From Halofilum ochraceum (GTDB taxonomy: Bacteria; Pseudomonadota; Gammaproteobacteria; XJ16; Halofilaceae): 64,000 nt of DNA. The stretch lies in assembly GCF_001614315.2 (NCBI RefSeq), contig NZ_LVEG02000019.1, positions 1 through 64,000 of the forward strand, written 5' to 3'. The notes beneath the pieces are model-generated. The model was not told the origin of the DNA. It searched no databases and saw only the letters and a list, made by a program, of their open reading frames with translations. A program made the translations under genes and the position numbers. How positions within the stretch are numbered: the stretch's first letter is position 1; each line of letters opens with the position of its first letter. This document shows, piece by piece, positions 1 to 64,000 of this stretch.

Positions 1-130
1 TCGAAGTGAACCTCGCGGAGGGTGCCGGCGCAACGGTACCCTCCGTCATGGTTCCCGGATCTTCGTAACCGCAAACCGTCGGCGGCTATGCGCCAAACGG
101 CGATCATCGTTGCGCACCCGGGCCGATTGA

Positions 131-213
131 ATCGCGAGCAAGCTCGCTCCTACAACTCCTCCGGCACGCCACCAGGGCCCGTCTGGCGGTGTAGGAGCGA
201 GCTTGCTCGCGAT
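131..213. repeat. REP-like inverted repeat pair, copy 1
   Basis: Positions 131-153 and 191-213 are perfect 23-bp inverted copies of a repeat beginning GTAGGAGCGAGCTTGCTCGC, separated by 37 bp. The same repeat occurs as a pair at 58012-58168, but there the two halves face the other way. It resembles REP/REPIN sequences common in Pseudomonas and relatives, which are mobilised by RAYT transposases; none is encoded in this window. Nothing else is recognisable in bases 1-306. Confidence 0.85.
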
Positions 214-306
214 CGCTTGATGGTGCCGTGGGACTCAATCACGGCACCGCCTCCGCTCCGCAACAAAACCGCCCCCCCCGTCATCGACGAGATCCGCCGG
301 AACGGA

Positions 307-669
307 TCACATGTGGACGTAGAGGTCGTTCCCGTGGACGGAGACCTCGAAAGTCTTCGCCTTCATCTTCGGATCGGCCAACGCCTCGCCCGTACGGATA
401 TCGAACTCCCAGCCGTGCCACGCACAGCGGACCAGTTCGTTGCGACGCCCGTACTCGATACCGAAATCGCCGCCGTTCACGGCGGTCCCGCACTGCGGTC
501 CTTCACAGAGCTGCCCGCCGCGGTGCGGGCAGATGTTCAGCATCGCGTGGTACTCGCCGTCGCCGATCTCGAAGATGCCGATCGGCATGTTGTTGATCCG
601 GACAATCTTCTGCTGCCCGGGTGCGACATCGCTCGCCTTGCAGGCGTGAATACCCTGTCCATTCATCAT
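307..669 (-). CDS. Rieske [2Fe-2S] ferredoxin-like protein
   Basis: A 120-residue single-domain Rieske protein. The two cluster-binding boxes are CPHRG and CAWHG, giving the Cys-His / Cys-His set that ligates one [2Fe-2S] centre. They are about 40 residues apart with an intervening LCEGPQCG segment, longer than in the shortest Rieske ferredoxins. The start is the first of two adjacent ATGs, preceded by GGGGAG. It lies 16 bp downstream of the amidohydrolase gene and is probably cotranscribed, so it may deliver electrons to an oxygenase or hydrolase system encoded elsewhere. The partner is unknown; no oxygenase is seen here. The family call is secure, the role is not. Confidence 0.85.
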   Translation of the reverse strand: MMNGQGIHACKASDVAPGQQKIVRINNMPIGIFEIGDGEYHAMLNICPHRGGQLCEGPQCGTAVNGGDFGIEYGRRNELVRCAWHGWEFDIRTGEALADPKMKAKTFEVSVHGNDLYVHM

Positions 670-685
670 CGATCTCCCCGCGGTC

Positions 686-1783
686 TCAGGCGGTTTCCAC
701 GGCGGCCGTCGTGTTGACGCCGGCGTTCTGAAGGCGCCGATACACCTGCATGGCGTTGTTGCCCAGAACGTCGCCCCGCCACTCCGGCGGGATGTGCAGC
801 TTCTGCACATCGTCGTAATCCCAGTGCGGGTAGTCGGACGCGAACATCAGCGTCTCGCGGCCGTACATCGCATCGAGGATGCTCCACAGGTGCTCGACAC
901 CGGTCTCCGGCTGTTCCAGCGGCTGGGTCGTGAAGCGGATGTTGCGGCGGAAGTACTCGCTCGGGAGCATCTTCAGCCACGGCGTTTCCTTGCGCAGTGC
1001 CTTGTAGTCGGCGTCGAGCCGCCACAGGATCGGCGCCGCCCAGGCCACGCCACACTCGATCACGATGAAGTACAGCTCCGGCCACTTCTCGAACACGCCC
1101 TCGGCGATCATGCTGGCGACATGCGTCTGCGCCGACTGGCCGAGCAACGCGTGCGTCTCCCAGAAGTAGCGTGTAGGGCCGGCCGCGATCGGGTTGGTGT
1201 TGATGCCGCCCTGCCCGCCGAGATGGATCGCGAACGGCAGGCCAACCTCGGCACAGGCCTCGAAGATCGGGTGGTAGAACGGATTGCCGTAGGGGCGCTC
1301 CGTACCGTGCGAGGCGAGCACCTGCACCATGTCGCTGCGGTGGCCCAGCCGACGGATTTCCTGCGCCGCGAGGTCCGGGGCCTGCGGGGCGATCATGATC
1401 GAGCCCTTGAGCCGGCTGTCACGGGACAGCCACTCATCGATAAGCCAGTCGTTGTACGCCTTGACGAGCGCATGGGCATAAAACGGGTTCGCGATCGTGG
1501 ACGCTTCCATCGCCTCGTCACCGGTCATGATGGCGTAGTCGATGTTGTACGCATCGAGATGCTTCTCTTTCATGATCCGGTACTGCTCGTCCTGGGTTTC
1601 CGGATTGATGTCCATCCGCTTGAACCCTTCCGGATGCAGCCACGGCCGGTTCGCATTCGGGAACGAACCGCGTGGGCCCGGCTGCTCGCCGCGCGTGAAA
1701 TAGTCGCGGTGGTACTCGTCGAGGTACGGCAGCAGTACTTCCGCCGAACTCCAGTAGTTGTGGCAATCGCAGTCGACGATCAC
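686..1783 (-). CDS. amidohydrolase family protein (TIM-barrel, PF04909 type)
   Basis: A 365-residue metal-dependent hydrolase of the amidohydrolase_2 superfamily. The N-terminal DCDCHNYW corresponds to the first metal-binding strand (the usual D-x-H-x-H is modified to D-C-D-C-H), FAIHLGG is a mid-barrel strand, and FASDYPHWD is the C-terminal Asp motif. A GTG start at 1783 is chosen because GGGAGGAA lies 6 bases upstream and the first motif follows directly; a TTG at 1894 would add 37 unsupported residues. Relatives include decarboxylases and ring-cleavage hydrolases of aromatic catabolism; the substrate cannot be read from sequence. The adjacent Rieske gene suggests an oxidative degradation setting. 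Confidence 0.8.
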   Translation of the reverse strand: MIVDCDCHNYWSSAEVLLPYLDEYHRDYFTRGEQPGPRGSFPNANRPWLHPEGFKRMDINPETQDEQYRIMKEKHLDAYNIDYAIMTGDEAMEASTIANPFYAHALVKAYNDWLIDEWLSRDSRLKGSIMIAPQAPDLAAQEIRRLGHRSDMVQVLASHGTERPYGNPFYHPIFEACAEVGLPFAIHLGGQGGINTNPIAAGPTRYFWETHALLGQSAQTHVASMIAEGVFEKWPELYFIVIECGVAWAAPILWRLDADYKALRKETPWLKMLPSEYFRRNIRFTTQPLEQPETGVEHLWSILDAMYGRETLMFASDYPHWDYDDVQKLHIPPEWRGDVLGNNAMQVYRRLQNAGVNTTAAVETA

Positions 1784-1865
1784 GGTTGATTCCTCCCGAT
1801 TCGTGGGGTGTCCGGCGCGTCGCGGCCCCGGATGTGCGGGCTCGTCCCTTTGCGGGACTGTTCGC

Positions 1866-1894
1866 AGGTTAGGCGTGTGAGGTAGATCGGACAA
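1866..1894 (-). promoter_or_regulatory. candidate sigma-70 promoter for amidohydrolase-Rieske unit
   Basis: On the minus strand TTGTCC and TAACCT are separated by 17 bases, placing a start site about 75 nt ahead of the GTG start. Only the first three -35 bases match well, so this is a candidate. The rest of 1784-2194 holds one dispersed repeat (1991-2022) and no convincing gene. Confidence 0.35.
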
Positions 1895-1990
1895 ACGAAT
1901 GTGATGGCGTTATTGATCGGATTTTGCGATTGGGAGAAGAAACCGGGAAAGGCGGTCCATATAGGGGTCGGGGCCGGCAGTATCTGCCGA

Positions 1991-2022
1991 CGTAGCCCGG
2001 ATGGAGTGGAACGGAATCCGGG
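1991..2022 (+). repeat. dispersed repeat CGTAGCCCGGAT, copy 1
   Basis: A 32-bp sequence starting CGTAGCCCGGATGGAG and ending AATCCGGG, with its ends forming a short inverted repeat (CCCGGAT/ATCCGGG). A second copy in the opposite orientation, matching at 27 of 32 positions, lies at 44936-44967. Similar sequences are widespread between genes in Proteobacteria; function unknown. Confidence 0.7.
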
Positions 2023-2194
2023 GAGTACGGGGAAAGGCGACAGCGGAGTTCTGGGCCGTGGGTCACGGAGGGATCGGTGTGGCGAGGGATTGATGGCGGC
2101 CTTCCATGGCCGCCACCCCTTCGGGGCGCCTCCCGTTGGTCGGCGTCCAAATCGGCTTTCCTGCCGATTTGTCGAACCGGGAGGGTTCGGCCCA

Positions 2195-2266
2195 CCTCTC
2201 TCTCCGCCATGCATAAAAAAAGCCCCGCGATTGCGGGGCTTTTTTTATGCATGGCGGAGAGAGAGG
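2195..2266. repeat. 34-bp perfect inverted repeat copying the tRNA-Ser 3' end
   Basis: Arms 2195-2228 and 2233-2266 are perfectly complementary around a 4-base loop. The centre is the tRNA-Ser terminator, but the arms run on through ATGCAT, the encoded CCA and the acceptor/T-stem strand of the tRNA. The left arm is therefore an inverted duplicate of the tRNA 3' end, and weaker similarity (GAGGGTTCG) continues to about 2181. Confidence 0.85.
2215..2246 (-). terminator. intrinsic terminator of tRNA-Ser (symmetrical)
   Basis: Seven A, then GCCCCGC, a 4-base loop, GCGGGGC and seven T. It is symmetrical and could act in both directions. It begins directly after the encoded CCA and ATGCAT of tRNA-Ser. 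Confidence 0.85.
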
Positions 2267-2344
2267 GATTCGAACCCTCGAAGGGGCTATCAACCCCTTA
2301 CTCCCTTAGCAGGGGAGCGCCTTCGACCACTCGGCCATCTCTCC
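2252..2344 (-). tRNA. tRNA-Ser (GCU anticodon)
   Basis: A 93-nt class II tRNA with a 7-bp acceptor stem GGAGAGA/TCTCTCC, the G discriminator and an encoded CCA. The anticodon GCT lies at 2308-2310, there is a long variable arm (GTAAGGGGTTGATAGCCCCTT region), and the T arm is GAGGG-TTCGAAT-CCCTC. It follows csrA, as in many Gammaproteobacteria. A short perfect hairpin (GATCCGC/GCGGATC, about 2357-2375) lies just upstream of the 5' end. Confidence 0.96.
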
Positions 2345-2426
2345 GTTCTATCCGCTCGCGATCCGCTGAGCGGATCGGGAGCTTACAGACTATAGGGGCC
2401 CTCGGGCAACCGGGTGGCCCCTGGGA

Positions 2427-2612
2427 TCATTCTCCGGGTACGGGATCCTGCTCGTTCTTGATGCGCTCGTAAATCTCTTCGCGATGTACGGCCACATCTT
2501 TCGGGGCATTCACTCCCAGTCGGACCTGGTTTCCCTTGACCCCCAGCACGGTCACGGACACTTCGTCCCCGACCATAAGGGTCTCGCCTACGCGGCGCGT
2601 AAGGATCAGCAT
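2427..2612 (-). CDS. csrA: carbon storage regulator CsrA/RsmA
   Basis: A 61-residue RNA-binding dimeric regulator that blocks or activates translation at GGA-containing leaders. The N-terminus [11 protein letters not shown] and the [17 protein letters not shown] segment carry the conserved RNA-contacting Arg residues. The length is normal. ATG at 2612 has AGGAG about 9 bases upstream. The lysC-csrA-tRNA-Ser order is conserved in the class; the 139-bp gap behind lysC leaves room for its own promoter. No sRNA antagonist (csrB type) is visible in the window. Confidence 0.97.
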
Positions 2613-2751
2613 GATTTCATACTCCTGTCAGTCTTCACCTCGAATCGGCAGGGACCCGACCTCCCAATCGGCCCCCATTCCGTTGCCCGCGCCGCCCCCT
2701 CTTCACGGGGGACTGATTGTTGTTCTCTGGCGCCAGGTAGCCCACCAGTGG

Positions 2752-3996
2752 CTAATTCAATTCTCCCACGGCCTTCGGCGGAGCGTCCAGCCCGAAAGCG
2801 GCATGCAGCGCCCGCACCCCAAGCTCCAGGTACTTCTCGTCAACCACGACCGAGATCTTGATCTCCGACGTCGAGATCATGTGGATATTGATCCCTTCAT
2901 TCCCCAGCGCCTCGAACATCCGGGTCGCGATACCGGCATGGGAGCGCATCCCCACGCCCACGAGCGAGATCTTGACGATACTCTCGTCCCCGTCGACCCG
3001 TTCCGCCCCGATTTCCTCGGTGATGCCCCGGACCAGCTCCAGTGCCTGCTGGTAGTCGTTCCGGTGCACCGTGAACGTGAAGTTGGCGGTGCCGCCATCC
3101 GAGGCCACGTTCTGCAGGATCATGTCCACTTCGATATTGGCATCGGAGACCGCGCCGATGATCCGGCGGGCGATACCCGGCTGGTCCGGCGCGCCCGCGA
3201 CGCGAATCTGCGCCTCGTCACGGTTGAAGGCGATGCCGGAAATGACGGCGTCTTCCATTTCGGGCTCCTCATAGGTAATCAGGGTGCCGGCGTTCTCCTG
3301 GAAGCTGGAGAGGACGCGCAGCGGCACATTGTACTTGCCGGCGAATTCGACCGAGCGGATCTGCAGCACCTTCGCGCCGAGACTCGCGAGCTCGAGCATC
3401 TCCTCGAACGTGATCCGATCGAGACGGCGAGCCCGGGGTTCGATCCGCGGGTCGGTCGTATAGATGCCGTCGACATCCGTGAAGATCTGGCACTCGTCGG
3501 CCTTGAGGGCGGCCGCCAGGGCGACCGCCGAGGTATCCGAACCGCCACGCCCGAGCGTGGTGATATTGCCGGCGGCATCGACGCCCTGGAATCCGGCCAC
3601 GACCACCACGCGCCCGGCCGCGAGGTCGGAATCGATGCGTTCGCGGCCCACGTTCTTGATCCGCGCCTTGTTGTGCGTCTCGTCGGTCTGCACCGCCACC
3701 TGCCCGCCCGTATACGAGCGGGCCGGACAGCCGCGTTTCTCCAGGGCCATCGCGAGCAGGGCAATCGTGACCTGTTCCCCGGTCGACATCAGCACATCGA
3801 GTTCACGCGGCGTCGGCTTCGGCATCACCTGTTTCGCGAGATCGATCAGGCGATTCGTCTCACCGCTCATGGCGGAGACGACCACGACCACATCATCCCC
3901 CTGGTCACGCGACGCCTTCACCAGGTCGGCTACATGCTCGATCCGTTCGATGGTGCCGACGGACGTACCGCCAAATTTCTTTACATACAGGCTCAT
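2752..3996 (-). CDS. lysC: aspartate kinase
   Basis: A 414-residue monofunctional aspartokinase catalysing the first step of lysine, threonine and methionine synthesis. KFGGTSVG at the N-terminus is the nucleotide/aspartate-binding signature. The last 150 residues form two ACT domains that sense end products. The length matches the Pseudomonas-type enzyme rather than the 449-residue E. coli LysC. It sits 74 bp after alaS; that gap is too short for a lysine riboswitch, so feedback through ACT domains is the likely control. The product feeds Asd, encoded at 21.6 kb. Confidence 0.97.
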   Translation of the reverse strand: MSLYVKKFGGTSVGTIERIEHVADLVKASRDQGDDVVVVVSAMSGETNRLIDLAKQVMPKPTPRELDVLMSTGEQVTIALLAMALEKRGCPARSYTGGQVAVQTDETHNKARIKNVGRERIDSDLAAGRVVVVAGFQGVDAAGNITTLGRGGSDTSAVALAAALKADECQIFTDVDGIYTTDPRIEPRARRLDRITFEEMLELASLGAKVLQIRSVEFAGKYNVPLRVLSSFQENAGTLITYEEPEMEDAVISGIAFNRDEAQIRVAGAPDQPGIARRIIGAVSDANIEVDMILQNVASDGGTANFTFTVHRNDYQQALELVRGITEEIGAERVDGDESIVKISLVGVGMRSHAGIATRMFEALGNEGINIHMISTSEIKISVVVDEKYLELGVRALHAAFGLDAPPKAVGELN

Positions 3997-4070
3997 ACCG
4001 CGGCGCGAACTCCCGTTTCAGCGGTTTCTGGGCTATCGAGGATAGATGGTTTTCGAGGCAACGGCGACGG

Positions 4071-6773
4071 TCAGCCCAGTTGTTCCCGGACCCAGCGGGC
4101 GACATCGGCCAGACCGTCGTCCAGTCCGGCGGGGTCATTCCCCCCGGCCTGTGCCATATCCGGACGGCCGCCGCCCTTGCCACCGACGAAGCCGGCGACG
4201 TGGTTCACGAGATCACCGGCGCGGATGCGGCCGGTCTCGCCGTTGGTGACACCGGCGACCAGCTGGACCTTGCCGTTCGCCACCGTGCCGAGTACGACGG
4301 CTGCGGCGCCCAGCCGCCCCTTCAGCCCATCCACGGTGTCTCGAAGGGTTTTGGAATCGGCGTCATCGAGTCGGGCCGCCAGCACGTGCAGGCCATCGAT
4401 CTCGACCGCCTGGGCCGCAAGATCGCCGCCCGCCTGACTGGCCAGCCGCGCCTTGGCCTGTTCCAGTTCCTTTTCCAGCCGGCGGCTGCGGTCCGCGACC
4501 TGCTCGACCCGCTGCTCGACTTCATCGAGGCCGGCATTGACGGTCTCCGCGATGCGGCGCAGGCGCTCGTCCTGGGACTGCAGCGATTCGATCGCCTTCG
4601 CCCCGGTGACCGCCTCGATCCGGCGTACGCCGGCGGCCACGCCGGTCTCGGAGAGAATCCGGCACAGCCCGATGTCCCCGGTCCGATCGACGTGGGTGCC
4701 GCCACACAGTTCCAGGGACTCCGGCCCGATCCGCAGGACCCGCACCTGGTCGCCGTATTTTTCCCCGAAAAGCGCCATCGCGCCCTCGGCGACCGCATCT
4801 TCCATGCGCATCTCGCGCACCTCGGCCGGGCTGTTGCGGCGAATCTCGGCGTTGACGAAACGCTCGATCTCGGCGAGCTGGGCACGCGTAACCGGCTCGA
4901 AGTGCGAGAAATCGAAGCGCAGATAATCGGGATGGACCAGCGAGCCCTTCTGCTGAACATGCGTACCAAGCACGTGGCGCAGCGCTGCGTGCAGCAGATG
5001 GGTCGCCGAGTGATTGCGCCGCGTATCATTGCGCCGGTCGGCGTCGATGCCGGCCTGCACGGGCGTACCAATGGCGACTCGACCGGCAAGTACACGGCCG
5101 ATGTGGGCACTGGCCTGCCCTTTCCTGCGGGTGTCCTCCACTTCGAACACCGTATCGCCTGCAGTAAGCCGGCCGCGATCACCGACCTGCCCACCCGCCT
5201 CGGCATAGAAAGGCGTGTTGTCCAGGAACACCATGCCGGCCTCGCCGGCCTCCAGCGCCTCGACTGCCTCGTTGTCGCGGTAGAGTGCGATGACCCGCCC
5301 TTCGTCCGCGTCGCGCTCGTAACCACTGAACGTGCTGTCCATGTTGACCTGGACATCCGACGACAGATCCGCGCCAAAACGACTCGCCGCGCGGGAGCGA
5401 CGCTGCTGTTCTTCCATGCAGCGGTTGAAGCCGTCGCGGTCGACCCGCAAACCGTGCTCGCGTGCGATATCGGCGGTCAGATCCCAGGGGAAACCATAGG
5501 TGTCGTACAGACCGAACGCGACGTCCCCGGGTATGGTGGAGGCCGGATCCAGGGGCGTGTTTTCGTCGTCTTCGTCCGGCGGGGTCTCGCGATAATCTGC
5601 ACGCGGCGTCAGGCCGGACATGGCATCGTCGAGCAGTTTCATGCCCTGCGAGAGCGTTTCCTGGAAACGACGCTCTTCCTTGAGCAGCATCCGCTCGACC
5701 AGTTCCCGCTTCTCGACCAGTTCGGGGAACGCGTCGCCCATCTCGTGGATCAACGGTTCCACAAGGCGATGAAAGAACGGCTCGCGCAGCCCCAGCTGGT
5801 AACCGTGGCGCGCGGCCCGGCGGATGATCCGGCGCAGCACGTAGCCGCGCCCCTCGTTCGACGGCAGAACGCCATCGACGATCAGGAACGCGCAGGACCG
5901 GATATGATCGGCGATCACCCGCAGCGAGGCGTTGTCGCGCTCCCCCGTCTGGGCCAGATCGGCGACCGCATCCAGCAGACGCCGGAACAGATCGATCTCG
6001 TAGTTGTCATGCACGCCCTGCATGACCGCGGCGATCCTCTCCAAACCCATGCCGGTATCGACACAGGGCGCGGGCAACGGGTTCATCGTCCCGTCCGCGT
6101 CCCGGTCGTACTGCATGAAGACGAGGTTCCAGATCTCGACGTAACGATCCCCGTCCTCTTCCGGCGTGCCCGGGGGACCGCCCTCAATGCCGGGGCCGTG
6201 GTCGTAGAAGATCTCGCTGCACGGGCCGCAGGGGCCGGTATCGCCCATCTGCCAGAAGTTGTCACTCCCCGAAATCCGGGCAAAGCGCTCTTCCGGAATC
6301 CCGATATGGTTCAGCCACAGATCGGCGGCTTCATCGTCGTCGACGTAGACCGTCACCCACAGACGCTCGGGGGGCAATCCGAACTCTTTGGTCAGCAGCC
6401 CCCAGGCATATTCGATCGCTTCCTTCTTGAAATAGTCGCCGAAACTGAAGTTGCCGAGCATTTCAAAGAAGGTGTGATGCCGCGCGGTGTAGCCGACATT
6501 CTCGAGATCGTTGTGCTTGCCGCCGGCGCGCACGCAGCGCTGGCTGGTGACCGCCCGCTTGTAGTCGCGTTCCTCCTTGCCGAGGAATACGTCCTTGAAC
6601 TGCACCATACCGGCGTTGGTGAACAGCAGTGTCGGGTCGTTCGCGGGCACGAGCGATGCGGACGGCACGATGCGATGACCACGCTGTTCAAAGTACTCAT
6701 GGAACCGTCGCCGCAGTTCGGCGCTGCCCATCCAGTTCCCGTCGTCACGGATCTCGGCATCTGCCACGTTCAT
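4071..6773 (-). CDS. alaS: alanine--tRNA ligase
   Basis: A 900-residue class II synthetase. In order it has the catalytic core from [20 protein letters not shown] through the first 440 residues, the editing domain with the [11 protein letters not shown] HxxxH motif, the [13 protein letters not shown] zinc/editing motif, and a C-terminal coiled coil plus the C-Ala domain ([14 protein letters not shown]). E. coli AlaS is 875 residues. The chosen ATG gives a 14-residue extension; a second ATG at 6731 would align better with E. coli, and both have only weak ribosome-binding sites. The gene starts 18 bp after recX. Confidence 0.97.
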
Positions 6774-6791
6774 GCCCCCGTCGCGGAATCG

Positions 6792-7268
6792 TCACTCATC
6801 CGCGTTGTCGTAATCGGTAACCCGCCGGACGATACCGGCGGGGAAGCCGCGTCCCTGCAGGAAACGCATCCGTTTTGACAGTTCAGCTCGGGTCGCCGGG
6901 GCGGAAACGCCAAAGCGCCGCTCCAGCGCCTCACGCGCGAGCGAGGTCCACTCCTCCTCGAAAGGCAGCAGCGCAGCGTCGATGATCTGACGATCGACCC
7001 CTCGCTCCCCCAGCGCCGAGCGGAGTTTGAGCGGCCCGTCACCGCGGGCCACCCGCTGCTCGACGAACAGGTTCGCGAACCGCTCGTCGCTCTGCAGCCC
7101 CTCGGCGGCGAGCCGCTCGATCTCGGCGTCGATCGCGGCGCGCCCGTAACCGCGCTGTTCGAGTTTCAGCGCCAGCTCGCCGGCCGCGTGCTCGCGCCGC
7201 GCAAGCAGTCGAATGGCCGCCTCATGCAGCTCGGGATCGCGCTCGTTATCCCTCTCCGGATCCGGCAG
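6792..7268 (-). CDS. recX: RecX, regulator of RecA (probable CTG start)
   Basis: RecX binds along RecA filaments and limits recombinase activity. The reading frame carries the family's helical repeats: [16 protein letters not shown], then ALKLEQRGY, then [12 protein letters not shown] near the end. No ATG, GTG or TTG occurs in frame upstream of 7052, and starting at that GTG would delete the conserved N-terminal half. An in-frame CTG at 7268 has AGGAG exactly 7 bases upstream, lies 23 bp inside recA and gives 158 residues, close to other RecX proteins. The CTG start is inference; the family assignment is firm. Translation is probably coupled to recA. Confidence 0.8.
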
Positions 7269-8295
7269 CTTCTGTCTCCTCGGCTTCTTTACCGGGCTTC
7301 GCCGGCTTGGTCAGGAGCAGTTCGCGCAGTTTCTGCTCGATCTCCTGCGCTGTGTCCGGGTGCTCTTTCAGATAGTTGCGGACATTCTCCTTGCCCTGCC
7401 CGATGCGCGTACCATTGTAGCTGTACCAGGCACCCGATTTGTCGACGATCGAGTTCTTCACCCCGAGGTCGATCAGTTCGCCCTCGACGGATACCCCCTC
7501 GCCATAGAGGATCTCGAACTCGGCCTGGCGGAACGGGGGCGCCATCTTGTTCTTGACGACCTTCACCCGGGTCTCGTTGCCGATCACCTCTTCGCCCTTC
7601 TTGATCGAGCCGATCCGGCGGATATCGAGGCGCACGGAGCTGTAGAACTTGAGCGCATTGCCGCCGGTGGTGGTCTCCGGGCTGCCAAACATGACGCCGA
7701 TCTTCATCCGGATCTGGTTGATGAAGCAGACCATCGTGCCCGAGCGCTGGATATTGGCGGTCAGCTTGCGCAGGGCCTGCGACATCAGGCGGGCGTGCAG
7801 GCCGACATGGGAATCCCCCATCTCGCCCTCGATCTCCGCCTTCGGCGTCAGCGCGGCGACCGAGTCGACCACGACCATGTCGATCGCGCCGGAACGCACG
7901 AGCATGTCGGCGATCTCGAGTGCCTGATCGCCCGTGTCGGGCTGCGAGACCAGCAGCTCATCGACGTCGACCCCGAGCTTCTCCGCGTAGGTCGGATCGA
8001 GTGCGTGCTCGGCGTCGATGAAGGCACAGGTGCCGCCGTCCTTCTGACACTCGGCGATGACCTGGAGCATCATGGTGGTCTTACCGGAAGATTCCGGGCC
8101 ATAGATTTCCACGACCCGCCCGCGGGGCAGCCCGCCGACTCCCAGCGCCACATCCAGCGACAGGGAGCCCGTGGAGACCACGGATACGTTGCGCACGGCG
8201 GAGTCGTCGCCCATGCGCATGACGGCGCCCTTGCCGAACTGCTTCTCGATCTGGCCGAGCGCTGCGTTCAGCGCCTTTTTGCGATCCTGATCCAC
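7246..8295 (-). CDS. recA: recombinase RecA
   Basis: A 349-residue DNA strand-exchange ATPase and SOS coprotease. Walker [10 protein letters not shown] is at about residues 66-74, followed by the L1/L2 DNA-binding loops and an acidic C-terminus ([15 protein letters not shown]). GTG at 8295 is preferred because GGAGG lies 7 bases upstream; the TTG at 8301 is only 1-2 bases from it. recX overlaps the 3' end. No CTGT-N8-ACAG LexA box is visible in the 160 bp between the gene and the repeat element upstream. Confidence 0.97.
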
Positions 8296-8456
8296 GCGCA
8301 AACCTCCATCAACGTCCGGTCCCGGACCACGCCCGGGGCATCCGCCGGATTATCCCACACCGAGCGCCTCCATCGAACCCCGCATCGCCCATCGTTCCCG
8401 AGCGTGCGGGCCTCGGATCGGGGCTGAAAAGAACCGCGAATGAACTGGCCGGATAA

Positions 8457-8802
8457 GAACCACGAATGAACACGAATGGACACGAATAGGTCCTGGGGCT
8501 TCGAGCGGCTTCTGGAGCTTCGCTGTTGGACCTCGGGCGCTTCAACCGGATACTGAAGAACCACAGATAAACACATATGAACACAGATAAAACCGGGTCT
8601 GTGGAAGCGGGTACGGCGGGGTGATCGCTCCGATGGTCGAGTCGCCCGGACGGCGATCATTTTTGTCTTTATCCGTGTCTATCTGTGTTCATCCGTGGTT
8701 CCGCCTTTCCCGCACCGGGTGGCAACAAGGCGTCAGCGAAGCTCCTCAAGCGTGTGGCTGCCCCGGGACCCATTCGTGTCCATTCGTGTTCATTCGTGGT
8801 TC
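8457..8802. repeat. nested inverted-repeat element C (346 bp)
   Basis: The ends (8457-8487 and 8772-8802) are 31-bp perfect inverted repeats made of tandem 10-bp units ACACGAATGR, followed inward by GGAGCTTCGCTGTT-type imperfect repeats. The element lies 26 nt past the purF stop. Inside sits a second inverted repeat (8558-8592 with 8668-8701) built from a different 10-bp unit, ACACAGATAA. The outer parts match the elements at 27968-28306 and 29865-30212; the core does not. A degenerate half copy (GAACCGCGAATGAACTGG) lies just outside at 8431-8448. No protein is credible in 8296-8828. Confidence 0.85.
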
Positions 8803-8828
8803 TTCCATGGCCAGCCCCGGCGGCCTGC

Positions 8829-10337
8829 CTAGCCGATCCCTACGTCCTCGAGTTCTTCGCCGTCGGCGGCGTCGGAGCGGGCGCCTTCGCCGCGGAGGAG
8901 TTCGAGCTGGCGGAGGTACTGGGGATTGACGTCGCCGGTGAGGTACTCGCCGGTGAAGCAGCAGCCCTCGAATTGCGTGAGCGAGGTGTTGCCGGCGCGC
9001 ACGGCCTCGATCAGGTCCTCGATCGACTGGTAGATGATCCAGTCCGCCCCGATCTCGGTGCCGATCTCTTCCTCGGTGCGCTCGTGGCCGATCAGCTCGT
9101 CGGCGGCCGGCATGTCGATGCCGTAGACGTTGGGGTACCGCACGGGCGGGGCCGCCGAGGCCATGTAGACGCGCTTGGCGCCGGCATCGCGTGCCATCTG
9201 GATAATCTCGTGCGAGGTGGTGCCGCGCACGATCGAGTCGTCGACCAGCAGCACGTTCTTGCCCCGGAACTCCAGCTCGATCGCGTTCAGTTTCTGCCGC
9301 ACCGATTTCCGGCGCTGTTGCTGGCCGGGCATGATGAAGGTGCGGCCGATATAGCGGTTCTTGATGAACCCCTCACGGTATTTCACGTTGAGCCGGTTGG
9401 CCATCTCCAGCGCGGCCGTGCGGCTGGTGTCGGGGATCGGGATGATGACGTCGATGTCATGTTCCGCCCACTCGCGCTGGATCTTGTCCGCCAGATGCTC
9501 GCCCATGCGCAGGCGCGACTTGTAGACGGACACGTCGTCGATGATCGAATCGGGGCGCGCGAAGTAGACATATTCGAACAGGCATGGGGCCTGGACGGTG
9601 TTCTCGGCGCAGACCCGGCTGTGGACGGTACCGTCGGACTCGATGTAGACCGCCTCCCCGGCACGCAGGTCCCGTTCGAGTTCGAAGCCCATTGCATCCA
9701 GCGCGACGCTCTCCGAGGCGATCATGTACTCGGGCCCCATGATCGTATCGCGGCGCCCGAGCACCACCGGGCGGATGCCCCAGGGGTCGCGGAACGCAAG
9801 GATACCGCGGCCGGCGATCATCGTGATCACCGCATATCCGCCCCGGGTCCGTTCGTGGACGCGCGAGACGGCGGCGAAGACATCGTCGGCCTCGAGCCGG
9901 GTCGAGGTCACGCGGTTCTGCAGTTCATGGGCGAAGACGTTGAGCAGGACTTCCGTGTCCGAGGAGGTATTGATGTGGCGCAGATCGGCTTCGAACAGCT
10001 GGCGTTTGAGTTCACCGGCGTTCGTGAGGTTGCCGTTATGGGCCATGGCGATGCCGTACGGTGAATTCACGTAGAACGGCTGGGCCTCGGCCGAGGACTG
10101 GGTGCCGGCCGTGGGATAGCGGCAGTGGCCGATTCCCATATCGCCCTGCAGGCGCATCATGTGCCGCGTATGGAAGACGTCGCGAACGAGCCCGACGCTC
10201 TTGCGCATGAACAGCTTGCCCTCGTGGCAGGTCATGATGCCGGCGGCATCCTGGCCCCGGTGCTGTTGCAGCGTCAGTCCGTCGTAGAGCGACTGATTGA
10301 CCGGACCGCGACCGACGATTCCGATGATCCCGCACAT
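8829..10337 (-). CDS. purF: amidophosphoribosyltransferase
   Basis: A 502-residue enzyme catalysing the first committed step of purine synthesis (PRPP + glutamine to phosphoribosylamine). MCGIIGIVG exposes Cys2 as the N-terminal nucleophile of the glutaminase domain, which fixes the start at ATG 10337 (GGGGG 8 bases upstream). The C-terminal phosphoribosyltransferase domain has the PRPP loop [15 protein letters not shown]. coli PurF is 505 residues. The cvpA-purF order is classical; the 122-bp gap may hold regulatory signals, but no clear PurR operator was recognised. Confidence 0.97.
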
Positions 10338-10459
10338 TGCGTCAACCCCCTGGCGTCGCCGACCGGGCCAATCCCCGTGGGACGACACACAACCTGCAAT
10401 GAAAAACTTTTCCCGTCAGTCTCCGCGACAGGCAACGCGGAAAGCGGGAATCTATGGAC

Positions 10460-10954
10460 TCACTGTTGCGAAAGCAAGGATTCAGCCATGTCCGCGGGAT
10501 AATGGGCCCGCATCCACCCTGCAACGGCGTCGAAAGAGGGCCGCAGACGCGATTCCACCCACCAGTTTTCTTCCCGCAGTGCGGTATCGCCCGCCACGAG
10601 GACCAGCAGCGCAACGATGGCCACACCGCGGAGCGCGCCGAAAACGACCCCGAGCGCCCGGTCGGTACCGGACAGCCCGGTCTTTTCGACCAGCGTGGAG
10701 ATGAGGAAATTCGCCAGCCCCCCGACCAGCAGGGTCGCCATGAACAACGCCACCGCCGCCGCGCCCCAGCGCAGCGTCGGGCTCTCGAGCGATTCCGGCA
10801 TCAGGAGCGCCAGCTTCGCGGCGAAGGCGAGCGCAACCCAGAAGGCGAGCACCCACGTCGCCAGCGAGATCGCTTCCTTGACGAAACCGCGGATGATGCT
10901 GATCCCGGCGGAGATCACGAGGATTCCGACGATGATCCAGTCCAGTATGGTCAT
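10460..10954 (-). CDS. cvpA: CvpA family membrane protein
   Basis: A 164-residue inner-membrane protein with four predicted hydrophobic segments: WIIVGILVISAGISIIRG, a second near residues 30-50, AAVALFMATLLVGG, and GVAIVALLVLVAGD. The conserved GFVKEAISLATW region marks the CvpA family, needed for colicin V production and implicated in envelope homeostasis in enterobacteria. It lies between dedD and purF as in E. coli. Confidence 0.93.
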   Translation of the reverse strand: MTILDWIIVGILVISAGISIIRGFVKEAISLATWVLAFWVALAFAAKLALLMPESLESPTLRWGAAAVALFMATLLVGGLANFLISTLVEKTGLSGTDRALGVVFGALRGVAIVALLVLVAGDTALREENWWVESRLRPSFDAVAGWMRAHYPADMAESLLSQQ

Positions 10955-10998
10955 GAAACGGGCCCAGCACCGCTGGCCGACAGGCGCGGACGCCCCGG

Positions 10999-11652
10999 CT
11001 ACTCGGAATATTCCATCAGGAGCGCGTCGCTGCCCCGATGGTCCTCGATTCGTCTCTCCAGTGCTTCACCGGCCTCGCGCTCGCCAACCGGGCCGAGCCA
11101 GACCCGCCACAGTGTGCCATTATCGCCCGTGACCTGCTCGACGTTGGCATCGAAACCGTCCTCGCGGAGCCGATCGCGCAACACGATGGCGTTGGTCTCG
11201 CGCTGGAAACTCCCGACCTGGACGACCCAACCCGAAGACGGCGCCGGGTCGGCGTCCGCGTTATCCGCGGCATCGGCAGCGGTCGAGCCCTGGTCACTGC
11301 CGGACTCCTCCTCCGGGGCCGGCGCGTCGGCGCCCGCCTGCGGCTCCGTCTCGCGCTCGGGCTCGGTATCCACTTGCTCCCCGGCATCCGCGCCGCTGTC
11401 CGCCGCGCCGCTGAAATCATCGGTCGCGAGGGTTGCCGTCGTGGCATCGACATCATCGCCGGCACCGCTCTGCGACCCGGATCCGTTCTGCTGCAATCGG
11501 GATTCCGGGGCTTCGGGCTGCTCCGGGATGGCGATGTCCTCGTTCAGGCGCTCGCGGGCGCCGGAACCGTCGAGCAGCATCGGGAGGAAGATCACGGCCA
11601 GCGCCACCAGGACTACGGCACCGACCAGTCGCTGTTTCAGGCCTGAATCCAA
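10999..11652 (-). CDS. dedD: SPOR-domain protein, DedD-like
   Basis: A 217-residue division-associated protein. One N-terminal membrane helix (VGAVVLVALAVIFLPMLL) is followed by an acidic, Ala/Asp-rich linker of about 110 residues and a C-terminal SPOR domain starting WVVQVGSFQRETNA, which in this family binds denuded septal peptidoglycan. The start is TTG with only CAGGGA upstream, so the exact N-terminus is uncertain. The position between folC and cvpA is the dedD locus. Confidence 0.88.
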   Translation of the reverse strand: MDSGLKQRLVGAVVLVALAVIFLPMLLDGSGARERLNEDIAIPEQPEAPESRLQQNGSGSQSGAGDDVDATTATLATDDFSGAADSGADAGEQVDTEPERETEPQAGADAPAPEEESGSDQGSTAADAADNADADPAPSSGWVVQVGSFQRETNAIVLRDRLREDGFDANVEQVTGDNGTLWRVWLGPVGEREAGEALERRIEDHRGSDALLMEYSE

Positions 11653-11704
11653 GAGAAAAATGTCCCTGCGCGTGCCACCGCCACCGTTCGCGGTGGGGCG
11701 ACGA

Positions 11705-12967
11705 TTATAGGAAAAGCCCGCTCACCGGCGCCACAGTGGCGAACGAACCGAGAACGACGATCCGGTCGTCGGGCTCGGCCTCGGCCAGCGCCGCGCGGTA
11801 CCCCGCGATCGGGTCGATGGCCGTGGTAGCGGTCTGTGCGTTCTCACCATGCAGCAAGCCGGCCAGTTCGTCACCTGGCAACCCACGCGGCAGCGGCAGC
11901 CCCACCGGGTACCAGCGATCCACGCGCGGCCCCAGCGCGGCAATGACCTCGCCGATCTCCTTGTCGCGGTACATGCCAAGTACCGCCAGTGTCCGCCCCC
12001 GGCGAGGCCGCTCGTCCAGCGCCGCCGCGAGCGTCTTGGCGGCGGCGGGATTGTGGGCGACATCGAGGACAACTTCCACACCGTTTACGTCGTGGCACTC
12101 GAATCGGCCCCGAACCGTCGCGGAGCGCACGCCATCCGCGATCACGGTCGTCGCCGGCAACCGGTCGATCGCGGCGAGTGCCGCCAGGGCGAGCGCGGCG
12201 TTGTCACGCTGATAGCCACCGGTCAAAGCGGGCGCCGGCAGCATCGGCCGGGTCTGGCCGAAGCCCTGCCATGTCCAGCAGCTCGGGTCCCCCTCGGGCC
12301 AGGCATCGAATCCCGCGCCCCGGCAGCACAGCTCGGCGCCGATCTCCCCGGCCCGTGCATGGAGGCCGGCGGGCGGCTCGCGCATGCCACACACGAGCGG
12401 GCGCCCCGGGCGCGCGATCCCGGCCTTCTCGCGGGCAATGCCGTCGATATCCGAACCGAGCCATTCCATGTGGTCCCGGGCAATCGAGGCGACCACCGAT
12501 ACATCGGCGTCGATGATATTGGTCGCATCGAGACGTCCACCCAGCCCGACCTCGAGCACGAGGATATCGGCGGCCTGCGCACGGAAGTGCGCGAGCGCAG
12601 CGAGGGTGGCGAACTCGAAGTACGTCAGGCTGGTTTCGGCGCGGGCGCGATCGACGGCGTCGAAGGCCTCGCAGAGGACGTCGTCCCCGGCCTCGACACC
12701 ACCGACCCGGATACGTTCATTGAAGCGGACAAGGTGTGGGGAGGTGTACAAACCGACGCGATACCCATCCGCGGCGAGGATCGACTCGAGCAGGGCGCAA
12801 ACCGAACCTTTGCCATTGGTGCCGGCCACCGTGATCACCGGTACCCCGGGGCGGTCCAGGCCCATGGCACGGGTGACACGGGCCGTACGATCGAGCCCCG
12901 GATCGATCGCTACGGGATGCAGGCCCTCGATCCACTCGAGCCAGCCCGCCAGGCAATCAAAGCGCAT
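11705..12967 (-). CDS. folC: bifunctional folylpolyglutamate/dihydrofolate synthase
   Basis: A 420-residue ATP-dependent ligase that joins glutamate to dihydropteroate and to folates. The P-loop TVAGTNGKGS is at residues 46-55; LYTSPHLVRFNERIRV and LEVGLGGRLDATNI are the conserved folate and ATP site motifs. The length matches E. coli FolC (422). It starts 11 bp after accD, and accD-folC-dedD is probably one transcript. Confidence 0.96.
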   Translation of the reverse strand: MRFDCLAGWLEWIEGLHPVAIDPGLDRTARVTRAMGLDRPGVPVITVAGTNGKGSVCALLESILAADGYRVGLYTSPHLVRFNERIRVGGVEAGDDVLCEAFDAVDRARAETSLTYFEFATLAALAHFRAQAADILVLEVGLGGRLDATNIIDADVSVVASIARDHMEWLGSDIDGIAREKAGIARPGRPLVCGMREPPAGLHARAGEIGAELCCRGAGFDAWPEGDPSCWTWQGFGQTRPMLPAPALTGGYQRDNAALALAALAAIDRLPATTVIADGVRSATVRGRFECHDVNGVEVVLDVAHNPAAAKTLAAALDERPRRGRTLAVLGMYRDKEIGEVIAALGPRVDRWYPVGLPLPRGLPGDELAGLLHGENAQTATTAIDPIAGYRAALAEAEPDDRIVVLGSFATVAPVSGLFL

Positions 12968-12978
12968 GCGATCGGCGG

Positions 12979-13878
12979 TCAGGCGGGCTCTTCGAGCATC
13001 TCGAGCGCGGGATCCGCGGGTTTCGGCGGGCGACCGGTCAGCATCGCGAGCACGCCGCCGAGACGGCTGCGCATCTCGCGACGGTCGACGATCAGATCCA
13101 CCGCGCCGTGATCGACCAGGAACTCCGCGCGCTGGAAGCCCTCGGGCAGTTTCTCCCGCACGGTCTGCTCGATCACGCGGGGTCCGGCGAAGCCGATCAG
13201 CGCACCGGGTTCGGCCACATGCAGATCACCCAGCATAGCGAGACTGGCCGACACGCCGCCCATGGTCGGATCGGTCAGCACCGAGACATAGGGCAACTGG
13301 TGGCGGGACAGGCGCGCGAGCGCGGCGCTGGTCTTCGACATCTGGAACAGCGAGAACAGCGCCTCCTGCATGCGCGCGCCGCCGCTCGCGGAAAAACAGA
13401 TCAGCGGCGCTTCGTTCTCGATCGCCGTGTCGACGGCCCGCACGAACTTCTCGCCGACCACCGAGCCCATCGAACCGCCCATGAAGCCGAATTCGAAGGC
13501 GCAGGCGACCACCGGGAGCTCGTCCACGCAGCCTTCCATGACGACGAGTGCGTCCTTTTCGCCGGTCGACCGCTGCGCCTGGGACAGCCGGTCCTTGTAC
13601 TTCTTGCTGTCCCGGAAGCGCAGGATATCGACCGGCTCCACGCCCGCGCCGATTTCCCGCCTCGGGTCCTTGTCGAGGAACTGGTCGAGTCGAGTGCGGG
13701 CATCAATACGCCGGTGATGCGCGCACTTGGGACAGACATCGAGATTCCGCTCGAGCTCGGCGCGATACAGTACGGCCGCGCACTCGCCGCACTTGACCCA
13801 CAACCCTTCGGGCACGTTGCCCTTGTTGCGCGTCTCGGTGCGGATGCGCGACGGCATCAGACGTCCAAACCAGCTCAT
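12979..13878 (-). CDS. accD: acetyl-CoA carboxylase carboxyltransferase subunit beta
   Basis: A 299-residue beta subunit of the carboxyltransferase that moves carboxyl from biotin to acetyl-CoA. The N-terminal zinc ribbon uses C30, C33, C49 and C52; the crotonase-like core has [14 protein letters not shown] and [14 protein letters not shown] at 13878 has AGGGAG upstream. It follows trpA by 64 bp, a widely conserved neighbour relation. Confidence 0.97.
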
Positions 13879-13942
13879 CGCTCAATCTCCCTGCAGGAAT
13901 TCGTCGACCGTCTCGATGCCGCCATCGTACTACACCACCCGA

Positions 13943-14752
13943 TCATGCAACCCGGTCCAGTGCCGCACGCATGGAACCGACCAGCTCACCGACCGACGCG
14001 CGCATGGCCTCCGGGTCGTGCCGGTTGTCCGCGATTCGCGACACGATCGCCGAACCGACCACGACGGCGTCGGCAAACGCACCCAGCTTCGCCGCCGATT
14101 CCGCATCGCGGATGCCGAATCCCACGCCGACCGGCAGGCCGGTATGCCCGCGGATCGCGGCCACCTTCGCCTCCACCTCTTCGACAGGCATCGCCGCCGC
14201 GCCGGTCACGCCCTTGAGGGATACGTAGTAGACGAATCCGCGCGCGGTCGTGCAGATACGCTCCATGCGATCGTCCGCGGTCGTGGGTGCGACCAGGAAA
14301 ATCGGATCGAGGTCGCGTTCCCGCAGCGCTTCAATGAGATCGCCACCCTCCTCGGGCGGTTCGTCGACCACGAGCACACCATCGACCCCGACCTCGGCGG
14401 CCCGGGTGGCGAACGCTTCCACGCCCATGGCCTCGATCGGGTTCCGATACCCCATCAGCACGACCGGGGTCGTGCCGTCGATGGTCCGGAACTCCGCGAC
14501 CATGTCGAGGACGTCACGCAGCCGGACGTGGTGCTCAAGCGCGCGCTGACAGGCATCCTGGATCACCGGGCCGTCGGCCTGCGGATCCGAGAACGGCACT
14601 CCGAGTTCGAGCACATCGGCGCCCGCCTCGACCAGCGCGTGCAGCAGGCCGACGGTCTGCCCCGGATCCGGGTCACCCGCGGTGATATACGGAATCAGCG
14701 CCTTGCGGCCACTACCGCGAAGTTCATTGAAGCGCGCCTCGATGCGGCTCAT
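13943..14752 (-). CDS. trpA: tryptophan synthase alpha subunit
   Basis: A 269-residue TIM barrel that cleaves indole-3-glycerol phosphate. The catalytic acids fall at the standard positions E49 ([10 protein letters not shown]) and D60 (QADGP). The start overlaps the trpB stop by 4 bp (ATGA), so the two subunits of the channelled complex are translationally coupled. trpF, trpB and trpA form a separate unit from the rest of the pathway, as is usual outside the enterics. Confidence 0.97.
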
Positions 14753-15969
14753 TCCATTGTCTCCCCGCTGAATTTGGCCACCGTCGCCATGTCCTTGTCA
14801 CCCCGGCCGGAGAGGTTGATCACGATCGTCTGGTCGGAACGCATGGTGGGTGCGAGTTTCTTCGTATACGCCACGGCATGCGCCGTTTCGAGTGCCGGCA
14901 TAATGCCCTCGATCCGGGTCAGTTCATGGAACGCGGACAGCGCCTCATCGTCATCGATCGTGACGTAATCGACCCGGCCCATATCCTTCAGCCACGCGTG
15001 CTCGGGCCCGACCCCCGGATAATCCAGCCCCGCCGAGATCGAGTGCGTGGCCGTGATCTGTCCGCTCTCGTCGCTCATCAGGTACGTCCGGTTGCCGTGC
15101 AGCACGCCCGGACGGCCGCCCGCGAGGGGCGCCCCGTGATGGCCGGTTGCAAGCCCTTCGCCTCCGGCCTCGACACCGTACATGCGCACGTCGCTGTCGC
15201 AGAGAAACGGGTGGAACAGGCCGATGGCGTTCGATCCACCGCCAACGCAGGCCACGAGGGCATCAGGCAGTTTGCCCTCCTGTTCCTGCATCTGCTCGCG
15301 CGTTTCGTTGCCGATCACGCGGTGGAAGTCACGAACCATCGAGGGATACGGGTGCGGGCCGGCCACCGTACCGATGATGTAATACGTACTGTCGACATTG
15401 GCGACCCAGTCACGCATCGCTTCGTTCAGCGCATCCTTGAGGGTCTTTGACCCGGAGGTCACCGGCACGACCTCGGCCCCCAGCAGCTTCATCCGGAAGA
15501 CGTTGGTCTTCTGCCGCTCGACGTCCTCGGCGCCCATGTACACCACGCACTCCATGCCAAGGCGCGCGGCGACCGTGGCGGAGGCGACGCCGTGCTGCCC
15601 CGCGCCGGTCTCGGCGATCACGCGCTTTTTGCCCATGTACTTGGCGACCAGCGCCTGCCCGACCGTGTTGTTGATTTTGTGCGCGCCGGTGTGATCCAGG
15701 TCCTCGCGCTTGAGGTAGACCTTCGCCCCACCCAGTTGCTGCGACCAGCGTTCGGCGTAATACAGCGGGCTCGGCCGGCCCACGAAATGCTTCAGCGTCC
15801 AGTCCAGTTCCCGCTGGAACTCGGGGTCCGAACGCAGATGGTCATAGGCCGCGCGCAGTTCGGCAAGCGGTGCCATCAGGGTTTCGGCGACGAATGTGCC
15901 GCCATAAGGGCCAAAGTGCCCGCGCTCGTCGGGCAGGAGCCCGTACTCAGGTTTCGTTGCGGTCGCCAC
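14749..15969 (-). CDS. trpB: tryptophan synthase beta subunit
   Basis: A 406-residue PLP enzyme joining indole and serine. The Schiff-base lysine is K98 in [21 protein letters not shown] binds the PLP phosphate. GTG at 15969 is chosen because GGAGG lies 6 bases upstream and the N-terminus ([19 protein letters not shown]) then matches the family; the open frame continues 40 codons further without homology. It overlaps trpF by 23 bp. Confidence 0.97.
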
Positions 15970-16582
15970 GGCGAACCTCCTCGATGAAACGCTGGATTCG
16001 GGCCGCGTCCTTGCGGCCGGGGGATTGTTCAACACCGCTGCTGGCGTCGACCGCATCGGGGCGGACGGCGCGCACGGCGCTGCATACATTGTCGGGATCG
16101 AGACCGCCGGCCAGGATCAGGCGATAGTCGCGGTTGCCAGCCAACCGATCCCAGGCGAACGTCTTGCCGGTCCCGCCCGCCTCACCGGGGCGATGGCTGT
16201 CGGCCAGCAGCCCGGCGGCATCCGGCCACGCACGCGCCAGATCCGCCGGATCGGCCCCATCCGCCATGCCGACCGCCTTGATGTACGGCCGAGCAAAAAG
16301 GCGGCAGAACACCGCATCCTCATGACCATGGAACTGCAGAAGCCCAAGCGGAACCGACGCCAGAACAGACTCTATACGCTCGCGATCGGCGTCCAGAAAC
16401 AGCCCGGTTGCCGTTACGAACGGCGGCAGCGCCGCGACCACGGCGCGGGCCGTGTCGATATCGACCGCACGCGGGCTGGGCGGATAAAACACCAGCCCGA
16501 TCGCATCCGCCCCGGCCTCGGCCGCGGCCGCGGCATCGTCGGGTCGCGTTATCCCACAGATCTTGATGCGCGTGTGCGCCAT
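15947..16582 (-). CDS. trpF: phosphoribosylanthranilate isomerase
   Basis: A 211-residue TIM barrel catalysing the Amadori rearrangement of phosphoribosylanthranilate. KICGITRP carries the catalytic Cys (C9), and [12 protein letters not shown] is the phosphate-binding region. It is monofunctional, unlike the E. coli TrpC-F fusion. It begins a trpF-trpB-trpA overlap chain downstream of truA. Confidence 0.96.
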
Positions 16583-16652
16583 GATTTCGTTCGCGACCCG
16601 GGTGCGGATTTACGGCGTAATCGCAGAGTCTCAGTTTAACACGGCGAAGCCG

Positions 16653-17441
16653 TCAGCCGACCGGCGGAAAGGCCTCCGTGACCCTTGGCACAGGCAGTCC
16701 GAAGCCTTCCGGGTATTGCGGTCCGAGGAAATACAACCCTTCGGCTTTGGCGGTCACCCCGGCGCGGCGTCGATCACCTTCGGCCAGGACCTCGCCGACC
16801 CATTCGGGGGCCCGCTCACCGCGTCCAACCGCGAGGAGCGTGCCGACGATGATCCGCACCATGTTGTGCAGGAATGCATTGCCGGTCACGTCGATCCGCA
16901 CCCAGCCCGGCGCTGCGGTGACGGTGATGTCGTCGATGCGCCGCATCGGTGTACGCGACTGACAGTCCGCGGAACGGAATGCGCTGAAATCACGCTCGCC
17001 CAGTAGATAGTCCGCGCCGCGCTGCATAGCCGCGGCGTCGAGTGCGGCATGATTCCACCCGGCGCGGTCACGCCAGAGCGCCGGTCGGTCCGGACCCGCG
17101 GAGATCAGATAGCGATAGTGGCGACCGATCGCGGCATGGCGAGCGTGGAACTGCCGGGCGACCGGCAGCACGAAGCGTACCGCGACATCACCCGGCAGGT
17201 TGCTGTTGGTGCCCATCAGCCATGCCCGATCGGGCCGATCGGCGGCGGTATCGAAATGAACGACCTGACCCGTCGCGTGCACACCGGCGTCCGTGCGCCC
17301 GGCGCAGACGACCGTGACGGGCTCGTCGGCAACGCTGGAAAGGGCCCCCTCCAGCGCCCCCTGCACGGTCCGCCCCCGCCGCTGTGACTGCCAGCCACGG
17401 AAGCCGGAGCCGTCATACTCGACGACACAGGCAATACGCAT
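16653..17441 (-). CDS. truA: tRNA pseudouridine(38-40) synthase TruA
   Basis: A 262-residue enzyme that converts U38-40 in anticodon stems. The catalytic Asp is D51 in CAGRTDAGVHA, and FLHNMVRIIVG is the C-terminal family motif. It sits between fimV and trpF, as in Pseudomonas. The start is ATG at 17441, and the length is close to E. coli TruA (270). Confidence 0.97.
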   Translation of the reverse strand: MRIACVVEYDGSGFRGWQSQRRGRTVQGALEGALSSVADEPVTVVCAGRTDAGVHATGQVVHFDTAADRPDRAWLMGTNSNLPGDVAVRFVLPVARQFHARHAAIGRHYRYLISAGPDRPALWRDRAGWNHAALDAAAMQRGADYLLGERDFSAFRSADCQSRTPMRRIDDITVTAAPGWVRIDVTGNAFLHNMVRIIVGTLLAVGRGERAPEWVGEVLAEGDRRRAGVTAKAEGLYFLGPQYPEGFGLPVPRVTEAFPPVG

Positions 17442-17542
17442 CAGCGCGCGTTATGGGCGATGGGGCCCGCCCGCCGGAAACCGTGGCCACGACCACGGTC
17501 CGCGTTCGACGGGAACCCGCTCAGGTGGCGTGATTCCACACC

Positions 17543-20500
17543 TCAGCGGATGCTTTCGAGGAGGCTCTGGGCCTCGCTGCGCTGTTGCTCATTGCCCGAG
17601 GCCGCGACCTCCTCCAGCGCATTCGTGGCGCTCTCGGGGTCGCCCATATCGATATAGGCCCGTGCGAGATCGAGCATGGTGTCGAACTCCTCGTCCTCGG
17701 CCTCGACCCCGCTATCGGCGGTGGCCGCTCCGCCTGCGGCATCGGCGGACTCATCGACCTCGGGCCCCTGGGCCGGCGCGGCCTCGGCCGCATCCGTTTC
17801 CGTCGAATCCGGTTCCGCCGCGCCGAGATCGTCGAGGTTGAACGCGCCGTCGTCGTCCGCGCCACCCACGCTATCGAGATCACTCAGGTCAAACGCGTCA
17901 TCGTCCCCGGTCGCATCATCCCCGGCCCCGGCGCCACCGGCCCCGGGTCCGGCGGGCGTGTCTCCCGCGGTCGGTTCTTCGCTGTCGGTCTGAAGATCCG
18001 ACAGATCGAATTCGCCCGCGTCCGCCTCACCGTCATCGCCGCCCGCGGCGGTCTGTGGCTCGTGCGGCGACTCGACGTCACCAGCCCCCGCGTCCGTTTC
18101 GGACTCCGTATCCAGCGAATCGAGATCGCCGATCTCGAGATCACCGATTTCGAGCGGTTCATCGTCGGCGCTGCCGGCCGGTTCCGCCGGCGTCGAACGG
18201 TCCTCGGCCGTCGCCGACGTGTTCGAATCCGCAGACGTTTCCTCGAGATCGAAATCAAAATCCAGGCCGCCGTCGCCGCTGTCAGCACTCGCCGGTGCCT
18301 CGACTTCCCCGGAATCGCCTTCGTCGATTTCCGCCAACCCTTCCTTCGGGCTCTCCGGCTCCTCGAAATCGAGGTCGAAATCGAGTGCACCCTCATCGGC
18401 AGCGCCTTCCGACCCCTCACGCTCATCGGCAGCGCCTTCCGACCCCTCACGATCGCCGGACTCCGTCGCCGGGGCGTCCTCCAGGTCGAAATCGATCTCG
18501 TCCGAATCGCCAGCGGCCGTAGTCGGCTCCGCGGACGCCGGTGCCGGCGCACTCTCGTCCGCGGTCAGGCCATCAAGGTCCCCGAGGTCGAACTCGAGAT
18601 CCTCGTCCGCGTCGCCCTCAGCGGCAGCGGTGGCCCCGGCGGTACCGCTATCAGACGCCCTGGTCTGATCGTCACCGGGCCCAACCAGCCCGCCGTCACC
18701 TTCAACCGCCTCAAAGTCTGCGGAATCCAGCATCATCGTGCTGCTGAACTCGTCGTCGTCCTCCTCGTCCGCCGAGCCGGAGCCACTCGCGGCAGCCGAT
18801 TCCGGCTCATCATCGAACCCGAAGTCGATCTCCCCGTCGCTGTCATCCAGCTCGAGATCGGTACCCGCCGGCCGCGTCGGCTGCACATCCGCCGCCGTAA
18901 ACTCCGTATCACCCTCGGCGAACAGCTCGTGTTGCGGTGCCAACTCGCGGCCCATGGTCAGAACACGCTGCCAGAGGCGGCTGTCCGGACCATCGACCAT
19001 CCCGCGGAACGTCCCGGCCTCTTCGATGAATTCCTCGGTCTTGCCACTCGCATACAGCGTCTCGAGCAGCTTCTCGTGGTACATCGCGTTCCCGGGGTGC
19101 TCCCGCAGGGCCAGCCGCAGCAGGTCCTCGGACTGCTGATGCAGTCCATAAGCGAGGTACACGTCGGCCTCCGCGACCGTGTCGTCCTTCTCCGCTTCCT
19201 CGTCGTCAGCCCCACTCGACGGCTCATCGAGCGGGGTGCTCGCGGCGCGATCCGACGGCTCTTCCTCATCCAGAGAAGCGACGTCGAACTCCTCCTCCAT
19301 CAGCGCCGACTGTGCTTCTTCGGCACTCGGCGAGCTTGTGCCCGTGTCCTCGGCGTCGATATCGCCCTCTGCAGCCGCGCCGTCGAAGCGTCCCGAGGAA
19401 TCCGGGTCGAATGGCGCAAGGCCGCTGTTCGTGTCGTCCGGATCGAAGCCCTCCAGATCATCCGATTCCGCTGGCTCGCGCCGCCGACGCATGAGGATCA
19501 ATCCACCGCCGAGCAATACGACCGCGGCGGCCAGACCCAGACCCATCGGACCACCGAGAAGCCCGCCGCCGCCCGCAAAGATGCCCGTCACCGCGGCGAT
19601 CACGGCATTCACCTGATCGAGCCAGGTCTCCTCCGGTTCCTGCGTGCGCGTGGTTTGCAAGCCGCGATCCGCGTCGGTGACCCGCTTGTCTTCGGGGATG
19701 TAGTTCTCGTCGGCTTCGTCCCCTGCGCTCGCCGTCGTTTCGGCGGCGTCCGCCTCACCGGCCTCACCGGCCTCACCGGCCTCACCGGCCTCGGCAGCGT
19801 CGGCGGTCTCGGCGGTCTCGGCGGTCTCGGCGGTGTCGGCAGATGCCATCTGATCGGAGGCGGTCTCGCCGTCGCCCGCCCCGGTGGTGTCACCGTCGCC
19901 GGACCCGCCGTCGGTCGTGGTCGTGCCGGCTCCCGCGTCTTCGCCGCTATCGACGTCCGCGGCGGCTACCGTTTCGTCGTCGTCCCCGCTCGCGGCCACC
20001 GACTCCCCATCGGCGCTGGCCTGATCATCGTCGCTCGCACCCGCGTCCGTGTCATCGGCACTGGCGACGTCTGCCCCGCTTTCGTCCTCGGCGGCTGTCT
20101 CTGAACCTTCGTCCGCGTCCTGGCGACCCTCGAGTTTGCGCAGTTCTTCCTGCAGCGCGCTCAGGCGCTCATCACGCACCTCGAGCAGTTTTTCCATTTT
20201 GGAAACGGTCTGCTCGAGCTGGTCTACCCTGGATTCGAGTTCTTCCTTTTCGAGCCGTGTCGATTCCAGTTCTTCACGCGCCAGCTGGAGTTTCTCGCTC
20301 TCATCCTGCGAACTGCTGCCGGTCGCGGACGCGGCTTCGTCGCTGCTCGCGCCGCCATCGTCGGCCCCGACGATGGAGAGTTCGCCGTCATCCGCGCCGG
20401 TCGAAGTCTGCGCGGCGGCACCCGCGTCACCCGAACCCTGGTCGGATGCGGCCACAGCCGTCCGCGAACGTGTGCCTTCCTGCAGTTCCCGCCACACGCC

Positions 20501-21442
20501 GTTCTGTTCACGTACCCGTGCCAGTGCCCGCTGCGCCGAAACCTCGAGCACACGGTCGGCATTCGGCACGCGCAGGACATAGCCCTTCTTGAGCCGGTTG
20601 ACGTTCTCGCCGCGGAAGGCATCCGGGTTGTAGCGCAGCAGCGCGATCATCATCTGCTGGACGGTCATATCGCCCGACTTCAGACGGCTCGCGATACTCC
20701 AGAGCGTCTCGCCGTCGCCCACCGGGCCATACTGCTCTCGCGCGCCGCTCGAGCGACTCGGCGAGGCGCCGGCTCCAGCGGCACGCTCGGCGTCCGCCTG
20801 CGCACGGGCGCGCTCTTCACGCTCCTCGACTTCGAGGAATACCGGCTTGTCTTCGCCACCGCCGGCGCTGCTCTGACCCGAGCCGGACGCGCTCCGCGCC
20901 TCGCCTTCCTGGGCATCGCCCTGTGCGCCCGAGGACTCGGCATCGCGTTCGATCTCGCCGGTAACGCCGGCATCATCGCTGGTCTCGGCCGTCCGGGCCG
21001 TGTCGGTGGTTCCGCCACCCGCACGATCCGACTCGTCTTCACTGGTGAAGACCGGGGGATCGAGCAGAACGGTGTACTCACGCAGGAGATTCCCACCCGC
21101 CCAATCGACCTCGACGAGGAAACTCAGGAAGGGCTCGACAATCGATTCGCGGCTGGTGATGTGGACATAGTGGTCGCCACCGTCACGCTGTTTGACGGTG
21201 AACTGCAGGCGGGTCAGCGAGTAGGGGCGGTCGAGACCGACGTTGCTGAAGGCCTCTTCGGACGCGAGGGATACCTCGATCCCCTCACTCTGCCCACTCG
21301 GCACACCCCGAAGCGGAATCTCGGCGTCGAGCCGCTGATTGAGCGCGGATTGGATTTCGATCTCGCCGAGACCCAGGGCATGGGCGCCGCCAGGCAGGAG
21401 CAAGGCGGCAATGAGGGTCGGTACCAGGGCCAGTCGTCGCAC
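17543..21442 (-). CDS. fimV: FimV/HubP-like polar peptidoglycan-binding protein
   Basis: A 1299-residue protein. A signal peptide ends at A22 (GGAHA-LGLGE), the FimV N-domain spans about 23-133, a LysM domain about 238-294 (VGDGETLWSIASRL), a coiled coil about 377-437 and a membrane helix about 627-650 followed by MRRRR. A long acidic cytoplasmic region rich in DLDFDLE-type repeats leads to a C-terminal TPR-like FimV motif (LDLARAYIDMGDPESATNAL). FimV/HubP organise cell poles, type IV pili and motility. GTG at 21442 is chosen because the signal peptide starts there. Short tandem DNA repeats (19752-19840 and a 30-bp duplication at 18392-18452) could vary in length. Confidence 0.93.
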   Translation of the reverse strand: MRRLALVPTLIAALLLPGGAHALGLGEIEIQSALNQRLDAEIPLRGVPSGQSEGIEVSLASEEAFSNVGLDRPYSLTRLQFTVKQRDGGDHYVHITSRESIVEPFLSFLVEVDWAGGNLLREYTVLLDPPVFTSEDESDRAGGGTTDTARTAETSDDAGVTGEIERDAESSGAQGDAQEGEARSASGSGQSSAGGGEDKPVFLEVEEREERARAQADAERAAGAGASPSRSSGAREQYGPVGDGETLWSIASRLKSGDMTVQQMMIALLRYNPDAFRGENVNRLKKGYVLRVPNADRVLEVSAQRALARVREQNGVWRELQEGTRSRTAVAASDQGSGDAGAAAQTSTGADDGELSIVGADDGGASSDEAASATGSSSQDESEKLQLAREELESTRLEKEELESRVDQLEQTVSKMEKLLEVRDERLSALQEELRKLEGRQDADEGSETAAEDESGADVASADDTDAGASDDDQASADGESVAASGDDDETVAAADVDSGEDAGAGTTTTDGGSGDGDTTGAGDGETASDQMASADTAETAETAETADAAEAGEAGEAGEAGEADAAETTASAGDEADENYIPEDKRVTDADRGLQTTRTQEPEETWLDQVNAVIAAVTGIFAGGGGLLGGPMGLGLAAAVVLLGGGLILMRRRREPAESDDLEGFDPDDTNSGLAPFDPDSSGRFDGAAAEGDIDAEDTGTSSPSAEEAQSALMEEEFDVASLDEEEPSDRAASTPLDEPSSGADDEEAEKDDTVAEADVYLAYGLHQQSEDLLRLALREHPGNAMYHEKLLETLYASGKTEEFIEEAGTFRGMVDGPDSRLWQRVLTMGRELAPQHELFAEGDTEFTAADVQPTRPAGTDLELDDSDGEIDFGFDDEPESAAASGSGSADEEDDDEFSSTMMLDSADFEAVEGDGGLVGPGDDQTRASDSGTAGATAAAEGDADEDLEFDLGDLDGLTADESAPAPASAEPTTAAGDSDEIDFDLEDAPATESGDREGSEGAADEREGSEGAADEGALDFDLDFEEPESPKEGLAEIDEGDSGEVEAPASADSGDGGLDFDFDLEETSADSNTSATAEDRSTPAEPAGSADDEPLEIGDLEIGDLDSLDTESETDAGAGDVESPHEPQTAAGGDDGEADAGEFDLSDLQTDSEEPTAGDTPAGPGAGGAGAGDDATGDDDAFDLSDLDSVGGADDDGAFNLDDLGAAEPDSTETDAAEAAPAQGPEVDESADAAGGAATADSGVEAEDEEFDTMLDLARAYIDMGDPESATNALEEVAASGNEQQRSEAQSLLESIR

Positions 21443-21541
21443 GGTGGTCGCCCCTTGATGTGCTGGATGCGGGATGCGGTCCCCGTCGACCGCGCCCGCT
21501 GAATTTGCCCGAGTATCTGGATACTTGGGAAGTTTTTCTGG

Positions 21542-21570
21542 AATATACTTTAAAGAAGTCACTTCAACAA
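21542..21570 (-). promoter_or_regulatory. candidate promoter of fimV
   Basis: TTGTTG and TATATT on the minus strand are separated by exactly 17 bases, in an AT-rich patch unlike its surroundings. The start site would be near 21535, giving a leader of about 90 nt that contains the palindrome AGTATCTGGATACT (21512-21525). A short hairpin TCACTT/AAGTGA (21559-21575) just past the asd stop overlaps the -35. Confidence 0.5.
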
Positions 21571-21588
21571 AGTGATCTTAACTGGCCG

Positions 21589-22611
21589 CTATATATACTC
21601 TTTTATCAAAAGTTCCGCAATCTGGACGCTGTTGAGAGCCGCTCCCTTGCGCACATTATCCGACACCACCCAGAGATCGAGCCCTCGGTCATGCGAGATA
21701 TCGTCGCGGATACGGCCGACGAATACGGGATCGTTACCGGCCCCCTCCGTGACCGCGGTCGGGTAACCACCGTCCACCTGCTCGTCGAGAACCTTAACCC
21801 CGGGCGCGACCGACAGCAACTCGCGTGCGGCCGCGGCGCCAAGCGGTTCACGCGTTTCGATGTGCACCGCCTCGGAGTGGCCGTAGAACACCGGAACACG
21901 AACGGTCGTCGGATTCACGCCGATGTCCTCACGCCCGAGGATACGGTGGGTTTCCCACACCATCTTCATTTCCTCACGCGTGTAGCCGTTATCCTGGAAC
22001 GTATCGATGTGCGGCAGGCAATTGAACGCGATCTGTTTCGGGTAGACGGACGTTTCCGGCGGCCGACCATTGAGCAGGCTCGCGGTCTGCTGCGCCAGTT
22101 CGTCGATCGCCTCCTTGCCGGTCCCCGACACGGCCTGGTACGTGGCGACGTTGATCCGCTCGATCGTCGCCGCATCGTCCAGCGGCTTGAGCGCGACCAC
22201 CATCTGGATGGTCGAACAGTTCGGGTTGGCGATGATCCCGCGATCGCGGTAGTTCGCCACATCCTGCGGGTTCACTTCCGGCACGATCAGCGGAATGTCG
22301 GGCTCGCGGCGGAAATGCGAGGTGTTGTCGACCACCACGCAGCCGGCCGCCGCCGCGCGCGGGGCATGCTCGGCCGAGATCGAACCGCCGGCGGAGAAAA
22401 GCGCGATATCCGTGTTCGAGAAATCGAACTCGTCCAGATCCTGGACGGTCAGCTTACGGCGGCCGAAGTCGACTTCCTTGCCCGCGGAGCGGCTGCTCGC
22501 CAGGGCGACGATTTCACCGATCGGGAAATCGCGTTCCGCCAGGATCGACAGCATTACTTCGCCGACGGCACCGGTGGCACCCACGACCGCTACATTGTAC
22601 GTCTTCGCCAT
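21589..22611 (-). CDS. asd: aspartate-semialdehyde dehydrogenase
   Basis: A 340-residue NADP enzyme reducing aspartyl phosphate, the step after LysC. GATGAVGE binds the dinucleotide near residues 11-18, and the catalytic Cys is C132 in ANPNCSTIQM. The length (340) fits the Pseudomonas/Vibrio Asd2-like form. leuB-asd-fimV-truA is a conserved order. Confidence 0.96.
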   Translation of the reverse strand: MAKTYNVAVVGATGAVGEVMLSILAERDFPIGEIVALASSRSAGKEVDFGRRKLTVQDLDEFDFSNTDIALFSAGGSISAEHAPRAAAAGCVVVDNTSHFRREPDIPLIVPEVNPQDVANYRDRGIIANPNCSTIQMVVALKPLDDAATIERINVATYQAVSGTGKEAIDELAQQTASLLNGRPPETSVYPKQIAFNCLPHIDTFQDNGYTREEMKMVWETHRILGREDIGVNPTTVRVPVFYGHSEAVHIETREPLGAAAARELLSVAPGVKVLDEQVDGGYPTAVTEGAGNDPVFVGRIRDDISHDRGLDLWVVSDNVRKGAALNSVQIAELLIKEYI

Positions 22612-22708
22612 GAAACCGTGTCCTCAATACCTTGTCGGTCGGGGCTGATCCCCGACATGAATTAGGTCCTGCCGCCCGGTCTCCACGTTGCCCGGGCGCC
22701 CGCGGCCG

Positions 22709-23785
22709 TCACGCATCGAGTGCGGCCACGACGGCATCGCCCATCGCCGCGGTCGAGACCGCGGCCCCGCCGCCGGCGATATCGGCGGTCCGGGTACCGG
22801 CGGCAATCACGCTGGCCACTGCCTGTTCCACGCGGTCGGCCATCCCGGCCTCGTCGAGCGTGTAGCGCAGCATCATCGCCACGGACAGCAGTGTCGCCAG
22901 CGGATTCACTATGCCCTGCCCCGCGATATCCGGCGCGCTGCCGTGCACCGGCTCGTACAGGCCCTTGCCGTTTTCATCCAGCGAGGCCGACGGCAGCATG
23001 CCGATCGATCCGGTCAGCATCGCGGCACAATCCGAAAGGATATCGCCAAACATGTTGCCGGTGACAACCACATCGAACTGCCGCGGGTCCCTGACCAGCT
23101 GCATCGCGGCATTGTCGACATACATATGTGACAGCTCGATCCCGGAATACTCCGAATGCACCCGCTCGACCGTCTCACGCCAGAGTTGCGAAACCTCGAG
23201 GACATTGGCCTTGTCGACGGAACATACGCGCCCCTGCCGGCGGGCCGCGATCTCGAACGCCCGGCGGGCGATACGCTCCACCTCGCTCTCGCGGTACTCA
23301 AGCGTGTTGTACCCCCGCCGCTCGCCGGAATCCAGTGTCTCGATGCCGCGCGGCTCGCCGAAGTAGATGCCGCCGGTCAGTTCGCGCACGATCATGATAT
23401 CGAGTCCGGCCACCAGTTCGGGTCGCAGGCTCGACGCCCCCGCGAGTTCGGGATACAGGATGGCCGGCCGCAGGTTGGCGAACAGCGCCAACTCCCGACG
23501 TATACCGAGAAGCCCGGTTTCGGGGCGGCGTTCGCGGGCTTCATTGTCCCACTTCGGCCCGCCGACGGCACCCAGCAGGACGGCATCGGCGCCCCGCGAC
23601 AGCGCGAGCGTGGCCTCCGGCAACGGCGACCCCGTCGCATCCACGGCGGCGCCGCCGATCTCGCCCCGCTCGATCTCGACGTCCAGCCCGAAACGGTCCG
23701 CCAGCGCCCCCAGCAGTTTCTCGGCCTCGGCCACGATCTCCGTGCCGACCCCGTCACCCGGCAATACCGCGATCTTGTGCGTCAT
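22709..23785 (-). CDS. leuB: 3-isopropylmalate dehydrogenase
   Basis: A 358-residue NAD enzyme of leucine synthesis (oxidative decarboxylation of 3-isopropylmalate). [12 protein letters not shown] is the N-terminal signature, [13 protein letters not shown] the substrate loop, and [14 protein letters not shown] the NAD region. ATG at 23785 has AGAGGAAAA upstream. It is separated from leuD by about 290 bp carrying an inverted-repeat element (23862-24048), unusual inside a leu operon. Confidence 0.97.
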
Positions 23786-23861
23786 TGTTTTCCTCTGATC
23801 GGGGGCGCCGGCTTCGACACCCTGTATCCTTGACCCCGCCCCGTTTGCGGGTGTTCATGCA

Positions 23862-24048
23862 CGTCCGGTTTTCTCGCGGAGAGCGCCAAGGATCGCGAAG
23901 AGCGCAGAGAATGACAGGGAATAACGCCCTGGATGAAGGACGCGCCTCGCAAAATCTCAATAAATGTCGCCAACCGCGCCTTTCTCCGAATTCTTGTTTT
24001 TCTCCGCGCCTCCGCGAACCTTCGCGTTCTCTGCGAGAAACCCGGACG
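23862..24048. repeat. inverted-repeat element D between leuD and leuB
   Basis: Imperfect inverted arms of about 45 bp (TTCTCGCGGAGAGCGCCAAG on the left; TCTCTGCGAGAAACCCGGAC on the right) enclose about 95 bp. The arms hold the CGCGGAGA/CGCAGAG motif of another widespread intergenic family. The right end lies 29 nt after the leuD stop. There is no ORF of merit inside. Confidence 0.75.
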
Positions 24049-24077
24049 GGCATCCAGTAACGGCACCGCCGCGATCG

Positions 24078-24719
24078 TTATCCAGCGAACAACCAGGGCG
24101 CCTCCGCTTTGCGTCGCTCCTCGTACGCCCGGATATCGTCGGAATACTGCAGCGTCAGTGCGATGTCATCCATGCCCTCGAGCAGGCACTCGCGCCGGAA
24201 GGGATCGATTTCGAAGCCGAAGGTGGTCCCATCAGGCGTGATCACCTCCTGCGTCTGCAGGTCCACCATCAGGCGATAGCCTTCGTTCGCCTCCGTTTCG
24301 TGGAACAGCCGATCCACCGTATCGGCGTCGAGCTGCACCGGCAGCAAGCCGTTCTTGAAGCTGTTGTTGTAGAAGATATCGGCGAAGCTCGGCGCGATCA
24401 CCGCGCGGAATCCGTAATCCGTCAGTGCCCAGACCGCGTGCTCGCGCGATGAGCCGCAGGCGAAGTTCTCGCGCGCCAGCAGGATCCCGGCACCACGATA
24501 GCGCGGCTGATTGAGCACGAAATCAGTATTTTCCCGGCGTTCGGAGGCATCCATCCCCGGCTCTCCGGAGTCGAGGTAGCGCCAGTCATCGAACAGATTC
24601 GGCCCGAAGCCCGTGCGCTGCACGGATTTCAGGAACTGCTTGGGAATGATCGCGTCGGTGTCGACATTCGAGCGGTCCAGTGGCGCCACCAGTCCTTCAA
24701 AACGGGTAAACGGTTCCAT
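24078..24719 (-). CDS. leuD: 3-isopropylmalate dehydratase small subunit
   Basis: A 213-residue swivel-domain subunit of isopropylmalate isomerase. Family motifs are [15 protein letters not shown] near the N-terminus and [18 protein letters not shown] at 24719 follows the leuC stop by one base (TGA-A-ATG), so it is translationally coupled; an upstream in-frame start would add 11 residues inside leuC. Confidence 0.97.
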
Positions 24720-24720
24720 T

Positions 24721-26139
24721 TCAGTGCCTCCGGTCCGCCATCGTGCGGACATCGACCAGATGGCCGGTGACCGCCGCCCCTGCGGCCATGGCCGGGCTCA
24801 TCAGATGCGTGCGGCCGCCCTGCCCCTGGCGGCCTTCGAAATTGCGGTTCGAGGTCGAGGCGCAGCGCTCGCCCGGGGACAGGCGGTCGGTGTTCATGCC
24901 CAGACACATCGAGCAGCCGGGCTCGCGCCATTCGAAGCCCGCGGCCCTGAAGATCTCATCGAGGCCCTCGCTCTCGGCCTGGCGCTTCACCAGGCCCGAT
25001 CCGGGCACGACCATCGCCAGCTTGATCGAATCGGCGATCCGCTGCCCCTGGACCACGCGCGCCGCGGCCCGCAGGTCCTCGATGCGGGCGTTGGTGCAGG
25101 AGCCGATGAAGATCTTGTCCGGGCGGATATCGGTCATCGGGATTCCGGGCTCCAGGCCCTGGTATTCGAGTGCCCGCTGCATGGCCTGCGCCTTGACCGC
25201 ATCCGGTTCGTCGGCCGGATCCGGGATGCGCGCACCGATCGGGGCGACCATCTCGGGTGAAGTGCCCCAGGTGACCTGCGGCTCGATCTCGGCGGCGTCC
25301 AGCACGACTTCACGATCGAATACCGCATCCTCGTCGCTGACCAGACCGCGCCAGTCGGCGACCGCCTGTTCCCAGAGTTCGCCGCTCGGCGCGAACGGGC
25401 GTCCGGCGATGTATTCGATCGTGTGATCGTCTACCCCCATCAGACCCGCGCGGGCGCCGGCCTCGATCGCCATGTTGCAGATGGTCATGCGGCCTTCCAT
25501 CGACAGCTGCCGGATGGTCGAGCCGGCGAACTCGATGGTGTGGCCGGTACCGCCCGCCGTCCCGATATGGCCGATGATCGCCAGCATCACATCCTTGGCG
25601 GTCACGCCCGGGCCGAGGTCGCCCTCCACCCGGACCCGCATGTTCTTCGCCTTGTACTGCACCAGGCACTGGGTCGCGAGCACGTGCTCGACCTCGGACG
25701 TGCCGATGCCGAAGGCCAGCGAGCCGAAGGCCCCGTGCGTCGCCGTATGCGAGTCGCCGCAGACGATGGTCATGCCCGGCAGGGTCGCGCCCTGCTCCGG
25801 GCCAATCACATGGACGATGCCCTGGCGGGCATCGCCCATGCCGAACAGCTGAATGCCGTATTCCTTCGAGTTCCGCGACAGCGTGTCCACCTGCGTGCGC
25901 GAAAGCGGGTCCTCGATCGGGCCGCTGTGCGCCGTCGTCGGCACGTTGTGGTCCGCCGTCGCCAGCACGGAGGACGTGCGCCACGGCTGGCGTCCGGCCA
26001 GCCGGAGCCCCTCGAACGCCTGCGGCGAGGTCACCTCGTGCACCATGTGGCGGTCAATATACAGCAGCACCGCGCCCTCACCCTGCTGGCGCACCACATG
26101 CTGATCCCAGATCTTGTCGTACAACGTCCTGGCGGTCAT
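24721..26139 (-). CDS. leuC: 3-isopropylmalate dehydratase large subunit
   Basis: A 472-residue [4Fe-4S] aconitase-family subunit. The cluster cysteines lie in FIGSCTNAR and GCSMCLGMN, and [16 protein letters not shown]-type substrate motifs are present. ATG at 26139 has GGGGAAAG upstream; an earlier start would add six residues. It is transcribed divergently from a LysR regulator across a 118-bp gap that probably controls both. Confidence 0.97.
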
Positions 26140-26257
26140 CGCTTTCCCCGGCTGCATACGCCTGCTGACTACTTGGTGTGCAGGATACGTCGCCTCAACC
26201 CATTACTCCAATTCATTCTTTTCATGGTATCCATTCCACTTTGGTATGATCTCACCC
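26140..26257. promoter_or_regulatory. divergent control region between leuC and lysR-type gene
   Basis: A 118-bp gap that is clearly AT-richer than the flanks. TATGAT at 26245-26250 is a good -10 for the plus strand and would start transcription almost at the ATG (26258), implying a very short or absent leader. Minus-strand TTGGAG and TATCCT are 18 bases apart ahead of leuC. Repeated TCATGG/ATCCAT-type half sites are suggestive of a LysR operator but not diagnostic. Confidence 0.4.
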
Positions 26258-27163
26258 ATGGAATTGACCGCACTCCAGGCCTTCGTCGCCGTTGCCGAAG
26301 CCGGCTCGTTCTCACGCGCGGCGGACACCCTGTTTCTGACGCAACCGGCGATCAGCAAGCGGATCGCGGCGCTCGAGGACGATCTGCGCGCGCGTCTGTT
26401 CGACCGCATGGCCCGCAGCGTCGAACTCACCGAGGCCGGGCGCGCCCTGCTACCGCATGCGAGGCGCGTACTCGGAGAACTCGAAACCAGCCGCCAGGTC
26501 GTCGCCGACCTCTCCGGAACCGTGGGCGGACGGCTGCGGATCGGTACCAGCCACCACGTCGGGCTGCACCGGCTGCCCCCCATACTGCGCCGCTACACCA
26601 GCCGCTATCCCGACGTCGAGCTTGATCTGCATTTCATGGATTCCGAGCAGGCCTGTCAGGCGGTCGACCGGGGCGAACTCGAACTGGCAGTCGTCACCCT
26701 GCCCGAGAACCCGCCGGAGACGCTGGCGATCGAGACCCTCTGGCCGGACGCGCTGGACTTCGTGGCGGCCCCGGACCACCCCCTTGCCGGGCAGACGCGG
26801 ATCGAAGTGGCCGACCTGGCGCAATGGCCGGCCATCCTGCCGGCGGTGACCACCTTCACCCGGCGCATCGTCGCCGCCGCGCTGCGCCCATCCGGCGCGC
26901 ATCTGCGCATTGCCCTGGAAACCAATTATCTGGAGACCATCAAGATGATGGTCTCGGTCGGCCTCGGCTGGTCCGCTCTGCCCCGCACGATGAATCACGG
27001 CGAACTCACGGTCCTGACGCTGGAGGGGGTGCAGCTCCAGCGCCGGCTCGGGCTTGTATCGCGGGTCGGCCGGACCCCGGCGAACGCCGCCGGGGCCTTT
27101 GTCGAGGTCGCGCGCGGGCAGGCGCGCAGCGATTCCGGCGACGATCTCCCGACCGGGGATTGA
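26258..27163 (+). CDS. LysR-type transcriptional regulator
   Basis: A 301-residue regulator. The winged helix-turn-helix is at residues 1-60 (LQAFVAVAEAGSFSRAADTL then LTQPAISKRIAALE), followed by a LysR substrate domain (RLRIGTSHHVGLHRLPPIL, LELAVVTLPENP, MVSVGLGWSALP). It is divergent from leuC, the same arrangement as a LysR gene beside leuC in Pseudomonas, so a role in leu operon control is likely but unproven. An ATG at 26246 would add four residues. Confidence 0.92.
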   Translation: MELTALQAFVAVAEAGSFSRAADTLFLTQPAISKRIAALEDDLRARLFDRMARSVELTEAGRALLPHARRVLGELETSRQVVADLSGTVGGRLRIGTSHHVGLHRLPPILRRYTSRYPDVELDLHFMDSEQACQAVDRGELELAVVTLPENPPETLAIETLWPDALDFVAAPDHPLAGQTRIEVADLAQWPAILPAVTTFTRRIVAAALRPSGAHLRIALETNYLETIKMMVSVGLGWSALPRTMNHGELTVLTLEGVQLQRRLGLVSRVGRTPANAAGAFVEVARGQARSDSGDDLPTGD

Positions 27164-27286
27164 ATCCATCGTGGTTCGCCCTCAGTGTTCACCCACTCCT
27201 TGCCGGACGCGGCGGCGGTCCGATCGACCGCCCGGGCGTCCGGCTACACAGCCACCACCCACCGAACGGAAGAAGGAGAAGCACCC

Positions 27287-27913
<627 letters not shown>

Positions 27914-27940
27914 TAAATCACTTTAAGCAGTGATCATAAA

Positions 27941-27966
27941 GCCCCGCTTACGCGGGGCTTTTTTTT
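27941..27966 (+). terminator. intrinsic terminator of sodA
   Basis: GCCCCGC-TTAC-GCGGGGC followed by eight T. Just before it is a weak palindrome ATCACT/AGTGAT (27917-27934). The repeat element A begins two bases after the T run. Confidence 0.9.
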
Positions 27967-27967
27967 G

Positions 27968-28306
27968 GAACCACGAATGAACACGAATGGACACGGATGG
28001 GGTTGGGGCTACCGGCGGCTTCTGGAGCTTCGCTGTTCGGGGTTCAAGGGAAAGGCATAACCAAAATATGGACTAAAAATGAACGAAAAATGGCCTGGTT
28101 CGTGATTCGGGGCCTTTGACGACGTCTGAACCGAAGCGGCCCCCGCAGTCCTTGTTCTTATTGTGATGTGAACCGTAAGACCGATTTTTCGTCCATTTTT
28201 AGTCCATTTTTTGGTTATGCATTTCTCACAACCCGAACAGCGAAGCTCCAGAAGTCTCCGATAGCCCAGAGACCTATTCGTGTCCATTCGTGTTCATTCG
28301 TGGTTC
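27968..28306 (-). repeat. structured inverted-repeat element A (339 bp)
   Basis: Terminal inverted repeats of 28 bp (27968-27995, 28279-28306) are built from ACACGAATGR units. Inward, imperfect complementary arms of about 105 bp contain GGAGCTTCGCTGTT and ATAACCAAAAAATGGACT. An asymmetric core of about 90 bp, read on the minus strand, matches the core of element B at roughly 80% by eye. It fills the convergent sodA-lysS gap, ending 26 nt past the lysS stop. The strand given is that of the core. Confidence 0.85.
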
Positions 28307-28332
28307 TTCACGATCACTACCAAGGCGAGTGA

Positions 28333-29823
28333 TTACTCCCGCTCCGGGCGCATCTGGGGGAAGAGGATGACGTCGCGGATCGAGGGCGAGTCGGTGAAGA
28401 GCATGGCGATGCGGTCGATGCCGAGCCCCGCGCCGGCCGTTGGCGGCATGCCGTATTCGAGGGCGCGGATGTAGTCGGCATCGTAGTGCATGGCCTCGGC
28501 ATCGCCCGAGTCCTTCGCGTTGACCTGCTCGCGGAAGCGTTCGGCCTGGTCCTCCGGGTCGTTGAGCTCGGAGAAACCGTTGGCGAGTTCGCGGCCGCCG
28601 ACGATCAGTTCGAAGCGGTCGGTCACGCTCGGGTCATGATCGCTGCGGCGGGCGAGCGGTGAGACCTCGGTCGGATAGCTCGTGACGAAAGTCGGGTCGT
28701 GCAGCCGGTGCTCCGCCGTCTCCTCGAAGATCTCCGCCTGGATCCGGCCCGTCCCCCAGCCCGGCTCCACCTTGATTCCCCGATCCTCGGCGGCCTGCGC
28801 GGCCCGCTCACGGTCATCAAGGATCGCGGTCGACAGATCCGGATTGAAGTGCAGTACGGCCTCGCGCATCGTCATGCGCGCGAACGCCTTCGAGAAGTCG
28901 TATTCCTCACCGCCACTAGTGAACTGCTCCTGGCCGAGTACCCGGGTCGCGATGCGTCGCAGCATCGACTCGATCCGGTCCATCGCGTCCCGGTAGTCGG
29001 CGTAGGCCTCGTAGAACTCCAGCATGGTGAACTCGGGGTTGTGCCGCGTGGACAGCCCCTCGTTGCGGAAGTTGCGGTTGATTTCGAAGACCTTTTCCAT
29101 GCCCCCGACGACCAGCCGCTTGAGGTAGAGCTCCGGGGCGATGCGCAGGTAGAGATCGATATCGAGCGCATTGTGATGCGTGACGAACGGCCGCGCCGCG
29201 GCGCCGCCCGGGATCGGCTGCATCATCGGCGTCTCGACCTCGAGAAACCCGGCCTCGGTCAGGTCCGCGCGCATGGCGGAGATCATCGCGGAGCGGAACG
29301 CGAAGGTCTCGCGCACCGAGGGGTTCATGATCAGATCGACATAGCGCTGGCGATAGCGCTGTTCCTGGTCCGTCAGCCCGTGCCATTTCTCCGGCAGCGG
29401 CCGCAGCGACTTGGTCAGCAGACGGATCTCGTCGACACGAACCGACAACTCACCGGTCTTCGTGCGGAACAGCTGGCCACGCGCGCCCACGATATCGCCG
29501 ACATCGAAGCCCTTGAACGCCTGATACGCGTCGACGCCGATGGCGTCGCGCTGGAGGAACAGCTGGATCCGGCCCGACTGGTCCTGAAGCTGGGCGAAAC
29601 TCGCCTTGCCCATGACCCGCTTCGCCATCATCCGCCCGGCCACCGCGAAGGCGCGGCCATCCGCCTCCAGCGCGTCGTTATCGGCCTCGGCGAACTCGGC
29701 ATGCAGATCGGCCGCGAACGAATCGCGCCGGAAATCATTCGGAAAGGCATCACCCTCCCCGCGCACCGCCTCCAGCTTCTGCCGACGCTGCGCGATCAGG
29801 CTGTTCTCGTCTTGTTCAGTCAT
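28333..29823 (-). CDS. lysS: lysine--tRNA ligase (class II)
   Basis: A 496-residue class II synthetase. The N-terminal OB-fold anticodon domain spans about 60-150 ([19 protein letters not shown]), motif 1 lies near [20 protein letters not shown], motif 2 is [20 protein letters not shown] and motif 3 is [20 protein letters not shown] at the C-terminus. The ATG at 29823 has only a weak GAAAAAG upstream. It normally follows prfB directly; here the 410-bp gap holds element B. A hairpin ATCACT/AGTGAT overlaps the stop codon. Confidence 0.97.
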
Positions 29824-29864
29824 CGACTTTTTCGCTTTCAGTTATTTCTGGGGCCGGCTGTTTG

Positions 29865-30212
29865 GAACCACGAATGAACACGAATGAACACGAATGATTC
29901 TGGGGAGCACAAGGCGTTGTGGAGCTTCGCTGTTGGCGAGTTCAGGCATCAAGGAGTTAATTCATAACCAAAAAATGGACTAAAAATGGACAAAAAATTG
30001 CTCTTACGATTTACATCACGATAAGAGCAAGCGCTGCTGGTGCCGCTTCGGTTCAGGCGCCGTCAAAGACACCGAATCCCGAACCGAGCCATTTTCGTTC
30101 ATTTTTAGTCCATTTTTTGATTATGCATTTCTCACAACCCGAGCAGCGAAGCTCCAGAAGCCTCCGATAACCCCGAGACCTATTCGTGTCCATTCGTGTT
30201 CATTCGTGGTTC
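29865..30212 (+). repeat. structured inverted-repeat element B (348 bp)
   Basis: It has the same organisation as element A, with the core on the opposite strand. The core contains the perfect hairpins GCTCTTA-N15-TAAGAGC and CGGTTC...GAACCG, both at least partly kept in A. The right end lies 21 nt past the prfB stop and the left end 41 nt before the lysS start, so it interrupts the prfB-lysS unit. No credible ORF; short frames translating as IRVHSWF-like peptides are artefacts of the end repeats. Confidence 0.85.
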
Positions 30213-30233
30213 GCTTTTTTACTGCGTTCAGGC

Positions 30234-31332
30234 CTACACACCCGCCTTCAGGCTGGCCTCGATGAAGCGGTCGAGGCTGCCGTCGAGGACGGCCTGGGTG
30301 TTGCCGACTTCGACGCCGGTGCGCAGGTCCTTGATGCGGCCCGAGTCGAGGACATAGGAGCGGATCTGGCTGCCCCAGCCGATATCCGACTTCGACTCCT
30401 CCGCGGACTGGGCCTCCGCCCGGCGCTCCTGCATCTCGCGCTCGTAGAGCTTCGCCCGCAGCTGGTTCATCGCGGTCGCGCGGTTGGCGTGCTGGGAGCG
30501 GCTGTTCTGGCACTGCACGACGATGCCGGTCGGGTTGTGCGTGATACGCACCGCCGACTCGGTCGTGTTGACGTGCTGGCCGCCGGCGCCGCTCGCGCGG
30601 TAGACGTCGACGCGCAGGTCCGAGGGATCGACCTCCACCTCGAAGGATTCGTCGATCTCCGGTGACACGAAAACCGCGGCGAACGACGTATGGCGGCGAT
30701 TACCCGAGTCGAACGGCGACTTGCGCACGAGCCGGTGCACGCCCGTCTCCGTGCGCAGCCAACCAAAGGCGTATTCGCCGCGCACGTGGACGGTCGCGCT
30801 TTTCAGGCCGGCCACATCGCCCTCCGAGGCCTCGACCAGTTCGGTCTCGAACCCGTGATGCTCGGCCCAGCGCAGGTACATACGCAGCAGCATCTCGGCC
30901 CAGTCCTGGGCCTCGGTGCCGCCGGAGCCGGCCTGGATGTCGAGGAAAGCACTGTTGGCGTCGAGTTCGCCGTTGAACATGCGCTGGAATTCGAGCTTCG
31001 CGATCCCCTTCTCGGTGGCCGCGAGATCCCGCTCGATGGTCGTGACAGTGCCGTCGTCTTCCTCCTCGACCGCCATGTCGAGCAGTTCGGCGCCGTCGCT
31101 CAGCGCATGGGCGAATCGATCCAGAGCGCCGACCGTCTCCGCGAGCCGGGTCCGCTCGCGGTTCAGCTCCTGGGCACGATCCGGCTCGTTCCAGACTTCC
31201 GGCTGCGCGAGTTCGCGTTCGAGTTCGTCGAGTCGTTCCGCTTTGCCAGGGTAGTCAAAGATACCCCCTCAGGTCGTCGAGGCGACCTTGCAGATCCTTT
31301 AGCTGTTCACGCAGGGCGTTGACTTCGGCCAT
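30234..31332 (-). CDS. prfB: peptide chain release factor 2 (programmed +1 frameshift)
   Basis: RF2 releases peptides at UGA and UAA. Reading starts at ATG 31332, runs 25 codons to an in-frame TGA at 31257-31255, then shifts +1 and continues 340 codons, giving 365 residues, the E. coli length. The recognition tripeptide SPF (RKSPFDSG) and the catalytic GGQ (SGAGGQHVN) are present. The slippery CTT-TGA-C with AGGGGG upstream is the classical autoregulatory site. An annotation starting at 31076 would miss 85 residues. Confidence 0.96.
31254..31269 (-). promoter_or_regulatory. RF2 programmed frameshift site
   Basis: Minus-strand AGGGGG-TAT-CTT-TGA-C. The internal Shine-Dalgarno-like AGGGGG is 3 bases from the slippery CTT, and the TGA is followed by C, the weakest termination context. 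Low RF2 activity favours frameshifting, so RF2 controls its own level. Confidence 0.95.
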
Positions 31333-31403
31333 GACCGGACTCCGGGGTGGCGGTTGCAAAGCGCGCCAGTGTACACGACGCGATACGCAGCGGGCACGGG
31401 CAC

Positions 31404-33161
31404 TCAGCGATCCGCCGCGGCATCGCGATCCAGGCGCCCGAAATACTCGACATTCAGCTGGACATTGCGCCGTCCGCGGAACTCGTTGACCTCGAGGCGA
31501 TAGACGACGCGCGCCGTCTCCCCGGGATCCGCGAGCAGCGCCGGATCGGCATTGAAATGGATGGCATCGAAGGTTGGGCCACCCGCCAGCGGCTGCAGCC
31601 GCAGCTTGAGATGGCGTTCGCCGACCACGCGCCCATCCATTACGCGGAAGTCGCCGTCGAAGTTCGGCTCGGGGAAACCGGCCCCCCAGGGGCCGGCGGC
31701 CGCCAGCGCTTCCGCAGTCGCGAGGTCCATTTCATCACTGGCGAGGTCGCCATCAGTGTGGATCTCGCGCAGCGGCGCGGCGCCGCCGAGGGCGCGCTCG
31801 ACTTCGCGCCCGAAGGCCTCGCGAAAGGCGTCCAGATGCTCCGCCGCGAGCCCGAGACCGGCCGCCATCGCATGCCCGCCGAAGCGTTCGATCAGCTGCG
31901 GCTGGGCGGCGTCGATCGCGGCCAGTACGTCGCGGATATGCAGCCCGGCGACTGAGCGCGCCGAGCCCTTGAGCATGCCATCTCCCGCGTCGGCGAAGAT
32001 CACGGTGGGGCGGTGGATAGCCTCGCGCACGCGCCCGGCCAGGATCCCGCTCACGCCCTGGTGCCAGCGCTCGTCGTAGAGCACCAGGCCGGCCGGCAGG
32101 GACTCGCCCGCCTCGAGCATGGTGCGCAGGCGTTCCAGTTCCGCATCCGCCTGGGTGCGCATTTCGGCCTCGATATCGCGTCGCTCGCGATTGAGGCCGT
32201 CGAGTTGGCGTGCACGAGTCCGAGCCTCCTCCACGTCATCCGCCAGCAGGGTCTGGATACCGACGGCCATATCGGAGAGTCGCCCCGCCGCATTCAGGCG
32301 CGGCCCCAGCGCAAACCCCAGATCGCCCGCCTGCAATGCCGTCGGGCTGCGCTTCGCCGCATCGATCAGGGCGCTGATGCCGGCGCAGCAGTGGCCCGCG
32401 CGGATCCGCCGCAGGCCCTGCTCGACCAGGATGCGGTTGCAGCGATCGAGCGGCACCACATCGGCGACCGTTCCCAGGGCCACCAGGTCAAGGAAATCCG
32501 CCATCGACGGGGACTGGATACCGCGTTCGGTGAACCATCCGGATCGTTCAAGCCGGGCGCGCAGGGCCACCATGAGATAGAACACGACGCCGACCCCGGC
32601 CAGTGACTTGACCGGAAAATCGCAGTCTTCCCGGTTCGGGTTCACGACCGCCACCGCGGGGGGCAGTGAATCGCCGGGCAGATGGTGGTCCGTCACGACC
32701 GTGTCGATCCCGCGCTCGGCGGCGGCCGCCACACCGGCATGACTGCTGATCCCGTTGTCCACCGTCAGGATCACTCCGGGCGCGTATTGCGACGCGGGTT
32801 CGACCAGTTCCGGCGTCAACCCGTAGCCGTACTCGAAGCGGTTGGGGACGAGATAATCAACCGCCTCATGGCCGAACGCCGCCAACGCCCGAAGTGCCAG
32901 CGCGACGCTGGTCGCACCGTCGGCGTCGAAATCGCCGATCACCAGGATTCTTTCACCGGCGCGCAGCGCGCGCTCGAGGCGCTCGGCAGCCGCCTCGATA
33001 TCAGCCAGCGAGGGCGCCGGCAGATTACCCAGTGAGGGATCCAGTTCCTGATGCGATTGGACTCCCCGCGCCGCGTAGACGCGGGCAACCACCGGATGCA
33101 GGCCATCCAGCGGTTCCGCGGTGTGCGTGCGGCGACGGATCGCGGGCGCGTGTTCGCTCAT
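31404..33161 (-). CDS. recJ: single-stranded-DNA-specific exonuclease RecJ
   Basis: A 585-residue 5'-3' exonuclease of the DHH superfamily used in recombination and mismatch repair. ILVIGDFDADGATS carries the metal-binding Asp residues and VVTDHHLPG is the DHH motif; a DHHA1 domain (ERFGGHAMAAGL) and OB-fold follow. ATG at 33161 overlaps the upstream gene's stop by 4 bp and has GGGGA ahead; an open frame nine codons longer exists but lies inside the neighbour. Confidence 0.95.
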   Translation of the reverse strand: MSEHAPAIRRRTHTAEPLDGLHPVVARVYAARGVQSHQELDPSLGNLPAPSLADIEAAAERLERALRAGERILVIGDFDADGATSVALALRALAAFGHEAVDYLVPNRFEYGYGLTPELVEPASQYAPGVILTVDNGISSHAGVAAAAERGIDTVVTDHHLPGDSLPPAVAVVNPNREDCDFPVKSLAGVGVVFYLMVALRARLERSGWFTERGIQSPSMADFLDLVALGTVADVVPLDRCNRILVEQGLRRIRAGHCCAGISALIDAAKRSPTALQAGDLGFALGPRLNAAGRLSDMAVGIQTLLADDVEEARTRARQLDGLNRERRDIEAEMRTQADAELERLRTMLEAGESLPAGLVLYDERWHQGVSGILAGRVREAIHRPTVIFADAGDGMLKGSARSVAGLHIRDVLAAIDAAQPQLIERFGGHAMAAGLGLAAEHLDAFREAFGREVERALGGAAPLREIHTDGDLASDEMDLATAEALAAAGPWGAGFPEPNFDGDFRVMDGRVVGERHLKLRLQPLAGGPTFDAIHFNADPALLADPGETARVVYRLEVNEFRGRRNVQLNVEYFGRLDRDAAADR

Positions 33162-34198
33162 GTATCCGTCCCCAGCCAATCGGTCCACGGGCGGTTGCGC
33201 CGCCAGAAACGGCGCAGGCCACGCCGTGTAGCCACCAATCGGCGGCCGTCGCCGGGGGCAATGGTCACGCTGTCCAGCTGCCCCTGGCGCAGGCCGCGGA
33301 GCACCGGTTCGATCCGGTCACGCTCGAGGGCGGCGAGGCACTCGAGCCAGGTCTCGATCTCCCCGTGAACGAGCGGATCCACGGCGCGCGCATCGACCGC
33401 CAGTGCGTGCCCGGCAGGCCATTGCCCGGTCCATGGCGCCGCGTCCACGGACTCGGCGGCGACGCCGGCCAGCCGCGCCAGGCCGACCGCGACCGGCTCG
33501 TCCGCGAAGACCTGCTCCGGGCCGCCGGACACGGCCGGGCATTGCCCGCCGCCCCACAGCCAGACGCTGTTGACCGGCAACGCGCCGCGCCGCTCGCGTT
33601 CCGTATTGACCGGCGCATCATGCAGCAGCATCTGCACCTCGTTCAGCCACGCACGCCACGCGCGGGCGTCGCTCCCTTCCGGCATGAAGGCGTCGACGTT
33701 GCGGCCGGCCACACGATCCGGGGTGACCGCGCGCAGATCGGAGGCCCGGGGGCAGCCGATATACCAGCGATCCGGCGCGGGCGCCTCGAACACCAGCCCG
33801 TCATCCGCGTAGAGCGCATTCAGGCGTTCGATCAGCGCCGCGCTCTCGTCCGCCTGCAGATCGAGCGACCAGGCACCGAACAGGCGCGCGTGCGTGGTAT
33901 CCACGCGCAGATGCACGGGATCCGCCCGCACCCACCAGCGCTCGCCCAGCCGAACGGTGTCACCATCGGCTTCACCGAGTCGCGAGGGAGCGGCGGCGGG
34001 CCAGTCGGGTCCGGATATACCGAAGGCGTCGAATACCGGTGCGAGCGATTGCGCCACCGTTGTGCGGCCCGGATCGGCCCGCGCCAGCAGCCAGGCAAGC
34101 GCCGGCAATTCCAGGCCCAGGCGGGCGACGGCATCGGTGTCGGTCACGGGCCCGAGCAGGCCGGGCACGACCAGTTCCAGATGCCTCGCTGCGGCCAT
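33158..34198 (-). CDS. RpfE-like conserved protein
   Basis: A 346-residue protein with the VNSVWLWGGG signature and a C-terminal WLECLAALERDRIEPVL region, which I associate with the RpfE-type family sometimes annotated as phosphoglycerate-mutase-like. It overlaps recJ by 4 bp. In Xanthomonas the same neighbours (rpfE, recJ, prfB, lysS) occur together in the rpf region. No signal peptide or membrane helix is evident. The biochemical role is unknown; the family call is from memory of the motif and context. Confidence 0.6.
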   Translation of the reverse strand: MAAARHLELVVPGLLGPVTDTDAVARLGLELPALAWLLARADPGRTTVAQSLAPVFDAFGISGPDWPAAAPSRLGEADGDTVRLGERWWVRADPVHLRVDTTHARLFGAWSLDLQADESAALIERLNALYADDGLVFEAPAPDRWYIGCPRASDLRAVTPDRVAGRNVDAFMPEGSDARAWRAWLNEVQMLLHDAPVNTERERRGALPVNSVWLWGGGQCPAVSGGPEQVFADEPVAVGLARLAGVAAESVDAAPWTGQWPAGHALAVDARAVDPLVHGEIETWLECLAALERDRIEPVLRGLRQGQLDSVTIAPGDGRRLVATRRGLRRFWRRNRPWTDWLGTDT

Positions 34199-34419
34199 CG
34201 ATCGATATCTCCGGGGAACGTCTCGGCGGGTTCACGGTCACAGCACCACATCGCGCGGTGCGGGATGCATGATAACGGACCGGCAAGGGGCCTGTCCGTG
34301 AAATCTGTGCCGTAGCGAGCGCCCGGCGCAGCAGGCACATGGTTTCTCGGGCAGGCCCCAGGGCGGGTCATGGCCGCAATCGATATACTCGAAAGAAAGC
34401 AAGAAAAAGGAAGCCCACG

Positions 34420-36555
34420 ATGCGCACCAGCAAAATCCTGATCGTCATCGCGATCGTCGCCGCGATCGCGGCCTTCTTCGCGTTCGATCTCGGCCAGTAC
34501 CTGAGCCTCGATTATTTCAAGTCGCGCCAGGCGGCGATCGACGATTACTTCCAGGCCAATCCCTTCACCACGGTCGCGATCTATGCAGCGGTCTACATCA
34601 CGGTGACCGCATTGTCGCTGCCGGGCGCGGCCGTCATGACGCTTGCCGGCGGGGCCATCTTCGGGCTCCTGTGGGGCACGATCATCGTCTCGTTCGCCTC
34701 GACGATCGGCGCCACCCTCGCCTTCCTGGCCGCGCGTTTCCTGCTCCGCGACACGGTCCAGCGGCGTTTCGGCGAGAGCATGAAATCGATCAATGCCGGT
34801 ATCAAACGCGACGGCGCGCTGTACCTGTTCATGCTGCGGCTCGTGCCGGCATTCCCCTTCTTCGTGATCAATCTGGTCATGGCGCTGACGCCGATCCGCA
34901 CGCTGGTGTTCTTTTTCGTCAGCCAGGTCGGCATGCTCGCCGGCACCGTCGTCTACGTGAACGCCGGCACCCAGCTCGCGCAGATCGACTCGCTCGGCGG
35001 CATCCTCTCGCCGGAGCTGATCGGCGCATTTGTCCTGCTGGGCGTGTTCCCGCTGATCGCCAAGGCGATCGTACGCATGATCAAGGCCCGGCGCGCGCTG
35101 CGCGGCTGGACCAAACCGCAGAAGTTCGACCGCAACCTGGTCGTCATCGGCGCGGGTTCCGCCGGGCTCGTGTCCGCCTACATCGCCGCTGCGGTCAAGG
35201 CTAAGGTCACCCTGATCGAGAAACACGAGATGGGCGGCGATTGCCTGAACACCGGCTGTGTGCCCTCCAAAGCCCTGATCCGTTCCGGCAAGTTCCTGTC
35301 GCAGGTGCGCCGCCATGAGGAATACGGCATCCGCGACGCCAACGCCGATTTCGCGTTAGGCGACGTCATGGCGCGGGTCCACAAGATCATCGCGAAGATC
35401 GCGCCGCACGATTCGGTCGAGCGATTCACCGGCCTCGGTGTCGACGTCATCCAGGGCGAGGCCCGCATCACCGGTCCCTGGACCGTCGAGGTCAACGGCG
35501 AGCAGCTCACCACGCGCCATATCGTCGTCGCGACCGGCGCGCGGCCGTTCGTCCCGCCGGTGCCGGGCATCGAGGAGGTCGGCTATTACACCTCGGACAA
35601 CATCTGGTCGCTGGAGGAATCACCCGGGCGGATGGTCGTGCTGGGCGGTGGACCGATCGGCTGCGAGCTGTCGCAGGCCTTCCATCGGCTCGGCGCCGAG
35701 GTCACCCAGGTCGAGATGCTGCCGCGCATCATGGCGGTAGAGGACCACGACATCGGGCGCTATGTCGAAGACCGGTTCCGCAGCGAGGGCATCAACGTCC
35801 TGACGGACCACAAGGCGACCGAATTCCGCGTCGAGGATGGCGAAAAGATCCTCATCTGCGACCACGAGGGCGAGGAAGTGCGCGTGGCCTTCGACACGCT
35901 GCTGGTCGCCGTCGGCCGCGCCGCCAACGTCAAGGGCTTCGGTCTCGAGGAGGTCGGCGTCAAACTCGACGAACGCGGCCGGATCGATACCGACGAATAC
36001 CTGCAGACCGCCGTACCGACCATCTACGCCTGCGGCGACTGCGTGGGCCCGTATCAGTTCACCCACGCCGCCGCCCACCAGGCCTGGCACGCGACCGTCA
36101 ATTCGCTGTTCGGCATCTTCAAGCGCTTCCGGGTGGACTACTCGGCCCTGCCCTGGTCGACCTTCACCGACCCCGAGGTGGCCCGCGTGGGCTATTCCGA
36201 GGAATCGGCGGACCGCGAGGGGGTCGAATACGAGGTCACGCGCTACGACCTCGGCGAACTCGACCGCGCGGTCACCGACGGCGACGACCATGGCGTGGTC
36301 AAGGTCCTGACCGTCCCCGGCAAGGACCGCATACTCGGCGCGGCCGTGGTCGGCGAACACGCCGGCGACCTGATCGCCGAATTCACGCTTGCGATCCGCC
36401 ATGGAATCGGCCTGAACAAGATCCTCGGCACCATCCACGCCTATCCCACGCTCATGGAGGCGAACAAGTTCGCTGCCGGTGAATGGAAACGTGCCCATGC
36501 CCCCCAGGGCGCCCTGCGCTGGCTGCAGCGCTTCCACGGCTGGCTACGGGGGTAA
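34420..36555 (+). CDS. TVP38/TMEM64 membrane domain fused to FAD disulfide oxidoreductase
   Basis: A 711-residue fusion. Residues 1-215 are a VTT/TVP38 (DedA-related) multi-helix membrane domain (ALSLPGAAVMTLAGGAIFGL, RLVPAFPFFVINLVMAL). Residues 235-711 are a pyridine nucleotide-disulfide oxidoreductase with an FAD motif VIGAGSAGLVSA, redox-active CLNTGC in GGDCLNTGCVPSK near residue 275, NAD motif VLGGGPIGCEL and a dimerisation domain. The nearest known enzymes are mercuric reductase and dihydrolipoamide dehydrogenase, but the MerA C-terminal cysteine pair is absent. AGGAAG lies upstream of ATG. Such fusions recur in Gammaproteobacteria; the substrate is unknown. Confidence 0.88.
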   Translation: MRTSKILIVIAIVAAIAAFFAFDLGQYLSLDYFKSRQAAIDDYFQANPFTTVAIYAAVYITVTALSLPGAAVMTLAGGAIFGLLWGTIIVSFASTIGATLAFLAARFLLRDTVQRRFGESMKSINAGIKRDGALYLFMLRLVPAFPFFVINLVMALTPIRTLVFFFVSQVGMLAGTVVYVNAGTQLAQIDSLGGILSPELIGAFVLLGVFPLIAKAIVRMIKARRALRGWTKPQKFDRNLVVIGAGSAGLVSAYIAAAVKAKVTLIEKHEMGGDCLNTGCVPSKALIRSGKFLSQVRRHEEYGIRDANADFALGDVMARVHKIIAKIAPHDSVERFTGLGVDVIQGEARITGPWTVEVNGEQLTTRHIVVATGARPFVPPVPGIEEVGYYTSDNIWSLEESPGRMVVLGGGPIGCELSQAFHRLGAEVTQVEMLPRIMAVEDHDIGRYVEDRFRSEGINVLTDHKATEFRVEDGEKILICDHEGEEVRVAFDTLLVAVGRAANVKGFGLEEVGVKLDERGRIDTDEYLQTAVPTIYACGDCVGPYQFTHAAAHQAWHATVNSLFGIFKRFRVDYSALPWSTFTDPEVARVGYSEESADREGVEYEVTRYDLGELDRAVTDGDDHGVVKVLTVPGKDRILGAAVVGEHAGDLIAEFTLAIRHGIGLNKILGTIHAYPTLMEANKFAAGEWKRAHAPQGALRWLQRFHGWLRG

Positions 36556-36592
36556 TGTCTGGCGGACCATGCGGGCTGGTAGGCTTGGGCCC

Positions 36593-37963
36593 ATGAACGG
36601 CGCAGCCTCACCCGCCCGATCCGGCCGGACCGCCGATGTCGCCGCCTGGGCGACCGGTCTCCGCTGTGAGGATATCCCGCCCGAGGTCCGTCGGCGCGCG
36701 CTCGATCTGCTGCTCGATACACTCGGCGTCGGGATCGCCGCCGGGCGGACGCCCGCCGCCGGCATCGCCTACGATCTCGCCTGCTCCCAGTTCGCGGCCG
36801 GCGACACTGCGGCCCATCTGCCGTTCGATGGACGCAGGGTCAGCCCGGCCGGGGCCGCCTACGCCTTCGCGACAAGGATCGACAACCTTGATGGCCATGA
36901 TGGCTATCAACCCGCCAAAGGGCATGCCGGAGTGGCTCTGGTCCCGGCGCTGCTGGCGGTCGGAGCGTTATACGGAACGTCAAAAAATGGTCATAAGGCA
37001 CTGACTGATCTGGTTGTTGGTTACGAGATCGCCTGCCGTGCCGCCGTCGCACTGCACGGCTCGGCGGGCGACTATCACAGTTCAGGTGCCTGGAATGCCC
37101 TCGGCGTGGCCGCACTCGCCGCCCGCCTGCGGGGTTTCGACGCCGAACGCCTTGCGGCCGCACTCGGCATCGCCGAGTACCATGCCCCGCGCGCACCCAT
37201 GATGCGCGAGATCGACTCGCCCTCCATGCTGCACGACAGTTCCGGCTGGGGCGCGCTGGCCGGCGTCACGGGAGCAGATCTGGCCGCGCGCGGCTTCGCC
37301 GCCTCACCGGCTGCCCTGCCGGGCATCGGCGATGCGTGGTCGTCGCTGGGGAATGAGTGGCTGGTGCTGGATCAATACGTCAAACCGCATCCGGTCTGCT
37401 TCTGGGCGCAACCGGCCATCACCGCGGCATTGCAGCTGCGCGAACGCCATGGCGTGGATCCCGCGCGCATCGTCTCGGTGCGGATCGATACGTTCGATGA
37501 AGCGAGGCGTCTCTATGCCGGCATCCCGGACAACACCCAGACGGCACAGTACGCGCTCGCGTTTCCGGTCGCCGCCGCGCTGGTCCATGGCCGGCTGGGC
37601 CCGGCCGAGATCACGCCGCCCGGGCTTGATGACCCCGCCGTCGCGGCGCTCACCCGGCAGGTCGAGGTCCGCTCAAGCGATGCCTTCAGCAGGCGTTTCC
37701 CGAAGCAGCGACTCGCTGCCGTATCCATTCGCCTCACCGATGGCACGGAATACGCATCGGACCCCACCGAACCGCGCGGCACGCCCGGCGATCCCATGGA
37801 CCACACGGCGATCGAGGAGAAATTCACGGACTACGCCGAGCCGCTGCTCGGCCTGGACCGGGCCCGCTCGCTGACCGCCTGTGTGGCGGAACTCGATTCG
37901 GACACACGTTCGCTGGCGGACCTGGTCGCCCTGACCGCGTCACCGATCCAGACCATCAGGTAA
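36593..37963 (+). CDS. MmgE/PrpD family protein
   Basis: A 456-residue protein of the 2-methylcitrate dehydratase / MmgE superfamily: RRRALDLLLDTLGVGIAAGR at the start, HAGVALVPALLAVGALYG and the conserved C-terminal substrate region. It stands alone without prpB or prpC, so a role in methylcitrate metabolism is not supported; related proteins include cis-aconitate decarboxylase and racemases. Codons in 36965-37025 (residues about 125-144) use A/T third positions much more than the rest, an oddity in this GC-rich gene. It starts 37 bp after the oxidoreductase gene. Confidence 0.82.
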   Translation: MNGAASPARSGRTADVAAWATGLRCEDIPPEVRRRALDLLLDTLGVGIAAGRTPAAGIAYDLACSQFAAGDTAAHLPFDGRRVSPAGAAYAFATRIDNLDGHDGYQPAKGHAGVALVPALLAVGALYGTSKNGHKALTDLVVGYEIACRAAVALHGSAGDYHSSGAWNALGVAALAARLRGFDAERLAAALGIAEYHAPRAPMMREIDSPSMLHDSSGWGALAGVTGADLAARGFAASPAALPGIGDAWSSLGNEWLVLDQYVKPHPVCFWAQPAITAALQLRERHGVDPARIVSVRIDTFDEARRLYAGIPDNTQTAQYALAFPVAAALVHGRLGPAEITPPGLDDPAVAALTRQVEVRSSDAFSRRFPKQRLAAVSIRLTDGTEYASDPTEPRGTPGDPMDHTAIEEKFTDYAEPLLGLDRARSLTACVAELDSDTRSLADLVALTASPIQTIR

Positions 37964-38049
37964 CCTCTGATTATCGGGAGTCCTGTCGGTCGGGCTTCGC
38001 GAGATGCACGACTGTAATCAGAGTGTCCTTGGCGGCTGGTCCCCGAAGC

Positions 38050-38367
38050 TCAGCGCCGGGTGCTGCTCGCCTTGAGCTCCTGGAGCCGCCGCTCGAGATC
38101 CTCGCGCTCGCGGCGCAGCTGTTCCAGCTGATCGGAATTCGACTGCTGATCCCGTCGATTCGCATCGATCCCGGAATGCAGCCGTTGGCGCTCCCGCTCA
38201 AGCCCATCGGTCCGGTCACCGCGCTCGATCCGGTCGCCCAGACGCCGCGACTGGTGATCCATATCCGATACGGCTTCCTCCAGTTCACGCTGGGCGTCCT
38301 GGACGCGGTCAACGTGGGCCTGCAGATCCTTCAGTCGTTGTTCCAGGTCTTTTTCCTGTTCCGCCAT
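38050..38367 (-). CDS. small coiled-coil protein, unknown function
   Basis: A 105-residue protein that is almost wholly charged heptad repeat (QRLKDLQAHVDRVQDAQREL, then LEQLRREREDLERRLQEL). It has no membrane segment, signal or catalytic motif. ATG at 38367 is preceded by GGAGG 8 bases away, which makes expression likely. I do not recognise a family. It is monocistronic between a plus-strand gene and a repeat-filled gap. Confidence 0.65.
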   Translation of the reverse strand: MAEQEKDLEQRLKDLQAHVDRVQDAQRELEEAVSDMDHQSRRLGDRIERGDRTDGLERERQRLHSGIDANRRDQQSNSDQLEQLRREREDLERRLQELKASSTRR

Positions 38368-38474
38368 TGCATCCACCTCCCGAAAACGCCGACGCTCAGG
38401 ACCCTGCCGCTCAGGTTTCCGGTTCCCGATGGCCTGCCGCCCAGGTCCGCACCCACCACGACACGCCCGATCAT

Positions 38475-38621
38475 GTTGGGTTTCGCTGCGCTCAACACCA
38501 ACCTACGCGTTTTCATGCAGGATTACATACTCGGGTTTTCGTGGCGCTGGACTACGCCTCGTTCAACCCGACCCGCGATCCGGGGAATCACAGGTTGGTG
38601 TTCAGCGCAGCGAAACCCAAC
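38475..38621. repeat. inverted-repeat pair GTTGGGTTTCGCTGCG
   Basis: Positions 38475-38504 and 38592-38621 are 30-bp inverted copies with a single mismatch, 87 bp apart. The sequence GTTGGGTTTCGCTGCGCTCA belongs to a REP-like family found between genes across Proteobacteria. The right end is 16 nt after the stop of the downstream diguanylate cyclase gene. Confidence 0.82.
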
Positions 38622-38637
38622 AGCTGCACGCCATCCA

Positions 38638-39780
38638 TCAATCGCCATTCTCGGGCGATTCGCTACACACCACCCGGTTGCGACCCGCGTGTTTCGCCCG
38701 GTAAAGCGCGAAGTCGACCTCGGTGTACACCGTTTCCGGATCCGTGCTCTCGCCACTGGAAAATATTCCAACGCCGACCGAGACCGTCAGCCGCCCACCA
38801 GGGCCCTCCGGTGCATCGATGGCCAGATCCTCGACCGCGGCACGCGCCGTTTCCCCCTGCGCGGCGGCCTCGGCCCGGTTCCGCGCGTGGCAGATCACAC
38901 CGAACTCTTCACCGCCGAGCCGAAACACGAAATCGTTGGCACGGCGGAACGCGCCGTTGAGTGCCTCCGCGATCGCAATCAGTGCCCGATCCCCGACCGG
39001 ATGCCCGAAGTGGTCGTTGTACGCCTTGAAGTGGTCCACATCGATCACGAGCAGCACCAGATCCCGTTGCTCGCGCGAAACCCGGGCCAGCTCCTGCTTC
39101 AGCATCACATTGAACCAGCGCCGGTTGTAGAGCCCGGTCAGTCCGTCACGGATCGAGAGGTTCTCGAGATCCCGCCGGATCATCCCGACCCGCGTCTGCG
39201 CCTTATGCTGGGCGCCGTGATAAATCGCGACAATGCCGGTCAGCGCGAGGATGGCGCCCGCCAGATTGCTGACCGCGACCGCATTGAGATTACCGTGATT
39301 CCAGACACCGAGGTTGGTCAGGGCGAGCGTCACCAGGACCACGAAAAACACTGCGACATGCAGCAAACCACGCCGCATACCGACCAGCATGAACGCCAGT
39401 GGTGGATACACCATGGCCCATGCGGAGAAGTACTCACCGCCTTCCTGCGAGATCACGAGGACGAGGAAGGCCACAAAACAGCCGTAGTCCGCAGCCCGCG
39501 CGCTGCGCTCGATATCGTGGGTACGCCAGAGATACAGGCCGATGGCGGCGGCCATGGCGAACGCGGCCAGGTCGAACAGGATCAGCGGCAATACCGCGGC
39601 TGTCCCGATGATCAGGCTATTGAAAAGCGCGAACGCCAGCCCGGCCACGCCAAGCAGGATCAACGCCGCATTCAGGCCGCTGACGCGAACAAAGTCGGGA
39701 TCCCCGGGATCGAGGTGCTCCGCGCACAGCATGAAGGCCCGAAGGACTCGGGAAGCTTTGGTGGCGGACGTCCTGGTCAT
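38638..39780 (-). CDS. membrane diguanylate cyclase (GGDEF)
   Basis: About 380 residues. Five or six N-terminal membrane helices (LILLGVAGLAFALFNSLIIG, HVAVFFVVLVTLALTNLGVW) precede a GGDEF domain starting RDGLTGLYNRRWF. The active-site loop is RLGGEEFG, so it should make cyclic di-GMP. RAND five residues before it is an RxxD inhibitory site, predicting product inhibition. The start is uncertain (ATG 39780 or GTG 39819). The ligand sensed by the membrane part is unknown. Confidence 0.88.
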   Translation of the reverse strand: MTRTSATKASRVLRAFMLCAEHLDPGDPDFVRVSGLNAALILLGVAGLAFALFNSLIIGTAAVLPLILFDLAAFAMAAAIGLYLWRTHDIERSARAADYGCFVAFLVLVISQEGGEYFSAWAMVYPPLAFMLVGMRRGLLHVAVFFVVLVTLALTNLGVWNHGNLNAVAVSNLAGAILALTGIVAIYHGAQHKAQTRVGMIRRDLENLSIRDGLTGLYNRRWFNVMLKQELARVSREQRDLVLLVIDVDHFKAYNDHFGHPVGDRALIAIAEALNGAFRRANDFVFRLGGEEFGVICHARNRAEAAAQGETARAAVEDLAIDAPEGPGGRLTVSVGVGIFSSGESTDPETVYTEVDFALYRAKHAGRNRVVCSESPENGD

Positions 39781-39890
39781 GGGAGCGGAGGGTAACCCCG
39801 ACGACAGGAAAAGCGACACCCCGCCGCGTCAATCACAGCTGGAGAGTGGATCACCCGATTTTGGGTAGGGGGAGTCGTAATGGGGAAAGA

Positions 39891-39967
39891 TGGTCGGGGC
39901 GGCAGGATTTGAACCTGCGACCTCGTGCGCCCCATGCACGTGCGCTACCAGGCTGCGCTACGCCCCG
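39891..39967 (-). tRNA. tRNA-Pro (GGG anticodon)
   Basis: A 77-nt cloverleaf with encoded CCA. Acceptor CGGGGCG/CGCCCCG, D arm AGCGCAGCCTGGTAGCGC, anticodon loop ATGGGGC with anticodon GGG, T loop TTCAAAT. It follows the merR gene of the ihfA cluster by 68 bp and may be carried on the same transcript. Confidence 0.95.
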
Positions 39968-40035
39968 ACAGGTGCGAGAGAATATCGGACGAATCGGTCC
40001 GAGGGAACCCGGCCGACCGACTGATTCGCGAAAAT

Positions 40036-40392
40036 TCAGCTCTTCAGGATCTTCAGCAGTCCTTCGAGCTCGGTCCGCAGCTGCTTGATGACCTGCTGGC
40101 TCTGGGAAACGTCTTCGCGTGCGCTCTCCCCGGACAGCTGCTGCCGCGCCCCGCCGATCGTGAAGCCCTGCTCGTACAGCAGGCTGCGGATCTGGCGGAT
40201 CAGCATCACGTCATGGCGCTGATAATAGCGGCGGTTCCCCCGCCGTTTTACCGGCTTGAGGTCGGGGAACTCCTGCTCCCAGTAGCGCAGCACGTGCGGC
40301 TTGACCGCACAGAGCTCGCTCACCTCCCCGATCGTGAAATACCGTTTGCTCGGTATCGCGGGGAGTTCACTGTTATTGCTGGGTTCCAGCAT
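40036..40392 (-). CDS. MerR-family transcriptional regulator beside ihfA
   Basis: A 118-residue protein. Its MerR winged helix is [20 protein letters not shown] followed by [20 protein letters not shown], and the remainder is a coiled-coil dimer helix with no ligand-binding Cys. It overlaps ihfA by 20 bp, an arrangement conserved in Pseudomonas-like Gammaproteobacteria. The targets of this small MerR are unknown. Confidence 0.92.
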
Positions 40393-40672
40393 AAGCCTCG
40401 ACCCGCGCCTTGAGTTTTTGCCCAGGACGGAACGTTACCACGCGCCGGGCCGAAATGGGGATTTCTTCCCCGGTCTTGGGATTGCGACCGGGGCGCTGAT
40501 TCTTCGTCCGCAGCACGAAATTGCCGAACCCGGAGAGCTTTACATCGTCCCCGGAGGCCAGCGTGTCGCGGATTTCCTCGAAGAACAGTTCAACCAGTTC
40601 CTTGGCTTCCCGCTTGTTCAGTCCGAGCTCGTCGAACAGCGTCTCTGCCATTCGCGCCTTGGTCAGCGCCAT
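40373..40672 (-). CDS. ihfA: integration host factor alpha subunit
   Basis: A 99-residue HU/IHF-family DNA-bending subunit that acts with IhfB. It has the N-terminal [18 protein letters not shown] and the DNA-contacting arm [20 protein letters not shown] with the intercalating Pro. It starts 3 bp after the pheT stop with GGGAG ahead, so it is in the pheST operon as in E. coli. Confidence 0.97.
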
Positions 40673-40675
40673 GAG

Positions 40676-43054
40676 CTACTCCCGCAACGTCGCTCCGTGG
40701 GTAGATCGAAGGTGGGCGAGCACGTCATTGCTCGCGTCATCGACCTCACTGTCGGTAAGCGTGCGTGACAACCCCTGCAAAATCAAGCCTAAAGCGAGGC
40801 TTTTTCGACCGGAATCGATGCCCTTGCCCCGATAGACGTCGAACACGAAGGCGTTCCGCAGTTCGGCCGGTGCCGCCTCGCGCACGCTCGCCAAAACCGA
40901 CTCGGATGTGACCTGTTCATCGACGATGATCGCCAGATCACGACGTATTCCGGGGTATTTCGACACGGGCCGGAAGGCCGCCAGGGGCTGATCGAGGAGT
41001 GGATCGAGATCGATCTCGAACAGCACCGGCGCCCGCGCGAGGTCGAACCACTCCTGCAGACGCGGGTGCAGCGTCCCGATCCAGCCGACCTGCAAGCCAT
41101 CGCGCTCGATCCGGGCCGACTGCCCTGGATGCAGCGCCGGATGCGCGGCCGCCACGAAGCGGAACCGTTCGTGACCGACCGGCGCCAGCAGCGCCTCGAT
41201 ATCGCCTTTGACATCGAAAAAGTCGACCTCGCGGGCGGGGGCGGACCACTGCTCGGGCCACCAGGGGCCCACGGCCAGGCCCGCGACGCCATCGGTCTGG
41301 CTGAGCCCGCCATCGCTGTCCGGGCGGAACCGCTTGCCGATCTCGAACAGCCGTACGCGCTCCTGCTGGCGATTCAGATTGTGGACGGCGGTCTGGAGCA
41401 GGCCCGGCCAGATCGAAGTGCGCATCACGCCCATGTCGGACGAGAGCGGGTTCGCGAGCGCGAGTGCATCCGTATCCGGATCGATCGCTCCCTGTATTTC
41501 GGCGTCGACGAAGCTGTAGGTCACGGCCTCGTGCCAGCCGCGTTCCACCAGCCCATCGCGCACGCTGTCCACGGCCCGGCGGGTTTCCGGCTGCGCGGCG
41601 ATGCGCACCGCCTGCCGCGGGTGGGTGCGCGGGGCGCGGTTGTAGCCATACAGCCGGGCCACCTCCTCGATCAGATCCGCCTCGATCGCGAGATCGAAGC
41701 GCCAGCTCGGGACCTCGGCACGCCAGCCCGCGGCCGTCGGTTCGACGGTCAGGCCGAGGCGTTCGAGCATCGCCCCGACTTCGTCCGCCTCGGGCGCATA
41801 GCCCAGCAGCCGGCGCAGGCGCTCCGCGCGCAGTTCGATCGTCGGGCGCTGCGGCAGGTGCTCGCGATCGACCCGATCTTCCACCGGCCCCGCCCGGCCA
41901 CCGCAGATCGACTGGATCAGCGCCGTGGCCCGTTCGATCGCGACCGGCGCGAGTTCCGGATCGACGCCGCGTTCGAAGCGGTGCGAGGAATCCGTATGGG
42001 TCGCGTAACGCCGCGCCCGGCCCGCCATCGCATGCGGGAGGAAACACGCGCTTTCGAGGAATACGTCCACGGTGTCTTCGGACACCGCCGTCCGGCTACC
42101 GCCCATGATCCCGGCCAGGGCGACCGGACCGCGCTCATCGGCGATCACGAGGGTCTCGCCGTCGACCGTCACCCTGCGTTCGTCCAGCAGATCGATGTCT
42201 TCGTCCGGGCGGCCCATGCGGACATCGATACCGCCCGTGAGCTTCGCCAGATCGAACGCGTGCATCGGCTGACCGAGTTCGAGCATCACCAGATTGGTGA
42301 TGTCGACCAGCGGCTGGATCGGGCGCACCCCGGACTGTTCCAGACGCCGCCGCAGCCAGCGCGGCGATGCGGCCTGCGGATCCACGCCGCGGATCACGCG
42401 GCCCGCATAGCGGGGACAGGCCGCGGGGGCCGAGAGCGTCACCGGGAAGCGGTCTTCCAGTTCCGCCGGCACCGGCTCCGGACTCGGGGCGCTGATCGAC
42501 TCACCGGTGGCAGCGGCGAGTTCACGCGCCAACCCGCGCAGCGACAGACAGTCTCCGCGATTCGGCGTGAGATCGATCTCGAAAATCGAAGCATCGAGCT
42601 CGGCATGGGCGCGCAGATCCGCCCCAACGGGGGCATCGTCGCCGAGATCCCAGAGTCCGTCGGCCGCCTCGCCGGCCCCGAGTTCGACCGCTGAACACAG
42701 CATGCCGGAAGACTCGACGCCGCGCAGTTCCGCCGCCCGGATCTTTGTGCCGTCCGGCAGCACGGCGCCGACGCGCGCGAACGGTGCGTGCAGGTCGACG
42801 GCGGCATTGGGCGCGCCACAGACGACCTGATGGGTCTCACCACTGCCGTCTTCGACCCGGCAGACGCGCAGTTTGTCCGCCTCCGGATGCGGCTCGACCG
42901 CCTCGATGCGCCCGACCACCACGCCGGAGAACGGCGGGGCGACCGGCTCGACACTGTCGACCTCCAGCCCGAGGAGCGTCAGCCGCTCGGACAGGGCCTC
43001 CGTGTCGAGCTCGGTGGCCACCCACTCGCGCAACCAGGATTCGGGGAATCTCAT
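40676..43054 (-). CDS. pheT: phenylalanine--tRNA ligase beta subunit
   Basis: A 792-residue beta subunit (E. coli 795). The N-terminal EMAP-like tRNA-binding domain contains VGRIEAVEPHPEADKLRVCR, B3/B4 editing and B5 regions follow, and the C-terminal ferredoxin-fold anticodon-binding domain begins near SKYPGIRRDLAIIVDE. It is paired with pheS 48 bp upstream. Confidence 0.97.
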   Translation of the reverse strand: MRFPESWLREWVATELDTEALSERLTLLGLEVDSVEPVAPPFSGVVVGRIEAVEPHPEADKLRVCRVEDGSGETHQVVCGAPNAAVDLHAPFARVGAVLPDGTKIRAAELRGVESSGMLCSAVELGAGEAADGLWDLGDDAPVGADLRAHAELDASIFEIDLTPNRGDCLSLRGLARELAAATGESISAPSPEPVPAELEDRFPVTLSAPAACPRYAGRVIRGVDPQAASPRWLRRRLEQSGVRPIQPLVDITNLVMLELGQPMHAFDLAKLTGGIDVRMGRPDEDIDLLDERRVTVDGETLVIADERGPVALAGIMGGSRTAVSEDTVDVFLESACFLPHAMAGRARRYATHTDSSHRFERGVDPELAPVAIERATALIQSICGGRAGPVEDRVDREHLPQRPTIELRAERLRRLLGYAPEADEVGAMLERLGLTVEPTAAGWRAEVPSWRFDLAIEADLIEEVARLYGYNRAPRTHPRQAVRIAAQPETRRAVDSVRDGLVERGWHEAVTYSFVDAEIQGAIDPDTDALALANPLSSDMGVMRTSIWPGLLQTAVHNLNRQQERVRLFEIGKRFRPDSDGGLSQTDGVAGLAVGPWWPEQWSAPAREVDFFDVKGDIEALLAPVGHERFRFVAAAHPALHPGQSARIERDGLQVGWIGTLHPRLQEWFDLARAPVLFEIDLDPLLDQPLAAFRPVSKYPGIRRDLAIIVDEQVTSESVLASVREAAPAELRNAFVFDVYRGKGIDSGRKSLALGLILQGLSRTLTDSEVDDASNDVLAHLRSTHGATLRE

Positions 43055-43102
43055 ATCAGTCGGCTGTCCGTGGAATCGGTGTCGTCATCGGCTGCAGCGT
43101 GA

Positions 43103-44212
<1,110 letters not shown>

Positions 44213-44215
44213 CTA

Positions 44216-44575
44216 TCAGCCTTCGAGGTTGGCCTTCGCCTTCTCGGCGAGCGCGCCGAAGGCCGGCTTGTCGTGCACCGCCATATCGGCCAGCACCTTG
44301 CGGTCGACCTCGACCTCGGCGTTCTTCAGGCCGTTGATCATGCGGCTGTACGACAGACCGAATTCCCGCGCCGCGGCGTTGATGCGCGCGATCCACAGGC
44401 GCCGGAACTGGCGCTTGCGCTGACGGCGGTCCCGATAGGCGTACTGCCCAGCCTTGATGACCGCCTGGTTCGCGGTGCGGTACGTCCGGCTGCGCGCGCC
44501 GTAATACCCCTTCGCCTTGTCGAGAACCTTCTTGTGCTTCGCGTGGGCGGTAACGCCCCGTTTTACTCGTGCCAT
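44216..44575 (-). CDS. rplT: 50S ribosomal protein L20
   Basis: A 119-residue protein of the large subunit and a repressor of its own operon in enterics. It has the basic N-terminus [19 protein letters not shown] and the globular C-half [20 protein letters not shown]. It lies 12 bp after rpmI. Confidence 0.98.
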
Positions 44576-44587
44576 CGTCGATTCTCC

Positions 44588-44785
44588 TTAGAGGTAGGGC
44601 AGCAGCCGGCGCAGATGGCCGGAATCCTGCGGTTCGACGATGTCACGCTTACCCAGATTGCGCTTCCGCTTCGTATCCTTCTTGGTGAGGATATGGCGCA
44701 GATGCGACTGCTTGTGCGTGTACTTGCCGCTGGCGGTACGCCCGAAGCGTTTCGCCGCCCCACGGTTGGTCTTCATTTTCGGCAT
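44588..44785 (-). CDS. rpmI: 50S ribosomal protein L35
   Basis: A 65-residue, highly basic protein ([36 protein letters not shown]). It lies between infC and rplT as in most bacteria. The 194-bp gap ahead of it is longer than usual and carries a dispersed repeat and GC-rich hairpins (for example CGGGATG/CATCCCG around 44853-44873). Confidence 0.97.
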
Positions 44786-44935
44786 GTTGCACTCCCGTTC
44801 GTGGATAAGATCCCCCGGCCGAGTCGGAGAGCCACTGCAGCTCGGGGCGGGATGCCCTGTGCATCCCGTTTTGGTCTCGCCGGCCCGCGGGCCGACGAAA
44901 CGGCTCCGACAGTCTATCCAGTCGGGGCCCGCGTT

Positions 44936-44967
44936 CCCGGATTACGCTTCGCTTCATCCGGGCTACG
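44936..44967 (-). repeat. dispersed repeat CGTAGCCCGGAT, copy 2
   Basis: A minus-strand copy of the 32-bp sequence at 1991-2022, with CCCGGAT/ATCCGGG ends that can form a hairpin. It begins 12 nt past the infC stop, in the infC-rpmI gap where L20 control structures would be expected. Confidence 0.72.
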
Positions 44968-44979
44968 ACACATCAGTTG

Positions 44980-45501
44980 TTACCGGTTCTTGCGCGGCGC
45001 CAGCACCATGATCATCTGGCGGCCTTCCATCTTCGGAAACTGCTCCACCGTCGCGATCTCCTCGAGATCGTTGCGGACCCGCTCGAGCAGCCGCGAGCCG
45101 ATCTCGCGGTGCGCCATTTCACGGCCGCGGAAGCGAAGCGTCACCTTGGCCTTGTCCCCCTGTTCGAGGAACTTGGTCAGATTCTTCATCTTGACCCGGT
45201 AATCGCCCTCTTCCGTGCCCGGACGGAACTTCACTTCCTTGATCTGGATCTGCTTCGCCTTCTTGCGGGCGGCATTCTTTTTCTTGCTCTGCTCGAACCG
45301 GAATCTGCCGTAATCCATGATCCGGCAGACCGGCGGCTCGGCATTCGGGACAACCTCGACCAGGTCCAGGTTCTCCTCTTTGGCCGCCTCGATTGCTTCC
45401 TCGACGTTGACGATACCGACCTGCTCACCGTCCGAGCCGATCAGCCGCACCTGCGGCGTATCGATCTGCTCGTTGCGCCGGTTCTTCTTTTCCTGAGCGA
45501 T
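44980..45501 (-). CDS. infC: translation initiation factor IF-3 (probable ATC start)
   Basis: A 173-residue IF3. The N-domain contains [19 protein letters not shown] and the C-domain [19 protein letters not shown]. The family N-terminus falls at [11 protein letters not shown], and the only codon placed correctly is ATC at 45501, 7 bases after GGAGGGG and one base after the thrS stop. IF3 genes typically use AUU or similar rare starts so that IF3 represses itself; ATC fits that logic. A distant in-frame ATG-type start at 45540 would sit inside thrS. Confidence 0.95.
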
Positions 45502-45502
45502 A

Positions 45503-47431
45503 TTAAGACCCCTCCAAAACGAAACGACCGTGGCTGGCATCCTCTTCGGCCAGGCCGGCGGCCACTTCCTCGAAGGGACGGCTGCCGAGATCCTGGCCGT
45601 CGCGGGTGCGTACCGCCACGGCCCCGGTTTCCAGCTCCCGTTGGCCGATCACCAGCATGTACGGGATACGCTGGAGCGTGTGCTCGCGGATTTTATAGCC
45701 GATCTTCTCGTTCCTCAAGTCGGCAAACGCGCGAATTCCCTGCTTTTTCAGGGATTTTTCGATTTCCCTGGCCCTTTCGGCCTGGTCATCGGTGATATTG
45801 AGCACCACCGCCTGCGCAGGGGCGAGCCAGGTCGGCAGCCGGCCCTCGAAGTGCTCGATCAGGATCCCGATGAACCGCTCCATGGAACCGAGGATGGCGC
45901 GGTGGATCATCACCGGCACTTTCTTCTCGCCGTGCTCGTCCACGTACTGGGCACCGAGACGACCCGGCATCGAGAAATCGAGCTGGATCGTGCCGCATTG
46001 CCATGCCCGGTTCAGGCAGTCCTTGAGGACGAACTCGATCTTCGGCCCGTAGAAAGCGCCTTCGCCGGGCTGCACCACATAATCGAGCCCACGCGCATCC
46101 AGCGCCTCTTTCAGCGCCTGCTCGGAGCGATCCCAGGCCGCGTCCGACCCGACCCTTTCCGGCGGCCGCAGCGACAGCGCGATATCGATGTCGTCGAAGC
46201 CGAAATCGCCATACACCTGGAGCGTCATATCGATCAGCTCGGCGATCTCCGCCTGCAGCTGATCCTCGGTGCAGAACACGTGGGCATCGTCCTGGGTGAA
46301 GCGCCGCGCGCGCATCAGGCCGTGCAGCGTACCCGAGGCCTCGTTGCGGTGAACGACACCGAATTCCGCAATCTTTTCAGGGAGATCGCGATAACTCTTC
46401 AAGCCTTGATTGAAGAGCTGGACATGCCCCGGGCAGTTCATCGGCTTGATCGCGTAGTCATGATCCTCGATCGAAGTCGAGAACATGTTGTCGCGGAACT
46501 TGTCCCAGTGCCCCGAGCGCTTCCAGAGATCGCGGTCGAGGATCTGCGGCGTGTGCACCTCCTCGTAGCCGTACTCCAGCTGGCGCGCGCGCATGTAGTC
46601 TTCGAGCACCCGATACAGCGCCCAGCCCCGCTCGTGCCAGAAGACCATGCCCGGCGCGTCTTCCTGGAAGTGGAACAGGTCGAGCTGCCGGCCCAGCTTG
46701 CGGTGGTCGCGCTTCGCGGCCTCTTCCAGCCGGTGCAGGTACTGTTTGAGCTGCTTTTTGTCGGGCCAGGCGGTGCCGTAGATGCGCTGCAACATCTCGT
46801 TGTTCGAGTCGCCGCGCCAGTAGGCGCCCGCCACCTTGGTCAGCTTGAACGCGCCGAGACGCCCGGTACTCGGCACGTGCGGCCCCCGGCACAGGTCGAT
46901 GAAATCGTCCTGGCGGTAGAGCGAGATGGTCTCGCCCTGCGGGATCTCGCGGATGATCTCGGCCTTGTACTTCTCGCCCTTCTCCAGGAAGAACGCGATC
47001 GCCTCGTCGCGATCCATCACCGAACGCTCGACCGGGATATCGGCCTGCGCCAGCTCCGTCATGCGCGCCTCGATGGCCTCGAGGTCCTCCGGCGTAAAGG
47101 ATCGCTCATACGCGAAGTCGTAATAGAACCCGTCCTCGATCACCGGCCCGATCGTCACCTGCGCCTCGGGATAGAGCTGCTGTACGGCCTGCGCCATCAG
47201 GTGCGCGGTCGAGTGACGGATCATGTGCAGGCCGTCCTCGTCTTTCGGCGTGACGATGGCGAGTTCGGCGTCGTGATCGACCGTGCAATCGGTATCGACG
47301 AGTTCGCCATCGACCCGGCCGCCGACGGCGGCCTTCGCGAGCCCAGGGCCGATATCGGCCGCGACATCCGCGACGGTGACGGGCTGATCGAAGTGACGGC
47401 GGCTGCCGTCCGGGAGGGTGATTTCCGGCAT
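45503..47431 (-). CDS. thrS: threonine--tRNA ligase
   Basis: A 642-residue enzyme, the E. coli length when ATG 47431 is used (GGGGAAAG 6 bases upstream, [14 protein letters not shown] aligning with the family); ATG 47443 would add four residues. It has an N-terminal TGS domain, an editing domain with [16 protein letters not shown], and a catalytic core with the zinc ligand in [12 protein letters not shown]. The infC start lies immediately downstream. Confidence 0.97.
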
Positions 47432-47500
47432 ATCTTTCCCCATCAGTGGTGACCCCTACGCCGGGCCACGTGATCGCGGGCTCCCGTTTCCGGGACCCCG

Positions 47501-47538
47501 AAAAACAAACGGGCCAGCGTGAAAATCACGGCTGGCCC
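47501..47538 (-). terminator. intrinsic terminator after tRNA-Val
   Basis: On the minus strand GGGCCAGC pairs with GCTGGCCC, an inner GTG/CAC extends the stem, and GTTTGTTTTT follows. It separates tRNA-Val from thrS and begins 8 nt after the encoded CCA. Confidence 0.85.
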
Positions 47539-47546
47539 GGGATTCG

Positions 47547-47623
47547 TGGTAGGCGCGATTGGACTCGAACCAACGACCCCCACCATGTCAAGGTGGTGCT
47601 CTAACCAGCTGAGCTACGCGCCT
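47547..47623 (-). tRNA. tRNA-Val (GAC anticodon)
   Basis: A 77-nt cloverleaf with encoded CCA. Acceptor AGGCGCG/CGCGCCT, D arm AGCTCAGCTGGTTAGAGC, anticodon loop TTGACAT with anticodon GAC, T arm GTTGG-TTCGAGT-CCAAT. Confidence 0.96.
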
Positions 47624-47639
47624 TTCGTGCTCGGCGCGG

Positions 47640-47667
47640 ATTGTACAGCGTTGCGCCGCTGATTCAA
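47640..47667 (-). promoter_or_regulatory. promoter of tRNA-Val
   Basis: TTGAAT and TACAAT are 16 bases apart on the minus strand; the start site falls about 10 nt before the mature tRNA 5' end. This is one of the best sigma-70 matches in the window. Confidence 0.7.
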
Positions 47668-47826
47668 TAGTTCGCTCGTGCCTCCGTCCATAATCACAGT
47701 GCACGCGGGCACGAATCGCCCACCGGACGAGCATCCGCTCCATGAGTTCGATCGGCAGACTCGCCTCGGGGCGATCAGACGGTATCCTGCTCGACGCATC
47801 GACCACATCGCCGCAAGGAGCTGCCG

Positions 47827-49830
47827 TTGACACCCGAATCGATCACCCTGCTGATCGCCGTCGCTGGATTGCTCGCCGCGCTTGGACTGTATGTAGCAGT
47901 CGGGCGTTGGCCGACCGCCGATGCGGCGACCAACGCCCGGACCGCGGCCATCCGACACGGCGCGCGCCTGTTCCTGACCCACGAGTACATCAGGCTGGCG
48001 CCCATCGCCGTCGCGGCCAGTATCGCGCTCGGTTGGACACTGGGCCCCGCCGCCGGTGCCGCGTTCCTTGCCGGCGCCCTGCTGTCGGGCCTGGCCAGTG
48101 CGATCGGCATGGCGGCCGCCACGCGCGCCAATGTCCGCACGGCCGTAGCGGCCCGCGACCGCGGGCGCGGGCCTGCGCTGTCGGCCGCCTTTTCAGGCGG
48201 TGCAGTCATGGGGGTCACGGTGTCCTCACTCGGCCTGCTCGGACTGGCGTCCCTGATCCTCTTGCTCGGGCGCGACGGGGCGGGTACCTCGACCCTGAGC
48301 GCGTTCGGCATGGGCGCGTCGGCGGTCGCGCTGTTCGCACGTGTCGGTGGCGGCATCTTCACCAAAGGTGCGGACATCGGCGCGGACCTCGTGGGCAAGA
48401 TCGAGACCGGCCTCGAGGAGGACGACGCCCGCAACCCCGGCGTGATCGCCGATAACGTCGGCGACAACGTCGGTGACGTGGCCGGGATGGGTGCCGATCT
48501 GTTCGAGTCGTACTGCGGCGCAATCATCGCGGCCAGCGCGATCGCGCTCGTACTCCCGCAGGCCGAGGCCACCGCGCTCGGCGGCCGGGCGAGCCTGCTG
48601 GCGCTGCCGCTCGCACTGTGCGCAGCCGGGCTCGTCGCATCACTGCTGGCCCTGGGACTGGTGTACATGACCGCTGGCCGGCGGCCGGACCTCGCCCTCG
48701 GCCTCGGGGTGGGCGGCGCCACCACGCTGTTTCTGGTGACCGCCCTCGTGGGCGTTCACCTGGCTGCGCTCCCGATGGCGCTGTGGCTCGCCGTGCTGGC
48801 GGGCAGCGTCGCCGGCATCGTGATCGGCGGGGTCACCGAGCTCTACACCCGCGGACGCCCCGTCAGCGGTCTGGCCGAAGCGGCGGAGACCGGCGCGGCC
48901 ACCGTGGTGATCCGCGGCATCGCGCTCGGCATGGAATCGGCCGCCCTGCCCGTGATCGCCGTCGGCGTCGCGCTCTATGCGGCAACGGAACTCGCTGGCC
49001 TCTACGGCGTCGCACTGGCCGCCACGGGCATGCTGGCGACGACCGGCATGGTGATGGCTATCGACGCCTACGGCCCGATCGCCGACAACGCAGGGGGGCT
49101 GGCCCAGATGGGCGATATGGGCAGCGAGACCCGCGCGATCACGGATGAGCTGGACGCCATCGGCAACACCACCGCGGCGATCGGCAAGGGCTACGCGATC
49201 GGCGCGGCCGCGTTGACGGCGCTGGCATTGATGAGCGCGTATGTGGAGACCGTGCGCCAGGCGCAGCCCGGCTTCGTCCTGGACCTGGCCGACCCCATGG
49301 TACTGCTGGGCGGATTCATCGGCGCCCTGCTGCCTTTCCTTTTCAGTGCGATGACGATGACCGCGGTGGGACGCACCGCCCAGCAGATGATCGTCGAGAT
49401 CCGACGCCAGCTCCGCGAGATCCCGGGCCTGCGCGAGGGCAAGGTCCCACCCGACAGCGATCGCTGTACCGACATCGCCTCGAACGCCGCGCTGACGCGC
49501 ATGCTGCTGCCGGGCGGGACCGCACTCGCCGTCCCCATCCTGGTGGGCGTCGTACTCGGCCCGGGAGCGGTCGGCGGCATGCTGGGCGTGGCGTTGCCCA
49601 CCGGTGTGGTCCTCGCGCTGTTCCTGGCCAACGCCGGCGGCGCGTGGGACAACGCGAAGAAGCTGATCGAGAGGGGCGCGCACGGCGGCAAGGGCTCGGC
49701 CGCCCACGATGCCGCGGTGATCGGCGATACCGTGGGCGACCCCTTCAAGGACACGGCGGGGCCTTCAATGAACATCCTGATCAAGCTGCTCGGGATCGTC
49801 AGCCTGACGATCGCGCCCCTGCTACTGTAA
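47827..49830 (+). CDS. hppA: membrane-bound proton-translocating pyrophosphatase
   Basis: A 667-residue, about 16-helix pump that couples PPi hydrolysis to ion export. Signature loops are [20 protein letters not shown] and [18 protein letters not shown]. The TTG start has AAGGAG 6 bases upstream. [10 protein letters not shown] carries Ala where potassium-independent forms have Lys, so this should be the potassium-dependent class; H+ versus Na+ as pumped ion cannot be settled by eye. It recycles biosynthetic PPi into ion gradient. Confidence 0.95.
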
Positions 49831-49878
49831 TCGGCGGACCGGTCTGGGGCCCTGCCGGCGCCCCCGGAGGGACCGGGA

Positions 49879-51099
49879 TCAGTCCTCCGCATGCTCGGCC
49901 ACCTGCAGGGACAACCGGTCGAGCACTTCCCGCGAAGCGAACCCGTCCGCGATCATCCCCTGCTCTTTCTGGAACCGGCGTATGGCCGCGCGCGTCTTGG
50001 GCCCCGGGATGCCGTCGGCCGGACCCGCCTCGAACCCGCGCTGGTTCAATCGTTCCTGCAGGGCGATGACATCATCGCGCGTCATCCGCGGGGCATTGTC
50101 CGGTGGCGGATTCATCAGCCCGGAGGCGCCCGCCAGCCGATCGGCCAGATGGCCCACCGAAAGCGCGTAGAACTCGGACTGGTTCCAGCGCATGATGACC
50201 TTGAAGTTGTCGTAGACCAGGAACTTCGGTCCCTCGTGACCCGAGGGCACGATCAGGGCCGCTTTGGCGTCTGCCGCTGAAAGGGGACGATCATAGGCGG
50301 TGCGAACCCCAAGCTCCTTCCATTCGTGCATGGCGCGACGATTGTCATAGCCCGACAGTTCGTACGGGAAATCCGCCGGCAGTGTCACCTCCCGCCCCCA
50401 GCGCCAGCCCGGTTTCCAACCGATCCCCCGCAGGAAATTCGCCGCCGAGGCCATCGCGTCCGGCACGCTGTTCCACAGGTCGCGCCGCCCGTCGCCGTCG
50501 TAGTCGACCGCATACTCCGCGAACACCGACGGCATGAACTGCACGTGTCCGAGCGCGCCCGCCCAGGAGCCCTCCATGCGATCCGCCGGGATTGCGCCCT
50601 CGTCGACGATGCGCAGGGCCGCCATCAGCTGCTCGGTGAAATAACCGCTGCGCCGCTCGTCACAGGCGAGCGTCGCGAGCGCATCCAGCGTCGATACGCC
50701 GCCGAAGTAGCTGCCGAAATTGGTTTCCATGCCCCAGAACGCGACCAGGTAGCGCGGTGGCACACCATATTCGCGGTAGATGTCGCGCAGCAGATCCTCA
50801 TGGCGATCAAGCAGTTCGCGGCCGCGCTCCACCCGCGTATCCGTGACCCGGCGCCCCAGGTACTCGCTGAATGGCGTGGTGAATTCCGGCTGGGACCGGT
50901 CAAGCTCGACCACGCGTTCGACACGCTCCACCTGCGCCAGACTCTCTTCGATGACGGCGGTGGAGATATCCTGGCGGGCGGCCTCTTCGCGGAGGTCCGA
51001 GACGCAGGCGGCGAATGCATCGACCGTCGCCGCCTGGGCGCTGCCGGCGAACGGGAGCAGGCACAGGACGACACGGAACAGCTGTCTGGGGGCGATCAT
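49879..51099 (-). CDS. lytic murein transglycosylase (MltB type) with peptidoglycan-binding domain
   Basis: A 406-residue exported enzyme. A signal peptide ([15 protein letters not shown]) is followed by an SLT/MltB-like catalytic domain with the acid in [34 protein letters not shown], and a C-terminal PG_binding_1 domain ([20 protein letters not shown]). No lipobox Cys follows the signal, so it is probably periplasmic rather than a lipoprotein. The ATG at 51099 lacks a clear ribosome-binding site; TTG 51102 is the alternative. Confidence 0.9.
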
Positions 51100-51327
51100 C
51101 AAAGTGGCCGTGGCAGCAGGGATGCTGCGGTAATGGGTACGGGAGCTTACTTATGGAGCGCACTGTAACGCGTGCAACGCTGCCAGTGTAGCGCCACACG
51201 GCCCCGATTTTCGTCCGATCATCGTCCCTTCACTACCGGTGGCGCGCATGGCCGCGAATCCGCGCATTCGGGGGCGGGCCCGGGCCCGGAAAATCGGGTA
51301 GGGTACGCCCTCCGTCGAGGCTGTACC

Positions 51328-52407
51328 ATGCGGTCGCCCGTACGGCGATTGGGCCAGGGAATGGATACCCGAACCTATACAGTGAGCGCGGCAAACATGC
51401 CAACGAATACGAGTCAGGGAATACTCGACCGCCTGCAGGTGCGGCCGTTCGAAGAATCGATCGTACTCCTCTTCTCCGGGCTGGCCATCGTTTTCATCGT
51501 CCCCTTCGGCCTCATCCGGATGGCCGAGGGGAGTTGGGCGCACGGGACACTGGACCTGACGATCGCCGGCATCGCGCTTGCGATCGGCTGTTTCGTCTGG
51601 CGGACCGGCCGCACCGAACATGCGGCACCGGTGCTCGTCGCCGTCTTCGCTCTCACCCTGGTCGCGATCACCTGGCTGTTCGGCACCAACATGCTGTTCT
51701 GGGCCTACCCGGTTACCACGGCGACGTTTTTTCTGCTTCGCCCGGCAAGCGCGCTGCGGGTCAACGCGGCGACCTTCCTCGCCATTGCCCCCCAGGCCCT
51801 GTCCCTTGGCGCCTGGCCGGAGATCGCCGGATTCATCGCACCACTGGCCGCCAACAACGTACTGGCCCTCATCTTCGCCGCTGGCATGCGTCACAGCCGC
51901 GCGAACCTGCGCCTGATGGCCGAACGCGATGCCCTCACCGGCATCGGTAATCGTCATGCCTTCGAGCCGGCGCTGATGAACGCCCTGCGCAAACGGCTCG
52001 AAGTGGGCACGCCGATCGCCCTGCTCGCGATCGATATCGACCACTTCAAGCGGGTCAACGACCGCCACGGCCACGAGGCCGGCGACCGCGTGCTGATCGA
52101 AGTGGCCCGTCTGATCGAGCACTCGGTGCGTGCGGGGGACAGCGTGTTCCGCTACGGCGGCGAGGAACTGGTCGTGATCGCGGACGGCGCCGGCAATGAA
52201 GCCGCGGGCCGCATGGCCGAGAAGATCCGTCGTTGGATCCGCCGCACACCCATTCGGGGTATCGGCCCGGTCGCCGTTTCCATCGGCGTCTCTGAGGCGC
52301 GACCGGACGATACACCGAAAGCCTGGTTCCAGCGCACGGACGGGCTCTTGTACAAAGCCAAAGCCGGCGGGCGGAATCGGGTCTGCGTGGATACGGATTG
52401 CGCCTGA
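51328..52407 (+). CDS. membrane diguanylate cyclase (GGEEL variant)
   Basis: About 359 residues. Five to six membrane helices (VLLFSGLAIVFIVPFGLI, APVLVAVFALTLVAITWLF, LAANNVLALIFAAG) precede a GGDEF domain from RDALTGIGNRHAF. The active loop reads RYGGEELVV, with Leu replacing the final Phe; catalytic Glu residues remain. RAGD five residues earlier is a likely inhibitory site. Starts at 51328 (GAGG 7 bases upstream), 51361 or 51397 are possible. It resembles the protein at 38638-39780 in layout. Confidence 0.85.
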   Translation: MRSPVRRLGQGMDTRTYTVSAANMPTNTSQGILDRLQVRPFEESIVLLFSGLAIVFIVPFGLIRMAEGSWAHGTLDLTIAGIALAIGCFVWRTGRTEHAAPVLVAVFALTLVAITWLFGTNMLFWAYPVTTATFFLLRPASALRVNAATFLAIAPQALSLGAWPEIAGFIAPLAANNVLALIFAAGMRHSRANLRLMAERDALTGIGNRHAFEPALMNALRKRLEVGTPIALLAIDIDHFKRVNDRHGHEAGDRVLIEVARLIEHSVRAGDSVFRYGGEELVVIADGAGNEAAGRMAEKIRRWIRRTPIRGIGPVAVSIGVSEARPDDTPKAWFQRTDGLLYKAKAGGRNRVCVDTDCA

Positions 52408-52555
52408 CAGGCCAGCACCACGACCGCGCGACTTGGCGGGCGCAGGCATATAGCCAATGGCCGGGGCACGAGAACTTGCGTTGCCATCTATGATCGTCTG
52501 GACACGACGCCACTAAATCCGCGCCACAGGCCGGTTCAGCTCAAGGGGATTTCAG

Positions 52556-55297
52556 ATGTCCGGGACCGGTACCGATAACGTTGAAAAACCTCCGGTCCAC
52601 GCCCTGGATACGGCGCGCGCCCTGCGCGATCTCGATGCACGGGGTAACGGGCTGTCGGCGGACGAGGCGGCGCAGCGCCGTGAACGCTACGGCGAGAATC
52701 GATTACCGGAGCCGGCATCGAGGGGGCCGCTGTCGCGCTTCGCCGCACAATTCAACGACACCCTCGTCTACGTCCTTCTGGTGGCCGGAGCGGTAACCGC
52801 ACTGCTCGAAAAGTGGGTCGACACCGGCGCCATCCTCGGCATCGTCGTCATCAACGCCATCATCGGCGTCTTCCAGGAAGGCCGAGCGGAGCACGCGCTG
52901 GCCGCAATCCGGAACATGCTCACGCCGACGGCCACCGTGCGCCGGGATGGCCGGCGGACCACGATCGACGCGGCGTCACTGGTACCGGGAGATATCGTGA
53001 TACTCGGTCCCGGCGACAAAGTTCCCGCGGACCTGCGCCTGACGCGGGTACGCGAACTGCGCATCGACGAATCGCCGCTCACCGGCGAATCCGAACCGGT
53101 CGACAAGATCACGGACCCGGTGGCGCCGGACGCGGCGCTTGGTGATCGTCGCAACCTCGCCTTCTCGGGCAGCCTGGTCAGTAGCGGCGATGGCGAGGGG
53201 GTTGTCTGCGCCACGGGCAGTCGCACCGAACTGGGCGCCATGACGACCATGCTGGCGGGCGTCGAACACGTCGCGACACCGCTGACCCGCCAGATGCGAC
53301 GCTTCGGCAAGCGCCTGACTGTCGCGATCATCGGTATCGCGGCGGCGGTCTTCCTGATGGCCACGGTCGTACGTGCCTGGCCATGGACGGACGCCTTCCT
53401 GGCCGCGGTGGGCCTCGCGGTAGCGGCGATTCCACAGGGGCTGCCGGCGATCATGACCATCACGCTGGCCGTCGGTATCCAGGCAATGGCCCGCCGCAAT
53501 GCCGTGGTTCGGCGCATGCACGCGGCCGAGACGCTCGGTTCGGTCAACACGATCTGCTCCGACAAGACTGGCACCCTGACCCGCAACGAGATGACCGCGG
53601 TCACGCTGGCACCAGACGGCGATACGCTGAATGTCACGGGCACGGGCTATGCGCCCGAGGGCGAATTCCGCAGTGGCGAGAAGACGGTGGCTCCGCTCGA
53701 TGATGAGCGTCTGACCGACCTGCTTCGCGCCTGCCTGCTCTGCAACGATGCGAGCATCGAAGCCGACACGACCGGTCAGTGGCAATTGCAGGGCGATCCG
53801 ACCGAGGGCGCACTGATCACGGTGGCCCGTAAGGCGGGCCTGGATCCGGATGCGGAAGCCGCGCGGCAGCCCCGGATCGACGCCGTGCCGTTCGCCTCCG
53901 AACACCGCTACATGGCGACGCTGCACGGCGGCGAGAACGACCGAACGCGTGTTTACGTCAAAGGCGCGCCCGAACAGATCCTCGGCATGTGCGACCGCAG
54001 GGTCACGGCTCGCGGGGTTGAGCGCCTGGACCGGGAGGTCTGGCATGAACGGGCCGAGGCGATCGCGGCCGAGGGCCAACGCGTGCTCGCACTCGCCCGG
54101 ACCACCCTGCCCGCGGATCAGGAACATCTCGACCACGACGACGTCGCGGGCGATCTGGAGCTGCTCGGCCTGGTCGGGTTGATCGATCCACCCCGCGAGG
54201 ACGCGCTCACGGCGGTCGCCGAATGCCAGCAGGCTGGAATCCGCGTGAAGATGATCACCGGCGATCACGCGACGACGGCCGCCGCCGTGGCGAAACGCAT
54301 GGGGATCCATAACGATGACGTCGCCGTACTGACCGGCAATGATCTGGACGCCATGGATGACCAGCGCCTGGCGACCGAAGTCGTGCGCGTTGACGTCTTC
54401 GCGCGGGTCAGTCCGCAGCACAAGCTGCGCCTGGTAAAGGCCCTGCAGGCACAGGGCCAAGTGGTCGCGATGACCGGCGACGGCGTCAACGACGCCGCCG
54501 CGCTCAAGCGGGCCGACGTCGGTGTGGCCATGGGCCGCAAGGGCACCGAAGTCGCCAGGGAAGCGGCCGACATCGTGCTCACGGACGACAACTTCACGTC
54601 CATAGCGGCTGCCGTGCGCTATGGGCGCACCGCCTACGACAACATCAAGCGCTCGGTGCTCTTTCTGCTGCCGACGAACGGCGGCGAGGCGCTCGCCATC
54701 ATCGCCGCGGTCATCGCCGGGATGCAGCTGCCGGTCACACCGGTGCAGATTCTCTGGGTCAACATGGTCACGGCCGCCACGCTCGGCCTGTCACTGGCAT
54801 TCGAGCCGGCAGCGCGCGAGGTCATGCGCCGCCCGCCCCGCCCGCCCGGAGAATCGATGATCGAGGCCGCTCTGGTCGGGCGCATCGCACTGGTCGCGCT
54901 CACCATGCTCGTCGGCACATTCGGGTTGTACGGTCTGTTGCGTCACGCCGGCGTCGAGCTGGAGGTCGCCCGCACCGCGGCGGTCAATACGCTGGTCCTG
55001 TTCGAGGCCTTTTATCTGTTCAATGCCCGCCTGCTCAACAGGCCACTGCGCCACTGGCGGGATCTCGGCGGCAACGTGGCGGTGTGGTATTCCGTCGGCA
55101 TCGTGGTGCTGTTGCAGCTCGCGTTCACGTACATCCCGCCGATGCAGCTGCTGTTCGGTTCGGCGGCGCTGCCTCCCCTGTACTGGCTGGTGCTGATCCC
55201 GCTCACGTTCCTCGTGGTGCCCATCGTCGAATTGGAGAAATACTTCATCGAAAAACGCCGCCGCCGACCGGGTACCGGATTGCCGGCCGGCGCGTGA
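52556..55297 (+). CDS. P-type cation-transporting ATPase (type II, Ca2+/CtpF-like)
   Basis: A 913-residue pump with an N-terminal cation ATPase domain, the actuator TGES near residue 175, phosphorylation motif DKTGTLT with Asp near 336, a nucleotide domain with KGAPEQI, the hinge GDGVNDAAALKRADVGVAMG, and ten membrane helices. Helix 4 reads AAIPQGLPA, where Ca2+ pumps have PEGLP, so an ion-binding Glu is Gln. The M6 segment WVNMVTAATLGLSLAFEP resembles the CtpF-like group. The transported cation is unclear. AAGGGGA lies upstream of ATG; an MFS gene follows 40 bp later. Confidence 0.9.
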   Translation: MSGTGTDNVEKPPVHALDTARALRDLDARGNGLSADEAAQRRERYGENRLPEPASRGPLSRFAAQFNDTLVYVLLVAGAVTALLEKWVDTGAILGIVVINAIIGVFQEGRAEHALAAIRNMLTPTATVRRDGRRTTIDAASLVPGDIVILGPGDKVPADLRLTRVRELRIDESPLTGESEPVDKITDPVAPDAALGDRRNLAFSGSLVSSGDGEGVVCATGSRTELGAMTTMLAGVEHVATPLTRQMRRFGKRLTVAIIGIAAAVFLMATVVRAWPWTDAFLAAVGLAVAAIPQGLPAIMTITLAVGIQAMARRNAVVRRMHAAETLGSVNTICSDKTGTLTRNEMTAVTLAPDGDTLNVTGTGYAPEGEFRSGEKTVAPLDDERLTDLLRACLLCNDASIEADTTGQWQLQGDPTEGALITVARKAGLDPDAEAARQPRIDAVPFASEHRYMATLHGGENDRTRVYVKGAPEQILGMCDRRVTARGVERLDREVWHERAEAIAAEGQRVLALARTTLPADQEHLDHDDVAGDLELLGLVGLIDPPREDALTAVAECQQAGIRVKMITGDHATTAAAVAKRMGIHNDDVAVLTGNDLDAMDDQRLATEVVRVDVFARVSPQHKLRLVKALQAQGQVVAMTGDGVNDAAALKRADVGVAMGRKGTEVAREAADIVLTDDNFTSIAAAVRYGRTAYDNIKRSVLFLLPTNGGEALAIIAAVIAGMQLPVTPVQILWVNMVTAATLGLSLAFEPAAREVMRRPPRPPGESMIEAALVGRIALVALTMLVGTFGLYGLLRHAGVELEVARTAAVNTLVLFEAFYLFNARLLNRPLRHWRDLGGNVAVWYSVGIVVLLQLAFTYIPPMQLLFGSAALPPLYWLVLIPLTFLVVPIVELEKYFIEKRRRRPGTGLPAGA

Positions 55298-55337
55298 TCC
55301 TTACACTGGCCGCTCGTTCACCCTGACGGACTTTCCC

Positions 55338-56726
55338 TTGTCCTCGACGGATCCCGGTGCCGCGCCGAGCGGAGCCACCACGGCCTCCGGGCGTCTGCGC
55401 ACCGGACTCGTCCTGCGTCTGTTCATGCCGTTTGCGGCGGGATACTACCTGTCCTACGTATTCCGTACGGTCAACGCGGTCGCCGCCCCGAACCTCGTCG
55501 CGGACACCGGCCTCGGGGCCGATGCGCTCGGCTTTCTCACCAGCATGTACCTGGCCGCCTTCGCGCTCCTGCAGCTGCCGCTCGGCATCCTGCTCGACCG
55601 CTTCGGGCCACGCCGGGTCGAGGCGGTACTGCTTACGATCGCCGCTGCCGGATCGATCGTGTTCGCGCTCTCGGACGGACTGGTGGGTCTATCGATCGGC
55701 CGCGCGCTGATCGGCGTCGGCGTCTCCTGCTGCATGATGGCCTCGTTCAAGGCCTTCGCCATGTGGTTCGCCCCGCACCGCCTGCCGTCGATCTACGCGT
55801 GCCTGCTTGCCTTCGGCGCGCTGGGGGCGATCAGCGCGACGGTGCCGGTCGAGTGGTTCCTCGGAATGCTCGGCTGGCGACCGCTCTTTATCGGTCTCGG
55901 GCTGTTCGCCCTGGTCGTATCGCTCGCGGTGTTCGCGATCGTGCCCGATCATCACGAACCGCCCGGCCACACGACCTTCGCCGATCAGTTGCGCGGTCTC
56001 CGGTTCGTATTCCGCGACCGGTTTTTCCTCGGTATCGCCCCGCTGGCGGCGGTGTCATCGGGGACGTCTCTCGCAATCAACGGCCTCTGGGCCGGCCCGT
56101 GGTTGCGCGACGTGGCCGGCCTCGAGCGCGGCGCCGTCGCAACCCATCTGCTGATCATCTCCGCCAGCATGGGCATCGGTTTTCTCGTGCTGGGACTGCT
56201 CACCGAACGGCTTACCCGTCTCGGGCTGCGCCCAGTGACGATCGCGGCCGGCGGCATGACGGCATTCATGATCATGGTCACGCTCCTCGCCGTCGGCATG
56301 ACCGGTCCCATGCTCTGGCTGCTGCTTCTGGGGCTCGGCTTCCTCGCCACCTCGGGCAGCCTCAGCTATTCACTGGTGTCGCGCCACTTCGGCCGGCATC
56401 TCGCCGGTCGGGCGAACACCGCCCTGAACGTGCTGGTATTCGTGGCGGCATTCACCATCCAGTGGGCGATCGGCGGGGTATTGAGCGGCTGGGAAGATCC
56501 GGCCACGCGCCAATACGACCCGACCGGCTACCGGATCGCCTTCGCCGCAACCGTCGTCCTGCAGGCGATCGCACTGGTCTGGTTTCTGCGGCAATACGCG
56601 GTTTATGGACAGCGCGACCCCGGAGAACCGCCACTATCCGGGACAAGAGTAGCGGCGAAAACGGGCGAAGCCGAGTCGATCCCGGTCACGGAGTCCGAGC
56701 CCCGCCCGGAACCGCCCCGGCATTGA
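55338..56726 (+). CDS. MFS transporter
   Basis: A 462-residue, 12-helix carrier. The loop 2-3 motif is LDRFGPRRVEAV, and the N-terminus RLFMPFAAGYYLSYVFRTVN resembles the nitrate/oxalate-type MFS group. The hydrophilic C-terminal tail is about 45 residues. A TTG start at 55338 is assumed; the ribosome-binding site is poor. It is probably cotranscribed with the P-type ATPase; the substrate is unknown. Confidence 0.85.
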   Translation: MSSTDPGAAPSGATTASGRLRTGLVLRLFMPFAAGYYLSYVFRTVNAVAAPNLVADTGLGADALGFLTSMYLAAFALLQLPLGILLDRFGPRRVEAVLLTIAAAGSIVFALSDGLVGLSIGRALIGVGVSCCMMASFKAFAMWFAPHRLPSIYACLLAFGALGAISATVPVEWFLGMLGWRPLFIGLGLFALVVSLAVFAIVPDHHEPPGHTTFADQLRGLRFVFRDRFFLGIAPLAAVSSGTSLAINGLWAGPWLRDVAGLERGAVATHLLIISASMGIGFLVLGLLTERLTRLGLRPVTIAAGGMTAFMIMVTLLAVGMTGPMLWLLLLGLGFLATSGSLSYSLVSRHFGRHLAGRANTALNVLVFVAAFTIQWAIGGVLSGWEDPATRQYDPTGYRIAFAATVVLQAIALVWFLRQYAVYGQRDPGEPPLSGTRVAAKTGEAESIPVTESEPRPEPPRH

Positions 56727-56760
56727 TAACGGTGGATCGGACGGCATCCCGTAGCAGGTC

Positions 56761-57552
56761 TCAGCCCGGGTCTCCGTCGGGGCCGCCGCCGTGCCGGTCG
56801 ACGAACCGCTCCGTGACGGCCCGCAGACGCGGGTCGAGGCGCTCCAGGGCACCCGTGCGGATCTCGGCGGGCACGCCGCCGTACCACGCCTCCGCGATCC
56901 CGCCGGCGATACAGGCCATGGTGTCGGCATCTCCGCCGAGCGAGATGGCGTTGCGGATGGTGGACTCATAATCATCCGCCTCGAGAAACGCGATGATCGA
57001 CTCCGGCACGGACCCCTGGCTGGAGACGTCGAAGCGGTAGCGCGGGCGGATCTCGTCCAGGGTGCGGCCGAGATCATAGTCGAACAGCTCTTCCAGCCGT
57101 GCCCGGATGGCGGGTTTCTCCTCGCCCTGGCGGGCAAGGAAGATCGCCGTCGCCGTGGCCTGTGCGCCGCGGATCCCCTCCGGATGATCGTGCGAGACGG
57201 CGGCGCTGCGCTCGGCTTCGCGCAGCACTTCCTCCAGCGTCCCGCACGCGAACCCGACCGGGCTCACCCGCATCGCTGCCCCGTTGCCATAGCTGTAATA
57301 CGGCTGCCGATCGCGCGCCGCGGCCCACTGGAAGAAATTCCCGCCAAAGCCGGCATCGGGCCATGCGTGGAAGTAGTCATGGTAGTAATCGGTGTAATCC
57401 CCGCCATCCAGAAGGCAGGCGGCGCTCGCGACCGTCAGCACGCTGTCATCCGTGAAACGACAGCGGCGATGGAACAACGGGAAATCCAGCGTCTTCGTGC
57501 CCGCGCCTTCGTGGACGGAACCGATGATATCGCCTGCGATCGCGCCGATCAT
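56761..57552 (-). CDS. ADP-ribosylglycohydrolase family protein
   Basis: A 263-residue di-magnesium hydrolase of the ARH/DraG superfamily. Metal ligands are in FTDDSVLTVA and GGDADTMACIAGGIAEAWYG. The frame is open for 184 codons upstream, but ATG 57552 has GGGGAGG 5 bases ahead and begins at the conserved MIGAIAGDIIGS. No ADP-ribosyltransferase lies nearby, so the substrate (protein, nucleic acid or small molecule) is unknown. Confidence 0.93.
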   Translation of the reverse strand: MIGAIAGDIIGSVHEGAGTKTLDFPLFHRRCRFTDDSVLTVASAACLLDGGDYTDYYHDYFHAWPDAGFGGNFFQWAAARDRQPYYSYGNGAAMRVSPVGFACGTLEEVLREAERSAAVSHDHPEGIRGAQATATAIFLARQGEEKPAIRARLEELFDYDLGRTLDEIRPRYRFDVSSQGSVPESIIAFLEADDYESTIRNAISLGGDADTMACIAGGIAEAWYGGVPAEIRTGALERLDPRLRAVTERFVDRHGGGPDGDPG

Positions 57553-57735
57553 GTCGACCTCCCCGGGCCATGCCCGACACCATGATCGTGCACCACGGCC
57601 GTACTTGTCCACGCGGGCCGCGCGACTTGGCACCGCACATCGGCCGGGCCTATCCTCTGTGTAGCGGTGACCGGGCGAGCACCGGGTGCATACCGCCCGT
57701 GTAATCGCAGGGGCAAAACGACGGGACAGACCATC

Positions 57736-58002
57736 ATGGCCAAGGGCTTCGGCGACGAAGACGACGTCCACGAGCAGATCGAGAGTACCATCAACGATGA
57801 GGTCCAGCGGGCGCGCTCGGCCCTGCCCGAGGGCGAGAGCCTGACCCATTGCGAGGAGTGCGATCGCCCGATCCCGGAGGCCCGCCGTCAGGCCCTTCCC
57901 GGCGTGCGGCTGTGTGTCGCCTGCCAGGAGGAACACGACCGGGAACACGGCCGCGACAGCCTGTACAACCGCCGCGGCAGCAAGGACAGCCAGCTGCGGT
58001 GA
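57736..58002 (+). CDS. ybiI: DksA/TraR-type C4 zinc finger protein YbiI
   Basis: An 88-residue protein, the same length as E. coli YbiI, with the nearly identical C-terminus YNRRGSKDSQLR. The C4 zinc finger is HCEECDRPIPEARRQALPG followed by CVAC. The DksA coiled-coil Asp tip is missing, so RNA polymerase regulation is not assured. ATG 57736 is divergent from the ADP-ribosylglycohydrolase gene. A REP pair follows the stop by 9 nt. Confidence 0.92.
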   Translation: MAKGFGDEDDVHEQIESTINDEVQRARSALPEGESLTHCEECDRPIPEARRQALPGVRLCVACQEEHDREHGRDSLYNRRGSKDSQLR

Positions 58003-58011
58003 TCTGGAGAG

Positions 58012-58168
58012 CCCTGTAGGAGCGAGCTTGCTCGCGATCGTGCCCGCACACGCCTGGCGGCAATGCCCGGCGTGAATGAAAACCCGTCGGTGCAATCCGC
58101 GCATCTTCCGGGCGTGTGAACGTGGCAGCTGTCATCACACGATCGCGAGCAAGCTCGCTCCTACAGGG
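58012..58168. repeat. REP-like inverted repeat pair, copy 2
   Basis: Positions 58012-58042 and 58138-58168 are perfect 31-bp inverted copies whose inner 23 bp are the repeat found at 131-213. The 95-bp spacer is unrelated. The orientation of the halves is opposite to copy 1. It lies between ybiI and the formate dehydrogenase cluster. Confidence 0.87.
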
Positions 58169-58277
58169 AACGCGATCGGCTGATGACCAGTCCGCCCGCG
58201 GCGCATCGACGCGCCGAACCTTGACGCCGGGATCGGTCGAAGAGTATCTCTGAAACCACGCACCATTGGGGAATATC

Positions 58278-58769
58278 TTGCGCCTGCTGCGAATACTGCG
58301 ACTCGACGACTCGGATGCAGAGGTCTACCTGCCCGCCGCCAGGGCCGGCGAACTCGCGGTGCCGGGCACCTTCATGTTCACCTTCGACGACGTGCCGCCA
58401 GAGCGCCTCGGCGGCAGTTCGGCCGAGGCGTTCCGCCGCGGCTTCCTCGGGCTCGATTCCCTCGGCTGGGGCACGCTGGTCACGATCGCCGAGGTCAACG
58501 ACGCCGACCGGCAGGCCGCCCTCGACCGGCTGACCGCCGTGTTCATCGATCGATTCGGCGCGCCCGACGAGGCGGCCGCACGCGCCCAGGCGGAAGAGGA
58601 ACTCGCATTCGTCGACCGTCTCTGCGAGCGCCCCGTCAATACGATCCTGTCGCTGGAACGTTCGATCGGCGAGGACGACAACGTCGAGGAACAGTTCCAT
58701 ACCCATGAACAGCCACAGGCGAGCTGGGAAAACCCGCATCCGGTGGTCCGTATCATCCCGGAGGCCTGA
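58278..58769 (+). CDS. formate dehydrogenase cluster accessory protein (DUF6505-like)
   Basis: A 163-residue soluble protein. The opening RLLRILRLDDSDAEVYLPA and the acidic middle resemble the DUF6505 family, which I recall next to fdh genes in Proteobacteria; the assignment is tentative. TTG at 58278 has GGGGA 5 bases upstream and is preferred over TTG 58266. It has no cofactor motif. It is the first gene of a plus-strand run of overlapping fdh-associated genes. Confidence 0.6.
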   Translation: MRLLRILRLDDSDAEVYLPAARAGELAVPGTFMFTFDDVPPERLGGSSAEAFRRGFLGLDSLGWGTLVTIAEVNDADRQAALDRLTAVFIDRFGAPDEAAARAQAEEELAFVDRLCERPVNTILSLERSIGEDDNVEEQFHTHEQPQASWENPHPVVRIIPEA

Positions 58770-58801
58770 GGCATGACCGCAACGAAAGCCAGGTGGCAGC
58801 G

Positions 58802-59317
58802 ATGAACGGCCGCACCGGTCAGGGCCGGCCGGAGAAGATCCGGCCGGTACGCGTACTCATGCGCCGCAGCGAGAACCCCGACTCGCCCTGGGGCATCCCG
58901 CGCTGGGAACTGCTGGCGGTGCTGCCGGATACGGACCCGCCCGAGCAGCGCGAACGCCGTCTCGTCCACCAGTCGGAGGGACAACACGATTTCGAGTGGG
59001 CCGGTCTGCGCGTGTTCATGTTCCGCGATGCCGCCGAGAGCTATTGGTACAACCTCGTGGGCCGCGATCCTTCGCTGTGCGTGATCTGCCGTCCCGGGCA
59101 CGACATCGACCTCGAACCCTTCGTCGTGACCGCGAACTACGACGAAGCCGGCGCGCACATGGAAACCGACGACACCGTGTTTTCCGCACCGCTGCCGGCC
59201 GAACTGGTCACCGAACTGGAAGAGTTCGTGATGAAGCACTACCGGCCCGTCAAACCCCACAAACGCCAGCGTCGCAACTGGGCCGCGGAGGCCGAAGATG
59301 CCCAGCGACGGAAATAG
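58802..59317 (+). CDS. DUF3305 family protein
   Basis: A 171-residue protein typical of the DUF3305 family found in formate dehydrogenase clusters: SPWGIPRWELLAVLP, then WAGLRVFMFRDAAESYWYNL and CVICRP. ATG 58802 has AGGTGG ahead. It overlaps the DUF3306 gene by 20 bp. The molecular role is unknown; family members accompany Mo/W formate dehydrogenase maturation genes. Confidence 0.8.
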   Translation: MNGRTGQGRPEKIRPVRVLMRRSENPDSPWGIPRWELLAVLPDTDPPEQRERRLVHQSEGQHDFEWAGLRVFMFRDAAESYWYNLVGRDPSLCVICRPGHDIDLEPFVVTANYDEAGAHMETDDTVFSAPLPAELVTELEEFVMKHYRPVKPHKRQRRNWAAEAEDAQRRK

Positions 59318-59993
59318 CCGCCGCTCCAGGCGTACCCGGAGCGAGGATTCCTTCCTCGCACGCTGGTCCCGGCGCAAACACGAGGCCGAACACGGCCGCC
59401 CGGCGGAAGAGGCCGAAGCGACAGAAGCGCCGGTCGACACGGATGCGCAGGCGCCCGCTGCCGACAACGGGGACGTTGACGACCCCGAAGCGAGCGGATC
59501 CGCCCAGCAGACGGCAGCGGCGGACGCGGAGGCGGATCTCCCCCACCCGGACACGCTCGACCGCGACAGCGACTTCAGCGTCTACCTCACGAAGCGCGTT
59601 TCCAGCGCGTTCCGCCGCGCCGCCATGCGCCGGCTGTTCTCGGCGCCCGAATTCAATGTGCGCGACGGCCTCGATGATTACGACGAGGACTACACCCAGT
59701 TCCAGTCGCTCGGCAACACCGTGACCGCTCATATGCGCCACCACACCGAGCGCCTGCGCCAGCGCGAACAGGACAAGGCCGAGCAGGCCGAGCGCGATGC
59801 CGAGGCGGAGCGTGCGCGGACCGCCGAAGGGGACGAGGCCGAGCACGCCCCGGACGAGTATACGGACGCCACGCCGGCAACGGACGCGCAGCAGGCAGAG
59901 ACGACGGATGACCAGACACCCGCCGACGATGCGCCGGAGGCCACCGGCACGGCGCGAACGGCAACCAACCGGGATACCGATGACACCACCTGA
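59298..59993 (+). CDS. DUF3306 family protein
   Basis: A 231-residue protein. The N-terminus SFLARWSRRKHEAE and the centre LRRLF-like AAMRRLFSAPEFNVRDGLDD define the DUF3306 family; the C-terminal 90 residues are acidic low complexity. Unknown function, always near DUF3305 and fdh genes. It overlaps both neighbours, indicating one translated unit. Confidence 0.8.
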   Translation: MPSDGNSRRSRRTRSEDSFLARWSRRKHEAEHGRPAEEAEATEAPVDTDAQAPAADNGDVDDPEASGSAQQTAAADAEADLPHPDTLDRDSDFSVYLTKRVSSAFRRAAMRRLFSAPEFNVRDGLDDYDEDYTQFQSLGNTVTAHMRHHTERLRQREQDKAEQAERDAEAERARTAEGDEAEHAPDEYTDATPATDAQQAETTDDQTPADDAPEATGTARTATNRDTDDTT

Positions 59994-61668
59994 TGCGATA
60001 CCGGCACTGCCGGCGGACTCGACCGACGGGCAGGCCCGGGCGGCCGCATGCAACACCCCACACGGGCACGGCGCGACGCCGGAACCCATCGCCTTCGTGA
60101 CCTATAACGCGGGCAACCGCGTACTCGTAAAAGGCCCGCTCGAGACCGCCACCGCGGCCGCGCGCCGGATCGACGGATCGCTCGATGTGCGTGTACTCGC
60201 GACCGATCCCGACAGCGACCGGCTCGAACGCCCGGATATCGAGGATTTCGGGCCGCGCCTGCTGCGTGCGCGGCCCGAGGGGGTAGACGGCTATCTGGGC
60301 GCGTTCCGCATCTCGATCCACGATGGCGAGCAGAGCCTGGACCTGTGCAAAGGCTTTGGCCTCGACCCGGCCGAGACCTTCGATCTGGTGGTCGACCTGG
60401 ACCGGCCGGCGGCGATCCGGCGCCAGAAGTTGCCCCTGGGGTATTTCGCGCCCGGTGACGAGACCGCGCTCGCCGAAGTGCTGGACGGTCTGCCGGACCT
60501 CGTCGGTGATTTCGACAAGCCACGCTATTTCGATTACGACCCGAACCTCTGCGTCCATGGCAGCCGCGGCCAGAGCGGCTGCACGAACTGCCTCGACAGC
60601 TGCGCCACGGAAGCCATCCACTCGCTCGGCGAGCGGATCGAGGTGGACCCGTTCCTGTGCCTAGGCTGCGGCAGCTGCGCGACCGCCTGCCCGACCGGCG
60701 CGATCACCTACACGGCGCCCTCGGGCGAGCAGATCGTCGACGAACTGCGCCGGCTGCTGCGCCGCTACCGCGAGGCCGGCGGCAGCAATCCGGTCGTCCT
60801 GTTCCACGACGCCGAGGCCGGCGCGAGCGCGCTGGCCGCATGGCGCACGGACCTGCCGGAGTCGGTCCTGCCGGTGGAAGTGGAAGACACGGGCGGCATC
60901 GGCCCCGACGCCTGGCTGGCCGCGCTGGCCTTCGGCGCCGGTCGCGTCGTCCTGGCGATGCCGGGCGACACGCCGCCATCGGAACGGGCGGCGACCGCCG
61001 ACCAGATGGAAGTCGCACAGGCTGTTCTCGCCGGTCTGGCCATTCCCGCCGAGCGACTCGGGATCGTCGACATCGGCGGCGACGAAAGCGCCCTCACCGG
61101 TGACGCCGCCCCCGTGATCGGAGAACCCGCTACGTTCGCCGGGCTCGGCGACAAGCGTGCACGCATGCGCCGGGCCATCGAACACCTGTATCGGCAGACC
61201 GGCGCGACCGCGACCGTCCAGGCGCTGCCCGCCGCGTCACCGCTTGGCACGATCGAAGTGGACCAGGACGCCTGCACCCTGTGCATGGCCTGCGTCTCCG
61301 TCTGCCCGACCCAGGCCGTACTTGGCGGCGGTGACGAACCGAAGCTCAAGTTCCGCGAGGATCGCTGCGTACAGTGCGGCATGTGCGAGACCACCTGCCC
61401 CGAAGACGCGATCGTCCTGCAGCCACGGATCGATTTCGCCGCCCAGGTCGAACCGGAAGAGCGCGTACTCAATGAAGAAGAGATGCACCAGTGCCCCGGC
61501 TGTGGCAAGGCGTTTGCGCCGGTCAAGGTCATCCAGCGCATGGAGGAACGCCTCGCCCAGCACTGGATGTTCGCCGACGAGGCGGCCCGCCGCCGCCTCT
61601 GGCTCTGCGAAGACTGCCGCGTGAAGGCGATGATGCGCGATCAGGGCTCGATCAACGTCAACAACTAA
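59980..61668 (+). CDS. multi-cluster 4Fe-4S ferredoxin of the formate dehydrogenase cluster
   Basis: A 562-residue protein with four cluster motifs. C201/C204/C208 (SGCTNCLDSC) and C227/C230/C233/C237 (CLGCGSCATACP) form one pair; CTLCMACVSVCP near 432 and CVQCGMCETTCP near 463 form another. A C-terminal CPGC...CEDC pair may bind zinc. There is no signal peptide, so it is cytoplasmic, probably feeding electrons during formate dehydrogenase assembly or turnover. ATG 59980 overlaps DUF3306 by 14 bp. A 183-bp AT-rich gap follows. Confidence 0.87.
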   Translation: MTPPDAIPALPADSTDGQARAAACNTPHGHGATPEPIAFVTYNAGNRVLVKGPLETATAAARRIDGSLDVRVLATDPDSDRLERPDIEDFGPRLLRARPEGVDGYLGAFRISIHDGEQSLDLCKGFGLDPAETFDLVVDLDRPAAIRRQKLPLGYFAPGDETALAEVLDGLPDLVGDFDKPRYFDYDPNLCVHGSRGQSGCTNCLDSCATEAIHSLGERIEVDPFLCLGCGSCATACPTGAITYTAPSGEQIVDELRRLLRRYREAGGSNPVVLFHDAEAGASALAAWRTDLPESVLPVEVEDTGGIGPDAWLAALAFGAGRVVLAMPGDTPPSERAATADQMEVAQAVLAGLAIPAERLGIVDIGGDESALTGDAAPVIGEPATFAGLGDKRARMRRAIEHLYRQTGATATVQALPAASPLGTIEVDQDACTLCMACVSVCPTQAVLGGGDEPKLKFREDRCVQCGMCETTCPEDAIVLQPRIDFAAQVEPEERVLNEEEMHQCPGCGKAFAPVKVIQRMEERLAQHWMFADEAARRRLWLCEDCRVKAMMRDQGSINVNN

Positions 61669-61851
61669 TGAGCGCGAATTTTTGTTCCAGAATGTTTTTT
61701 TTACATATTCGGATCGGTGATCGTGAAGGGAACATATACACGTTTTACACGATGCGAATAACTCCTATTTGCAAAAACCGATTGTGGCCAATCCATTTGC
61801 CAGGCCGTTACAAACGTTTTATGTTTGAACCATCAGTTCGCTGGAAATGCG
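61669..61851 (+). promoter_or_regulatory. AT-rich control region ahead of torD-fdh genes
   Basis: A 183-bp gap with much lower GC than its neighbours, rich in TATACA, TTTACA and TTTTTT stretches. It has no convincing ORF. It is the only break in an otherwise overlapping gene run and is the likely promoter for the torD-Tat peptide-fdhA unit. Individual -35/-10 boxes are not well enough spaced to name. Confidence 0.45.
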
Positions 61852-62529
61852 ATGACGTTCAGTCAGACCATCAGTGAAGTAGAGGCACCTCCACCGGGCA
61901 GTTCGGTCCCCGTGTTCCGCTCGGTGACCTGGTTTGCCCTCGCCGCTGCGCTCCGAAGTACGCCCGATCCCTCCTTACTCACGCATCTCGCCCAGACCGG
62001 CTCGTCCTCCGTGGACGAGGACTCCGACCCCGGGGAACTGGGCCAGGCCTGGTCGGCCGTCGCCACCGCCGCCAGCCACGTCGAGCAAGGCCCGCTCGAC
62101 GACGAATTCCACGACCTTTTCATCGGTATCGGGCGCGGCGAACTCGTCCCCTATGCCTCCTGGTATCGCACCGGCTTCCTGATGGACCGCCCCCTCGTCG
62201 CCCTGCGCCGCGACCTGGCCCTGCTCGGTTTCGAGCGCCAGCAGAGCGTGAGCGAGCCCGAGGATCACGCCGCCGCGATCGCCGAGGTGATGGGCCTGCT
62301 GGCGGACCCCTCGGAGGGGCAGGACGAGTCCACGCAGCGGATTTTCTTCAGCGAGCATATCGATTCCTGGATGCCGGACTTCTTTGCCGACATGCAGACG
62401 GCACACAGTGCCGATTTCTACCGTTCAGTCGGCCGCCTGGGTGCGGCCTTCGTCGAGTTCGAGCGCGGTTGGCTCGGGGCCGAGGCGCCCCGCACGACCG
62501 CATCTCACAGCGGAGTATCGAAGTCATGA
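61852..62529 (+). CDS. TorD-family molecular chaperone for formate dehydrogenase
   Basis: A 225-residue helical protein of the TorD/DmsD redox-enzyme maturation family: EFHDLFIGIGRGELVPYASW then RTGFLMDRPLVALRRDLALL, and the C-terminal HIDSWMPDFFADM. Such chaperones hold the Tat leader and insert the molybdopterin cofactor of one partner enzyme, here presumably FdhA. ATG 61852 is chosen over a longer frame; the stop overlaps the next start (ATGA). Confidence 0.87.
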   Translation: MTFSQTISEVEAPPPGSSVPVFRSVTWFALAAALRSTPDPSLLTHLAQTGSSSVDEDSDPGELGQAWSAVATAASHVEQGPLDDEFHDLFIGIGRGELVPYASWYRTGFLMDRPLVALRRDLALLGFERQQSVSEPEDHAAAIAEVMGLLADPSEGQDESTQRIFFSEHIDSWMPDFFADMQTAHSADFYRSVGRLGAAFVEFERGWLGAEAPRTTASHSGVSKS

Positions 62530-62735
62530 AAGAGCGACAGAAGCAGGTCCGTGGCTCCCGCAGAGCATTCTTTCGCAGCGTCGCCGGGCTCGGCGTCGCC
62601 GCCGGCACCGGCGCACTGATTCTGCGGTACGGCTCCGAAGCACAGGCCCAGACGACGGCGGTGGAAGTCCCGTCGAGTCAGGGCTACGTCGAGACGGATC
62701 ACATCCGCAAGTACTACGAGACGGCGCGCGGCTGA
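62526..62735 (+). CDS. small Tat-signal protein of the formate dehydrogenase region
   Basis: A 69-residue protein. The twin-arginine signal is [20 protein letters not shown], followed by an Ala-rich cleavage area (SEAQAQTT) and a 25-residue mature tail ([17 protein letters not shown]). It matches the 'formate dehydrogenase region TAT target' type found just before fdhA. Too small for a cofactor; possibly a structural or assembly subunit. Confidence 0.85.
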
Positions 62736-62760
62736 GCCGGCCCGAGGGGAGAAGGTCACC

Positions 62761-64000
62761 ATGAAACTGATCCGCAAGCGCAGCGTCCCGGGCGCCGAAG
62801 AGATCGCCAACACCACGCCTGACGGCGGTGCGGGCATCAACCGGCGCGAATTCCTCCGCCGCTCGGGCATCACCGCCGGTGGCGTCGCCATGGCCGCCGG
62901 GCTCGGCCCGGGCATGATGCGTCGGGCCGAAGCCGAACGCATGGACACCGCACCCAAGGCCGGCGTCGAGACGGAAGTCCGCCGCTCGGTCTGCACCCAC
63001 TGTTCCGTGGGCTGCGGTGTGATGGCCGAAGTGCAGAACGGCGTGTGGACCGGTCAGGAACCGGACTTCGAATCGCCGCTCAACCTCGGCGCGCACTGCG
63101 CCAAGGGCGCCTCGGTGCGTGAGCACGGCCACGGCGAGAAACGCGTCAAATATCCGATGAAACTGGTCGACGGCAAATGGAAGCGCCTGTCCTGGGATCA
63201 GGCGGTCAGCGAGATCGGCGACAAGCTGCTCGAGATCCGCGAGAAATCCGGACCCGACTCGGTGTTCTGGTGCGGTTCCTCCAAGGCCAGCAACGAAGGC
63301 TCCTACCTGCAGCGCAAGTTCGCCGCCTTTTGGGGAACGAACAACATCGACCACCAGGCGCGCATCTGCCACTCGACCACGGTCGCGGGCGTAGCCAACA
63401 CCTGGGGCTATGGCGCGATGACGAACTCCTACAACGACATGCATAACTGCAAGTCGATGATCTTCGTCGGCTCGAACGCCGCCGAAGCGCACCCGGTCGC
63501 GATGCAGCACATCCTCCGGGCCAAGGAGAACGGCGCCCGCATGATCGTCGTCGACCCGCGCTTCACGCGCACCGCGGCGCACGCAGATCAGTACATGCGC
63601 CTGCGCCCGGGCAGCGACGTCGCCTTCATCTGGGGCCTGCTCTGGCACGTGTTCGAGAACGAGTGGGAAGATCGCGAGTACATCAACGCCCGCGTCTTCG
63701 GCCTCGATGATATCCGCGAGGAAGTCGCGAAGTGGACCCCGGACGTCGTCGAAGACGTTACCGGCGTCCCCGAGGAAGAGATGTTCCAGGCGGCGAAGAC
63801 GCTCGCCGAGAACCGCCCCGGCACGATCGTGTGGTGCATGGGCGGCACGCAGCATCACATCGGCAACAACAACACCCGCGCCTACTGCGTCCTGCAGCTC
63901 GCGCTGGGCAACATCGGCAAGGAAGGCGGCGGTGCCAACATCTTCCGCGGCCACGACAACGTCCAGGGCGCGACCGACGTCGGCCCGAACTGCCATACCC
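62761..64000 (+). CDS. fdhA: formate dehydrogenase catalytic subunit (partial, Cys type)
   Basis: The first 413 codons of a molybdopterin formate dehydrogenase; the gene runs off the window. The Tat signal [11 protein letters not shown] at 26-36 sends it to the periplasm. The 4Fe-4S ligands are C78, C81, C85 and C113. The metal-binding residue is C203 with H204 ([11 protein letters not shown]), where E. coli FdnG has selenocysteine. GGAGAAGG precedes ATG. Electron-transfer and cytochrome b subunits probably follow outside the window. Confidence 0.93.

Follow-up and report, generated by a model that had tools for sequence, protein, structure and literature searches.

Element C, a two-layer palindromic element of 346 bp with a shell of CGAAT-type arrays and a CAGAT-type core, occupies positions 8457 to 8802 of the window (the whole stretch of 64,000 nucleotides of Halofilum ochraceum DNA analyzed here), and no strand is assigned to it. 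It is flanked by the 3′ end of purF (complement of 8829-10388) and the 5′ side of recA (complement of 7246-8301); both gene names are our own reading of the open reading frames. The left outer array (8457 to 8487, plus strand) consists of three CGAAT units (ACACGAATGR) and reads GAACCACGAATGAACACGAATGGACACGAAT, and the right outer array (8772 to 8802, minus strand), also built of CGAAT units, is its perfect 31-bp inverted copy. About 27 nt inside the left outer array lies the 12-mer GGAGCTTCGCTG (8514 to 8525, plus strand), a mini-hairpin motif of the form AGC NNN GCT, whose reverse complement is found in the right arm (8734 to 8745, minus strand). Further inward are the left inner array of CAGAT units (8559 to 8588, plus strand), 101 bp from the outer array, the innermost core (8589 to 8670, no strand assigned) and the right inner array of CAGAT/CGGAT units (8671 to 8700, minus strand). 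The inner palindrome thus delimited is 142 bp long and is bounded by the CAGAT-type arrays AACCACAGATAAACACATATGAACACAGAT / AACCACGGATGAACACAGATAGACACGGAT on the minus strand; a repeat search of the window returned an 81-nt inverted repeat at 83% in the element.

The original prediction held that C shares its 31-bp CGAAT-type ends with two other elements of the window, A and B, and that it has a different center. Both points are borne out by the anatomy just described. The prediction also gave a subterminal motif of 14 nt, of which the 12-mer is present in both arms and the trailing TT in the left arm only, so that the conserved motif is the 12-mer. Element A (27968 to 28306; 339 bp) and element B (29865 to 30212; 348 bp), likewise without assigned strand, have a CGAAT shell around a ATAACCAAAAAATGGACTAAAAATG-type core, and both sites carry a CAGAT core in the sister species (we refer to the present genome as G000, to that of the sister species as G001 and to that of a third congener, from the same genus, as G002). 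The core of B resembles the core of A in inverted orientation (86%), and the right arms of A and B are 95% identical over 121 bp, whereas each is 83 to 85% identical to its orthologue in the sister. That A, B and C are of nearly equal length had been noticed correctly, but the idea that length is preserved was not supported: total lengths run from 286 to 344 bp in the census of elements with a CAGAT core in a CGAAT shell, written CGAAT[CAGAT], and from 313 to 379 bp in that of CGAAT[AAAAATG] elements. The near-equality is a by-product of modular size, because the plan combines two arms, each about 100 bp long, with a core of about 110 to 150 bp.

Several other repeats lie in the window. Positions 2195-2266 hold an inverted repeat whose 34-bp arms match perfectly around a loop of 4 nt and which contains a strong terminator; a sequence closely resembling its core (27938-27965) immediately precedes element A. 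GTAG-type REP palindromes (TGTAGGAGCGAGCTTGCTCGCGATCG; 131-222 and 58012-58168) form a REP family of their own, of the type associated with RAYT transposases. A 31-nt inverted repeat (TGTTGGGTTTCGCTGCGCTCAACACCAACCT) whose arms are 87 nt apart (38474-38622) apparently represents another palindromic repeat family, and CACCGGCCT units form a short tandem repeat at 19739-19809.

A family of layered elements in the genome

The end pattern has 222 matches with no more than one mismatch in the 3.64-Mb genome of H. ochraceum and the reversed control has 0, so that chance does not explain the ends. From the stretches around elements we retrieved approximately 57 elements and mapped their arrays. Layered palindromic repeats of the C type, CGAAT[CAGAT], account for 21 of these (17 of them plain, the other 4 bearing an additional unit or a partial array), which rules out the view of C as a unique chimera. 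An AAAAATG core, as in A and B, is present in 9 or 10 elements and a CAAAATG core in 3; another 14 are simple CGAAT elements, and 3 show the opposite order of layers, CAGAT[CGAAT]. The census further contains a single three-layer element of 532 bp and one element (at L072) in which the two unit types, or flavors, are interleaved. At another locus, L075, two CAGAT[CGAAT] elements (1484-1860 and 2796-3170) lie about 1 kb apart and are 89% identical inside, and this pair is likely to reflect recent copying or conversion.

The elements end in inverted arrays, each built of three 10-bp units. In 64 complete elements from this species and its sister, a G precedes and a C follows the array at 127 of 128 junctions. 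Successive arrays are spaced 99 bp apart (59 of 76 spacings fall within 96-102), the outer CGAAT arrays of this genome are perfect in 72 of 94 cases, and the AGC NNN GCT stem is retained at about 90% of 179 sites, with a few compensated changes. Neither target-site duplications nor an excess of direct repeats was seen at the junctions of the 64 complete elements, and the stretches retrieved contained no clean empty site for a single element; for these two reasons, the mobility of single elements can be argued only indirectly. Rfam contained no family matching the elements.

Shared sites and changing contents

The recA-purF site is occupied in the sister species and empty in the third congener, the interval between the aligned flanks being about 142 bp in G002 versus 583 bp in the present genome. 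No dispersed CGAAT or CAGAT arrays were found in G002. Between the present genome and G001, 39 orthologous intergenic sites carry an element in both species (flank identity, about 83 to 94%), a count that covers array-bearing G001 sites, the G001 stretches having been selected for containing arrays. With a homology threshold taken from 150 nonorthologous pairs, and with another alignment replacing the array-masked one, whose matches were too short, the contents at these sites proved to be collinear in 11 cases, inverted in 4, ambiguous in 2 and without recognizable homology in 22. The four inverted elements are C itself and those at L040, L052 and L071; C is inverted as a whole, with 80.7% identity over 368 columns when flipped versus 68% when collinear. 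At 20 of 34 loci, an element matches some paralogue better than it matches its orthologue.

The shells of A and B have orthologues in the sister, but these enclose a CAGAT core at both sites, so that cores evidently change in place. Cores are also lost: at L069 the CAGAT core was removed by deletion, leaving ATCCGTGGTT behind. We considered L069 (compared with L154) as a possible preinsertion site, but this 10-bp remnant of a CAGAT array marks it as a deletion scar and rules the candidate out. A further palindrome, of the GATTTGCTCC...GCGAGGCGCAAGGACGCGCCGAGCAAT type, interrupts CGAAT arrays at a similar point in several copies (L137, L142, L143, L160 and L172 in G001; L034 and L059 in G000) and looks as if it were another element targeting CGAAT arrays.

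Stand-alone core elements, for which a search had been suggested at the outset, are present in the sister species: of its approximately 50 elements, 12 are CAGAT only, at 141 to 467 bp and mostly 141 to 157 bp, and the core of C measures 142 bp. The CAGAT core is therefore an element in its own right. In the present genome we found no stand-alone CAGAT element, every CAGAT match sharing its element with CGAAT arrays, and so the proposed refutation, namely that the inner part is always linked to these ends, would have pointed the wrong way had G001 not been available; it is true within this genome and false once G001 is included. As for the "modular exchange or nested insertion" that had been put forward for C, shell and core are indeed separable and the core is swapped at a fixed site, while the idea of a preserved length has to be given up, and C is not the only element of its kind. 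Nested insertion into CGAAT elements is a possible origin of the composites.

GxxExxY genes within array-bounded elements

A CAGAT-bounded element of the sister species (L146, 15746-16212) carries an intact GxxExxY gene, and the present genome has, at the same site, a CGAAT-bounded element with a GxxExxY gene of its own (L065, 1481-1967). The two proteins are 60% identical, versus nearly 92% for the flanks. Both are full members of the GxxExxY family as defined by TIGR04256 (2e-37; 128.1 and 120.6 bits against a cutoff of 35, over the full model) and by PF13366 (PDDEXK_3; 3.5e-35; 121.3 and 114.6 bits against a cutoff of 22). The PD-(D/E)XK residues are kept (E35, D74, E/D84 and K86), and structure prediction (pLDDT 89.5) gives a compact fold of the PD-(D/E)XK type. 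The nearest folds to the model are lambda exonuclease and SSO0001, a Cas4-type nuclease, at an E value of about 1e-3, and there is no close match; a sequence search returned no solved structures.

The association of such arrays with GxxExxY genes extends well beyond this genus. In named genomes from many phyla, 65 of 80 GxxExxY loci are bounded by inverted repeats scoring at least 26 bits, a score reached by 0 of 80 shuffled controls and by 6 of 140 displaced windows. Nearly all of these repeats are arrays of the same plan, with CGAAT, CAGAT, CGGAT, CGCAAAT, CGCAGAT and other units, and more distant family members are bounded by arrays of the CAGAG, CGAAG and CATGAAG types. GxxExxY genes are present in many other phyla and in 62 (about one-sixth) of 369 genomes sampled from the class; our arrays are present in 5 of the 369 and both together in 3, a co-occurrence that is uninformative because the pattern covers few flavors. 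The two class genomes with arrays and no GxxExxY gene are G063 and G084, and they tell against the proposed role of the nuclease. Within the genus, a second GxxExxY gene was noted in this species (L236, G000 C11:178927-179268) and in its sister (L237, G001 C5:74917-75258), with CGCCAAG-type units on both sides of the gene in L237 and downstream of it in L236. G002, which is without the dispersed CGAAT/CAGAT family, has a GxxExxY gene with flanking units of the CACGAAA type (L238, G002 C12:16550-16897). A literature search, with most subscription journals outside its reach, found no report of a role, DNA sites or a surrounding element for GxxExxY, nor of the repeats.

One column of the GxxExxY alignment near the N terminus (T15 in L065) tracks one base of the array unit in 72 of 76 loci. 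In the discovery set, T occurs at 24 of 25 loci with xGA units and at 1 of 32 with xAA units, the other 31 having S, V or A; in held-out loci the corresponding figures are 8 of 10 and 0 of 9 (Fisher, 7e-4). On a tree built without the N-terminal part of the alignment, the flavor changes at least 13 times, and of 13 independent closest pairs, 11 are concordant, 2 unchanged and none opposed, the best result of all columns. With strongly supported branches only, 4 independent pairs are left, again with none opposed, and this number is too small for significance. The GxxExxY protein of the present genome (L065) departs from the residue code, having T with GAAT.

Outer CGAAT arrays average 0.59 mismatches in this genome versus 3.69 in G001, and outer CAGAT arrays 0.81 in G001 versus 2.27 in this genome, a comparison open to bias since the elements of the two genomes were collected with different patterns, although a pattern that treats both flavors alike gives the same tilt. 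In each species, the better-preserved flavor is that of the resident array-bounded gene.

Discussion

Read from the sequences themselves, the composite structure of C, its copy number, its stand-alone core, the flips, the swapping of cores at one site and the deletion are established, as are the association of the arrays with GxxExxY genes and the covariation of residue and base. On these grounds, C is probably a composite, nonautonomous element associated with GxxExxY, carrying a flavor tag and subject to in-place turnover between inverted arrays. C would consist of a CGAAT shell enclosing a complete CAGAT element, and the flavor of an array (CGAAT, CAGAT and others) would mark the specificity of the GxxExxY lineage to which it belongs. 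The layered repeats would then be relatives, lacking a gene, of a small and widespread mobile element that encodes GxxExxY, a small nuclease on which little work exists. Composites of the C type would have arisen before this species and its sister diverged and would have been passed down at fixed intergenic sites, where the content between the inverted arrays may be flipped, deleted or swapped with that of other family members while the address stays. GxxExxY, we infer, binds the arrays and cuts them, and this cleavage drives the exchange; repair of the break from another copy, or annealing of the inverted arrays, could then yield the flips and exchanges. A more ambitious version, which we advance only tentatively, is that GxxExxY proteins are the sequence-specific nucleases of undescribed, phylum-wide selfish palindromic elements, that an N-terminal residue reads one base of the unit, and that cutting leads to homing-like replacement in place, producing onion-like composites at unchanged addresses.

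The main rival to exchange driven by GxxExxY is plain homologous recombination. The elements could be passive repeats, spread long ago by GxxExxY, whose flips and core swaps arise by RecA-dependent recombination or gene conversion between dispersed inverted repeats. We consider this possible, if somewhat doubtful. Arms and arrays do supply 30 to 120 bp of homology, and both the right arms of A and B, more alike than each is to its orthologue, and their mutually inverted cores are what such a process would leave. However, 22 of the 39 shared sites have kept their address with contents of no recognizable homology, including flavors with little homology to each other, and the arrays of the cognate flavor are cleaner than those of the other flavor.

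It is unlikely that the composites arose by nested transposition, with CAGAT elements entering the centers of CGAAT elements (and the reverse), the center of a palindrome serving as target and the composites then being copied whole. The stand-alone CAGAT elements match the core of C in size, and both nesting orders, as well as the three-layer element, are present. Yet we found no uninterrupted CGAAT center with a matching flank (the sole candidate being the deletion at L069), target duplication is absent, and the constant 99 bp on both arms would demand one exact, symmetric place of insertion every time. Still less probable is that the two species acquired different elements independently, at intergenic sites favored for insertion in both. 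The 22 shared sites with unrelated contents, together with invariant junction bases (G|AACCAC and GGTT|C), would fit such insertions; against them, contents are recognizably orthologous at 17 sites, 39 shared sites far exceed the roughly 1 that we estimate at random for some 2,500 intergenic regions, and the flanks have no common target sequence past the first base. Least probable of all is that the elements are retained for a function as hairpins at gene ends, in termination or mRNA structure, which would require the palindrome and leave its content unconstrained, for although A, B and C all lie between genes in the window and the AGC NNN GCT stem is so widely retained, element A sits directly behind an ordinary terminator (27938-27965) and is not needed there, the G002 site has no element, Rfam has no matching family, and the flavor code and the link to GxxExxY would go unexplained.

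If the elements are indeed the partners of GxxExxY proteins, their closest working analogue is the REPIN with its RAYT/TnpA-REP partner (REPtrons; PMC3116915, PMC8049555, PMC8266576). As there, tens to hundreds of short, gene-less intergenic palindromes accompany a partner gene present in one or a few copies per genome, persistence is long, and the sequence of the partner protein coevolves with the repeat. The elements nevertheless fall outside that class: the partner here is a PD-(D/E)XK protein, whereas RAYT is an HuH tyrosine transposase; the ends are three tandem 10-bp units, where a REPIN pairs two short palindromes in inverted orientation and carries a conserved tag; and, unlike in REPtrons, the elements are nested by flavor and the partner gene lies inside an element with the same bounding arrays. 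The elements also recall MITEs in being short, gene-less and numerous, with terminal inverted repeats and larger gene-bearing relatives that have the same ends. They differ from MITEs in having no target-site duplication, in their layered ends, in the sites common to both species with exchange of contents, and in that the gene-bearing relatives seen carry GxxExxY and no DDE transposase. Inversion between inverted sites, as in C and the three other flipped elements, is shared with site-specific invertible elements.

Should GxxExxY proteins prove to be the nucleases of array-bounded elements, with a code that can be read, a large orphan protein family would gain a function, and intergenic repeats would have a way of turning over, by swapping contents at fixed sites, that needs no ordinary transposition.
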